A stretch of 42,501 nucleotides of DNA from Clostridia bacterium (lineage in GTDB: Bacteria > Bacillota > Clostridia > Christensenellales > Aristaeellaceae): the NCBI GenBank assembly GCA_017463245.1, contig JAFTPN010000076.1, positions 1 to 42,501 of the forward strand. The letters run 5' to 3'. Position 1 is the stretch's first letter, and each line of letters starts with the position of its first letter. Under the pieces are notes generated by a model. The model ran no database searches. It was not told the origin of the DNA and saw only the letters and a list, made by a program, of their open reading frames with translations. Shown one piece after another: positions 1 through 42,501 of the stretch. Both the position numbers and the translations under genes were made by a program.

Positions 1-45
1 AGGTGGAAAGCCGCATTACTTACCAAGCTGCTTGGCTGCGCAAAT

Positions 46-135
46 GTAGGGGCGATCTGTGATCGCCCGCACGCCGCACCTATTGCCCAGTAGGCAGAAA
101 AAGCAACGTGGCGGGCGAACACAGTTCGCCCCTAC
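46..135 (+). repeat. REPIN copy 1 (REP doublet, 90 bp)
   Basis: Two 25-nt palindromic REP units face each other. The left unit (46-70) begins GTAGGGGCGATCTGTGATCG and the right unit (111-135) ends GAACACAGTTCGCCCCTAC. Each is itself a palindrome, and the two ends are imperfect inverted repeats, so the whole element can fold as one hairpin around a 40-nt centre. A second copy lies at 30026-30116, with the same flanking caaat on its left. Both units also occur inside the transposase gene at 34700-35197. Confidence 0.85.
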
Positions 136-434
136 AACGAAGCTGGGCAACGCACATTAGTCCGACAAACCTTTGTGCACAGAGTCACGCGAATGCGGGC
201 GATCTGCCCCAAAGCGAAACAAGACGACAGCGGCGAAATTAGTCGCCCCCGCGAGGAACCCGGAGGGTTGCACTCGCTCCGCCCAGCGTACCCTGTGAGG
301 AGCGGGGGTCCGGGGCCGCTGCCGCCGCTTGATAACATCAGCGGCCCCGGGCGGCTTTTGGTTCTTTTCGCCGAGACGAAAAGAACAACGCTGCATGAAT
401 GCACAGTTGCAAAGGAAAGCAAAGCATTGAGAAA
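136..434. repeat. Gene-free spacer with palindromic repeat block
   Basis: I see no supported gene here. The stretch holds two strong hairpins: a 12-bp stem pairing 310-321 with 339-350 (CCGGGGCCGCTG with its complement), and a 10-bp stem pairing 361-370 with 377-386 (GTTCTTTTCG with its complement). They look like dispersed intergenic repeat modules. The reading frames crossing this stretch on both strands are rich in Arg, Pro and Gly, as expected of noncoding GC-rich DNA. Confidence 0.55.
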
Positions 435-505
435 AGCAGCAGAACCACTCCTTCCGTCAGCCGCAAGCGGCTGCCACCTCCCTCGGGGAGGGAGGCTTTG
501 GGTTT
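435..505 (-). repeat. Dispersed palindromic repeat, GGGAG/CTGAC family
   Basis: The block contains gcagaaccactccttccgtc, a small hairpin (CAGCCGC-AA-GCGGCTG) and cctccctcggggagggagg. A closely similar order is found at 8697-8754. Reverse-complement and variant forms lie at 12062-12113, 29941-29999, 36957-37007 and 37118-37160. It lies upstream of spoIIGA and creates a false in-frame N-terminal extension of that gene. Confidence 0.7.
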
Positions 506-528
506 CCTCGCCAAACTTCGCACCCCCA

Positions 529-563
529 TTCGACACCCTCCCCCCTTCCCCCTGCGCTATACT
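529..563 (+). promoter_or_regulatory. Probable Spo0A-controlled spoIIG promoter
   Basis: TTCGACA at 529-535 is the exact complement of the Spo0A box TGTCGAA. A good sigma-A -10 hexamer, TATACT, lies at 558-563. If transcription starts near 570, the box falls around -35 to -41, similar to the downstream 0A site of Bacillus subtilis spoIIG. No good -35 hexamer is visible, as expected of that promoter class. The call rests on one box and on gene context. Confidence 0.5.
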
Positions 564-587
564 CTCCCCACAAAGGAGGCGTTGCCG

Positions 588-1364
588 GTGAGCGCCTGGT
601 TCTATCTCCTGCAGCAAAGCGCCAGCGCATGGAGCCTGCTGCTCTCCCTTGGCCTGCACACGGGGCTGCGCAAAGCCAGCCTGCTGCGGCTGACCGCCAC
701 CGCCCTGGCCTGCGGCAGCATCTGCCTGTTGTGCGCCATGCAGGGCAGTACGCTCCTGCGAACGGCAGCGCTGCTGACCCTCACCACCCTCGCGCCCATG
801 GCCGCCTGGCCGAACATCCCCCGCGCCCGGCGCCAAGCCATATCCCTGTGCTGCCTGGTGCTCGCCCTGCTGATGACCGGCTCCACCCGGCTTCTGCATG
901 CTTTCGGCCTGCGCCATGCTCCCCTCATGCTGGCACAGTTCGGGCTACTGCCGCTGCTCATTCACCTCTCGCCCGACGCCTCCCGGGGCAGCTGCATCAC
1001 CCTGCGGATCACCCACAGCTGCCAATGCATCAGCCTCACCGCCCTGGTGGATACCGGCAATCTCCTCCGTGACCCCATCACCCGCCTGCCGGTGATCGTC
1101 ATCTCCCGCCAGGCCGCCAGTAAGCTGCTGCCCAGCACCGGCGAGCTGCTGCCCGGCATGCGGCTCATCAGCGTGCGCACGGTGGCAGGCACCGCGCTGA
1201 TGCCCATCTTCCGTCCCCAGCAGCTGCAATTGCTTTTGCCCCAGGGCTGGCAGAGCGTCCACGCCGTGGTCGGGCTGAGCCCCGATGGCTACAGCGGCTT
1301 TCAGGCGCTTGTGCCCGTCAGCGTCACATCATCCCCGCAAGGAGGTATCTCTGTATGTCCATGA
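588..1364 (+). CDS. spoIIGA: SpoIIGA, pro-sigma-E processing aspartic peptidase
   Basis: This is the membrane protease that removes the pro-sequence of sigma-E in the mother cell after the SpoIIR signal. The product is 258 aa. The N-terminal half is very hydrophobic with several membrane segments (about residues 1-125). The C-terminal half carries the aspartic-protease signature [10 protein letters not shown], the DTGN motif typical of SpoIIGA. I chose the GTG at 588 because AGGAGG (574-579) lies 8 nt upstream; longer in-frame starts run into a dispersed repeat. It overlaps sigE by 10 nt, so the protease and its substrate are translationally coupled. The sequence is diverged from Bacillus, but position and motif make the call firm. 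Confidence 0.92.
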
Positions 1365-2080
1365 CCTTCAAGCTTTATTCCATCGCCCGCCAGCGCCTCA
1401 CCGAGCTGCTTTCCCGCCTCACCACCCAGGAGCTGTATTACATCGGCGGCCCCGATCCCCTGCCCGCGCCCCTCACCCTGGAGGAAGAGCAAGCCCTCTG
1501 CGCCCGCCTCCACCAGGACGACGGCACCATCCGTCAAACGCTCATCGAGCGCAACCTGCGCCTGGTGGTGTTCATCGCCCGCAAGTTTGAAAACACCGGC
1601 GTCATGCTGGAGGATCTGATCTCCATCGGCACCATTGGGCTGATCAAGGCCGTGAACACCTTCGACCCCGGCAAGAAGATCAAGCTGGCCACCTACGCCA
1701 GCCGCTGCATCGAAAACGAGGTGCTGATGTTCCTGCGCCGCTTCTCCCGCACGAAGGTGGAGGTCTCCCTGGACGAACCCCTGAAAACCGACTGGGACGG
1801 CAACGAGCTGCTGCTCTCCGACGTGCTGGGTACAGAAAGCGATACCGTGTACCGCGGCATGGAGGAAAATGCCGAAAAGCAGATGCTCTTCGCCGCCCTA
1901 AGCCACCTCTCCCCCAGGGAGCAGCAGATCATGAACCTGCGCTTCGGCCTGGGCGGCCGCACCGAAATGACCCAGAAGGAAGTGGCCGACGTGCTGGGCA
2001 TCAGCCAGAGCTACATTTCCCGGCTGGAAAAGCGCATCCTGCACCGGCTCCACGGGGAATTAGTCCGTGCAAGCAGTTAA
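1355..2080 (+). CDS. sigE: RNA polymerase sporulation sigma factor E (pro-form)
   Basis: Early mother-cell sigma factor, 241 aa (B. subtilis about 239). The amphipathic N-terminus ends in ELYYIGG, the region cut by SpoIIGA to activate it. Region 2 contains [34 protein letters not shown] and [16 protein letters not shown]. Region 4 ends with the helix-turn-helix [27 protein letters not shown] at 1339-1345 places the ATG at 1355, inside the end of spoIIGA. No separate promoter is visible, so it should be transcribed with spoIIGA. The sequence is very close to known SigE proteins. Confidence 0.97.
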
Positions 2081-2152
2081 CCTGCGCATATAGCGTCACA
2101 AGCGTCGATTTTCCCCGTCTCCGCACAACCTTTGTCACCTTTTGCCGCCGCT

Positions 2153-2181
2153 GAATAACCCCGCAGCCCCGGTGCCATACT
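2153..2181 (+). promoter_or_regulatory. Sigma-G/sigma-F type promoter of sigG
   Basis: GAATA at 2153-2157 is followed after 18 nt by CATACT at 2176-2181. This fits the forespore sigma-G consensus (G-ATA, 18 nt, CAT--TA) and is compatible with autoregulation of sigG, as known in B. subtilis. The rest of the 133-nt gap between sigE and sigG shows no clear intrinsic terminator, so read-through from spoIIG is possible. Confidence 0.55.
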
Positions 2182-2213
2182 CTGTGTATCAGTGAAACAG
2201 GAGGCACAGCGGT

Positions 2214-2996
2214 ATGGCTTACGGCAAGGTCGAGATCTGCGGGGTGGACACCTCCACCCTCCCGGTGCTGTCCAACGAGCGGATGCGGGAGCTCTTTCCC
2301 CTGGTGCATGGGGGCGACAAACAAGCGCGGGATGAGTTCATCCACGGCAATCTCCGGCTGGTGCTCAGCGTGATCCAGCGCTTTTCCGGCAGGGGCGAGA
2401 ATGCGGACGACCTGTTTCAGGTGGGGTGCATCGGCCTGATGAAGGCGCTGGACAACTTCGACACCAGCCAAAACGTGCGCTTCTCCACCTATGCGGTGCC
2501 CATGATCATCGGCGAGATCCGCCGCTACCTGCGGGACAACAATGTGATCCGCGTCAGCCGCAGCATGCGCGACACCGCCTACAAGGCGCTGCAGGCCCGC
2601 GACCGCCTGCAAGCCCAATGGAACCGCGAGCCGGACGTGACCGAGATCGCCGAGGAAATGCACCTCCCCCGGCAGGACGTGGTGTTCGCCCTGGAGGCCA
2701 TCCAGGATCCGGTGAGCCTGTTTGAACCGGTGTACAACGATGGCGGTGACGCGCTGTACATCATGGATCAGGTGAAGGACGAGAACACCAAGGACGAGAA
2801 GTGGCTGGAGGAGCTGTCCATCAAGGAAGGTTTGCAGCGGCTGAACGAGCGGGAGAAGAAGATCCTGCGGCTGCGCTTTTTTGAAGGTCGCACCCAGATG
2901 GAGGTGGCCGGGGAGATCGGCATCAGCCAGGCCCAGGTCTCCCGGCTGGAGAAGAATGCGCTGTTGCATATGCGCAAGCATGTGCAGGTGCAGTAG
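2214..2996 (+). CDS. sigG: RNA polymerase forespore sigma factor G
   Basis: Late forespore sigma factor, 260 aa, the same length as the B. subtilis protein. It begins with the diagnostic KVEICGVDTSTLPVLSNE. Region 2 has GNLRLVLSVIQRF, DDLFQVGCIGLMKALDNFD and FSTYAVPMIIGEIRRYLRDN. Region 3 has QDPVSLFEPVYNDGGD. Region 4 ends TQMEVAGEIGISQAQVSRLE. AGGAGG (2199-2204) precedes the ATG. The order spoIIGA-sigE-sigG is the classical Firmicutes arrangement and shows that the organism has the core sporulation programme. SigF could be mistaken for it, but the KVEICGVDT start is specific to SigG. Confidence 0.97.
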   Translation: MAYGKVEICGVDTSTLPVLSNERMRELFPLVHGGDKQARDEFIHGNLRLVLSVIQRFSGRGENADDLFQVGCIGLMKALDNFDTSQNVRFSTYAVPMIIGEIRRYLRDNNVIRVSRSMRDTAYKALQARDRLQAQWNREPDVTEIAEEMHLPRQDVVFALEAIQDPVSLFEPVYNDGGDALYIMDQVKDENTKDEKWLEELSIKEGLQRLNEREKKILRLRFFEGRTQMEVAGEIGISQAQVSRLEKNALLHMRKHVQVQ

Positions 2997-3014
2997 GCCG
3001 CACCAGATATACCA

Positions 3015-3044
3015 TTGACAGCAAAAGCTTCCTCCCCGTATACT
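3015..3044 (+). promoter_or_regulatory. Sigma-A promoter of the secreted protein gene
   Basis: TTGACA (3015-3020) is followed after 18 nt by TATACT (3039-3044), a near-consensus vegetative promoter. It starts 19 bp after the sigG stop, so the next gene is probably expressed independently of sporulation. Confidence 0.7.
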
Positions 3045-3077
3045 ATTTTCACCAACACAAACGGGAGGAAAAAAATC

Positions 3078-3764
3078 ATGAAGAAGATCATTTCGCTGCT
3101 CCTGGCGCTGTGCTGCACCTGCGTGTCCGCCCTGGCCGCCGGCAAAGTGAACGTGGCTCAGGAAAGCTTCATCCATCTTGCCGATGAATACAGCAACCGC
3201 TATTACTGCTACGCCAAGGTGGAAAACACCGGCGACAAGCCCATCAAGGTCAATGCAGGCGTGCTGGAAGTTTACAATGCCGAGGGCGACGCCATCCATT
3301 CCTCTGAGTGGATCAACGCCCACGCCCGCTATTTGCAGCCCGGCGAATACACCTATGTGCGCGTCAACGAGTACATGGACGACCTGACCCTGGTGCCCGA
3401 CGACCACCTGCTGACCGTCACCGGCCGCAGCGACAACGACTACGCCAACGTGCGCTATCCCGTGGAGACCAAGCTGGAGCTGGGCGTGGAAGGCGACTGG
3501 GCGACCTACAACTACATGTACGCCACCGTGACCAACAACACCGAGGAAACCGTGTATAACCTGAATCTGGTGATGGCGCTGCTGGACGCCGAGGGCAATA
3601 TCCTCTACCTGTACAACAACGGCCTGTACGAAGTCGGCCTCACCCCCGGCAGCAGCCTGACCTTCCGCCAGAACCTCCCCTCCGATTTCATGAAGTATTT
3701 CGAGGCCAACAGCCTGGTTCCCGCCAGCGTGGACGCCATCGCCTACATTGAGATCGAACAGTAA
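3078..3764 (+). CDS. Secreted protein with tandem FxLYD-like beta domains
   Basis: The product is 228 aa with a clear signal peptide (KKIISLLLALCCTCVSALAA, residues 2-21) and no lipobox or later membrane span. The mature part has two similar halves. Each contains a pattern of the form V-N-T...V...LEVYNAEGDAI (first half) or V-N-T...NLNLVMALLDAEGNIL (second half). This matches the FxLYD/Ig-like beta-sandwich pattern seen in many exported Firmicutes proteins of unknown role. GGAGG at 3064-3068 fixes the start. It is followed by a strong bidirectional terminator. Export and fold class are likely; the biological role is unknown. Confidence 0.75.
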   Translation: MKKIISLLLALCCTCVSALAAGKVNVAQESFIHLADEYSNRYYCYAKVENTGDKPIKVNAGVLEVYNAEGDAIHSSEWINAHARYLQPGEYTYVRVNEYMDDLTLVPDDHLLTVTGRSDNDYANVRYPVETKLELGVEGDWATYNYMYATVTNNTEETVYNLNLVMALLDAEGNILYLYNNGLYEVGLTPGSSLTFRQNLPSDFMKYFEANSLVPASVDAIAYIEIEQ

Positions 3765-3779
3765 TTTCATCGCACAGCA

Positions 3780-3814
3780 AAAGGAGCTTCCCGACCCGGG
3801 AAGCTCCTTTGTTT
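3780..3814. terminator. Bidirectional intrinsic terminator
   Basis: A perfect 14-bp stem (3780-3793 with 3797-3810) has a 3-nt loop, flanked by A-rich sequence on the left and GTTT on the right. It separates the convergent secreted-protein gene and the methyltransferase gene. Confidence 0.85.
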
Positions 3815-4416
3815 CATTCCTTGGTGATCACCGCCACCGCGCAGGGGATCCTTCCTTTATACAGCGTGTATTCGACATTGGCATAGCCCGCCTTCCGGAA
3901 GAACTGCTGATAGCTTTCCATGGTGAACTGGCGCTTGAACACATCGCTGGCCTCTCCGACCGCCTGAGCAAAACCATTGGTCTTTCCCCTTTTGTTCTGG
4001 TTCATATACGTGGGAATGATCAGTCTGCCGCTCGGCCGGCACACGCGGTGCATTTCGCTCAGCGCCCTGTGGGGCTCGTCCAGCAGGTGGATCACATTGG
4101 CCGCCACCACCGCGTCGAAGCTGGCGTCGGGGTAATCCAGCGCCAGAATGTTCCCCTGCTCAAAGCTCACGTTGCCGTAGGCGCGGCACTTCTTCTCCGC
4201 CTGCAAGAGCATCTTTTCGGAGAAGTCCGTGGCCGTCAGGTGCTTGCACCTGCCCGCCATGGCCTCGGTAAGCAGTCCCGTGCCGCAGGCGCATTCCAGC
4301 ACTTCATCATCAGACCCAATCAGCGCGGCTACTGCATCCCGCATCCCCAGGCTGGCCTTTCTGTTGATCACATGGGTGAAAACATCGTATACGCCTGCCA
4401 CCTTATCCCAGAACAT
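3814..4416 (-). CDS. Class I SAM-dependent methyltransferase A
   Basis: The product is a 200-aa small-molecule-type methyltransferase of the UbiE/Methyltransf_11 group. Motif I is VLECACGTGLLT (residues about 39-50). It is followed by an acidic SAM-ribose residue in ATDFSEKML, and by SFDAVVAANVIHLLDEP with RALSEMHRVCRPSGRLIIPTY. The start was moved inward to 4416 because AGGGAGG lies 8 nt upstream. It follows methyltransferase B by 29 nt and is probably the last gene of the operon headed by the P-type ATPase. The substrate cannot be read from sequence; metalloid or quinone methylation are only possibilities. Confidence 0.85.
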   Translation of the reverse strand: MFWDKVAGVYDVFTHVINRKASLGMRDAVAALIGSDDEVLECACGTGLLTEAMAGRCKHLTATDFSEKMLLQAEKKCRAYGNVSFEQGNILALDYPDASFDAVVAANVIHLLDEPHRALSEMHRVCRPSGRLIIPTYMNQNKRGKTNGFAQAVGEASDVFKRQFTMESYQQFFRKAGYANVEYTLYKGRIPCAVAVITKE

Positions 4417-4445
4417 GGAGCATCCCTCCCTGAACGTCCTCCAGC

Positions 4446-5099
4446 TTACTTCCTGCACCGGAAATAGACCATGGAGCCATCCGTGTGCATATCAACCTCC
4501 CGGTACATTTTGCCCAGCATTCTGCGCAGTTCATCCTCCGTGTGGAATGGCGGTGTAAACCAGCCCTTCTTGGAAAGAACACGCCGCACCAGCCAATCCG
4601 TCATGCGCGATTTTCCCTTGATGTAAAAGCAGGCAACGAATGCTCCGCCCGGCTTCAGCACCCGCCAGGTTTCCTGAAAGGCCTTTTCCTTATCAGGAAA
4701 GGCATGGAAGCCGTTCATGCTCATCACCACATCGTAGGAAGCGTCCGGCATGGGGAGGCTGCCCACGTCGCCCTGGATGCATGCCACATGGGCGTAATCC
4801 TTCAGCCGCTCCCGCGCCTGCGCAAGCATATCCTCGCTGTAATCCAGGCAGGTGATGCGGGCTTTTTTCAGCTGCGCCCACTTCTGCCAGGTAAACACTG
4901 CGGTACCCACAGGCACATCCAGCAGCGCGCCATCGAAATCATCCGGGATATAGGCCAGCACCTTTCTGGCCACTTCATTGTCATCCGTGCCGCTCCAGAA
5001 CAGCCTGATATACAGCCTGCTCAAGAAGCTGCCCTGGGTCAGCACATCATCATAGATATTCTTTGAGGTCTGATAGGCGCTTTTGATCTTGTCAGCCAT
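4446..5099 (-). CDS. Class I SAM-dependent methyltransferase B
   Basis: The product is 217 aa. The SAM-binding motif I is atypical: LLDVPVGTAVF in place of the usual D-x-G-x-G-x-G. The remaining motifs are standard: ITCLDYSEDMLAQARERL, SYDVVMSMNGFHAFPD and EKAFQETWRVLKPGGAFVACF. AAGGAG 6 nt upstream supports the ATG at 5099, 10 nt after the P-type ATPase stop, so the two genes are co-transcribed. Genes of this form occur in many Firmicutes as unassigned methyltransferases; the substrate is unknown. Confidence 0.83.
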   Translation of the reverse strand: MADKIKSAYQTSKNIYDDVLTQGSFLSRLYIRLFWSGTDDNEVARKVLAYIPDDFDGALLDVPVGTAVFTWQKWAQLKKARITCLDYSEDMLAQARERLKDYAHVACIQGDVGSLPMPDASYDVVMSMNGFHAFPDKEKAFQETWRVLKPGGAFVACFYIKGKSRMTDWLVRRVLSKKGWFTPPFHTEDELRRMLGKMYREVDMHTDGSMVYFRCRK

Positions 5100-5109
5100 A
5101 TTGCACTCC

Positions 5110-7206
5110 TTACTTCATCGCCCGCATGGCGTTGAGGATGGCCAGCATGGCCACGCCCACATCGGCAAACACGGCGATCCACATATTCGCAATGCCCAGC
5201 ACGCCCAGCAGCATCACCAGCAGCTTGATGCCCAGCGCGAACACGATGTTCTGCTTCACGATGCCCATGGTCTTGCGCGCCATGCGGATGGCCAGGGGCA
5301 GCTTGGCGGGATCGTCGTCCATCAGCACCACGTCGGCGGCCTCGATGGCGGCATCGCTGCCCACGCCGCCCATGGCGATGCCTACGTCAGCACGGCGCAG
5401 CACCGGGGCGTCGTTGATGCCGTCGCCCACGAAGGCCACCTTGCCCTCGCCCAGCAGGCGCTCCAGGTGGGTCACCTTGTCGCCAGGGAGCAGCTCCGCA
5501 TGGACTTCCGTCAGCCGAAGCTGATCAGCAATGTCCTGCGCCACGGCCCGACGGTCGCCGGTGAGCATCACCAGGCGGCGTACATTTGCCGCCTTCAGGT
5601 CGGCCATGGCCTGGGCTGCTGTAGGCTTGATCTCGTCCGCAATCACCAGATAGCCCTGATACACGCCATCCGCCGCCACATGGACGATGGTGCCGCTCTC
5701 CTGCACCGCTGCAGCCGCCACGCCGATGGAGGCCATCAGCTTGGCATTGCCCGCATGGATGCGCCGCCCGTCCACCTCGGCCATCAGGCCGTGACCGGCG
5801 GTCTCCTCCACCTGTCCAATGCGGCTGTGGTCGATCTCCCCGCCCCAGGCCATCATGATGGATCGGGCAATGGGGTGGGTGGAGCTGCTCTCGGCCAGGG
5901 CGGCCATTTCCAGCAGCTGCTCCCGGGTGCCCACCTGCGGCACCACCTTCGCCACGGCAAACTCGCCCCGGGTCAGGGTGCCGGTCTTGTCAAACACCAC
6001 AGCGTCCAGCTTGGACAGCGCCTCCAGGTAGTTGGCGCCCTTGATCAGCACGCCCTTCCGGCTGGCGCCGCCAATGCCGCTGAAGAAGGTCAGCGGTACG
6101 GAGATCACCAGCGCGCAGGGGCAGGAGATCACCAGGAAGGTCAGCGCGCGGCGGATCCACTCCAGCCATTGGCCGTCAAACAGGGACGGCACCACCGCCA
6201 CCAGCACCGCCGCCAGGCACACCAGGGGCGTGTACAGCCGGGCGAAGCGGGTGATGAACTTCTCCGTCTGCGCCTTGCTTTCGCCAGAGGATTCCACCAG
6301 GCGCAGGATCTTGGCCACGGTGGATTCGCCATAGGCGCTGGTGACCCGCACCGTGAGCATACCCGAAAGGTTCACGCTGCCGCTGAGGATGCTGTCCCCC
6401 GCCTGCACATCCCTGGGCAGGGATTCACCAGTAAGGGCCACGGTGTTCAGGCTGGAAACGCCCTCCACCACCACGCCGTCCAGCGGCACCTTTTCGCCGG
6501 GACGGATCAGGATCAGCTCATCCACCTGCACCTCTTCCGGCGAGACCTTTTCCACCTGGCCATCCACCAGGCGGTTGGCATAGTCAGGCCGGATGTCCAT
6601 CAGCGCGGAAATGGAAGCGCGGCTCCTGTCCACCGCCCGGTGCTGGAACCACTCGCCCACCTGATACAGCGCCAGCACGGCAATGCCCTCGGCATACTCG
6701 CCCATGAGCATCGCGCCCAGGGAGGCCACGGACATCAGGAAGTTCTCGTCGAAGATCTCGCCCCGGCGGATGTTCCGCAGCGCAGAGAGCAGAATGTCGT
6801 ACCCCGCCAGCAGATAAGCCGCCACAAACAGCACCACGCTGAGGGGCGCGGGCAGCAGCAGCCCCGCCACCAGCAGCGCCACCGCCGCCCCCACACGGTA
6901 GAGCAGCACGGGCTTTTCCTCATGGTGATGGTCATGGTGGTCGTGGTCGTGGTCATGGTCGTGGTCGTGGTGATGATGCTCATGTGCATCCTCCACCAGC
7001 TGCGCCTCCGGCTCCACGCGGGCGGTCTCGGCCTTCACGGCCTGCTCCACAGCGGCAAAGTCCTTCTCCCCTGCGGTGATGGACACGGTTTTGTTCACAA
7101 AGTTCACGCTGGCCGCCTCCACGCCGGGCAGCGCCGACAGCGCCCGCTCCAGCTTGGCCGCACAGTTGGGACAATCCAGGTTCTCGATCCGCCAGGTCTT
7201 CTTCAT
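5110..7206 (-). CDS. Heavy-metal P1B-type ATPase (Zn/Cd/Pb exporter)
   Basis: A metal-exporting P-type ATPase of the ZntA/CadA group, 698 aa. It has an N-terminal HMA domain with CPNC (residues 12-15) and a His/Asp-rich stretch (about residues 75-95). It also has the A-domain TGES (259-262), the metal-channel motif CPC (362-364), the phosphorylation motif DKTGTLT (406-412), an HP motif (THPIARS) and GDGINDAP. The last membrane helix carries the Asp in FADVGVAMLA that is typical of Zn/Cd/Pb pumps. I moved the start to 7206, where AGGGAG lies 8 nt upstream. Two methyltransferase genes follow closely. The likely role is metal efflux under ArsR-type control, though no ArsR-family gene is in the window. 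Confidence 0.93.
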   Translation of the reverse strand: MKKTWRIENLDCPNCAAKLERALSALPGVEAASVNFVNKTVSITAGEKDFAAVEQAVKAETARVEPEAQLVEDAHEHHHHDHDHDHDHDHHDHHHEEKPVLLYRVGAAVALLVAGLLLPAPLSVVLFVAAYLLAGYDILLSALRNIRRGEIFDENFLMSVASLGAMLMGEYAEGIAVLALYQVGEWFQHRAVDRSRASISALMDIRPDYANRLVDGQVEKVSPEEVQVDELILIRPGEKVPLDGVVVEGVSSLNTVALTGESLPRDVQAGDSILSGSVNLSGMLTVRVTSAYGESTVAKILRLVESSGESKAQTEKFITRFARLYTPLVCLAAVLVAVVPSLFDGQWLEWIRRALTFLVISCPCALVISVPLTFFSGIGGASRKGVLIKGANYLEALSKLDAVVFDKTGTLTRGEFAVAKVVPQVGTREQLLEMAALAESSSTHPIARSIMMAWGGEIDHSRIGQVEETAGHGLMAEVDGRRIHAGNAKLMASIGVAAAAVQESGTIVHVAADGVYQGYLVIADEIKPTAAQAMADLKAANVRRLVMLTGDRRAVAQDIADQLRLTEVHAELLPGDKVTHLERLLGEGKVAFVGDGINDAPVLRRADVGIAMGGVGSDAAIEAADVVLMDDDPAKLPLAIRMARKTMGIVKQNIVFALGIKLLVMLLGVLGIANMWIAVFADVGVAMLAILNAMRAMK

Positions 7207-7231
7207 GAGTGATGCTCCCTTCATAAAACAT

Positions 7232-7247
7232 ATGAGCATTTGTTCAT
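7232..7247 (-). promoter_or_regulatory. Putative ArsR/SmtB-family metalloregulator operator
   Basis: The 16-bp imperfect palindrome ATGAGCATTTGTTCAT (12 of 16 positions symmetric) lies just downstream of the P-ATPase -10 box. It resembles the ATGAACA-TGTTCAT type operators bound by CadC/CzrA/SmtB-like repressors. The position fits repression of the efflux operon when metal is absent. Confidence 0.55.
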
Positions 7248-7252
7248 GTGTT

Positions 7253-7280
7253 ATTATACTCTGATTCTCCCGTTTGTCAA
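7253..7280 (-). promoter_or_regulatory. Sigma-A promoter of the P-ATPase operon
   Basis: On the minus strand, TTGACA (7275-7280) and TATAAT (7253-7258) are both perfect consensus hexamers, with a 16-bp spacer. Such a strong promoter agrees with tight repression through the adjacent operator. Confidence 0.85.
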
Positions 7281-7366
7281 CCCCCTGGAAAACTTTTTTC
7301 TCTCTTTCTTTTTCCTTCATATTATGGTATCATGGCCGGGACAATACCAAAGGAGGTCTCTGCCCC

Positions 7367-8548
7367 ATGCTTGCCCGCATCCGTCAGAGCTACGAGCATA
7401 CCATCTACGCCAGTTACCTGGGGTATATCACCCAGGCCATCATCAACAATTTTGCTCCCCTGCTGTTCCTCACCTTCGTGGCCGATTTCGGCCTGACGCT
7501 GGATCAGATCACGCTGATCACCACCATCAACTTTCTGGTGCAGCTGGGCGTTGACCTGATCAGCGCCAAGGTGGTGGACAAGATCGGCTACCGCCCCTGC
7601 ATCGTGGCGGCTCATGTGCTGTGCGCCGCCGGACTGATCGGCCTGGCGGTGCTGCCCTCTGTGCTGACGCCCTATGCGGGCATCATGACCGCCGTGGTGC
7701 TGTATGCCCTGGGCGGCGGCATCCTTGAGGTGCTGGTCAGCCCCATTGTGGAGGCCTGCCCCACCAAGAAAAAGGAAGCCGCCATGAGCCTGCTGCACTC
7801 CTTCTACTGCTGGGGGCATGTGTTCCTGGTGGTGGTCAGCACAGCGTTCTTCGCGGTGTTCGGCATCAGCAGCTGGCGGGTGCTGGCCTGCCTGTGGGCG
7901 CTGGTGCCGCTGATGAACATTGTCTATTTCTCACTGGTGCCGCTCTACCCCATCGTGGCCGAGGAAGAAAAGCAGCTGTCCATCGCAGGGCTTTTCAAGC
8001 AGAAGGTGTTCTGGCTGCTGATGGTGCTGATGGTCTGCGCCGGTGCTTCCGAGCAGGCCATGAGCCAATGGGCCAGCGCCTTTGCCGAGAGCGGCCTGAA
8101 GGTGAGCAAAACCATGGGCGACCTGGCTGGCCCCTGCGCCTTCGCCATCCTGATGGGCACCGCACGCGCCCTGTATGGCAAGTTCAGCGATAAACTCCCC
8201 CTGAAGCAGTTCATGATGGGCAGCGCCGCGCTGTGCATTGTGTGCTATGTGGTGGCGGCCTTCAGCGGCAGCCCGCTGTTCGCCCTGCTGGGCTGCGCTA
8301 TGTGCGGCTTCTCGGTGGGCATTTTCTGGCCAGGCACCTTCAGCATGGGCGCCAAGGCGCTGCCCACCGGCGGCACCGCCATGTATGCCCTGATGGCGCT
8401 GGCTGGCGACCTGGGCTGTTCCTCCGGCCCCACGGTGGTGGGCATGGTGGCCAACGCCACCGGCGGCAGCCTGCAAAACGGCCTGATGGTGGCCATGGTG
8501 TTCCCCGTGCTGATCCTGGCGGGCATGGCCATGATGAAGGAAGCGTAA
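7367..8548 (+). CDS. MFS transporter, FucP-like
   Basis: Major facilitator superfamily permease, 393 aa, with about 12 hydrophobic segments. It has the cytoplasmic-loop signature DLISAKVVDKIGYRPCIVAAH after helix 2 and a central loop (EEEKQLSIAGLFKQKVF) splitting two six-helix halves. The second half has GKFSDKLPLKQ in the matching loop. The overall pattern resembles fucose-permease-like or sugar-proton MFS proteins, but the substrate is not evident. AAAGGAGG at 7349-7356 precedes the ATG at 7367; a longer frame upstream overlaps the divergent promoter and is rejected. It stands alone and ends in a strong terminator. Confidence 0.87.
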   Translation: MLARIRQSYEHTIYASYLGYITQAIINNFAPLLFLTFVADFGLTLDQITLITTINFLVQLGVDLISAKVVDKIGYRPCIVAAHVLCAAGLIGLAVLPSVLTPYAGIMTAVVLYALGGGILEVLVSPIVEACPTKKKEAAMSLLHSFYCWGHVFLVVVSTAFFAVFGISSWRVLACLWALVPLMNIVYFSLVPLYPIVAEEEKQLSIAGLFKQKVFWLLMVLMVCAGASEQAMSQWASAFAESGLKVSKTMGDLAGPCAFAILMGTARALYGKFSDKLPLKQFMMGSAALCIVCYVVAAFSGSPLFALLGCAMCGFSVGIFWPGTFSMGAKALPTGGTAMYALMALAGDLGCSSGPTVVGMVANATGGSLQNGLMVAMVFPVLILAGMAMMKEA

Positions 8549-8590
8549 AAAACACGCCGCGTCTTCTGAAGAAGACGCGGCGTGTTTTTT
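8547..8590. terminator. Intrinsic terminator of the MFS gene
   Basis: A 20-bp perfect stem (8547-8566 with 8571-8590) has a TGAA loop. It starts A6 and ends T6-7, so it can work in both directions. It overlaps the MFS stop codon. Confidence 0.95.
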
Positions 8591-8627
8591 TAATTCGGAA
8601 TTAGGAATTCGGAATGCGGAATTTGGT
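8591..8627. repeat. GGAATTC-type short tandem repeat, copy 1
   Basis: The stretch is built of aattcggaatt, aggaattcggaatgcggaatt units. The reverse complement of the same design lies at 25412-25449, between priA and def. No gene is present. Confidence 0.7.
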
Positions 8628-8637
8628 TTGTGGACGG

Positions 8638-8662
8638 ACGGGCGATCGCAGATCGCCCCTAC
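8638..8662 (-). repeat. Solo REP unit
   Basis: A single 25-nt palindrome of the REPIN family (GGGCGATCGCAGATCGCCCC core) lies in the spacer after the MFS gene. No facing partner is seen nearby. Confidence 0.7.
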
Positions 8663-8693
8663 GGGTGCAGGAAGAAGTTAGATGTTGATGCAA

Positions 8694-8803
8694 GTAGCAG
8701 AACCACTCCTTCCGTCCTCGCTACGCTCGGCCACCTCCCTCGGGGAGGGAGGCTCAACCCCTCAGTCCCTTCGGGACAGCTCCCCTACGAAGGGGAGCCT
8801 CAC
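8694..8803 (-). repeat. Double copy of the GGGAG/CTGAC repeat family
   Basis: gcagaaccactccttccgtc and cctccctcggggagggagg (8697-8754) repeat the block at 435-505. They are followed by a second unit (8758-8800) with paired ends ggctccccttcgtaggggagc read on the minus strand and a CCCTTCGGG hairpin. Confidence 0.7.
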
Positions 8804-8820
8804 CAACTACCTCCGCGTCG

Positions 8821-8967
8821 CGGCGCAACCGTATTTGCGCCGTGACCCCAACAGAAAACCCACCCTGCTATTGCTAACAGAGTGGGTTTCGAAAGGGACG
8901 AAGTCCCTTCGCGGGGATTCCCAAGGGGCAAAGCCCCTTGGGCGGAGTCCAGAGGCAGAGCCTCTGG
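8821..8967 (-). terminator. Modular hairpin cassette with terminator, 3' of uraA
   Basis: Read from the uraA stop on the minus strand, the order is: a CCAGAGGC stem with 3-nt loop (8949-8967); a CCAAGGGGC stem (8921-8941); an AAGGGAC stem (8893-8909); an AAACCCAC/GTGGGTTT stem ending in TTTTCTGTT (8856-8889), the likely intrinsic terminator; and a CGGCGCAA stem (8821-8842). All short stems pair perfectly. The first hairpin directly touches the stop codon. The same order recurs after dnaJ (42352-42498). Confidence 0.75.
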
Positions 8968-10317
8968 TTACACCTTGAAGTTCACGGACTGGTCGCCCTG
9001 GTCGTTGTCGCCAAACTTGTAGTCGTTGCCGGGCAGGACAGCGTTCAGGATGATGCCCACCAGGGAAGCCACGGCCAGGCCGGACAGGCGGATGGTCACT
9101 TCGCCAATGTTGAAGATGATCGCGCCAGCGTTGGAGAAGTTGATGCCCAGAGCCAAGGACATGATCAGAGCAGCGATGATCACGTTGCGGGACTTGGAGA
9201 AGTCCACCTGATTCTCAACAATGTTGCGAACGCCGACAGCGGAGATCATGCCGTAGAGGATCATGGACACGCCGCCGATGGTAGCAGCGGGCATGCAGGA
9301 GATCAGAGCAGCAAACTTGGGGCAGAAGGAGAACACGATGGCGATCACAGCCGCCAGACGGACAACGCCGGGATTGTAGACCTTGGTCAGAGCCAGTACG
9401 CCGGTATTCTCGCCATAGGTCGTGTTGGCGGGAGCGCCGAACAGAGCAGCCAGAGAAGTGGCCAGGCCGTCACCCAGCAGCGTGCGATGCAGGCCGGGCT
9501 CCTTAACGAAGTTCTTGCCAACCGTGGAGGAGATAGCGCAAATATCGCCAATGTGCTCCATCATGGTCGCCAGAGCGATCGGAACCATGGTGATCAGCGC
9601 AGAAATCAGCAAGGAGACATCCACACCAGCAAACAGGGAGAAGGCAGTATCTTCCATCTTCAGGGGGAGGCCAATCCATGCAGCCTGAGCCACAGGAGTG
9701 AAGTCCACCATGCCGCACAGGGCAGCCACCGCATAGGAACCGACAACGCCCAGCAGGATCGGGATGATCTTGAACATGCCCTTGCCCCAGATGTTGAAAG
9801 CAATCACAATGCCCACCGCCAGGATGGCAATCCACCAGTTGTTGGCGCAGTTGTTGATGGCGCTGTTGGCCAGCGTGATGCCAATGCAGATGATGATGGG
9901 GCCGGTGACGATCGGCGGGAAGAAGCGCATGACCTTTTCCGCACCGCAAGCCTTGAACAGAGCAGAAAGCAGCACATACAGCAGGCCAGCCGCCGCAACA
10001 CCCAGACCCGCATAGGGAATCCAGTTGGCGCCCGTGCCGCTGTTGGCCACAAGAGCCTTCACAGCCTCATAGCCGCCCAGGAAAGCAAAGGAGGAACCCA
10101 GGAAGGCCGGAACCTTCCACTTGGTCAGGAAATGGAACAGCAGCGTGCCCAGGCCAGCCCAGAACAGCGTTGCAGAAACCGAGATGCCCGCCACAGCCTC
10201 GGGGGCGTAGATCTGCGTCAGCGCAGGTACCAGAACCGTTGCGCCAAACATGGCGAACATGTGCTGGAAACCAAGCAAACCAAACTTGGCAGGAGAAAGC
10301 TTCTGATTCTCGCTCAT
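8968..10317 (-). CDS. uraA: Uracil/xanthine permease, NCS2 family (UraA type)
   Basis: Proton-coupled nucleobase transporter in the cell membrane, 449 aa with about 14 hydrophobic segments. Family marks are GFQHMFAMFGATVLVP near the N-terminus and the signature TTYGENTGVLALTKVYNP in the substrate-binding region. Uracil is the most likely substrate because the gene follows pyrR by 68 nt and shares its PyrR-type attenuator. GGAAGGGAAG upstream is a plausible ribosome site for the ATG at 10317. The stop codon abuts a modular hairpin terminator cassette. Confidence 0.93.
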   Translation of the reverse strand: MSENQKLSPAKFGLLGFQHMFAMFGATVLVPALTQIYAPEAVAGISVSATLFWAGLGTLLFHFLTKWKVPAFLGSSFAFLGGYEAVKALVANSGTGANWIPYAGLGVAAAGLLYVLLSALFKACGAEKVMRFFPPIVTGPIIICIGITLANSAINNCANNWWIAILAVGIVIAFNIWGKGMFKIIPILLGVVGSYAVAALCGMVDFTPVAQAAWIGLPLKMEDTAFSLFAGVDVSLLISALITMVPIALATMMEHIGDICAISSTVGKNFVKEPGLHRTLLGDGLATSLAALFGAPANTTYGENTGVLALTKVYNPGVVRLAAVIAIVFSFCPKFAALISCMPAATIGGVSMILYGMISAVGVRNIVENQVDFSKSRNVIIAALIMSLALGINFSNAGAIIFNIGEVTIRLSGLAVASLVGIILNAVLPGNDYKFGDNDQGDQSVNFKV

Positions 10318-10385
10318 TGGTAATACTTCCCTTCCTCTAAATTAGTGTAATCTATGAACTCCGGATTGCTCCGGCGATCACCAAA

Positions 10386-10919
10386 TCAGTACAGCGCCAC
10401 ACCGTCGCCGCCGTCGATCTCGGCCATCTGCACGCCGATGCGCTCGTTCTGGGCGGTAGGCACATTCTTGCCCACATAGTCGGGGCGGATGGGCAGCTCG
10501 CGGTGGCCGCGGTCGATCAGCACCGCCAGGCGGATCTTCTCCGCACGGCCCTGATCCAGGATCGCGTCCATGGCAGCGCGGGTGGTGCGGCCGGTGTGCA
10601 GCACGTCGTCCACCAGCACCACGGTGCGGCCAGCTACATCAAAGGGGATGTTCTGCTCCTGCACCTTCAGTTCATGGTTGGCCAGGTCATCGCGGTACAT
10701 GGCGATGTCCACCTCACCCACGGGGATCTTCACATGCTCGTAGGCTTCGATGATATCAGCCAGGCGCTGTGCCAGCGGCACACCGCGGCGGCGGATACCC
10801 ACCATCACCACATTGTCCAGGGGAGCGAGCTGCTCCATGATCTCATGCGCCATGCGGGTCAGCGCACGCTGCATCGTTTCACCGTTCATCAGTTGTGCCT
10901 TGGGGATTCCGCCTGCCAT
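10386..10919 (-). CDS. pyrR: PyrR, pyrimidine operon regulator/UPRTase
   Basis: RNA-binding attenuation protein with a phosphoribosyltransferase fold, 177 aa (B. subtilis 181). The PRPP-binding motif is VVLVDDVLHTGRTTRAAMDAI; MVGIRRRGVPLAQRL and LAVLIDRGHRELPIRPDYVGKNVPT are also characteristic. It binds a stem-loop in pyr leader RNAs when UMP is high and promotes termination. I chose the ATG at 10919 because GGAGG lies 8 nt upstream; the longer start puts the ribosome site inside the gene. It is the first gene of pyrR-uraA and has its own candidate attenuator. Confidence 0.95.
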   Translation of the reverse strand: MAGGIPKAQLMNGETMQRALTRMAHEIMEQLAPLDNVVMVGIRRRGVPLAQRLADIIEAYEHVKIPVGEVDIAMYRDDLANHELKVQEQNIPFDVAGRTVVLVDDVLHTGRTTRAAMDAILDQGRAEKIRLAVLIDRGHRELPIRPDYVGKNVPTAQNERIGVQMAEIDGGDGVALY

Positions 10920-10935
10920 CGTCACGACCTCCATT

Positions 10936-10978
10936 TCCAAAAAGAAAACGCCTCACCCGCTGCGGCGGAAAAAGGCGT
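10936..10978 (-). terminator. Attenuator terminator in the pyrR leader
   Basis: On the minus strand, ACGCCT (complement of 10973-10978) pairs with AGGCGT (complement of 10948-10953) around an inner GC hairpin. It is followed by TTTTCTTTTT. It ends just upstream of the pyrR ribosome site, as expected of a PyrR-controlled terminator. Confidence 0.8.
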
Positions 10979-11006
10979 ACTGATACAAATATCATCTTTG
11001 ATGTCT

Positions 11007-11033
11007 GCACGAACCTTCCCAGCCTCGCGGTGC
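11007..11033 (-). promoter_or_regulatory. PyrR-binding loop (anti-antiterminator) in the leader RNA
   Basis: The minus-strand RNA contains GCACCGCGAGGCUGGGAAGG followed by UUCGUGC. The GAGGCU-NNN-AAGG core matches the conserved PyrR-binding consensus, and GCAC/GUGC closes the stem. It sits between the promoter and the leader terminator, so UMP-bound PyrR would favour termination. The competing antiterminator pairing was not worked out in full. Confidence 0.7.
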
Positions 11034-11065
11034 TGTGATTAAAGGATAGCTTTGACAACCTAACA

Positions 11066-11094
11066 AAGTATACACCTAACACAAAAAAAAGTAA
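11066..11094 (-). promoter_or_regulatory. Promoter of pyrR-uraA
   Basis: On the minus strand, TTTACT (11089-11094) and TATACT (11066-11071) are separated by 17 bp. The promoter reads into the PyrR leader. The divergent gntR promoter begins about 40 bp away. Confidence 0.65.
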
Positions 11095-11132
11095 ACCCTT
11101 TTTGCAAATTTCGCGAAACTTCGCCCACGCTC

Positions 11133-11170
11133 TTGACAGAAAAAGGGGATTGTATTATCCTTGTATACAA
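11133..11170 (+). promoter_or_regulatory. gntR promoter and GntR-type operator
   Basis: TTGACA (11133-11138) and TATCCT (11156-11161) are spaced by 17 bp. The perfect palindrome TTGTATACAA at 11161-11170 overlaps the start-site region and has the form of FadR/VanR-type GntR operators. A looser partner, GCATACAATGTAC, follows. Autoregulation is the simplest reading; control of the divergent pyr promoter is also possible. Confidence 0.55.
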
Positions 11171-11228
11171 AGTGCATACAATGTACACATGCGCTTTTGA
11201 CCACCGACCTGCAAGGAGCTGCTTTACC

Positions 11229-11921
11229 ATGATGACCAACTCCCTCTTCCAGCCCATGATGGAAAGCCGACCCATCCGCGAGATCGCCTACGAGGTGCTC
11301 AAGCACGCCATTATCACCGGCGATATCCCCGCGGGCGAGCGCATTGTGGAGACCGACTATGCCGAGCGCCTGCACATCAGCCGCACGCCCCTGCGCGAGG
11401 CCCTGCGCAAGCTGGAGCGCGACGGCCTGGTGGAGTACGTGCTGCGCCGAGGCGTGGTGGTGCGCGCCTTTACCATCGCCGATGTGGAGGAGATCTACAC
11501 CATCCGCAACTCCCTGGAGATGCTCACCCTGCCCGCCATCATCCGCAACGCCACCGCCGAGGACATTGCCGAACTGAAGCAGCGCCTCCGCGAGATGGAC
11601 GAGGTGATGGAGCGCGGCGATATCGAGACCCTCTCCCCCATGGCTCGCGCCTTCCACACCCAGCTCACCCGCCTGTGCCGCCAGAACCGCATCCTGCGCG
11701 TCATCGAAAGCCAGGACGAGTTCATCACCCGCTTCTCCGCCATGTCCATCCAGCAGGAGAACCGCCGCTCCGCCGCCCACGACGAGCACTATAAGCTCGT
11801 GGAATACGTGGAAAAGCGCGACCTGGAAAGCTTCACCGAGCTCATGGGCAAGCACATCGAGCGCAGCAAGCAAAACTGCCTCGCCGCCTTGGCTGCGCAG
11901 AAGCAGAATAGGGAGCTTTGA
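11229..11921 (+). CDS. GntR-family transcriptional regulator, FCD (FadR) type
   Basis: The product is 230 aa. The N-terminal winged helix-turn-helix is IREIAYEVLKHAIITGDIPAGERI...YAERLHISRTPLREALRKLERDGLVEY. The C-terminal all-helical FCD ligand domain carries FHTQLTRLCRQNRI and HDEHYKLVEYVEKRDLESF, with the histidines that usually bind metal. AAGGAG 10 nt upstream supports 11229; a second ATG follows at 11232. It is divergent from pyrR-uraA with a palindromic operator at its own promoter. FCD regulators usually sense small carboxylates or sugar acids, and no such catabolic genes lie next to it, so its targets are unknown. Confidence 0.88.
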   Translation: MMTNSLFQPMMESRPIREIAYEVLKHAIITGDIPAGERIVETDYAERLHISRTPLREALRKLERDGLVEYVLRRGVVVRAFTIADVEEIYTIRNSLEMLTLPAIIRNATAEDIAELKQRLREMDEVMERGDIETLSPMARAFHTQLTRLCRQNRILRVIESQDEFITRFSAMSIQQENRRSAAHDEHYKLVEYVEKRDLESFTELMGKHIERSKQNCLAALAAQKQNREL

Positions 11922-11929
11922 TGCAGCGT

Positions 11930-11969
11930 GCGAGAGAGGCGGCTTCTTTGAAAGAAGCCCCTCTCTCGC
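11930..11969. other. Long hairpin after gntR
   Basis: A near-perfect 19-bp stem (GCGAGAGAGG, GGCTTCTTT and complements) has a 1-nt apex and symmetric single mismatches. No U-tract follows, so it may stabilise a 3' end or belong to the dispersed palindrome families rather than terminate by itself. Confidence 0.55.
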
Positions 11970-12010
11970 GCTCTCTCCCGAAGAACGGCGACTTTCGCAT
12001 ACAAATAAGG

Positions 12011-12044
12011 ACAGCTCCGGCAATGCATAGCCGGAGCTGTTTTC
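12011..12044. terminator. Intrinsic terminator between gntR and the GNAT gene
   Basis: ACAGCTCCGGC (12011-12021) pairs with GCCGGAGCTGT (12030-12040) around an 8-nt loop, followed by TTTC on the plus strand. The minus-strand tail is weaker (CCTTATTTG). Confidence 0.75.
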
Positions 12045-12061
12045 ATATTCTGCATGTTCTT

Positions 12062-12113
12062 GGCTCCCCCTCTGGGGGAGCTGTCAGCGCTTGCGCTGAC
12101 TGAGAGGGCTGCC
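12062..12113 (+). repeat. GGGAG/CTGAC repeat family copy
   Basis: ggctccccctctgggggagc is followed by the hairpin GTCAGCGCTTGCGCTGAC and tgagagggct. It lies just after the GNAT gene stop. The same layout with a different hairpin stem occurs at 29941 and 36957. Confidence 0.75.
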
Positions 12114-12122
12114 CGTTTCTCC

Positions 12123-12950
12123 TTACACGGTCATGCTTCCCAGATACTCCCGCAGCGTTTCCTTGAAGCCCAAACTGCGGTACAGGTTCACCGCGGGCGT
12201 GTTGTTCACATAAACCTCCAGCATCACTTTCTTCGGCAGTTCTGCCTCGATGGCTGCCTGCAGCAGCGCACGGCCATATCCTTTTCCGCGATGCTCTGGT
12301 GCTACAAGCAGCTGGATCGGCTCGTTTTCCTCACAGCCGGTGGTCATTTCGATGTACCCCACCGCCTCGCCATTCTCCACCGCCAGCATCACATTGTAGC
12401 GATCCAGCGCCTGTAGCATACGCTCTGCCGTCCAATACACACCTTCATCATCGTGGATCGCACGGAAGGACTGCTCATAGATTGGTTTGTACTTGACGAT
12501 ATTAGCACTCACAGGCTTGGGCGTATATTCGCCCAGGTGCATTTCCATTTCTTCATCATTATAAACAATACCCTGCTTTTCATAAGCATGATACATTGTC
12601 TGATTCACCTTTGTGACCACCGCGTCCAGGTGATAGCCGCTGTACGCCTCCCGCAGGTGATCAAACAGCACCTCATACACAGAAGGCTCCTGCACGAATC
12701 CCCAAAGCATTTCAAGGTAGCGGTCGTCTTCCTCCACCAGCAGCCGAAAAACACCCCGGATCTCGTTGTTTTCGTCACGAATGACCAGCAGGGATGAGGA
12801 TTCCTGGCCTGCAAGACGTTCGATAGCTGAGACTAATTCACCATGTTCACGTGGACACAGGTGGCAATATTCTTCCGTGTTGTTATTATGCTGGTATATA
12901 TACTCAATGATTTCGCTTGCTTTATCTTTTCCTTCAAACTGTATTTTCAT
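12123..12950 (-). CDS. GNAT-family N-acetyltransferase, two-domain
   Basis: The product is 275 aa. The C-terminal GNAT domain (about residues 150-275) carries the acetyl-CoA motif LLVAPEHRGKGYGRALLQAAIE and the closing NNTPAVNLYRSLGFKE. The N-terminal half (about 1-140) looks like a second, degenerate GNAT fold without a clear acetyl-CoA loop. GGAGG about 7 nt upstream of the ATG lies inside the mutY 3' end, and the genes overlap by 17 nt. The substrate is unknown. Confidence 0.82.
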   Translation of the reverse strand: MKIQFEGKDKASEIIEYIYQHNNNTEEYCHLCPREHGELVSAIERLAGQESSSLLVIRDENNEIRGVFRLLVEEDDRYLEMLWGFVQEPSVYEVLFDHLREAYSGYHLDAVVTKVNQTMYHAYEKQGIVYNDEEMEMHLGEYTPKPVSANIVKYKPIYEQSFRAIHDDEGVYWTAERMLQALDRYNVMLAVENGEAVGYIEMTTGCEENEPIQLLVAPEHRGKGYGRALLQAAIEAELPKKVMLEVYVNNTPAVNLYRSLGFKETLREYLGSMTV

Positions 12951-13989
12951 TTTGTTCCTCCATTACTTTCCTCACCACCACTAACGCCTTCCTGACGGCT
13001 GTGGGAATCGTGAGTTTCTCCATTTCTGCCCCCGTCACAAACCGCCAGCCTGCGGGAGCTTCCGCGGTGGTCTGCATGATGTAGAGCTTCATCTGCCACA
13101 CCTGGTGGGTGAAGATGTGCTTGGCCTCCCCTGCGGGCTGTATGTCTGTCACCGGCAGGCCGATCTTGCGTTTCACCAGGGCAGGCAGCTGCTTGGCGGT
13201 GTGGTGCTCTTCCACCATGGGGTATACCCACAGGCCTTGCAGCATAGTCTCTGTACGCTGGCGCATCAGCACACGATTGCCGTTGAAGATCAGGCACAGG
13301 TCGTAGTCGATGACCCTGGGCGGGTTCTTCCGGGGCAGTTCGGGGATGTCCTCCGCATCGCCCTCGCGATAGGCGTCGCACAGAGCGGCCACGGGGCAGC
13401 GCTCGCAGCTGGGCGTTCCCGGCACGCAGATGGTCGCGCCCAGGTCCATCATGGCCTGGTTGAAATCGCCGGGGCGGTTTTCCGGCACCAGGGCGGCGGC
13501 CTCCTGGGCGATGCGCCGCTTTACCGAGGGGATGCCCACATTCTCTCGTATGCCCTTAACCCGGCTCACCACGCGGATCACATTGCCGTCCACCGCAGGC
13601 ACGGCCTGCTCATAGGCAATGCTGGCAATGGCACCTGCGGTGTATTCGCCAATGCCGCTGATTTTCATAAGCTCCTTCACGTCCCTGGGGATCACCCCGC
13701 CATGCTCCGCCACCACCTGCTGCGCACCCTTGTGCAGGTTGCGGGCTCGGCGGTAGTAGCCCAGGCCTTCCCACAGCTTCAGCACCTCGTCCTCCGGGGC
13801 GGCAGCCAGGGCTTCCACCGTGGGAAAGCGCCGGATGAACCGTTCGAAATACGCCAGCACCGTTTCCACCCGGGTCTGCTGGAGCATGGTCTCGGAAACC
13901 CAGGTGTGATAGGCATTGTGGATGCCCCGCCAGGGCAGCACACGGGCGTGCTGATCGTACCAGCGCAAAAGCAGTTCGGCAAAGTCCAT
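12934..13989 (-). CDS. mutY: A/G-specific adenine DNA glycosylase MutY
   Basis: Base-excision repair enzyme removing A opposite 8-oxoG, 351 aa. The catalytic Glu lies in SETMLQQTRV, the helix-hairpin-helix in ISGIGEYTAGAIAS and the catalytic Asp in VDGNVIRV. The 4Fe-4S cluster motif is CVPGTPSCERCPVAALC (C-x6-C-x2-C-x5-C). The C-terminal NUDIX-like 8-oxoG domain starts around residue 230 (DLCLIFNGNRVLMRQR). AGGGGGA upstream supports the ATG at 13989. It is first in a two-gene unit with the GNAT protein and divergent from groESL. Confidence 0.95.
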   Translation of the reverse strand: MDFAELLLRWYDQHARVLPWRGIHNAYHTWVSETMLQQTRVETVLAYFERFIRRFPTVEALAAAPEDEVLKLWEGLGYYRRARNLHKGAQQVVAEHGGVIPRDVKELMKISGIGEYTAGAIASIAYEQAVPAVDGNVIRVVSRVKGIRENVGIPSVKRRIAQEAAALVPENRPGDFNQAMMDLGATICVPGTPSCERCPVAALCDAYREGDAEDIPELPRKNPPRVIDYDLCLIFNGNRVLMRQRTETMLQGLWVYPMVEEHHTAKQLPALVKRKIGLPVTDIQPAGEAKHIFTHQVWQMKLYIMQTTAEAPAGWRFVTGAEMEKLTIPTAVRKALVVVRKVMEEQNENTV

Positions 13990-14011
13990 GGTTCATCCCC
14001 CTTCCGGCGCT

Positions 14012-14039
14012 ATTGTACCACGAAATGATGATTTTTCAA
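14012..14039 (-). promoter_or_regulatory. Promoter of mutY
   Basis: On the minus strand, TTGAAA (14034-14039) and TACAAT (14012-14017) are spaced by 16 bp. Confidence 0.65.
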
Positions 14040-14118
14040 AATTGCAAGCATTCGCGAGATATTTGCACCTATTAAGCCATTTTTGCTTGATTTTTCCCAA
14101 ATTTACCACCCTTCGCAG

Positions 14119-14508
<390 letters not shown>

Positions 14509-14521
14509 TTTCGATTTGTAA

Positions 14522-16165
<1,644 letters not shown>

Positions 16166-16180
16166 GCGCTGACGCGCTTT

Positions 16181-16216
16181 CAAAGAAGTGGCCTGAAGGC
16201 CACTTCTTTGAGGTTT
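16181..16216 (+). terminator. Intrinsic terminator of groESL
   Basis: A 13-bp stem (CAAAGAAGTGGCC, 16181-16193, with 16198-16210) has a TGAA loop, followed by AGGTTTT. Confidence 0.85.
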
Positions 16217-16372
16217 TGGCGCTACGTCGCTGTGGGCTAAAGCCCACGGCCGCTCCTTCGCGTAAGGAATGTTTTCGCCAGAGGCGAAAACGACCCGCCC
16301 CGGCGGCAGAGCCGCCGGATACGAATTGAATCGGAGGCGTTCCACCTCCGATACCTCCCCCTTGAGTTTGCG
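16217..16372. repeat. Array of four short-loop hairpins
   Basis: In order: GTGGGCT/AGCCCAC (16232-16247), GTTTTCGCC-AGA-GGCGAAAAC (16271-16291), CCGGCGGC-AGA-GCCGCCGG (16300-16318) and ATCGGAGG/CCTCCGAT (16330-16352). Two have the AGA loop seen in the other hairpin cassettes. No gene is supported here. Confidence 0.7.
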
Positions 16373-16410
16373 AAAAGGCAGCTGCATCTCTGCAGCTGCC
16401 TTTTTTGCTG
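16373..16410. terminator. Bidirectional intrinsic terminator
   Basis: AAAAGGCAGCTGCA (16373-16386) pairs with TGCAGCTGCCTTTT (16391-16404) around a TCTC loop. T6 follows on plus and TTTTCG on minus. It separates the groESL side from the convergent NrdD-tail gene. Confidence 0.88.
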
Positions 16411-16415
16411 TGTTG

Positions 16416-16551
16416 CACCCATGCGTCGCGGTGCGCCCGTTGCGCACCGTGACCCCTGCTTGGCAGGCGTTCGTCCGCCCTCCCCGCATGGGTTTCGAAA
16501 GGGACGAAGTCCCTTCGCGGGAGAGTCCAGAGAGGGCAGAGCCCTCTCTGG
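16416..16551 (-). repeat. Modular hairpin cassette 3' of the NrdD-tail gene
   Basis: Read from the stop codon at 16561: an 11-bp CCAGAGAGGGC stem with 3-nt loop (16527-16551), an AAGGGAC stem (16499-16515), then AAACCCATGC. The ACCCATGC part can pair with GCATGGGT (complement of 16417-16424) across the CGGTGCGC stem module (16429-16449). Linkers such as TTCGCGGGAG and GTGACCCC are shared with the cassettes after uraA and dnaJ. Stem sequences differ but remain complementary. Confidence 0.72.
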
Positions 16552-16560
16552 CGCCGCTCC

Positions 16561-16827
16561 TCAGATACCGTGCTTCACGCGGTCGGATTCTTCGGCGCGC
16601 TTGGCGTTGTTGAAGCGGTCGAGGGTGCCGACGAGGTAGCCGGTGATGCGGCGGATGCGGTGGAAGGGCTGGTTGCCGAAGTCGTAGGACAGGTCGACGT
16701 AGTCGCCGTCCACATGGATATCGATGCCGAAGGGTTCCTTGCCGAATTTCTCTTTGGCGCGCTGGATGTAGGCATTGATTTCGGCCTGTTCCAGCTGACC
16801 GCCGGTTACCGTAACATTGCAAGCCAT
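16561..16827 (-). CDS. Orphan protein resembling the NrdD C-terminal tail
   Basis: The product is 88 aa. The C-terminal third reads HRIRRITGYLVGTLDRFNNA followed by KRAEESDRVKHGI. This has the R-x-TGY...R/W-N--K--E--DR pattern found at the end of anaerobic ribonucleoside-triphosphate reductase (NrdD). The N-terminal part (MACNVTVTGGQLEQAEINAY) and the middle are predicted alpha/beta and lack the glycyl-radical site. From memory, small proteins of this kind are common in Clostridia and are often mislabelled as the reductase itself. AAGGAG 9 nt upstream fixes the ATG at 16827, and a TATAAT box lies at 16849-16854. A catalytic role is unlikely; the function is unknown. Confidence 0.75.
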   Translation of the reverse strand: MACNVTVTGGQLEQAEINAYIQRAKEKFGKEPFGIDIHVDGDYVDLSYDFGNQPFHRIRRITGYLVGTLDRFNNAKRAEESDRVKHGI

Positions 16828-16910
16828 AGTGATCATCTCCTTGGATGTATTATACACCCATTTCAGGAAAGTGAAACACTATATATTGTGTTTTTGAAAA
16901 TTATTTTTGT

Positions 16911-16997
16911 CTACTGGTTGTGTCTGCGTTCCATCAGGTTCTTTTTCTTGCCCAGGATGAAGAGCCTGCGGGACGGCTTTTTCGGCTTCTGCTCCAC
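16911..16997 (-). CDS. Candidate small basic protein (28 aa) after rpe
   Basis: GTG start with AGGAGG exactly 8 nt upstream and a TAG stop. The product has many Lys/Arg residues (EQKPKKPSRRLFILGKKKN, then LMERRHNQ) and no membrane segment. Its AGGAGG lies in the 3' arm of the hairpin at 17002-17038, so a folded RNA would hide the ribosome site. It could be a real leader-like or small regulatory peptide, or chance. Only the ribosome site and the open frame support it. Confidence 0.35.
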   Translation of the reverse strand: MEQKPKKPSRRLFILGKKKNLMERRHNQ

Positions 16998-17001
16998 AAA
17001 A

Positions 17002-17038
17002 AACACCTCCTGGGGGCAGTTTTCCCCACAGGAGGCGC
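17002..17038 (-). terminator. Intrinsic terminator of the priA-rpe operon
   Basis: On the minus strand, GCGCCTCCTGTGGGG pairs with GCCCCCAGGAGGTG around AAAACT, followed by T6G. It begins 6 nt beyond the rpe stop codon. Confidence 0.8.
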
Positions 17039-17044
17039 AAGTAT

Positions 17045-17680
17045 TTACATCGCGTGGATGATCTCCATGTCCCTGGCCGGGTTCTCGCTCTTGTACATGG
17101 CGGTGCCCATCACGGCCACGTCCAGGCCAGCGGCTTTCAGATCGGGCAGGTTGGCAAGCGACACGCCGCCGTCGGCCTCGATGAGGCCAGCATAGCCCCA
17201 GGTGCGCAGGGTGCGGATCTTCTCCAGCATGGCGCTCTGGAACTTCTGCCCGCCAAAGCCAGGCTCCACGGTCATGATCAGCACCATGTCCACCATGGGC
17301 AGCAGGTCGCGGATGCTCTCCACCGGGGTGCCGGGCTTCACGGAGAGACCCACGTTCAGGCCAAGGTCGCGGATGTGCTTCAGCATAGCAGGCACATCAC
17401 CGGGAATCTCCGCGTGAATGGTGATGCCCCAGGCGCCAGCCTTGGCAAAGGTATCGAGGTAGCTCTCCGGGTTGTCCATCATCAGGTGCACATCCAGCGG
17501 AATGGTAAAGCGGCTGTGCAGCGCCTCCGCCAGGGCAGGACCGTAGCTGAGGTTGGGAACGAAATGCGCATCCATGATGTCCACATGGAGCAAATCGCAG
17601 CCAGCATCCACCATGCGCTGCACATCGCGCTCCATGTTCAGGGGATCCGCCGCCAGGATCGACGGTGATACCTTAATCAT
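17045..17680 (-). CDS. rpe: Ribulose-phosphate 3-epimerase
   Basis: Pentose-phosphate pathway enzyme interconverting ribulose-5-P and xylulose-5-P, 211 aa TIM barrel. Motifs are SPSILAAD, LHVDIMDAHFVPNLSYGP (metal/catalytic Asp), LDVHLMM, MTVEPGFGGQKF and EADGGV, matching the family along its whole length. It overlaps rsgA by 8 nt as the last recognised gene of the operon, the usual Firmicutes position next to rsgA and prkC. Confidence 0.97.
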   Translation of the reverse strand: MIKVSPSILAADPLNMERDVQRMVDAGCDLLHVDIMDAHFVPNLSYGPALAEALHSRFTIPLDVHLMMDNPESYLDTFAKAGAWGITIHAEIPGDVPAMLKHIRDLGLNVGLSVKPGTPVESIRDLLPMVDMVLIMTVEPGFGGQKFQSAMLEKIRTLRTWGYAGLIEADGGVSLANLPDLKAAGLDVAVMGTAMYKSENPARDMEIIHAM

Positions 17681-18581
17681 ACCTATCCCTCCATGCCTGT
17701 TTCACTTCTGAGAGCAGTTCACGATAGCGTGCCACACGTTCCGGGTGAATGGTTCCTTCGTTCACGGCGGCGGTAACGCTGCACCCCGGCTCCCTGTCGT
17801 GGTAGCAGGGTTCAAAGCGGCACTCGCCCTCGTGGTCGGCAAACTCCGGGTAATACTCCTTGAGGGTAATGGGCTCCATGCCGCCATCCAGCTCCAGCAG
17901 GCTGAAGCCTGCCGTGTCCAGCACCCGCATGCCGTCCTGCATCAGCAGTTCGGCGTGGCGGGTGGTGTTCTTGCCCCGCTGGATCTTCCGGCTGATCTCC
18001 CCCGTCTCCAGCTCCAGGCCGAAGAGGGCGTTGAGCAGCGTGCTTTTGCCCACGCCGCTCTGCCCCGTGAGGCAGCACAGCCGGCTGCCCATCAGGGCTT
18101 TCAGCTCGCTCAGCCCCTTACCGGACTTGGCCGATACCGGGCAGACCTGCACATCGGCTCCGGCGTACTGGGCGCGAAGCTCATCAGCCAGGGATTCGTC
18201 CAGGTCGCACTTATTGATCACCAGCAGCATGTCCATCTGCTGGGCGCGGGCGCGCACCATCATGCGATCCACCAGCAGCAGGTCGGGCTCCGGCACGGGG
18301 GCGACCACGATGAGCAGCAGCGCCACATTGGCCACCGGGGGGCGCAGGCACTCGGAGCTGCGGGGCAGGATCTCCTCCAGCCAGCCGTGCTCCTCGCCGC
18401 TGCCGGGGGTGAACAGCACCTCGTCCCCTACCAGGGGCGAGAGCTTCATCCGCCGGAATTTCTTTTTGCAGCGCAGGGTATACTCGCAGCCTTGGCCGTC
18501 CACCACCACGTAGAATCCGCCAAAGCCGCGGATGAGCGTACCCTGCTTCATTTCGGTTTCCGTCATGGTTCCTCCCATCAT
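17673..18581 (-). CDS. rsgA: Ribosome small-subunit-dependent GTPase RsgA
   Basis: Late 30S assembly GTPase, 302 aa from this start. An N-terminal OB fold is followed by a circularly permuted GTPase domain: NKCDLDE (G4), SAKSGKG (G5), GQSGVGKSTLLNAL (G1) and DTAGF (G3). A zinc motif follows in CRFEPCYHDREPGC. The ATG at 18581 overlaps the prkC stop as ATGA. An internal ATG at 18566, behind GGGAGG but only 4 nt away, is an alternative. Order prpC-prkC-rsgA-rpe is conserved in Firmicutes. Confidence 0.96.
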   Translation of the reverse strand: MMGGTMTETEMKQGTLIRGFGGFYVVVDGQGCEYTLRCKKKFRRMKLSPLVGDEVLFTPGSGEEHGWLEEILPRSSECLRPPVANVALLLIVVAPVPEPDLLLVDRMMVRARAQQMDMLLVINKCDLDESLADELRAQYAGADVQVCPVSAKSGKGLSELKALMGSRLCCLTGQSGVGKSTLLNALFGLELETGEISRKIQRGKNTTRHAELLMQDGMRVLDTAGFSLLELDGGMEPITLKEYYPEFADHEGECRFEPCYHDREPGCSVTAAVNEGTIHPERVARYRELLSEVKQAWRDRYD

Positions 18582-20473
18582 TTCAGCGTCACCTGATGCT
18601 GATAGGCAAACTTTTCGTTGAAATACACGCGATAGGTGTAGTCACCGGCCTCCTGCGCCTTCAACTCCACCTCCGGGTGGCGGCTGGCGTTGGCCGGGAA
18701 TTCACCCTGGAACACCGTCACCTCGCCATTGCCGCCGTTGAGGGTGATGCGCACGGAGGTCAGGCTGTCGGACTGGGGCAGATCGAGGATCACCTTGGCG
18801 CCGGCCATCAGCTCCGGCACGCGGTACACCGTCACCGCCACCTGGCCGCCCAGGATCACCGGGGTCTCGGCCGCGGGGGTCTGGGAGGCGATGGTGTTGT
18901 GAAGCGCTGCCTCGGTGGTGTCCACATAGGTCACGCTGGCGTTCATGCTCAGCCCCAGGCTGCCCAGGCGCTCCTGGGCGGCAGAAAGAGGATTGCCCAG
19001 CAGGTTCGGCACATAGGTCACGCCGCCGGACACCGTGACCTGCACAATGTCGCCCACCTTGCAGGGGGCGCCAGCCTCCGGGGTCTGCTTGATGATCAGG
19101 TCAGCCTGCACGTCCGAGGAGACCACACGCTCCAGCACCATCAGCGTGATGCCCATGGGCTGCAGGGTGTTGATGGCGTCCTGGGTGGACATGCCCTCAA
19201 TGTTGGGCAGCTGCTGGGTGGCAGGCCCCTTCGAGACCGTCAGCACCACGGAGTCGCCCTTGCGCAGGGTGGTGTCCACCTCCGGGGCCTGCAGGATCAC
19301 CGTGCCGGAGGATATGGTGGGGTGGTTGATCTCCACAATTTGAGGGGTCAGCCCGGCACGCTGGGCCGTGCGCTGCGCCACGGTGACCTCCATGCCCACA
19401 AAATCCGGCACAGGGGTGGAATTCACCACGTTCTCATAGATCACAGCGCCGCCCACATACAGGCCGTAGCACACCAGGGCAGTCATGAACAGGGAAAAGA
19501 GGATCCACAGCCCCTGGTGCTTTTTCACCGGGCGGCGGCGCACGGTGTTATACCGCGCCACACCCATTTCCGCCTTGCCCAGGGCGCTGCCAGCGCCCTG
19601 CTGCACAGCGGGGACGATGGGCTTTTCCACCAGGCGCGGCTGCATCTGCTCGGTGCGGCCTTCCAGCGCCATGCGCAGCTCGGTGGCCATTTCGCGGGCG
19701 CTCTGGTAGCGGTACTGGGGCTTTTTCTCCATGGCCATCAGGCACACATGATTGATGGCCGCAGGAGATTCCGGGGCAAAGTTCTCAATGGGCGCGGGAC
19801 GGGCATGCAGGTGCTGCATAGCCACCGCCACGGGACTATCACCATCGAAGGGCACCCGGCCGGTGAGCATCTCATAGAGCACCACGCCCACGGAATACAG
19901 GTCGCTGGTCACATTGGCGGCCTGGCCGCTGGCCTGCTCCGGGCTGAAATAATGCACGGAACCCATCACGCTGTCGCCCCTTGTGAGGGTGGAGCTGTTG
20001 GCCATGCGGGCAATGCCGAAGTCCGCCACCTTGATGTGGCCATCGGCATGGACAAGGATGTTCTGCGGCTTGATGTCGCGGTGGATGATGCCGTTTTGGT
20101 GGGCGTGCTGCAGAGCCGACAGGATGCGGATGGTGATCTGCGCCGCCACCGCCGGGGTCAGGCGACCCTTTTCCTTGATCAGCTCCTTCAGGGTCTTGCC
20201 CTGCACATATTCCATCACCAGATAGCGGTTCTCGCCGTCCATGCCCACGTCCAGCAGGTTTACGATGTTGTGGTGGGTCATTTTGCTGGCGGCCTCGGCC
20301 TCGCGCTGGAAGCGGGAAACAAACTCCGCATCCTGGTTGAATTCCGGGCGCAGCACCTTCACCGCCACATTGTGGCCGGTGCGCTGGTCAATGGCGCGGT
20401 ACACAATGGCCATGCCGCCCACGCCGATCTGCTCCACTAAGCGATAGCGGTCTGCAAGGATCTTCTCGCTCAT
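18578..20473 (-). CDS. prkC: Ser/Thr protein kinase with PASTA domains (PrkC/PknB)
   Basis: Membrane kinase thought to sense peptidoglycan fragments, 631 aa. The kinase domain (about 8-270) has IGVGGMAIVY, Lys39, HRDIKPQN (131-138) and DFG (151-153). A juxtamembrane linker is followed by one transmembrane helix (about 321-347). Three PASTA repeats follow (about 352-416, 419-483 and 485-551). An extra C-terminal beta-rich domain of about 75 residues follows (GNGEVTVFQGEFPANA...YRVYFNEKFAYQHQVTLK). Start and stop overlap the neighbours by 4 nt. Its phosphatase is the gene just upstream. In sporeformers this kinase can influence germination and cell-wall growth. Confidence 0.97.
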   Translation of the reverse strand: MSEKILADRYRLVEQIGVGGMAIVYRAIDQRTGHNVAVKVLRPEFNQDAEFVSRFQREAEAASKMTHHNIVNLLDVGMDGENRYLVMEYVQGKTLKELIKEKGRLTPAVAAQITIRILSALQHAHQNGIIHRDIKPQNILVHADGHIKVADFGIARMANSSTLTRGDSVMGSVHYFSPEQASGQAANVTSDLYSVGVVLYEMLTGRVPFDGDSPVAVAMQHLHARPAPIENFAPESPAAINHVCLMAMEKKPQYRYQSAREMATELRMALEGRTEQMQPRLVEKPIVPAVQQGAGSALGKAEMGVARYNTVRRRPVKKHQGLWILFSLFMTALVCYGLYVGGAVIYENVVNSTPVPDFVGMEVTVAQRTAQRAGLTPQIVEINHPTISSGTVILQAPEVDTTLRKGDSVVLTVSKGPATQQLPNIEGMSTQDAINTLQPMGITLMVLERVVSSDVQADLIIKQTPEAGAPCKVGDIVQVTVSGGVTYVPNLLGNPLSAAQERLGSLGLSMNASVTYVDTTEAALHNTIASQTPAAETPVILGGQVAVTVYRVPELMAGAKVILDLPQSDSLTSVRITLNGGNGEVTVFQGEFPANASRHPEVELKAQEAGDYTYRVYFNEKFAYQHQVTLK

Positions 20474-21348
20474 GCGTCGCCCTCCTTATCCAGGAGGATC
20501 ACCAGGCTGATGTTGTCCCGGCCGCCGCCCTCCAGGGCAGCAGCAATGAGCTTATCCGCCGCCTTTTCCGGCTTGTTGGCCTTGAGGATCTCCTCGATCT
20601 TCTCATCCCCCACCATGCCGTAGAGGCCATCGGAGCAGACCAGCCACACATCGCCCTTGCGGCGCTCCTCGCACAACAGGTCGATCTCGATGCCCTCTTC
20701 GGTGCCCACGGCGCGGGTGATCACATTGCGCATGGGGTGAGCAGCAGCCTGCTCGGCGGTGATCATGCCGGAGCGCAAAAGCTCCGCCACCACCGAGTGG
20801 TCGTCGGTGATCTGCTTGAACTCCCCATCCCGCAGGCGATAGGCGCGGCTGTCGCCCACGTGGCCGATATGCACGCAGCTATCAGCGAACCACAATACGG
20901 TCAGGGTGGTGCCCATGCCGGAAAGCTTTTCGTCCTCCTTCTGCTGCAGGAACAGGCGGCGGTTCACCGCGCCAATGGCCGTGCGCAGGCTGCCCTGCTC
21001 CGGCGCCTTGCCCTTCAGCAGCTCCATAAGGCTATCCCTGGCGCCGGCGGAGGCCGTTTCGCCGCCGTTATGCCCGCCCATGCCGTCGGCCACGCCCCAC
21101 AGGTGCAGGGCGGGAGATTCGATCAGCGCATCCTGGTTGGTCTTGCGCATTTTGCCGATATCCGTGCGGCTCACCGCCGTCACATGGCATTCCGCGGCAG
21201 GCGAAGCAGGCTGCGCCTCGGCAGCAGGCTGGGGATCAGCAGGCTTTTCCTCCGGCTTAGGTTCTTCCGCAGGGGCAAACTTTTCCCCCAGGAGGAAGTT
21301 TTTCAGGCGTTCCTTGCTTTCCTTGGAAAAACGGAATTTGTGGCTCAT
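20470..21348 (-). CDS. prpC: PP2C-type protein phosphatase PrpC/Stp
   Basis: Metal-dependent Ser/Thr phosphatase opposing PrkC, 292 aa. The PP2C domain (about 57-292) has TDIGKMRKTNQDA, VADGMGGHNGGE, GHVGDSRAYRLRDG, CSDGLYGMV and GGRDNISLVIL with the usual metal Asp residues. Unusually it has a 55-residue N-terminal extension: a basic helix (HKFRFSKESKERLKNFLLGE) and a Pro/Glu/Ala-rich linker, absent from the B. subtilis protein. It overlaps rlmN and prkC by 4 nt each. Confidence 0.95.
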   Translation of the reverse strand: MSHKFRFSKESKERLKNFLLGEKFAPAEEPKPEEKPADPQPAAEAQPASPAAECHVTAVSRTDIGKMRKTNQDALIESPALHLWGVADGMGGHNGGETASAGARDSLMELLKGKAPEQGSLRTAIGAVNRRLFLQQKEDEKLSGMGTTLTVLWFADSCVHIGHVGDSRAYRLRDGEFKQITDDHSVVAELLRSGMITAEQAAAHPMRNVITRAVGTEEGIEIDLLCEERRKGDVWLVCSDGLYGMVGDEKIEEILKANKPEKAADKLIAAALEGGGRDNISLVILLDKEGDA

Positions 21349-22382
21349 TGCTTCTTCTCCATGATGGTCTTCCTGCGGAGCTGACCGCAGGCGCCTTCGA
21401 TGTCGTCGCCCATTTCCCGGCGGCGGGTAGCAGAAATGTGCAGCTTTTCAAGGGTTTTGAGGAAGTCGCTCACGATGCGCTCGTTCACGCCCCGCAGGTC
21501 CCGCTCCTCCACCACATTCAGGGGGATCAGGTTCACGTGGCACTGCATTCCCCGCAGGCGGGAGGCCAGCTCCACGGCGTGCTTCTCCTCGCAGTTCACG
21601 CCGCCCACCAGGGCGTATTCAAAGATCACCCGGCGGCCGGTCTTGTCGATATAGTTCCGGCAGGCCTTGAGCAGCTCTTCCATAGGATATACCTTGGCAA
21701 TGGGCATGGTCTGGCGGCGGATCTCGTCGTTGGGGGCGTGGAGCGAAACGCTCAGCGTCACCGGCAGGTCTTCCTCTGCCAGGTCGTACATCTTCGGCAC
21801 GATGCCGCAGGTGGAGAGGCTCACGTTTCTCAGGCCGATGCTCACCCCGTCCGGCTCCCGCAGAAGGCGCAGGAACTTCATCACGTTGTCGTAATTGTCA
21901 AGGGGTTCGCCGCTGCCCATCAGCACCACATTGTGCACCCGATCCTTCCCATCCAGGAAACGGTTGGCGCACAGGATCTCGCCCAGCATTTCGCCGGGGG
22001 TCAGGCTGCGGACGCAGCCATCCAGCGTGCTGGCGCAGAAGGTGCAGCCCATGCGGCAGCCAACCTGGGTGGAAATGCACAGCGTGTACCCGTGGTGGTA
22101 GTGCATCAGCACGCCCTCCACGCAGTTGCCGTCCTTGAGGCCGAAGAGGAACTTCACCGTATCGTCCAGGCGTGACTGGCGCTTTTCGATGATCTCCACC
22201 GGCTGGGCAATGGCCGTTTCCTGCAAGCGGCTGCGCAAGTCCTTGGGCAAATTGGTCATGCCGTCAAAGTCCGCCCCCTGGTGGATCCACTTGAAGATCT
22301 GCTTGCCCCGGAAGCCCGGCAATCCCTGCTCCTTGCACCATGCGGTCAGCTCCGCCGGGTTCATCCCGGTCAGCTCGATCAT
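21345..22382 (-). CDS. rlmN: Dual-specificity RNA methyltransferase RlmN
   Basis: Radical SAM enzyme making 2-methyladenosine in 23S rRNA (A2503) and some tRNAs, 345 aa. The C-x3-C-x2-C cluster motif is in GCRMGCTFCAS. MGSGEPLDNYDNV, SLHAPNDEIRRQTMPI and ISATRRREMGDDIEGACGQL are family marks; the last includes the catalytic-Cys region near the C-terminus. It overlaps rsmB and prpC by 4 nt, giving translational coupling. Confidence 0.97.
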   Translation of the reverse strand: MIELTGMNPAELTAWCKEQGLPGFRGKQIFKWIHQGADFDGMTNLPKDLRSRLQETAIAQPVEIIEKRQSRLDDTVKFLFGLKDGNCVEGVLMHYHHGYTLCISTQVGCRMGCTFCASTLDGCVRSLTPGEMLGEILCANRFLDGKDRVHNVVLMGSGEPLDNYDNVMKFLRLLREPDGVSIGLRNVSLSTCGIVPKMYDLAEEDLPVTLSVSLHAPNDEIRRQTMPIAKVYPMEELLKACRNYIDKTGRRVIFEYALVGGVNCEEKHAVELASRLRGMQCHVNLIPLNVVEERDLRGVNERIVSDFLKTLEKLHISATRRREMGDDIEGACGQLRRKTIMEKKQ

Positions 22383-23980
22383 AGGCGCTTCCTCCGCATC
22401 CGGCAGATGTAGAAGCCCTCCACATGATCCCTGTGGGGCAAAAGCTGCAAGCCCACGCCGTAGTGCGAGCGGAACTGTTCCGGGATGCTCTCCGGCAGCT
22501 TGTCGATCTCAAACTCAGGGTGACGCTGGAGGAAGGCCTCCACCTGCTGCTCGTTCTCGCACTTGAGCATGGAGCAGGTGGAATACACCAGCGTGCCGCC
22601 CTCCTTCACATAAGGGGCAACAGCGTCCAGCAGGCTGGCCTGAATGCCGCACAGCTCCTGCACGCTCTCCGGGGTGACGCGGTACTTCACGTCGGGCTTG
22701 TCGCTCATCACGCCCAGGCCGGAGCAGGGAGCGTCCAGCAGAACGGCGTCCATGGTCATGTCCATGTCCTCGCGGTGCTTGGAGGCGTCGCGGGTCATGG
22801 GGCGAATGTTTTCCAGATGCAGTCTCTTGGCCTGGGCGGTGATCAGCGCCGTGCGATGCTCGTGCATCTCCCAGGCCTGCACGCGGCCGGTGCCGCCCAT
22901 CATTTCCGCCAGCAGGCAGGTCTTGCCGCCGGGGGCGGCGCAGGCGTCCAGCAGCTGGGAACCACGCTTGGGGTTCACGGCCATGCAGGCCATCATGCTG
23001 CTTTCGCCCTGGATGGAGAACTTGCCCCCCAGGAAGTCCGCGTCCTGGCCGATATCCGCCATGCCGCGGATGCGCCAGCTGTGGGGGACGCTGCCCTTCT
23101 CATGCTCCCAGACCTTCTTGTTCAGCAGAGCCTCGAAGGCCTCGTCGTCCAGTTCGGTCATGTTGGGGCGCACGGAGATATAGGTCTCCGGCTCGCTGTG
23201 GCTCATCAGGGCGATGGCCTCCTCCTTGCCCCAGTCGGCGATAAGCTTCTCCACCAGCCATTCCGGCACGGAGTGCTTGATGGACAGGGCGCAGATGGGT
23301 TCAGCTTCTTCATCCGGCCAGGTCAGCTCGTCCTTTTTGCGGATCAGGTTGCGCAGGATGCCGTTGCACACGCCCGCCAGGCCTTCCATGCCCAGCTCCT
23401 TGCACAGCTCCACACAGGTGTTGGTGGCCGCGCTCTCGGGGATGCGATCCTCCAGCAGGATCTGGCAGGCGCCCAGCCGCAGAATGTTCCGCAGCTTGAT
23501 GTCCGTGTCCGGCTTGGCCATCACCTGGCTCAGCGCATGGTCGATGGTCAGCAGGTGCTCGATGGTATCATAAGCCAGTCGGGCAGCCAGGCGGCGGTCG
23601 GCGGGATTCAGGCCGGACTTCACCAGCTTTTCGTTCAGGGACAGGGAGGCGTAAGCGTCGTTCTCCGTCACCTCGCGGATGACAGCCAGCGCCATGCGGC
23701 GGGCAGCCAGGCCTTCCACCGGGGCCACCACTTTGGGCTTGCGTTCACCCTTGAATCCCCCTTGTTTCCCACCAAAGCCCGGTTTATTGCCATGATAGGG
23801 CTTGTGATCCCCACCAAAGCCCCTTTTCTCACCAGAGAAGGGCTTCTTGTCGCCACGTGTTGCCACGCCATTACCACTTTTCCCGTCATTGCTGGCAAAT
23901 TTTCCACCGTTATTCCCACGGAAGCCCATTTTTGCGCCGCCATTCACCGGCTTGCTACCACGCTTGAAATCATCACTCAT
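22379..23980 (-). CDS. rsmB: 16S rRNA (cytosine-967-C5)-methyltransferase RsmB
   Basis: Ribosomal RNA methyltransferase, 533 aa, longer than the usual 430-450. Residues about 1-90 are a low-complexity Gly/Lys/Phe/Asn-rich extension (GFRGNNGGKFASNDGKSGNG, KRGFGGDHKPYHGNKPGFGG). Then comes a NusB-like RNA-binding domain (ARRMALAVIREVTENDAYASL...). The SAM methyltransferase domain follows, with ACAAPGGKTCLLAEMM, DAPCSGLGV (catalytic-loop Cys) and VYSTCSMLKCENE (second Cys). It overlaps both neighbours by 4 nt. The extension looks like an RNA-binding or condensate-type tail. Confidence 0.95.
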   Translation of the reverse strand: MSDDFKRGSKPVNGGAKMGFRGNNGGKFASNDGKSGNGVATRGDKKPFSGEKRGFGGDHKPYHGNKPGFGGKQGGFKGERKPKVVAPVEGLAARRMALAVIREVTENDAYASLSLNEKLVKSGLNPADRRLAARLAYDTIEHLLTIDHALSQVMAKPDTDIKLRNILRLGACQILLEDRIPESAATNTCVELCKELGMEGLAGVCNGILRNLIRKKDELTWPDEEAEPICALSIKHSVPEWLVEKLIADWGKEEAIALMSHSEPETYISVRPNMTELDDEAFEALLNKKVWEHEKGSVPHSWRIRGMADIGQDADFLGGKFSIQGESSMMACMAVNPKRGSQLLDACAAPGGKTCLLAEMMGGTGRVQAWEMHEHRTALITAQAKRLHLENIRPMTRDASKHREDMDMTMDAVLLDAPCSGLGVMSDKPDVKYRVTPESVQELCGIQASLLDAVAPYVKEGGTLVYSTCSMLKCENEQQVEAFLQRHPEFEIDKLPESIPEQFRSHYGVGLQLLPHRDHVEGFYICRMRRKRL

Positions 23981-24912
23981 GCCTGTTCCTCTTTCAATAC
24001 CGTGCCCACGGCCATGGGATGGCCGCGCAGGTAGTCCTTCGCGTTCATAGGTTTGCCGCCGGGCGCCTGCAGCATGGTGATGTTCACCGCGCCGCTGCCG
24101 CAGGCGATGGTCAGGCCGGACTTAGCGTCCGCGCCGATGATCTCACCAGCAGCGCCAGCACCCTCTGCCACCGCAGCCCGCAGCAGCTTCAGCCTGCCGC
24201 CCTGCCAGGCGGTGGAGCAGCCCGGCCAGGGGTTCAGGCCATGGATGCGGTTCACGATGCTCTGGGCGTCCATCGACCAGTCGATCACGCCCATCTGCTT
24301 GTCCAGCATGGGGTCGTAGGTCATCTGGCTCTCGTCCTGGGGGATGCGCACCAGCGTGCCTGCCTCCAGCGCCTGCAGGGTCTCCAGCAGCAGGTCAGCC
24401 CCCAGCTGGCTCAGGCGCACCGTCAGTTCGCCCGCGGTCTCGCCAGGCTGGATGGGGGTGGCGCTCTTCAGCAGCATATCGCCGGTATCAATGCCCTTGT
24501 CCATCATCATGGTGGTGACGCCGGCTTCCTTGTCCCCCTGCAAAATGGCCCAGTTGATGGGCGCGCTGCCCCGGTGCCGGGGAAGCAGGGACGCATGCAC
24601 GTTGATGTTCCCCATGGGCGGGATGTCCAGGATCTCCTGGGAGAGGATCTGCCCGAAGGCGGCGGTGACGCACAGGTCAGGCGAGAGCGCCTTCAGATCC
24701 TCCACACCGTCCCGGCGGATGCGCTGGGGCTGGAACACGGGGATGTTCCGGCTCAGCGCATACTCCTTCACCGGGGACATGGCCACCTTGTTGCCGCGCC
24801 CCTTGGGGCGGTCAGGCTGGGTGAACACACCCACCACATCATAGCCGTTCTCGCACAGCGCCTTCAGGGAAGGCACCGCGAATTCCGGCGTACCCATAAA
24901 GACGATTCTCAT
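23977..24912 (-). CDS. fmt: Methionyl-tRNA formyltransferase
   Basis: Formylates initiator Met-tRNA, 311 aa. It begins MRIVFMGTPEFAVPSLKAL. The catalytic region is NVHASLLPRHRGSAPINWAI followed by MDKGIDTGDML (catalytic N, H, D). The C-terminal OB domain includes NPWPGCSTAWQGGRLKLLRA. It overlaps def and rsmB by 4 nt, pairing the formylase with the deformylase. Confidence 0.98.
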   Translation of the reverse strand: MRIVFMGTPEFAVPSLKALCENGYDVVGVFTQPDRPKGRGNKVAMSPVKEYALSRNIPVFQPQRIRRDGVEDLKALSPDLCVTAAFGQILSQEILDIPPMGNINVHASLLPRHRGSAPINWAILQGDKEAGVTTMMMDKGIDTGDMLLKSATPIQPGETAGELTVRLSQLGADLLLETLQALEAGTLVRIPQDESQMTYDPMLDKQMGVIDWSMDAQSIVNRIHGLNPWPGCSTAWQGGRLKLLRAAVAEGAGAAGEIIGADAKSGLTIACGSGAVNITMLQAPGGKPMNAKDYLRGHPMAVGTVLKEEQA

Positions 24913-25400
24913 TCCTCATCATCCTCCGGCACATGGCCTTCGATCTCCTCAGGGGTCAGTTCGCGATCCATCACGTCGATGTACACCCGGCCATCCAGGT
25001 GATCCAGCTCGTGGCACACAGCCCGGGCAAAGAAGCCCTCCGCCTCGAACTCAAAGGCGTTGCCCTTGCGATCCTGCGCCTGCACCTTCACCCAGTTGGG
25101 GCGGGTCACGATGCCCTGGCGGCCGGGCAGGCTCAGGCAGCCCTCGCGGCCGCACTGGGAGCCAGAGCGCTCCACGATCACCGGGTTGATCAGCTCGATG
25201 AGCCCCTCGCCCACGTCGATCACCACCACCCGGCGCAGGATGCCCACCTGGGGCGCGGCCAGACCCACGCCCTCGGCCTTGTACATGGTGTCGGCCATAT
25301 CCTTCAAGAGGATCCACAGCCGCAAATCAAACTTCTCCTGGGGCTTGCACACCTTGCGCAGGCACTCTTCCCCCAGCTTCACAATACTACGAATCGCCAT
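24909..25400 (-). CDS. def: Peptide deformylase
   Basis: Removes the N-formyl group from new proteins, 163 aa. All three metal/active-site motifs are present: GVGLAAPQVG, EGCLSLPG and HELDHLDG. The ATG at 25400 follows AAGGAG by 8 nt, and that ribosome site directly abuts a GGAATTC repeat separating def from priA. Confidence 0.98.
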   Translation of the reverse strand: MAIRSIVKLGEECLRKVCKPQEKFDLRLWILLKDMADTMYKAEGVGLAAPQVGILRRVVVIDVGEGLIELINPVIVERSGSQCGREGCLSLPGRQGIVTRPNWVKVQAQDRKGNAFEFEAEGFFARAVCHELDHLDGRVYIDVMDRELTPEEIEGHVPEDDEE

Positions 25401-25411
25401 AACAGTCTCTC

Positions 25412-25449
25412 CTTCAATTCCGAATTACGCATTCCGAATTCCGAATTCT
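25412..25449. repeat. GGAATTC-type short repeat, copy 2
   Basis: aattccgaattacgcattccgaattccgaattc lies in the only sizeable gap inside the priA-rpe operon, just beyond the priA stop. It is the reverse complement of the design at 8591-8627. Confidence 0.7.
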
Positions 25450-25452
25450 TAT

Positions 25453-27690
25453 TTACATCATCGTTGTCGGATTATATTCAAAGTAAGTGTCCACCTGGTC
25501 GGCTTCCTCCCGCGCCAGCTCCGTCAGTTCGGCAGCAAAAGCCTCCGTTTCCGGGTGAACCAGCAGCTTCATCAGGATATGCCAGCGGCTCTTGCCCCGC
25601 AGGATGGTCACCGAGGGCTGATCCAGCCGGATCATCAGCGTGCGCTTCTTCCACGCGGGATGTTCCTCCAGCAGGCGCATACACTCCGCCATCAGGTGTT
25701 CGGCGTGGGCTTGCGCCGCCCTGGCCGAGGTGGATTCCACCAGCAGCCGCGCCAGAATGGTGAAGGGCGGGTAAAGCCCCGTGCGGCGCTTGTCGAACTC
25801 CTGCTCGAAAAAGGCGCGGTAGTCCTGCCGGGCGGCGGTGAGGATCACCTCATCCTCCGGCTTGTAGGTCTGGATGATCACCTGCCCCGGCGTTTCACCC
25901 CGGCCTGCGCGGCCAGCCACCTGGGTCAGCAGCTGAAAGGTGCGCTCCCGGGCGCGGTAATCGGGCAGGTTCAGCGTCATGTCCGCCGCCACCACGCCCA
26001 CCAGCGTCACCTTGGGAAAGTCCAGCCCCTTGGCGATCATCTGCGTGCCCACAAGGATGCGGGCGCGACCGGAGCGGAACTCGTCCAGCAGCTTTTGATG
26101 GCCGTCCTTGCCGGAGGTGGTGTCGATGTCCATGCGCACGATGCCCACGTTAGGGAACAGCTTGCGCAGCTCCTCCTCCACCTTTTGGGTACCAGCGCCA
26201 AAGTAGCGGATGTACTTGCTGCCGCATTCCGGGCAGGTGGTGGGCGGCGGCTGCACATAGCCGCAGTAGTGGCAATGGAGCTGCCCATCCCCGCCGGAAA
26301 CATGGTAGGTCATGGACACATCGCAGTTGGGGCATTTCATCACATGGCCGCAGCTGCGGCAGGAGATGAAGGCGTTGTACCCCCTGCGGTTCATCAGCAG
26401 CATGGCCTGCTGACCGCGGCGCATGCAGTCCTTCAGCGCCGTCACCAGCCTGCCGGAAAACACCGAGCGGTTGCCCTGCTCCAGCTCCTGCCGCATATCG
26501 ATGATCTCCACCTCCGGCAGGGGGCGGTTCATCACGCGGGTGGGCATTTCCAGCAGGGTGTAGTCGCCCCGGCGCGCCATGGCAAAGGACAGGATGCTGG
26601 GCGTGGCGCTGGCCAGCAGCAGCGTGGCGCCCTCGTTATCGCAGCGCCAGCGGGCTACCTCCCGGGCGTCGTAACGGGGATGACGGTCTGATAGGTAGGT
26701 GGTCTCGTGTTCCTCGTCCACCACGATGAGCCCCAGCCTCTCCGCCGGGGCAAACACCGCCGAGCGGGCGCCGATGATCACCCGTGCATCGCCCCTGCGG
26801 ATGCGCCGCCACTCGTCGAAGCGCTCGCCAGCCGACAGCCGGGAGTGCAGCACCGCAGCCACCGCGCCGAAGCGACGGCGGAACCAGTCCACCATCTGGG
26901 GCGTGAGGGCGATCTCCGGCACTAAGATCATGGCCGACTTGCCCATGCGCAGGGTCTCCCGCACCAGGCGGATGAACACCTCCGTTTTGCCGCTGCCGGT
27001 GACGCCGTGGAGCAGGAATCTCCCCTGCCCTTTGGCCAATTGCGGCAGCATTTCCCCCAGCACCTCCTGCTGGGAGGGGGTCAGCTGCGGGTCGGGCGCG
27101 GAGGGGAGCTCCGCATTCCCGCCGGGGCGGCGCAGCACTTCCTCCTGCAATATCTCCACTAAACCCGCCTGCTGCAGCTGCCTGAGCGCCTCCAGCGGGT
27201 CGCGGACGACCATCTTCAGTTCGCTGACAGGGTGCGGAATGCCATCCCGCAGGATGTCCAGCAGGCGCTTGCGCTTCTGGGACTTGCCCTGCTTGAAGAT
27301 AGCCTCGTCCACATCCGCTTTGGGAATGGCCAGCCGCACAATGGGCTGCTGCTTCACCTGCACCCGGCCGCCCCGCATTTCCGCGGGCAGCATCAGGCGC
27401 AGGGTCTCCGCCAGGGGGCAATGGGCGTTCTCCGCCATGCGCTCGGCCAAGTCCAGCAGGCAGGGCAGAATGGCGGGATAATCCTCCAGCGGCGCAAGGA
27501 TGCTTTTCAGCTTTTCCGGCGGCACATCGGTGGTATCGGCAAAGCCCACCACCACGCCTTCCTTGCGGCGGGGGCCAAAGGGAACCTCCACCCGCTGCCC
27601 CACGGAAAGCGCCATGCCCTCCGGCACACGGTAGGTGAAGGTATGCGCCACATTCTCGTGAACGATGTCCACAATGACCTGCGCCAGCAT
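25453..27690 (-). CDS. priA: Primosomal protein N' (replication restart helicase PriA)
   Basis: 3'-5' DNA helicase restarting stalled forks, 745 aa. An N-terminal DNA-binding domain (AHTFTYRVPEGMALSVGQRV) is followed by a winged helix. The helicase Walker A is GVTGSGKTEV (about 229-238) and Walker B is DEEH (about 325-328). A zinc-binding insert with eight Cys follows (CRSCGHVMKCPNC ... CHYCGY ... CPECGSKY, about 444-490). Then come GTQMIAKGLDFP and QVAGRAGRGETPG. I moved the start inward to 27690, where AGGGGG lies 7 nt upstream. First gene of the operon running to rpe. Confidence 0.97.
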   Translation of the reverse strand: MLAQVIVDIVHENVAHTFTYRVPEGMALSVGQRVEVPFGPRRKEGVVVGFADTTDVPPEKLKSILAPLEDYPAILPCLLDLAERMAENAHCPLAETLRLMLPAEMRGGRVQVKQQPIVRLAIPKADVDEAIFKQGKSQKRKRLLDILRDGIPHPVSELKMVVRDPLEALRQLQQAGLVEILQEEVLRRPGGNAELPSAPDPQLTPSQQEVLGEMLPQLAKGQGRFLLHGVTGSGKTEVFIRLVRETLRMGKSAMILVPEIALTPQMVDWFRRRFGAVAAVLHSRLSAGERFDEWRRIRRGDARVIIGARSAVFAPAERLGLIVVDEEHETTYLSDRHPRYDAREVARWRCDNEGATLLLASATPSILSFAMARRGDYTLLEMPTRVMNRPLPEVEIIDMRQELEQGNRSVFSGRLVTALKDCMRRGQQAMLLMNRRGYNAFISCRSCGHVMKCPNCDVSMTYHVSGGDGQLHCHYCGYVQPPPTTCPECGSKYIRYFGAGTQKVEEELRKLFPNVGIVRMDIDTTSGKDGHQKLLDEFRSGRARILVGTQMIAKGLDFPKVTLVGVVAADMTLNLPDYRARERTFQLLTQVAGRAGRGETPGQVIIQTYKPEDEVILTAARQDYRAFFEQEFDKRRTGLYPPFTILARLLVESTSARAAQAHAEHLMAECMRLLEEHPAWKKRTLMIRLDQPSVTILRGKSRWHILMKLLVHPETEAFAAELTELAREEADQVDTYFEYNPTTMM

Positions 27691-27728
27691 CCCCTCACCC
27701 CCTTGATACACAAACCAATCCACTTTCC

Positions 27729-27757
27729 ATTATACCGTTTTCTGCGGATTTTCACAA
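27729..27757 (-). promoter_or_regulatory. Promoter of the priA-rpe operon
   Basis: On the minus strand, TTGTGA (27752-27757) and TATAAT (27729-27734) are spaced by 17 bp, about 40 bp before the priA start. Confidence 0.75.
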
Positions 27758-27773
27758 GAGGAAAGCGCCTCTA

Positions 27774-27806
27774 TACAAAAAGAATCCGCACGCATACACG
27801 TGCGGA
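27774..27806 (-). terminator. Intrinsic terminator of the EamA transporter gene
   Basis: On the minus strand, TCCGCACG and CGTGCGGA form a stem around TGTATG, followed by TTCTTTTTG. Confidence 0.88.
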
Positions 27807-27811
27807 AATCA

Positions 27812-28681
27812 TCATGCTTTCTTTTCCGTCATGTTCACCAGGAAGATACTGCCAATGACCAGCGCGCCGCCCAGCACCGTGAGCCAGGTGAGCGTTTCAC
27901 CCAGCAGCGCCACGCCGCCAATCATGGTGGTCAGGGGGATCAGGTTGATGAAGATGGCCGAGGCCAGGGGGCTCATTTCATAGAGGGCGTTGCCGTAAAG
28001 GTAGTAGCACCAGGCGGAGCAGATCACCGCCAGCACGGCCATGGCCGCCCAGCCATCCCAGGGAATGGCCGCCAGGTTGCACTCCTCGGTGACCGCCAGG
28101 GGCAGGAGCGTCACCAGCGCCGTCAGCGCCTGCCAGGAGTTCATGCCCAGGCTGGTATACTGCCCGCGCAGCTTGCGGCTGATGAAGATATACAGCACCC
28201 ACACCACGCTGGCGCCCAGGATGAACAGATCGCCCACGATGGAGGCCTGGCCTTCGTTGCTGCCGGAGAAGAGGATCAGCCCCACGCCCACCATGGAGAT
28301 CACCGAGCCCACGATCTGCGCCGGGCGCAGCCGGGTGCGATACACCACCGCCTCCGCCAGCATGGTAAGGATGGGGATGGCCGCCAGGATCAGCGAGGCA
28401 TTCACCGTGGAAGTGCGCTGGATGCCGTTGTACTCGAAGAAATAGTAGAAGGTGATGCCCGTGAGGCCGGAGAGGATCATGGGGATGATGTCCTGCCTGC
28501 GGAGCGTCAGCCGCTTTTCCGTGATGAGGGTGATGGGCACCAGGCAGGCCGAGGCCACGATGTAGCGGAACAGCGCCAGCATCATGGGGGTAAAGCCCGC
28601 GTTCATGGCATGCTTGCTGGCAATGAAAGAAAGACCCCACATCACATTCACAAACACCATGCTGATCCATTGCTTCTTCAA
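27812..28681 (-). CDS. DMT superfamily transporter, EamA family
   Basis: Membrane exporter or metabolite transporter, 289 aa with ten hydrophobic segments in two EamA repeats (roughly 5-140 and 150-285). Typical phrases are NVMWGLSFIASK, ALFRYIVASACLVPIT and, in the second half, LASAIFINLIPLTTMIGGVALLGE. I chose TTG at 28681, giving MKKQWISMVFVN, because AGGAAGG lies 10 nt upstream; the GTG at 28690 sits 1 nt from that site. The substrate is unknown. It follows the rpmB terminator. Confidence 0.85.
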   Translation of the reverse strand: MKKQWISMVFVNVMWGLSFIASKHAMNAGFTPMMLALFRYIVASACLVPITLITEKRLTLRRQDIIPMILSGLTGITFYYFFEYNGIQRTSTVNASLILAAIPILTMLAEAVVYRTRLRPAQIVGSVISMVGVGLILFSGSNEGQASIVGDLFILGASVVWVLYIFISRKLRGQYTSLGMNSWQALTALVTLLPLAVTEECNLAAIPWDGWAAMAVLAVICSAWCYYLYGNALYEMSPLASAIFINLIPLTTMIGGVALLGETLTWLTVLGGALVIGSIFLVNMTEKKA

Positions 28682-28702
28682 GGGAAACACACCTTCCTAT
28701 AA

Positions 28703-28740
28703 CGATAAAAGCCCGTCTGTCGCACAACAGACGGGGCATT
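28703..28740 (-). terminator. Intrinsic terminator of rpmB
   Basis: On the minus strand, GCCCCGTCTGT pairs with ACAGACGGGC around TGTGCG (one bulged base), followed by TTTTATCG. Confidence 0.85.
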
Positions 28741-28756
28741 TTATGCTAAGCTAATC

Positions 28757-28969
28757 TCAGGCTTCTTCCTGAGTCTTGGGGAGAGCGCGCTGCACATTGC
28801 CGCTGCGCAGGCAACGGGTGCACACGTTCATCCGCTTGGCAGCACCATTCACCATCACACGAACGCTCTGCACATTGGGCGCCCAGGTGCGGTTGGTCTT
28901 GCGGTTGGAGTGGCTGACGTTATGGCCGTTCAGCGTACCCTTTTCGCAAATCTCGCAATACTTACCCAT
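28757..28969 (-). CDS. rpmB: 50S ribosomal protein bL28
   Basis: Large-subunit ribosomal protein, 70 aa. It begins MGKYCEICEKGTLNGHNVSHSNRKTNRTWAPNVQ and ends CTRCLRSGNVQRA. The two CxxC pairs (CEIC, CTRC) make this the zinc-binding (C+) form. AAGGAGG 9 nt upstream supports the ATG at 28969. Monocistronic, between its own promoter and terminator. Confidence 0.98.
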   Translation of the reverse strand: MGKYCEICEKGTLNGHNVSHSNRKTNRTWAPNVQSVRVMVNGAAKRMNVCTRCLRSGNVQRALPKTQEEA

Positions 28970-29015
28970 GAGATTCCACCTCCTTGTTGGAGTTTGCACA
29001 CATCAAAGCCTGATA

Positions 29016-29044
29016 ATTGTACCATGCCCCAAAAGAAAAAGCAA
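29016..29044 (-). promoter_or_regulatory. Promoter of rpmB
   Basis: On the minus strand, TTGCTT (29039-29044) and TACAAT (29016-29021) are spaced by 17 bp. Confidence 0.75.
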
Positions 29045-29147
29045 GCACTTTTTCCTGCTTTTTTCCCGGAAAAACAAGTTTTCTTCCGTTTCATCGGGAA
29101 AGCGGCGGGGTATATCCTATACAGATGCTTGCAAAGGAGGCTTTCCT

Positions 29148-29930
29148 ATGACATATGATCTCATTCAGGGGCTGGCGCTCCCCTTCATCGGCACGGCGCT
29201 GGGCTCGGCCTGCGTGTTTGTGATGCGCAAGGGCATGCACCATCTTCTGCGCCGGGCGCTGACCGGCTTTGCCGCGGGCGTCATGGTGGCCGCCTCCATC
29301 TGGAGCCTGCTGATCCCCGCCATGAACCAGTCCGAGCACCTGGGCAAACTGGCCTTCATGCCCGCGGCCATCGGCTTTCTGCTGGGCATGGGCTTCCTGC
29401 TGCTCCTGGACAGGATCATCCCCCACCTGCACATGAATGCCTCTGTGTGCGAAGGCCCCCGCTGCCACATGAAGAAAACCACCATGCTGGTGCTGGCGGT
29501 GGCGCTGCACAACCTGCCCGAGGGCATGGCCGTGGGCGTGGTGTATGCCGATATCCTCAATGGCGGCACCGCCATCACCCTCTCCGCCGCGCTGGCCTTG
29601 AGCCTGGGCATCGCCATCCAGAACTTCCCGGAGGGCGCCATCATCTCCATGCCGCTGCGCTCCGAAGGTGTTGGCAAAGGCCGCGCTTTCCTCTACGGCG
29701 TGCTCTCCGGCGTGGTGGAGCCCATCGGCGCGCTGCTGACCATCTGGGCGGCCAGCCTGGTGACCCCCGCCCTGCCCTATCTGCTCAGCTTTGCCGCCGG
29801 CTCCATGATGTATGTGGTGGTGGAGGAGCTGATCCCAGAAATGTCTGAGGAGCCCCACTCCAACATCGGCACGGTGCTGTTTGCCATCGGCTTCACGCTG
29901 ATGATGGTGCTGGACGTGGCGCTGGGATAA
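29148..29930 (+). CDS. ZIP family divalent metal transporter
   Basis: Likely zinc/iron uptake protein of the ZIP (ZupT/GufA) family, 260 aa with about eight membrane helices. The metal-site helices read ALHNLPEGMAVGV (helix 4) and IAIQNFPEGAIISMPL (helix 5); VVEELIPEM lies further on. A short His/Cys loop (HLHMNASVCEGPRCHMK) lies before helix 4. AAAGGAGG (29133-29140) fixes the ATG at 29148. Followed by a dispersed repeat and REPIN copy 2. The metal is not certain. Confidence 0.92.
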   Translation: MTYDLIQGLALPFIGTALGSACVFVMRKGMHHLLRRALTGFAAGVMVAASIWSLLIPAMNQSEHLGKLAFMPAAIGFLLGMGFLLLLDRIIPHLHMNASVCEGPRCHMKKTTMLVLAVALHNLPEGMAVGVVYADILNGGTAITLSAALALSLGIAIQNFPEGAIISMPLRSEGVGKGRAFLYGVLSGVVEPIGALLTIWAASLVTPALPYLLSFAAGSMMYVVVEELIPEMSEEPHSNIGTVLFAIGFTLMMVLDVALG

Positions 29931-29940
29931 TTTCCATATA

Positions 29941-29999
29941 AGGCTCCCTCTCGAGGGAGCTGTCGCCGCAAGGCGACTGAGGGAGTGGTTCTGCCGCTG
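29941..29999 (+). repeat. GGGAG/CTGAC repeat family copy after the ZIP gene
   Basis: ggctccctctcgagggagct, hairpin GTCGCCGCAAGGCGAC, then tgagggagtggttctgccgc. The last part is the complement of the gcagaaccactcc motif at 435 and 8697. Confidence 0.75.
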
Positions 30000-30025
30000 C
30001 TCTCTACACCAAACTTGAATCAAAT

Positions 30026-30116
30026 GTAGGGGCGATCTGTGATCGCCCGCGGCGCTGCATCCATTGCCTACTGGTCAGGAAATGCAGCGTGGCGGGCGAA
30101 CACAGTTCGCCCCTAC
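30026..30116 (+). repeat. REPIN copy 2 (REP doublet, 91 bp)
   Basis: Left REP 30026-30050 and right REP 30092-30116 are identical over 25 nt each to those of copy 1. The centre is only partly similar but contains its own stem (CGCTGCAT with ATGCAGCG), so the full element folds into a longer hairpin. The left flank caaat is shared with copy 1. Confidence 0.87.
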
Positions 30117-30136
30117 TTATGTACTGCCAAATATCG

Positions 30137-30171
30137 TGAAGGTGCAAGCGGCAGAACCACTTGCACCTTCA
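30137..30171. other. 12-bp perfect hairpin after the small membrane protein gene
   Basis: TGAAGGTGCAAG (30137-30148) pairs with 30160-30171 around an 11-nt loop (cggcagaacca). The loop repeats the gcagaacca motif of the GGGAG/CTGAC repeats. On the minus strand it lies 7 nt after the stop at 30179 but has only a weak T-tract (ATATTTGG). Terminator or repeat module. Confidence 0.6.
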
Positions 30172-30178
30172 AGCATAC

Positions 30179-30376
30179 TTATTTCTTTTGCTCTTTCAGC
30201 ACCCTGCTGTAATTCATGCAGTTCACCACCGCATTGATGCACAGCACCACCGCAATGGCGATCTGCGCAGCCTTGCTCAGCTGGATCAGGTCAAACCCGT
30301 ACAGGATCATCATAACGCCGCCGATGATGGTCAGGATGCCGTTGACCAGTACAAGGTATTTCAGCTTGTTCGTCAT
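30179..30376 (-). CDS. Small two-helix membrane protein (65 aa)
   Basis: Unrecognised. It has a basic N-terminus (MTNKLKY), two hydrophobic helices (about 8-28 and 37-55) and a charged C-terminus (RVLKEQKK). AAGGAG 10 nt upstream supports the start. It lies 7 nt after the histidine-phosphatase stop, so it belongs to the LytTR-phosphatase transcription unit. Codon use is ordinary. No function assigned. Confidence 0.7.
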   Translation of the reverse strand: MTNKLKYLVLVNGILTIIGGVMMILYGFDLIQLSKAAQIAIAVVLCINAVVNCMNYSRVLKEQKK

Positions 30377-30383
30377 TGACCTT

Positions 30384-30995
30384 TCACTCCTTCATATAGG
30401 AAAGATCACTCAAGCGGCGGATCATCCGCTTGCCTTCATTGTTTTCAAACATCCAGGATACGCCGCCCGCCAGGCCGAACAGGTCTATGCCGTTCAGCGC
30501 CTCGGCGGGCAGTTTCAGCCACATGGCGTTGAACAGGCTAAGCAGGTCGCCATGGGATACAATGATGATGTTCTCCTCGTCATTGCCCACAATCTCTTCA
30601 AAGAAGGGCAGCAGGCGGTTCCACGTATCCCGGCGGCTTTCTGCATCAGAGAACATCCTGTCGTCAATGGTTTTCTCCTGCACCTCGATGTTTTCCCTCA
30701 GCCATTGCACAGACTTGCCTACACACTTACCCAGGTTGCGTTCCCGCAGCTCGCTGCGCAGCACGGGCTCCAAGCCCAGGTGCTTGCCCACAATGTCTGC
30801 GGTATGCTTGGCACGCAAAAGGTCGGAAGCATACATCACAAAGGGCTTGCCGCCGATTTCCGCCGCCAGCTTTTCGCCAATGCGCTCTGCCTGCTGTACC
30901 CCCAGGTCGGACAAATCCCAGTCCGTCCAGGAGCCTACCATGCCATTGGTGTGGTGAATGGACTGCGTGTGCTGAATGGTGATGATCTGCTTCAT
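30384..30995 (-). CDS. Histidine phosphatase superfamily protein (QHT variant)
   Basis: 203-aa protein of the phosphoglycerate-mutase-like fold. The catalytic His is in TIQHTQS, where the usual RHG is QHT, so the first active-site Arg is missing. Other parts of the pocket are present: ASDLLRAKHTADIVG, ELRERNLG (acid/base Glu region) and IIVSHGDLLSL (second His). It overlaps the LytTR regulator by 4 nt (ATGA). It may be a phosphatase with altered phosphate binding; the substrate is unknown. Confidence 0.85.
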   Translation of the reverse strand: MKQIITIQHTQSIHHTNGMVGSWTDWDLSDLGVQQAERIGEKLAAEIGGKPFVMYASDLLRAKHTADIVGKHLGLEPVLRSELRERNLGKCVGKSVQWLRENIEVQEKTIDDRMFSDAESRRDTWNRLLPFFEEIVGNDEENIIIVSHGDLLSLFNAMWLKLPAEALNGIDLFGLAGGVSWMFENNEGKRMIRRLSDLSYMKE

Positions 30996-31747
30996 GAAAA
31001 CATCCTCTCCAGTTCCTCGTACTTCTCATGGGTGATCAGCGCGTCATGGTCGGTGCCATTCAGCCGCACCACATAGGTCCAGCGGCCATAGGGGGTGATG
31101 TTGCTGATGTAGTTCAGGTTGATGATGTAGCTCTTGTGGCAGCGGAAGAACACGCCGGGGTCAAGGCGTGCCTCGGTGTCGCCCAGGGAATCGCCGGTGA
31201 CGTAGCGGCCATTGCCCAGGGTGTAGATCACGGTGGAGCGGTCTTCCCGCTGCACCAGCAGGATGTCGTTCATGTTGATGAAGGACACGCCCTCCTTGTG
31301 GTGGAGCATCAGCCTGCCGGTGGCCGCCCTGGGGGCAGCCTTTTGCGGGACGGGCAGCGGGGCTTCCTCCGCCACGCGGCCAATGCGGTCGCGGGCGCGC
31401 TCCAGGGTCTTCATCACGCGGCCCACCTTGAAGGGCTTGATCAGGTAGTCGAAGGCATAGACCTCAAAGGCGTCGCCCATGTACTGGTCGTGGGCGGTGG
31501 CGAAGATCATCACAATGGAGGGATCCATGTCCTGAATGATCCGCCCGCACTCCACACCGGTCTTGCCGGGCATTTCCACGTCAAGAAAAACGATCTGCGG
31601 GCGCAGCTCTTCCACCATGTCCAGCAGTTCCTCGCCGTCCCTGGCCTCGCCCACCAGGTCAAAGCCCTCCACCTTTTCGATCATGCGCCGCTCGATGAGC
31701 CGCATGCCCTCGTCGTCGTCCGCAATAACCACACGAATGGGTTCCAT
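30992..31747 (-). CDS. LytTR-family response regulator
   Basis: 251 aa. The N-terminal receiver domain has the acidic pocket VVIADDDEG, the phospho-acceptor Asp at about residue 56 (IVFLDVEMPG), ATAHDQYM and KPF. The C-terminal LytTR DNA-binding domain (about 145-250) has GVSFINMNDILLVQREDRST and FFRCHKSYIINLNYISNI. No sensor kinase is adjacent; the partners in the operon are the phosphatase and a small membrane protein. A 16-bp hairpin separates it from the FloA-linked gene upstream. Confidence 0.94.
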   Translation of the reverse strand: MEPIRVVIADDDEGMRLIERRMIEKVEGFDLVGEARDGEELLDMVEELRPQIVFLDVEMPGKTGVECGRIIQDMDPSIVMIFATAHDQYMGDAFEVYAFDYLIKPFKVGRVMKTLERARDRIGRVAEEAPLPVPQKAAPRAATGRLMLHHKEGVSFINMNDILLVQREDRSTVIYTLGNGRYVTGDSLGDTEARLDPGVFFRCHKSYIINLNYISNITPYGRWTYVVRLNGTDHDALITHEKYEELERMFS

Positions 31748-31772
31748 CTGTACATCACACCTTTTTTGAATG

Positions 31773-31811
31773 GATCAATGCGGAGAGGTATTGCGCCTCT
31801 CCGCATTGATC
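31773..31811. other. 16-bp perfect hairpin between operon segments
   Basis: GATCAATGCGGAGAGG (31773-31788) pairs with 31796-31811 around a 7-nt loop. It lies 3 nt beyond the stop at 31815 on the minus strand, with no clean U-tract. Likely a transcript-end or processing structure between the FloA unit and lytTR. Confidence 0.6.
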
Positions 31812-31814
31812 ATG

Positions 31815-32387
31815 TTACGCACGCCTGCGCTGGCAGGGGCGGGTCAGCACCTCCTGCATGATGAACGCCTTCACCATGTTTTCGCCCGTCCAGTCCAGCT
31901 GGAGGCCGGGCTGTTCCACAGGTCTGGCCATCGCAGGCCGATTGCTTTGCTGCAGTTCGTCCTCATGCTCATCGCAGGGGTGGATACCCTCGTGGGTGTC
32001 CGCTCCCATGCTGCCCAGCAGCACCTGAGGCTTTTCTGTTACCTGCACGCGAGCCTGGATGCGGGGCTGCGCCACCTGCTGGGGCGCATCGGCATGCTCG
32101 TCGCAGGGGTGCAGGCCTTCGTGGGTCTGCTCCTTGATGCTGCCTGTGCTGGCCGCCACGGCCGGTTCTTCAGGCTTGGCCGTCTGGGCAGGCTGGGTCT
32201 GAGCATTCTCTTCAAACCAGGCCTGCAGCGACTCCATGGAGTAGGGCGCCCGATTGGTCTTTGGCTTGGCCGCCTGCGCCTGCCGGGCTGCCTTGCGACC
32301 CTTCGCCTGCTCCATTTTCCTTTTGTTCTTCATGATGCTGGACACAATGGCCACGATCACGAAGATAAATCCCAACAAATCATCCAC
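31815..32387 (-). CDS. FloA-linked membrane protein with two HPCDEH motifs
   Basis: 190 aa. An N-terminal transmembrane helix (DDLLGFIFVIVAIVSSIM) is followed by a basic stretch (KNKRKMEQAKGRKAARQAQ). A long Gln/Ala/Pro-rich cytoplasmic tail carries two copies of a short motif, THEGLHPCDEHAD and THEGIHPCDEHED, about 40 residues apart. Each ends in DAPQQ or DELQQ. His, Cys, Asp and Glu in each copy could bind metal. I chose the GTG at 32387 because AGGAGG lies 7 nt upstream; the ATG at 32393 is only 1 nt from it. It lies 63 nt after floA. I do not recognise the family; a role at FloA membrane assemblies is inference from position. Confidence 0.75.
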   Translation of the reverse strand: MDDLLGFIFVIVAIVSSIMKNKRKMEQAKGRKAARQAQAAKPKTNRAPYSMESLQAWFEENAQTQPAQTAKPEEPAVAASTGSIKEQTHEGLHPCDEHADAPQQVAQPRIQARVQVTEKPQVLLGSMGADTHEGIHPCDEHEDELQQSNRPAMARPVEQPGLQLDWTGENMVKAFIMQEVLTRPCQRRRA

Positions 32388-32414
32388 GGTCATCCCTCCT
32401 CTCCGGGGAGATGT

Positions 32415-32440
32415 GCCAGGCCTGACATTTCAGGCCTGGC
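32415..32440. other. Intercistronic hairpin after floA
   Basis: An 11-bp perfect stem (GCCAGGCCTGA, 32415-32425, with 32430-32440) has a 4-nt loop and no U-tract. It may protect the floA mRNA or partly reduce expression of the downstream gene. Confidence 0.6.
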
Positions 32441-32450
32441 AGCATCCGCC

Positions 32451-33452
32451 TTACTTCTTATCGGTGCCGGGGAGGGTCTGCTGGGGGGCAGAAGCCTTGG
32501 CGATGGATTCACGCATGGTGGTATCCGCCACGGTGTTCTGCATGTTGTAGTAGTCCAGCACGCCCAGCTTGCCTTCACGCAGGGCAGCAGCCATGGCGCG
32601 GGGCACATCGGCCTCGGCTTCCACAACCTTGGCGCGCATTTCCTGCACGGCAGCCTTCATTTCCTGCTCGTGGGCAACGGCCATGGCGCGGCGTTCCTCG
32701 GCCTTGGCCTGAGCGATGCGGCGATCGGCCTCAGCCTGATCCATCATCAGCTGAGCGCCGATGTTGCGGCCAACGTCCACGTCAGCGATGTCGATGGACA
32801 GAATCTCATAGGCAGTACCGGCGTCCAGACCCTTCGACAGCACGGTGCGGCTGATCAGGTCGGGGTTCTCCAGCACCTGCTTGTGGGTCTCGGCAGAGCC
32901 AACGGTGGTCACGATGCCCTCGCCAACGCGGGCGATAACGGTTTCTTCACCGGCGCCGCCCACCAGGCGTTCGATATTGGTGCGCACAGTCACGCGAGCC
33001 TTGGCGCGCAGCTCAATGCCGTCCTTGGCAATGGCAGCCACCACGGGGGTCTCGATGACCTTGGGGGTAACGCTCATCTGCACGGCCTCGAACACGTCGC
33101 GGCCAGCCAGGTCGATGGCGCAGGCCTTCTCAAAGGCCATGTCGATGTTGGCACGCTGGGCAGCGATGAGGGCGTTGATCACGCGATCCACATTGCCGCC
33201 AGCCAGGTAGTGGGTCTCCAGCTTGCTGATGGTCACGTCCAGACCGGCCTTGTTGGCCTTGATCAGGGGCAGCACCAGGCGCTGGGGCTGGATGCGGCGG
33301 ATGCGCATACCAACCAGCGTAGCAATGGAAATGTGTACGCCGCTGGCCAGGGCAGAGATCCACAGGCCAATGGGGAAGAAACGAAGGAATACCGTCAGCA
33401 CGATCAGCGCCAACACGACAACAAAGATGATCCAGGCAAATTCAGCTCCCAT
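32451..33452 (-). CDS. floA: Flotillin-like protein FloA
   Basis: Membrane-microdomain scaffold of the SPFH family, 333 aa (B. subtilis 331). It has an N-terminal membrane anchor ([20 protein letters not shown]) and [16 protein letters not shown]. The SPFH core has [20 protein letters not shown], and the coiled-coil Ala/Glu region is [20 protein letters not shown]. It ends in a short polar tail. It lies 54 nt after nfeD, the conserved bacterial NfeD-FloA pair. It is implicated in membrane fluidity, secretion and signalling platforms. Confidence 0.97.
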
Positions 33453-33506
33453 TTTTCCTAACCTCCTATTATTTCAACCACCAAAGATGGTTTTTCCCGA
33501 ACTGTA

Positions 33507-34007
33507 TTACTTGATGGCACGAACCAGAATGCGGCTGCCCTCCACCCGGGTGATCTGCACCTTGGAACCGGGCTGGATGTATTCGCCATCGGAGACCACA
33601 TTCAGCTTCACATCGTCAAACTCGGCCATGCCGGTGGGACGCAGCACCGTGGTGGTCACGCCCTCCTTGCCCAGGAACACCTGCATGTCCTCGCTGGAGC
33701 GGTAGCCGGCCTCGTTGCTCTCCGTTTCGTTGAGAACGATGCGGCTCTTGCTCAATTTGCCATTGGCTGCCGAGCGCAGCGAAATGGAAATGGCAATGGC
33801 GATGATGGACAGGAGAATGACCGTCATGCCCAGGGCAGCCACGGGGCCGTGGTTGATCCAGGTGAACACCACCGCCACCACGTGCAGGATCACACCTGCA
33901 ATGCCCGGCAGGCCGAAGCCCGGCATGAATGCCTCCAGCACGATCAGCGCCAGGCCAACCACAAAGCAGATCAGAATCGGAAGATTCGCAGCAATAAACT
34001 CTAACAT
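33507..34007 (-). CDS. NfeD family membrane protein
   Basis: Short-form NfeD, 166 aa without the ClpP-like protease domain. It has about three or four N-terminal membrane helices (LPILICFVVGLALIVLEAFMPGFGLPG and onward). A soluble OB-fold domain follows (GKEGVTTTVLRPTGMAEFDDVKLNVVSDGEYIQPGSKVQITRVEGSRILV). AAGGGAGG 8 nt upstream supports the start. NfeD and FloA proteins act together at the membrane. Confidence 0.95.
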   Translation of the reverse strand: MLEFIAANLPILICFVVGLALIVLEAFMPGFGLPGIAGVILHVVAVVFTWINHGPVAALGMTVILLSIIAIAISISLRSAANGKLSKSRIVLNETESNEAGYRSSEDMQVFLGKEGVTTTVLRPTGMAEFDDVKLNVVSDGEYIQPGSKVQITRVEGSRILVRAIK

Positions 34008-34035
34008 GTTTGATACCTCCCTTGCTGTTGTGGCC

Positions 34036-34044
34036 AGTATAGCA
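34036..34044 (-). promoter_or_regulatory. Extended -10 promoter of nfeD-floA
   Basis: On the minus strand, TGCTATACT has the TGn extension before TATACT (34036-34041). No good -35 is visible, which is tolerable for an extended -10 promoter. Confidence 0.5.
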
Positions 34045-34096
34045 CAGCACCCTGCCGCCGTCTACACATCCTGCACCAAAGATACGTTTCGCTGCC

Positions 34097-34669
34097 TCAA
34101 ATGACAGTTTTCAGTTTTTGCAGGTCTTGCTGGTAAGTTTCCGTCAGGCTGCGGTTATAAATGATGGACGCCGGGTGGTACAGCGGGAACACTGCAAAGC
34201 TCTGCCCCTGCACCTGCGCCCGGGTCACCTGACCATGATGATCGCCGATGACCGCCTCCTTGCCCAGCAGCGCCTTCAGCGCCACATTGCCCAGGGTGAC
34301 GATCATTTTCGGCTGCACCAGCAGGATCTCTTCATATAAATAAGGGGTGAACAGCGCCAGCTCCTCCCGGTTGGGCGGGCGGTTCGATACGCTGCCCTTA
34401 GGGCTGACCTTGGTGGGGCGCACCTTCACCACATTGCTGATGTAGATGTCCTCCCGCCTCAAGCCCACCACCTCAAGAAAAGCGTCCAGGTTCTTCCCGG
34501 CCTTGCCCACAAAGGGGCGCCCCTGCAGGGTCTCCTGCTCACCGGGTGCTTCGCCGATGAGCATGATGGGCGGGTGATCCGCCCTGCCCTCGCCAAAAAC
34601 CAGGGTCTTTTCCTCCGCGGGCCAGAGGGTATCGAAAAATGCGCGGCAGCGCTTGCGGAACTGCTCCAT
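34097..34669 (-). CDS. Uracil-DNA glycosylase family protein lacking Fe-S cysteines
   Basis: 190 aa, family 4/5-like UDG fold. Motif A is GEAPGEQE and motif B is YHPASIIYN; VVKVRPTKVSPKG and NRPPNREELALF are also present. Where family-4 enzymes have Fe-S ligands (C-x2-C near the N-terminus and KCRPP), this one has no N-terminal Cys pair and reads KVRPT, so the cluster is absent. The paralogue at 35194 keeps the cysteines. GGAGG 4-5 nt upstream supports the start, 30 nt after the transposase. Glycosylase activity is likely but unproven. Confidence 0.88.
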   Translation of the reverse strand: MEQFRKRCRAFFDTLWPAEEKTLVFGEGRADHPPIMLIGEAPGEQETLQGRPFVGKAGKNLDAFLEVVGLRREDIYISNVVKVRPTKVSPKGSVSNRPPNREELALFTPYLYEEILLVQPKMIVTLGNVALKALLGKEAVIGDHHGQVTRAQVQGQSFAVFPLYHPASIIYNRSLTETYQQDLQKLKTVI

Positions 34670-34699
34670 GGGTACCTCCTGGTTGGTTTGATCGCAGGT

Positions 34700-35197
34700 T
34701 TACTCTTCCCATTTGCACAGGGAATCCAACTGCCATTTCAAAGGATTTTCATCGATGTATTGCCATATGTCCAGATAGCTTTCCTGACTGCGGACAATAT
34801 GATCGTGAAACGATTTTTGCCACAGGGGAAAGCCCGCCTTCTTCGTAGCCGCACCTTTGAACTGTTTCATGGCACGGGATATTGTAGGGGCGAACTGTGT
34901 TCGCCCGTCTGCATCAGGCTGGATCAACAATAGGAAATGGACATGATTGGGCATGATGCAGTAGTTCTCCACCTGCACTTCTTCATAGGTTTCATCCAGC
35001 CGAAGCATCTCTGCTTTCACGATTTCTCCGAGCGGCGAGAGCTTGGGGGCAGTGGGCGGGCGATCACAGATCGCCCCTACATCTGCCCAGAAAAGCGGCT
35101 TACGCTCGTTGGTGCAAATCGTAATGAAGTACACGCCGCATCGGGCATAGTCATACCCATCCAGACGCATCTTCTTTCGCTGGCATCTTTCCGTCAT
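34700..35197 (-). CDS. REP-associated tyrosine transposase (RAYT, Y1/IS200-like)
   Basis: 165 aa. N-terminal RLDGYDYARCGVYFITICT; HUH motif PNHVHFLL (His85, His87); C-terminal FHDHIVRSQESYLDIWQYIDENPLKW with candidate catalytic Tyr141/Tyr147. This family cuts single-stranded REP hairpins. Two REP palindromes lie inside the coding sequence, in frame. The left REP encodes about residues 40-47 (VGAICDRP) and the right REP about 98-105 (GRTQFAPT). The ATG overlaps the UDG stop as ATGA; an internal ATG at 35170 is an alternative. It sits inside an operon of house-keeping genes. Probably intact and the likely mobiliser of the window's REPINs. Confidence 0.9.
   Translation of the reverse strand: MTERCQRKKMRLDGYDYARCGVYFITICTNERKPLFWADVGAICDRPPTAPKLSPLGEIVKAEMLRLDETYEEVQVENYCIMPNHVHFLLLIQPDADGRTQFAPTISRAMKQFKGAATKKAGFPLWQKSFHDHIVRSQESYLDIWQYIDENPLKWQLDSLCKWEE
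34884..34908 (-). repeat. Right REP unit inside the transposase gene
   Basis: 24 of 25 bases match the right unit of REPIN copies 1 and 2 when read on the coding strand. The stretch is translated as part of GRTQFAPT. It faces the left unit at 35056-35080. Confidence 0.88.
35056..35080 (-). repeat. Left REP unit inside the transposase gene
   Basis: All 25 bases match the left unit of REPIN copies 1 and 2 when read on the coding strand. It is translated as VGAICDRP. Together with 34884-34908 it forms a 197-bp REP-bounded core in the gene. Confidence 0.9.
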
Positions 35198-35790
35198 TCA
35201 GCTTGCCCTGCCCCATAGATATCCCCATACAGCCCCAATTCCATCAGCTTATCCCGCAGGGACTGCATATCCTCCCAGGCCTCGCGCTTCTTGGAGGCGT
35301 CCCGCAGGAGCGCGGAAGGGTGGTAGGTGGGCATCATCCACACGCCCTTGCGCTGGAACCACCGCCCCCTGTCCCGGGTGATGCGGATCTCCGGCCCCAG
35401 GGTGTTTTTCGCTGCAGTGGAGCCCAGCAGCACGATCACCTTGGGCTGCACCAGCGCCACCTGCATCCGCAGATGGAGCTTGCAGGCCTCGGCCTCGGCT
35501 TCCTCCGGCACGCGGTTGTTGGGCGGGCGGCACTTGACGATGTTGCAGATGTACACCCTGTCCCTGGGCAGGGAAATGGCGGCCAGCATCCTCGTCAGCA
35601 GCTGACCCGCCGGGCCCACAAAGGCCAGGCCTTCCTCGTCCTCCACCTGTCCGGGACCTTCGCCGATGAACATCAGCGGCGCTTGCCTGTCGCCCTGCCC
35701 CGGCACCTTGTTGCGGATGCCCTGGTGCAGGGGACACATCCCGCAGGCCGCCACCTGATGCTCAAACAGCTCCCAGCTGATCTCCGCCAT
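35194..35790 (-). CDS. Family 4 uracil-DNA glycosylase (Fe-S)
   Basis: Thermostable-type UDG removing uracil from DNA, 198 aa. The Fe-S ligands are visible: CGMC near the N-terminus, then Cys in VKCRPPNN and in EACKLH. Motif A is GEGPGQVEDEEG with FVGPAGQLL, and motif B is TYHPSALLRD. GGGAGG 8 nt upstream supports the ATG. It follows the small membrane protein gene by 15 nt and precedes the transposase with a 4-nt overlap. Confidence 0.95.
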   Translation of the reverse strand: MAEISWELFEHQVAACGMCPLHQGIRNKVPGQGDRQAPLMFIGEGPGQVEDEEGLAFVGPAGQLLTRMLAAISLPRDRVYICNIVKCRPPNNRVPEEAEAEACKLHLRMQVALVQPKVIVLLGSTAAKNTLGPEIRITRDRGRWFQRKGVWMMPTYHPSALLRDASKKREAWEDMQSLRDKLMELGLYGDIYGAGQAE

Positions 35791-35805
35791 GGGGTACGCC
35801 TCCCA

Positions 35806-36138
35806 TCACAGTTTGGTTTGCCAAAGGGTAAAGGTCTGGCTGATGTCCGCCTGCACCCAGGTGATGAGGCTCACCAGCAGCGCCACCAGCAAAAGGATCA
35901 CCACCGTACCTGCCAGCACGCCGAAGAAATCTCCCACACCAGAGAGCAGCTTCCATTTCATCTGCCGCGCTTCCCGGCGTTCCTCGTCGGTGAGGTATTC
36001 ATCATAATACAGTTCGTCGGTATAGTATTCGTCCAGCTCCTGGTCATCCTCCAGGTAGTCGTCCTCCACAGGCTGCTGGAACACAGGCTGATAGTCCTCT
36101 TCCACCATGTCCTGGGATTCGTTGTTGAAATACGCCAT
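35806..36138 (-). CDS. Acidic Tyr-rich single-pass membrane protein
   Basis: 110 aa, unrecognised. Residues 1-55 are very acidic and Tyr-rich (VEEDYQPVFQQPVEDDYLED, then DELYYDEYLTDEE). A basic patch (RREARQMKWK) is followed by one membrane helix (about 68-95) and a short outer tail. AAGGAGG 7 nt upstream supports the start. It lies between trmL and the UDG gene in the operon. A tail anchored by a positive-inside helix suggests a cytoplasmic acidic domain; the function is unknown. Confidence 0.75.
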   Translation of the reverse strand: MAYFNNESQDMVEEDYQPVFQQPVEDDYLEDDQELDEYYTDELYYDEYLTDEERREARQMKWKLLSGVGDFFGVLAGTVVILLLVALLVSLITWVQADISQTFTLWQTKL

Positions 36139-36189
36139 GCTGCTTCCTCCTTCTACAGCATATAACGATGCTCCCGTGCTGATCCCTGC

Positions 36190-36708
36190 TTACACATAGT
36201 CCAGCCAGGGGGCGGCAGCCTCGTCCCGGCCGGTGAGGCTGCCGTGGTCGCTCAGCTGGGGAAAGTCCAGCTGGCGCAGCGCCTCATACAGCACAATGGC
36301 CACGGAGTTCGACAGGTTCAGGCTGCGGGCTTCCTCCCGCATGGGGATGCGCACGCACCGGTCGTAGACCTTCTCCAGCAGGTTCTCCGGCAGGCCGCGG
36401 GTCTCGCAGCCGAAAACGAGGAAATCCCCGTCCCGGTATTCCGCCTGATGGTAGCCCCTGGGGGCCTTGGTGGAGGCAAAGTGCATCCGCGCCCCGGGAT
36501 GCGCCTGCAAAAAGGCCTCCATGTCCGGGTAGGTGCGGTAGTTCATCAGGTGCCAGTAGTCCAGCCCGGCACGCTTCAAATATTTATCGGAAAGCGAAAA
36601 CCCCAGCGGCTCGATCAGGTGCAGCATGGCGCCGGTGGCTGCGCAGGTTCTGGCGATGTTCCCGGTATTTTGCGGGATCTCCGGGTTCACCAGCACGATG
36701 TTCAGCAA
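36190..36708 (-). CDS. trmL: tRNA (cytidine/uridine-34-2'-O)-methyltransferase TrmL
   Basis: SPOUT-fold wobble-position methyltransferase, 172 aa. It begins LNIVLVNPEIPQNTGNIART and contains LVFGCETRGLPENLL, RIPM and SLNLSNSVAIVLYEALRQL, the trefoil-knot SAM site. I chose TTG at 36708 because GGGAG lies 9 nt upstream, giving the family's usual N-terminus. An in-frame ATG three codons earlier touches that site. First gene of the unit trmL-membrane protein-UDG-RAYT-UDG. Confidence 0.95.
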   Translation of the reverse strand: MLNIVLVNPEIPQNTGNIARTCAATGAMLHLIEPLGFSLSDKYLKRAGLDYWHLMNYRTYPDMEAFLQAHPGARMHFASTKAPRGYHQAEYRDGDFLVFGCETRGLPENLLEKVYDRCVRIPMREEARSLNLSNSVAIVLYEALRQLDFPQLSDHGSLTGRDEAAAPWLDYV

Positions 36709-36727
36709 TGCAATCATCTCCCATATT

Positions 36728-36756
36728 ATTGTAGCATTCCCGGCGAAGGTTGACAA
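36728..36756 (-). promoter_or_regulatory. Promoter of the trmL operon
   Basis: On the minus strand, TTGTCA (36751-36756) and TACAAT (36728-36733) are spaced by 17 bp. The implied 5' leader is only about 13 nt. Confidence 0.72.
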
Positions 36757-36774
36757 GGCAAGTACAGCGAAAGA

Positions 36775-37165
36775 ACGGAGCGGCTTTCCTTCTATCTACT
36801 TGGCCTTATTGCTACTTTCCACCTCATCCGGCCTCACGGCCACCTTGTCCAGGTCGCAATCGCAGATTGCTCCCCGCTTTGGCTAAAAATATGCCACTGG
36901 CATATTTTCTTAACGCGCCGCGCCCTCAAGGGGAAGGCAAAGTGTTTGCGCCACCCGAAGGCTCCCCTTCGTAGGGGAGCTGTCGCCGCAAGGCGACTGA
37001 GGGGTTGGCTTCCCCTTGAGGGGTGAGCGATGCGAGCGTCGCCAGTGGCGACAATAAGCGAGCTGAACGAATCGACCGAAACAAGCGAGCTTGCTCGCGC
37101 CGATTGAGGTCGCGGATAGCTGTCAGCGCTTGCGCTGACTGATGAGGTGGAAAGCCACATCCTCT
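36775..37165. repeat. Gene-free spacer packed with palindromic repeats
   Basis: No gene is supported. The stretch contains short-loop hairpins: GCAATC-GCA-GATTGC (36856-36870), AAAATATGCC-ACT-GGCATATTTT (36886-36908) and GTCGCC-AGT-GGCGAC (37038-37052). Two GGGAG/CTGAC repeat copies are present: 36957-37007 (hairpin GTCGCCGCAAGGCGAC) and 37118-37160 (hairpin GTCAGCGCTTGCGCTGAC). The sequence after the second, gaggtggaaagcc, matches the first bases of the window. Confidence 0.7.
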
Positions 37166-37222
37166 GCCGATGCAACTTCTCCTCATTCACAAAAAATTCA
37201 TGACCCTTTCTGTGGAAAACCC

Positions 37223-37251
37223 TTGACAAAACATCCCGGTGGTGATATCTT
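37223..37251 (+). promoter_or_regulatory. Sigma-A promoter of the hrcA-dnaK operon
   Basis: TTGACA (37223-37228) and TATCTT (37246-37251) are spaced by 17 bp, with the predicted start just before CIRCE. Confidence 0.85.
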
Positions 37252-37261
37252 ATCATCGTGG

Positions 37262-37288
37262 TTAGCACTCAACCCCGGCGAGTGCTAA
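37262..37288 (+). promoter_or_regulatory. CIRCE element, HrcA operator of the dnaK operon
   Basis: TTAGCACTC, 9 nt, GAGTGCTAA: an exact consensus match about 100 bp before hrcA. It lets HrcA repress its own operon as well as groESL. Confidence 0.97.
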
Positions 37289-37388
37289 CAGCGGCCGGTG
37301 GCCGCAGCCAATCCGCCATAGGCGCTGGATGCCATTGTTGACGCCCGCGCCCCAGCAGATCGGAAATACATCGAAGGGAGTGCAACAC

Positions 37389-38408
37389 ATGGGCATGGAC
37401 GAGCGGAAATTCCGCATCCTGCAGGCCATCATTGATGACTATATCCTCACCGCTGTGCCTGTGGGTTCCCGGACGATCTCCAAGAAGTACGACATGGGTC
37501 TAAGCTCCGCCACCATCCGCAACGAGATGAGCGACCTGGAGGAGCTGGGCTACCTGGATCAGCCCCATGTGTCCGCAGGGCGCATCCCCTCGGCCAAGGC
37601 CTACCGGCTGTATGTGGATCAGCTGCTGCACCAGGGTCTGCTCCATTCCGACAGCGAAAGCGCCATCCGCGCCCACTTCCTGGGCAGGATGCGGCAGATG
37701 GAGGACGTGATCGACCACGCTGCCCAGGTGCTGTCCAACCTGACCAACTACACCGCCGTGGTGCTTCCCCCCAGCGGCCCGCAGCCCCGCATCCGCACGC
37801 TGCAGCTGGTGCCGGTGAGCAGCAATGCCGCGCTGGTGGTCATCGTAACGGACAGCGGCATCGTGCGGGACGCGGTGATCCGCGTATCCGAGCAGCTGGA
37901 CAGCGATACGCTCTACGCCATCTCCAAATCGCTGACCAAGGAGCTTTCCGGCTGCACCTTGAAGGAAGCCGTGGAGCTTTTGCCCCAGATCACCGGGCGG
38001 ATGCAGGACAACGAAAAGCTCCTGCAGGGGCTGAACAGCTTCTTCCAGGAGAACGCCGGCAGCAGCCACGCCCATGTGGCCATCGGCGGCCGGAGCAACA
38101 TCCTCAACTACCCCGAATACAGCGATACGGAAAAGGCTCGCTCCTTCCTCTCCCTGATGGAGACGCGGGATAAGCTGGCCTCCATCATCGCCCAGCAGGG
38201 CGAGATGGCCTTCACCGTCCGCATCGGCCCGGAGACCGGCGTGCCGGAAATGGCGGATTGCTCCATCGTCACCGCCACCTATTCCACCGGCAACGGCCAG
38301 CAGGGTACCATCGGCGTCATCGGCCCCACCCGCATGCAGTACAACCGGGTGCTGTCCATCCTTGGCACCATGGGACACCAGCTATCCGAGCTGTTCAGCG
38401 ACGATTGA
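37389..38408 (+). CDS. hrcA: Heat-inducible transcription repressor HrcA
   Basis: CIRCE-binding repressor kept active by GroEL, 339 aa. The N-terminal winged helix has ERKFRILQAIIDDYILTAVP and VGSRTISKKYDMGLSSATIRNEMSDLEELGYL, followed by QPHVSAGRIPSAKAYRLYVD. The C-terminal GAF-like domain ends ATYSTGNGQQGTIGVIGPTRMQYNRVLSIL. AGGGAG 8 nt upstream supports the ATG at 37389. First gene of the operon. Confidence 0.97.
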   Translation: MGMDERKFRILQAIIDDYILTAVPVGSRTISKKYDMGLSSATIRNEMSDLEELGYLDQPHVSAGRIPSAKAYRLYVDQLLHQGLLHSDSESAIRAHFLGRMRQMEDVIDHAAQVLSNLTNYTAVVLPPSGPQPRIRTLQLVPVSSNAALVVIVTDSGIVRDAVIRVSEQLDSDTLYAISKSLTKELSGCTLKEAVELLPQITGRMQDNEKLLQGLNSFFQENAGSSHAHVAIGGRSNILNYPEYSDTEKARSFLSLMETRDKLASIIAQQGEMAFTVRIGPETGVPEMADCSIVTATYSTGNGQQGTIGVIGPTRMQYNRVLSILGTMGHQLSELFSDD

Positions 38409-38438
38409 TCATCACAGAAAGGCAGAGTAAATAGCCGA

Positions 38439-38993
38439 ATGAGCAGAAAAGAACGCAAAGCCCAGCAGGAGGAAGTCCTCCAGGAAGAGATCCTTGAGGA
38501 AACCGCTGCCGAAGAAACCCCCGCCATTGATGTGGCAAAGCTCCAGCAGGACTGCGACAAGGCCGCCGCCCAGGCAGAGGAATACCTGAATCTGGCGCAG
38601 CGCGTGCAGGCGGACTTCGATAACTTCCGCCGCCGCAACGAGTCCGTCCGTGCCGACGCCTATGCCGAAGGCCAGCGCGCTGTGGCCGCTGCCATGCTCC
38701 CCGTGCTGGATAACCTGGAGCGCGCCCTGGACGCCGCTGCTGCTTCCAGCGACGAAGCCCTCAAGAGTGGCGTGGAGCTGACCCTGAAGCAGATGCGGGA
38801 CGCCTACGCCAAGTATGACGTGACCCCCATCGACCGCCTGGGCGAGAAGTTCGACCCCAACCTGGAAAACGCCATCATGCAGGGCAGCGCCGATGAAGGC
38901 GAGCCCGGCACCGTGTGCATGGTGCTCCAGAAGGGCTACAAGATGGGCGACCATGTGCTGCGCTTCGCCATGGTGAAAGTCGTCCCTGACTAA
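38439..38993 (+). CDS. grpE: Nucleotide exchange factor GrpE
   Basis: DnaK ADP-ATP exchange factor, 184 aa. It has an acidic, Gln/Glu-rich N-terminal helix, ADFDNFRRRNESVRADAYAE, VLDNLERAL and the C-terminal signature GTVCMVLQKGYKMGDHVLRFAMVKV. It lies 30 nt after hrcA. The 169-nt gap to dnaK contains a GCAGGC-AGT-GCCTGC hairpin (38994-39008) right after the stop but no gene. Confidence 0.97.
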   Translation: MSRKERKAQQEEVLQEEILEETAAEETPAIDVAKLQQDCDKAAAQAEEYLNLAQRVQADFDNFRRRNESVRADAYAEGQRAVAAAMLPVLDNLERALDAAAASSDEALKSGVELTLKQMRDAYAKYDVTPIDRLGEKFDPNLENAIMQGSADEGEPGTVCMVLQKGYKMGDHVLRFAMVKVVPD

Positions 38994-39162
38994 GCAGGCA
39001 GTGCCTGCACCCATTTCCGACCAACGCAATGATAAGCCATGTAGGCACACGCGATTGGAACGAGTGTACAACAATCCAACAGAACAGAGCACAGCCTCTT
39101 TCTGATATAAATCCAACCAAGCCAACAACCGACCAACCGGAAATATAGGAGGAAAATGAATT

Positions 39163-40980
<1,818 letters not shown>

Positions 40981-40990
40981 GCTCCTAAAA

Positions 40991-41036
40991 CCGGGAGCAT
41001 CCACCATGGGTGCTCCCGGAATTTTTCGGTAAATAC
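40991..41036 (+). terminator. Intrinsic terminator between dnaK and dnaJ
   Basis: CCGGGAGCA and TGCTCCCGG form the outer stem with an inner CCA/GG pairing, followed by AATTTTT. It could reduce read-through into dnaJ. Confidence 0.8.
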
Positions 41037-41104
41037 CAACTCCGCACCCCACCACTCCATGCGCGACCAACTCCATAAGAGCAGTCGTCTCCCATCGCAA
41101 AACG

Positions 41105-41198
41105 GGATTCTTAAGGGTCGAAGACCCTTGAGCGGAGTCCAGAGGCAGAGCCTCTGGTGGGTTTCCAAAGGGCAAAGCCCTTTGGCGGAGCCTCTGGT
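41105..41198. repeat. Truncated hairpin cassette upstream of dnaJ
   Basis: Three 3-nt-loop stems: AAGGGTC-GAA-GACCCTT (41113-41129), CCAGAGGC-AGA-GCCTCTGG (41139-41157) and CCAAAGGGC-AAA-GCCCTTTGG (41165-41185), followed by CGGAGCCTCTGG. The ends share linkers (gcggagt) with the cassettes at 8821 and 42352, but the terminator and CGGCGC modules are missing. It ends 8 nt before the dnaJ ribosome site. The rest of 41037-41218 shows no gene. Confidence 0.72.
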
Positions 41199-41218
41199 TT
41201 ATGAAGAGGTGAATCTCA

Positions 41219-42346
41219 TTGGCAAACAAACGCGATTATTACGAGGTGCTGGGCGTTGACAAAAACGCCACCGAGGATGACATCAAGCGCGCCTACCGCC
41301 GCAAGGCCAAGGAATGCCATCCCGACCTGCACCCCGATGACAAAGAGGCCGAGGCTCGCTTCAAGGAGCTGAACGAGGCCAACGAAGTCCTGTCCGACGC
41401 CAACAAGCGCGCCCGGTACGACCAGTTTGGCTTCGAGGATCCCATGGCTGGCATGGGCGGCGGAGGCAACCCCTTCGGCGGGTTCGACTTCGGCGGCATG
41501 GGCGGCATGGGCGATATCTTCGACCAGCTGTTCGGCGGCGGCATGGGCGGCGCGACCCGCCGTCAGGGTCCCCAGCAGGGCAATGACCTGCGCTACGAAC
41601 TCAAGATCACCTTTGAAGAAGCCGCCCACGGCTGCGAGAAGTCCTTCGAGTTCTACCGCAACGAGAACTGCACCACCTGCCACGGCTCCGGCGCCAAGCC
41701 CGGCACCTCCCCCGTCACCTGCCAGACCTGCAAAGGCACCGGCCAGATCCGCACCAGCGGCGGCTGGATGACCACCGTGCGCACCTGCCCCACCTGCGGC
41801 GGCAGCGGCAAGGTGATCCAGGACAAGTGCACCTCCTGCGGCGGCTCCGGCCGAACCCGCGTGAAGCGCACCGCCAACATCAAGGTACCCGCGGGCATCG
41901 ATAACGGCCAGACCATCATCATGAACGGCCAGGGCGAACCCGGCCTGCGCGGCGGCCCCAACGGCGATCTGTACATCAGCATCTCCGTCAAGCCCCACAA
42001 GCTCTTCAAGCGCGAAGGCTACAACCTGCGTCTGGACCTGCCCATCTCCTTCACCCAGGCAGCTCTGGGCGGCGATGTGGACATCCCTACCCTCACCGGC
42101 CCCATCAAATACCGCATCCCCGAAGGCACTCAAAATGACACCGAGTTCCGCCTCAAGGGCTACGGCATCCAGCAGCTCCGCGGCACTCAGAAGGGCGATA
42201 TGATCGTCCGCATCCGCGTGGAGATCCCCAAAAAGCTCACCGAAAAGCAGCGCGACCTCCTCCGCCAGTTCGACGACACCACCACCGGCAAAGAGTACGA
42301 GCAGCGCAAAGGCTTCTTCGACAAAGTCAAGGAATTGTTTAACTGA
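41219..42346 (+). CDS. dnaJ: Chaperone protein DnaJ (Hsp40)
   Basis: Type I DnaJ, 375 aa. The J domain has [20 protein letters not shown] and the HPD motif ([10 protein letters not shown]). It is followed by a Gly/Phe-rich linker and four zinc-finger repeats: [24 protein letters not shown] and CTSCGGSG. The C-terminal peptide-binding domain contains [19 protein letters not shown]. It starts with TTG at 41219 behind GAGGTGA. A terminator and a hairpin cassette lie between it and dnaK. Confidence 0.98.
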
Positions 42347-42351
42347 CGGGG

Positions 42352-42498
42352 GTCAAGGGCCTTGCCCTTGACAATCCCACCAGAGGGCTCTGCCCTCTGG
42401 ACTCCCGCGAAGGGACTTCGTCCCTTTCGAAACCCATTCGGCGATGGCCGGGTGGGTTTTCTCTTTGCAGGGGTCACGGCGCGAATACGGTCGCGCCG
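42352..42498 (+). terminator. Modular hairpin cassette with terminator, 3' of dnaJ
   Basis: In order from the stop: GTCAAGGGC stem (42352-42372), CCAGAGGGC stem (42380-42400) and AAGGGAC stem (42410-42426), each with a 3-nt loop. Then AAACCCA/TGGGTTT with an inner CGGC/GCCG stem, followed by TTTTCTCTTT (42430-42466), the likely intrinsic terminator. Last is the CGGCGCGA stem (42477-42498). Same order and linkers as the cassette after uraA. The last three bases of the window complete nothing recognisable. Confidence 0.78.
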
Positions 42499-42501
42499 CG
42501 A

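Follow-up and report, generated by a model that had tools for sequence, protein, structure and literature searches.

In this work, we present a RAYT-like gene which we read, with somewhat better than even confidence, as a transposase gene carrying its own cognate REP pair within the reading frame, that is, as a REPtron-like unit contained in a single ORF. The gene lies in a stretch of 42,501 nucleotides of a Clostridia gut bacterium (contig JAFTPN010000076.1), which is called here the window. In this gene and its relatives the two REPs stand at fixed sites and mostly in one frame, they are constrained as DNA, covary as hairpins, and the halves of the pair change together. The pair tracks the protein-body phylogeny, and it has the same sequence as a host REP family in most of the genomes tested.

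The gene occupies positions 34700..35197 on the minus strand and encodes a Y1 HUH transposase of 165 aa, with the HUH motif PNHVH and the Tyr motif YIDENP. Its membership in this enzyme family is indicated by the match to Pfam Y1_Tnp (PF01797, IS200-like; E 1.3e-5, 25.7 bits vs a cut-off of 23). With the model NF047646 (REP_Tyr_transpos) the protein reached 64.4 bits, below the curated cut-off of 80, and because of that score we use the label "RAYT-like", based on motifs and the association with REPs. No match was found when PDB was searched with the window protein as a single sequence, while a profile built from this protein and 44 relatives matched 4er8, the E. coli TnpArep (E 1.2e-12). The Y---NP motif, here YIDENP, and the WQ...[DE]H..R residues agree with the RAYT description in the available text of PMC6006769, in which W94, Q95, E100, H101 and R104 of the E. 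coli enzyme are the residues discussed for GTAG recognition. These are aligned to W126, Q127, D132, H133 and R136 of the window protein. In the alignment of 45 sequences (the window and 44 of 80 named loci) H85, H87 and Y147 are invariant, as are Q127 and R136, with D132 and H133 nearly so. The window enzyme is a putative catalytically active RAYT which would cleave its REP on single-stranded DNA.

The first unit, P1 (35058..35080, minus strand), is a GTAG-tagged in-frame REP of type A with a GATC stem, located upstream of the HUH motif and read as VGAICDRP; on the coding strand it is GTAGGGGCGATCTGTGATCGCCC (35080-35058). The second, P2 (34884..34906, minus strand), is of type B with a GAAC stem, stands downstream of the HUH motif and is read as GRTQFAPT; on the coding strand it is the reverse complement of GTAGGGGCGAACTGTGTTCGCCC (34906-34884) and begins 151 nt after P1. 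The core between them (34907..35057, minus strand, 151 nt) codes for the HUH motif, and the outer span of the pair is 197 bp. P1 and P2 thus form an inverted pair around the HUH motif with GTAG feet pointing outward, as in a REPIN. The folding of the 197-nt strand, with P1 against P2, is far better than that of shuffled sequences (z -5.9), and the place of P2 is a gap in E. coli TnpArep when aligned to 4er8. The first-pass annotation had proposed that the transposase gene contains an in-frame REP pair which matches the local REPINs and doubles as protein sequence, and the sequence bears this out. Two REPINs, each with an A unit on the left and a B unit on the right, lie at 46..135 and 30026..30116 of the window. 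The P1 25-mer (35080-35056) is identical with the left unit of both (25/25), and the P2 25-mer (34908-34884) agrees with the right unit of both in 24/25 bases, the differing base lying outside the palindrome. The additional claim that gene and REPINs share order and orientation we dropped as uninformative, since the A-B order of an inverted pair becomes B-A when the opposite strand is read.

Both P1 and P2 are exact members of a REP family dispersed in the window genome (G000), as expected of a RAYT. The exact pattern matched 118 times, the two units of the gene included, and a looser search gave 127 matches, with no match to the reversed control pattern in either search. The window holds also a type A unit with a TGC loop and without a listed second unit beside it (8640..8662, minus strand). 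All 17 REPINs recognised in the sampled DNA of this genome, with the gene excluded, are A+B heterodimers like the gene pair, and it is this composition that is informative on arrangement, because order is trivial for an inverted pair. For thirty of the loci the DNA had been retrieved by means of an A-unit probe, so that B+B pairs would have escaped notice; 8/8 pairs in 200 kb retrieved independently of that probe were A+B. Spacers of these REPINs measure 43-45 nt. The REP units fall within an open frame of at least 100 aa in 24/34 cases (the gene's two included) vs 97% of random intervals, a weak test of their lying outside genes because of spurious long frames.

The gene upstream (35194..35790, minus strand), presumably uracil-DNA-glycosylase-like, has a stop that overlaps the RAYT start; the ATGA overlap at 35194-35197 suggests translational coupling. 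The downstream gene (34097..34669, minus strand) is similar to the upstream one, with 39% identity over part of the length. Seven genomes of the same genus were searched for the upstream neighbour, and in four of them (G012, G004, G008 and G015) both flanking genes are direct neighbours with no RAYT between; therefore the RAYT was gained or lost here within the genus. In G014 about 1.5 kb separate the two flanking genes, and in G006 and G017 their matches lie on different contigs. The window gene is not flanked by REPs in the manner of a REPtron, the nearest listed outside unit in the window being at 30094-30116. Among the 73 relatives with enough flanking sequence, a cognate REP within 300 bp, up to 3 mismatches allowed, was found in 16 and was absent from 57. 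The whole genome of G012 holds 77 REPs of the window family and no RAYT match, so that REPs can outlast the gene or be separated from it; those of G012 are orphans, or there is an assembly gap.

Relatives were collected from the searched genomes and the 80 named loci, 135 profile matches giving 106 distinct full-length genes. Judged by hairpins, the pair is present at the same two sites in 80 of them, with only P1 in 6, only P2 in 7, neither in 10 and an odd arrangement in 3, of which L128 is one. The blind rule alone found both REPs in 76/106 genes; in codon-shuffled controls it found both in 0/2,120 and one in 22/2,120. A comparison of the region preceding the HUH motif with the following region, taken as reverse complement, gave scores of at least 12 in 81/106 genes; among 633 pairs combining different genes, which in part have REP types in common, 10% reached this value. 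Of the 81 genes with a matching pair, four were set aside for not having GTAG anchors at both sites (one of the four is flipped), and the other 77 were used further. In this set 74 genes have the P1 tag's GTA in frame 0 and 69 have P2 in its main frame; the span of the pair in relatives is 176-239 bp, and in none of the 77 is the outer span a multiple of 3. The E. coli rayT gene, taken as a control, contains no GTAG inside, the GTAG-tagged repeats being outside the gene.

Further loci were examined for this form. The 31 loci found with the NCBI model (L259-L289) yielded only 15 ORFs after filtering: 12 belong to a longer RAYT type and lack the pair, and three are of the window length type, L273 with the pair and L260 and L276 without it. 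A further 29 loci (L340-L368), two of them without a readable gene, were only the best-scoring ones of a sample drawn around a Chloroflexi relative (61 of 201 genomes with a match). Among these best-scoring loci 3/27 readable genes passed the pair score, and 10/27 have a REP hairpin at the P2 site, double-footed in 7; these relatives resemble the published in-gene REP form as described in the available text of PMC6006769. One member of that set, L356, carries REPs at both sites in the same orientation, making a direct and not an inverted pair. Carriers of the bracketing pair are otherwise mainly Clostridia, and the pair was found also in two loci (L318 and L325) of a spirochaete MAG. In L128, from position 9934 onwards (the same gene in L317), the pair is flipped, with GTAG feet inward, and read GRAGLEPAPT and VGAGSKPAQ. 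Very long insertions on the P1 side occur in L319 and L324 of a Chitinispirillales MAG (the genome of L098); the one in L319 holds both REP-like peptides and that in L324 a long DG/NG-repeat stretch.

Comparison of the two units within each of the 77 genes revealed 0 mismatches in 30, 1 in 23 and 2 in 10 (63/77 at 0-2), 3-5 mismatches in 8 and a length difference in 6, whereas equal-length units from different genes differ at 7.0 positions on average. In 61/77 genes, ties included, a gene's own P2 is the nearest to its P1 among all P2s. Distances between P1s and P2s are strongly correlated (Mantel r 0.85) and those of body and P1 only slightly (r 0.15), both at p 0.001 with 999 permutations. 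In gene pairs below 70% body identity, the same codon is used for shared amino acids at 71-87% of REP sites vs 41-46% of body sites. Across the three main length classes Watson-Crick pairing of P1 stems amounts to 90-96%, and in each class two-sided pair changes occur at 6 stem positions. On a tree built without REP residues the length of the P1 unit changes 13 times, vs 32-44 times in 200 label shuffles. Codon identity, stem covariation and the fit to the tree therefore indicate that the REP text is constrained or homogenised as nucleic acid and inherited together with the protein body.

The expectation that homologues have, in these two places, different palindromes which fit their own genomes was mostly borne out, with weak results in some genomes. 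Probes derived from the gene units were run against samples of 100-200 kb from ten genomes, with one mismatch allowed and known RAYT genes masked. P1 probes gave 71 matches in 12 own-genome cells vs 16 in 108 other cells, and P2 probes 60 vs 26 over the same numbers of cells. For P1 the clear cases, own vs other, were G076 (13/0), G372 (11/0), G477 (4/0), G000 (19/0) and G066 (10/4). Here G066 is counted twice, as it has two genes with one palindrome. For G076 and G000 the sampled contigs were ones on which REPs had already been seen, and for the others the first ten contigs were taken. The own palindrome is rare, with 0-1 own matches in 100-200 kb, in G050 (two genes), G474, G466, G471 and G473. 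With the P1 probe G474 and G471 had one own match each and G466 and G473 none; the probes of the two G050 genes found one own match each and four each in G372, and the P2 probe of the G466 gene one own match and 9 in other genomes. A probe for the GACCATYGGTC stem, run over whole genomes with one mismatch, matched in 6/6 carrier genomes (3 to 31 matches, the gene's included) and in 0/7 non-carriers. Outside the gene, units within one mismatch number only 1 in G017 and 2 in G006, yet the gene pair is intact in both. Cognate units occur in a locus's own flanks at a mean of 0.52 vs 0.036 in the flanks of other loci, with at least one such unit in the own flanks of only 23/77 genes.

Several REP families per genome are common, and the gene matches one of them. 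The unit composition of REPINs varies, and heterodimers as a general rule were rejected: the rule holds in the window genome and fails in G076, where the gene pair is a homodimer, yet 6/7 sampled REPINs are heterodimers. In G066 the outward pairs (6) are fewer than the neighbours facing inward (10). Another two units in G474 (C22:29615-29808), spaced like a gene pair at 171 nt, probably belong to a further RAYT with the same palindrome type.

To find losses of the core, 3.56 Mb were scanned with profiles for the N part (ahead of P1) and the C part (beyond P2). The HUH core is absent from three distinct genes among 139 N-to-C pairs, a number that includes copies in several loci. In the L237 remnant the N and C parts are separated by 41 nt, with one double-footed REP between them (14330-14359), just what a deletion between an inverted REP pair would leave. 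In L011, 53 nt remain between the parts and the HUH core is lost; in L290 the remaining 78 nt are bounded by GTAG and CTAC and the frame is open. These three genes show deletion between the two sites, by whatever agent. Among core matches the N part is absent in L074 (found again in L290), L010 and L071, and the C part in L069, at a contig end. The ends of truncated RAYT matches at REPs were left out of the evidence, as local alignments break at variable loops anyway. A mobile core was also considered and rejected: no convincing isolated P1-core-P2 copy was present in the 3.56 Mb scanned. The eight core matches lacking both ends had weak values throughout (E 1.6e-4 to 0.024); seven come from longer-type RAYT loci and the eighth from L135.

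The origin model of the first-pass annotation, in which REPINs are shortened forms of the REP-bounded 197-bp gene core, is not supported by these data and is in our opinion very improbable. Although the A+B composition of the gene pair recurs in 17/17 REPINs, the spacers are hardly more similar to the gene core than shuffled ones (mean best score 7.35 vs 6.83, the 95% point of shuffles being 9), the window genome has a single RAYT match at E 0.001, and convincing free copies of the core are missing from the scanned DNA. Practically negligible is the explanation by chance or by selection on the peptides alone, for which we found nothing in favour and against which stand the codon-shuffle null, the constraint at the codon level, the stem covariation and the match to the genome. 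Self-restraint, by which the RAYT, or the palindromes alone, would remove or rearrange the gene's own core, or the RAYT would bind its own DNA or mRNA hairpins and so limit its dose, we consider improbable. It would fit L237, L011 and L290, which keep N and C parts without the HUH core, the folding of the 197-nt strand, and the absence of outer spans divisible by 3, owing to which exact excision would shift the frame. However, three cases among 139 N-to-C pairs are few, a deletion bounded by palindromes needs no enzyme, and the rule on spans follows from the fixed frames.

The main rival is that the REPs are tolerated passengers, which entered two permissive loops, stayed similar through exchange with genomic REPINs, be it RAYT-mediated or by recombination, and have no function in the gene. 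We regard it as serious, though unlikely. For insertions between HuH and Y, PMC6006769 offers a "peripheral extension ... little impact on protein activity", intragenic REPs are known in unrelated genes (PMC3733652), and the relatives free of REPs (10/106) or with one REP (13/106) indicate that REP loops are dispensable for an open frame. Against mere tolerance speak the same sites, the feet-outward arrangement and mostly the same frame in 80/106 divergent genes, the intact pairs of G017 and G006 despite so few outside units, and the length of the REP unit, which tracks the protein phylogeny. Passive homogenisation accounts for the matching, and less well for the fixed sites, the frame, the feet-out orientation and the genomes with few copies. 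According to the reading of the gene as a carrier of its own cognate pair, the two REPs, which flank the HUH motif at two variable places with feet outward, would be recognised by the protein, together with the matching REPINs, on single-stranded DNA via the GTAG foot, in the way E. coli TnpArep recognises its REPs. With the pair in cis, any transfer of a working gene would bring correctly arranged REP ends, and this linkage would keep enzyme and target together while both diverge.

Tentatively, we propose that the enzyme and its matched target pair are one unit of inheritance and that the gene is the founder and reference copy of each REP family and might inactivate itself by core loss. If so, one mutation in the pair would alter the DNA target and two protein loops at once, and the pair would change in step with itself and with the genomic REPINs. 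This bears on two open questions, how a REP family spreads and why each RAYT has its own REP. As the presumed target is embedded in the gene of the enzyme, its identity could be read from the gene alone and compared with the genome, the coevolution of enzyme and target could be traced in one sequence, and some 80 candidate enzyme-target pairs become available for binding and SELEX work. It would be also a case where selection at the DNA and protein levels acts on the same bases.

Among known systems, the closest is subclass 2.4 of tnpA(REP) genes, equal to RAYT group 4. In this subclass Quentin et al. (2018, PMC6006769) described REPs within the gene that leave the frame unbroken, and we found no other account of REPs in tnpA(REP) genes. 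The statement in the first-pass annotation that such an arrangement is not commonly described is half right, in-frame REPs as such being already published there. Insertions in this subclass are generally located between HuH and Y, are variable in length and sequence, comprise canonical long and double-foot REPs, and come from Cyanobacteria, Bacteroidetes and various phyla (PMC6006769). The window gene is similar in having a REP inside the gene with the frame unbroken, NHVH and WQ fit the subclass motifs NH[IFV]H and WQ, and YIDENP differs at one place from YIxNNP, which some relatives have. Unlike the forms in the available text of that paper, the window type mostly has HuH between two single-foot REPs, which point outward and match each other; a pair bracketing HuH is not described in this text, and the supplementary figures may show one. 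With the E. coli REPtron (RAYT group 2, 4er8) it shares the Y1 HUH enzyme, GTAG-tagged hairpins and conservation of the residues discussed for GTAG recognition, but in E. coli the REPs flank the gene, there is no GTAG inside, and a gap stands in place of P2. In E. coli, TnpArep cleaves REPs in single-stranded form at a CT adjacent to the REP, its contacts to GTAG being made by residues of beta1, of the C-terminus and of the surroundings of beta4, and the mechanism of REP dissemination is called poorly understood (PMC8266576). Intragenic REPs and Rickettsia palindromic elements are likewise in-frame palindromic repeats, some genes having two, but they lie in various unrelated genes, mostly at differing sites, and in the available text of PMC3733652 they are not described as a conserved pair in their own transposase. 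A bracketing pair, concerted evolution or a match of in-gene REPs to the genome was not found in the literature searched, supplements aside. A REPIN also consists of two inverted REPs with GTAG outward, but it is short and non-coding, while the gene pair spans 176-239 bp and encodes the catalytic motif. As far as could be seen, what is new compared with all these systems is the bracketing pair, the concerted change of its halves, the constraint at the nucleotide level and the match to the genome.
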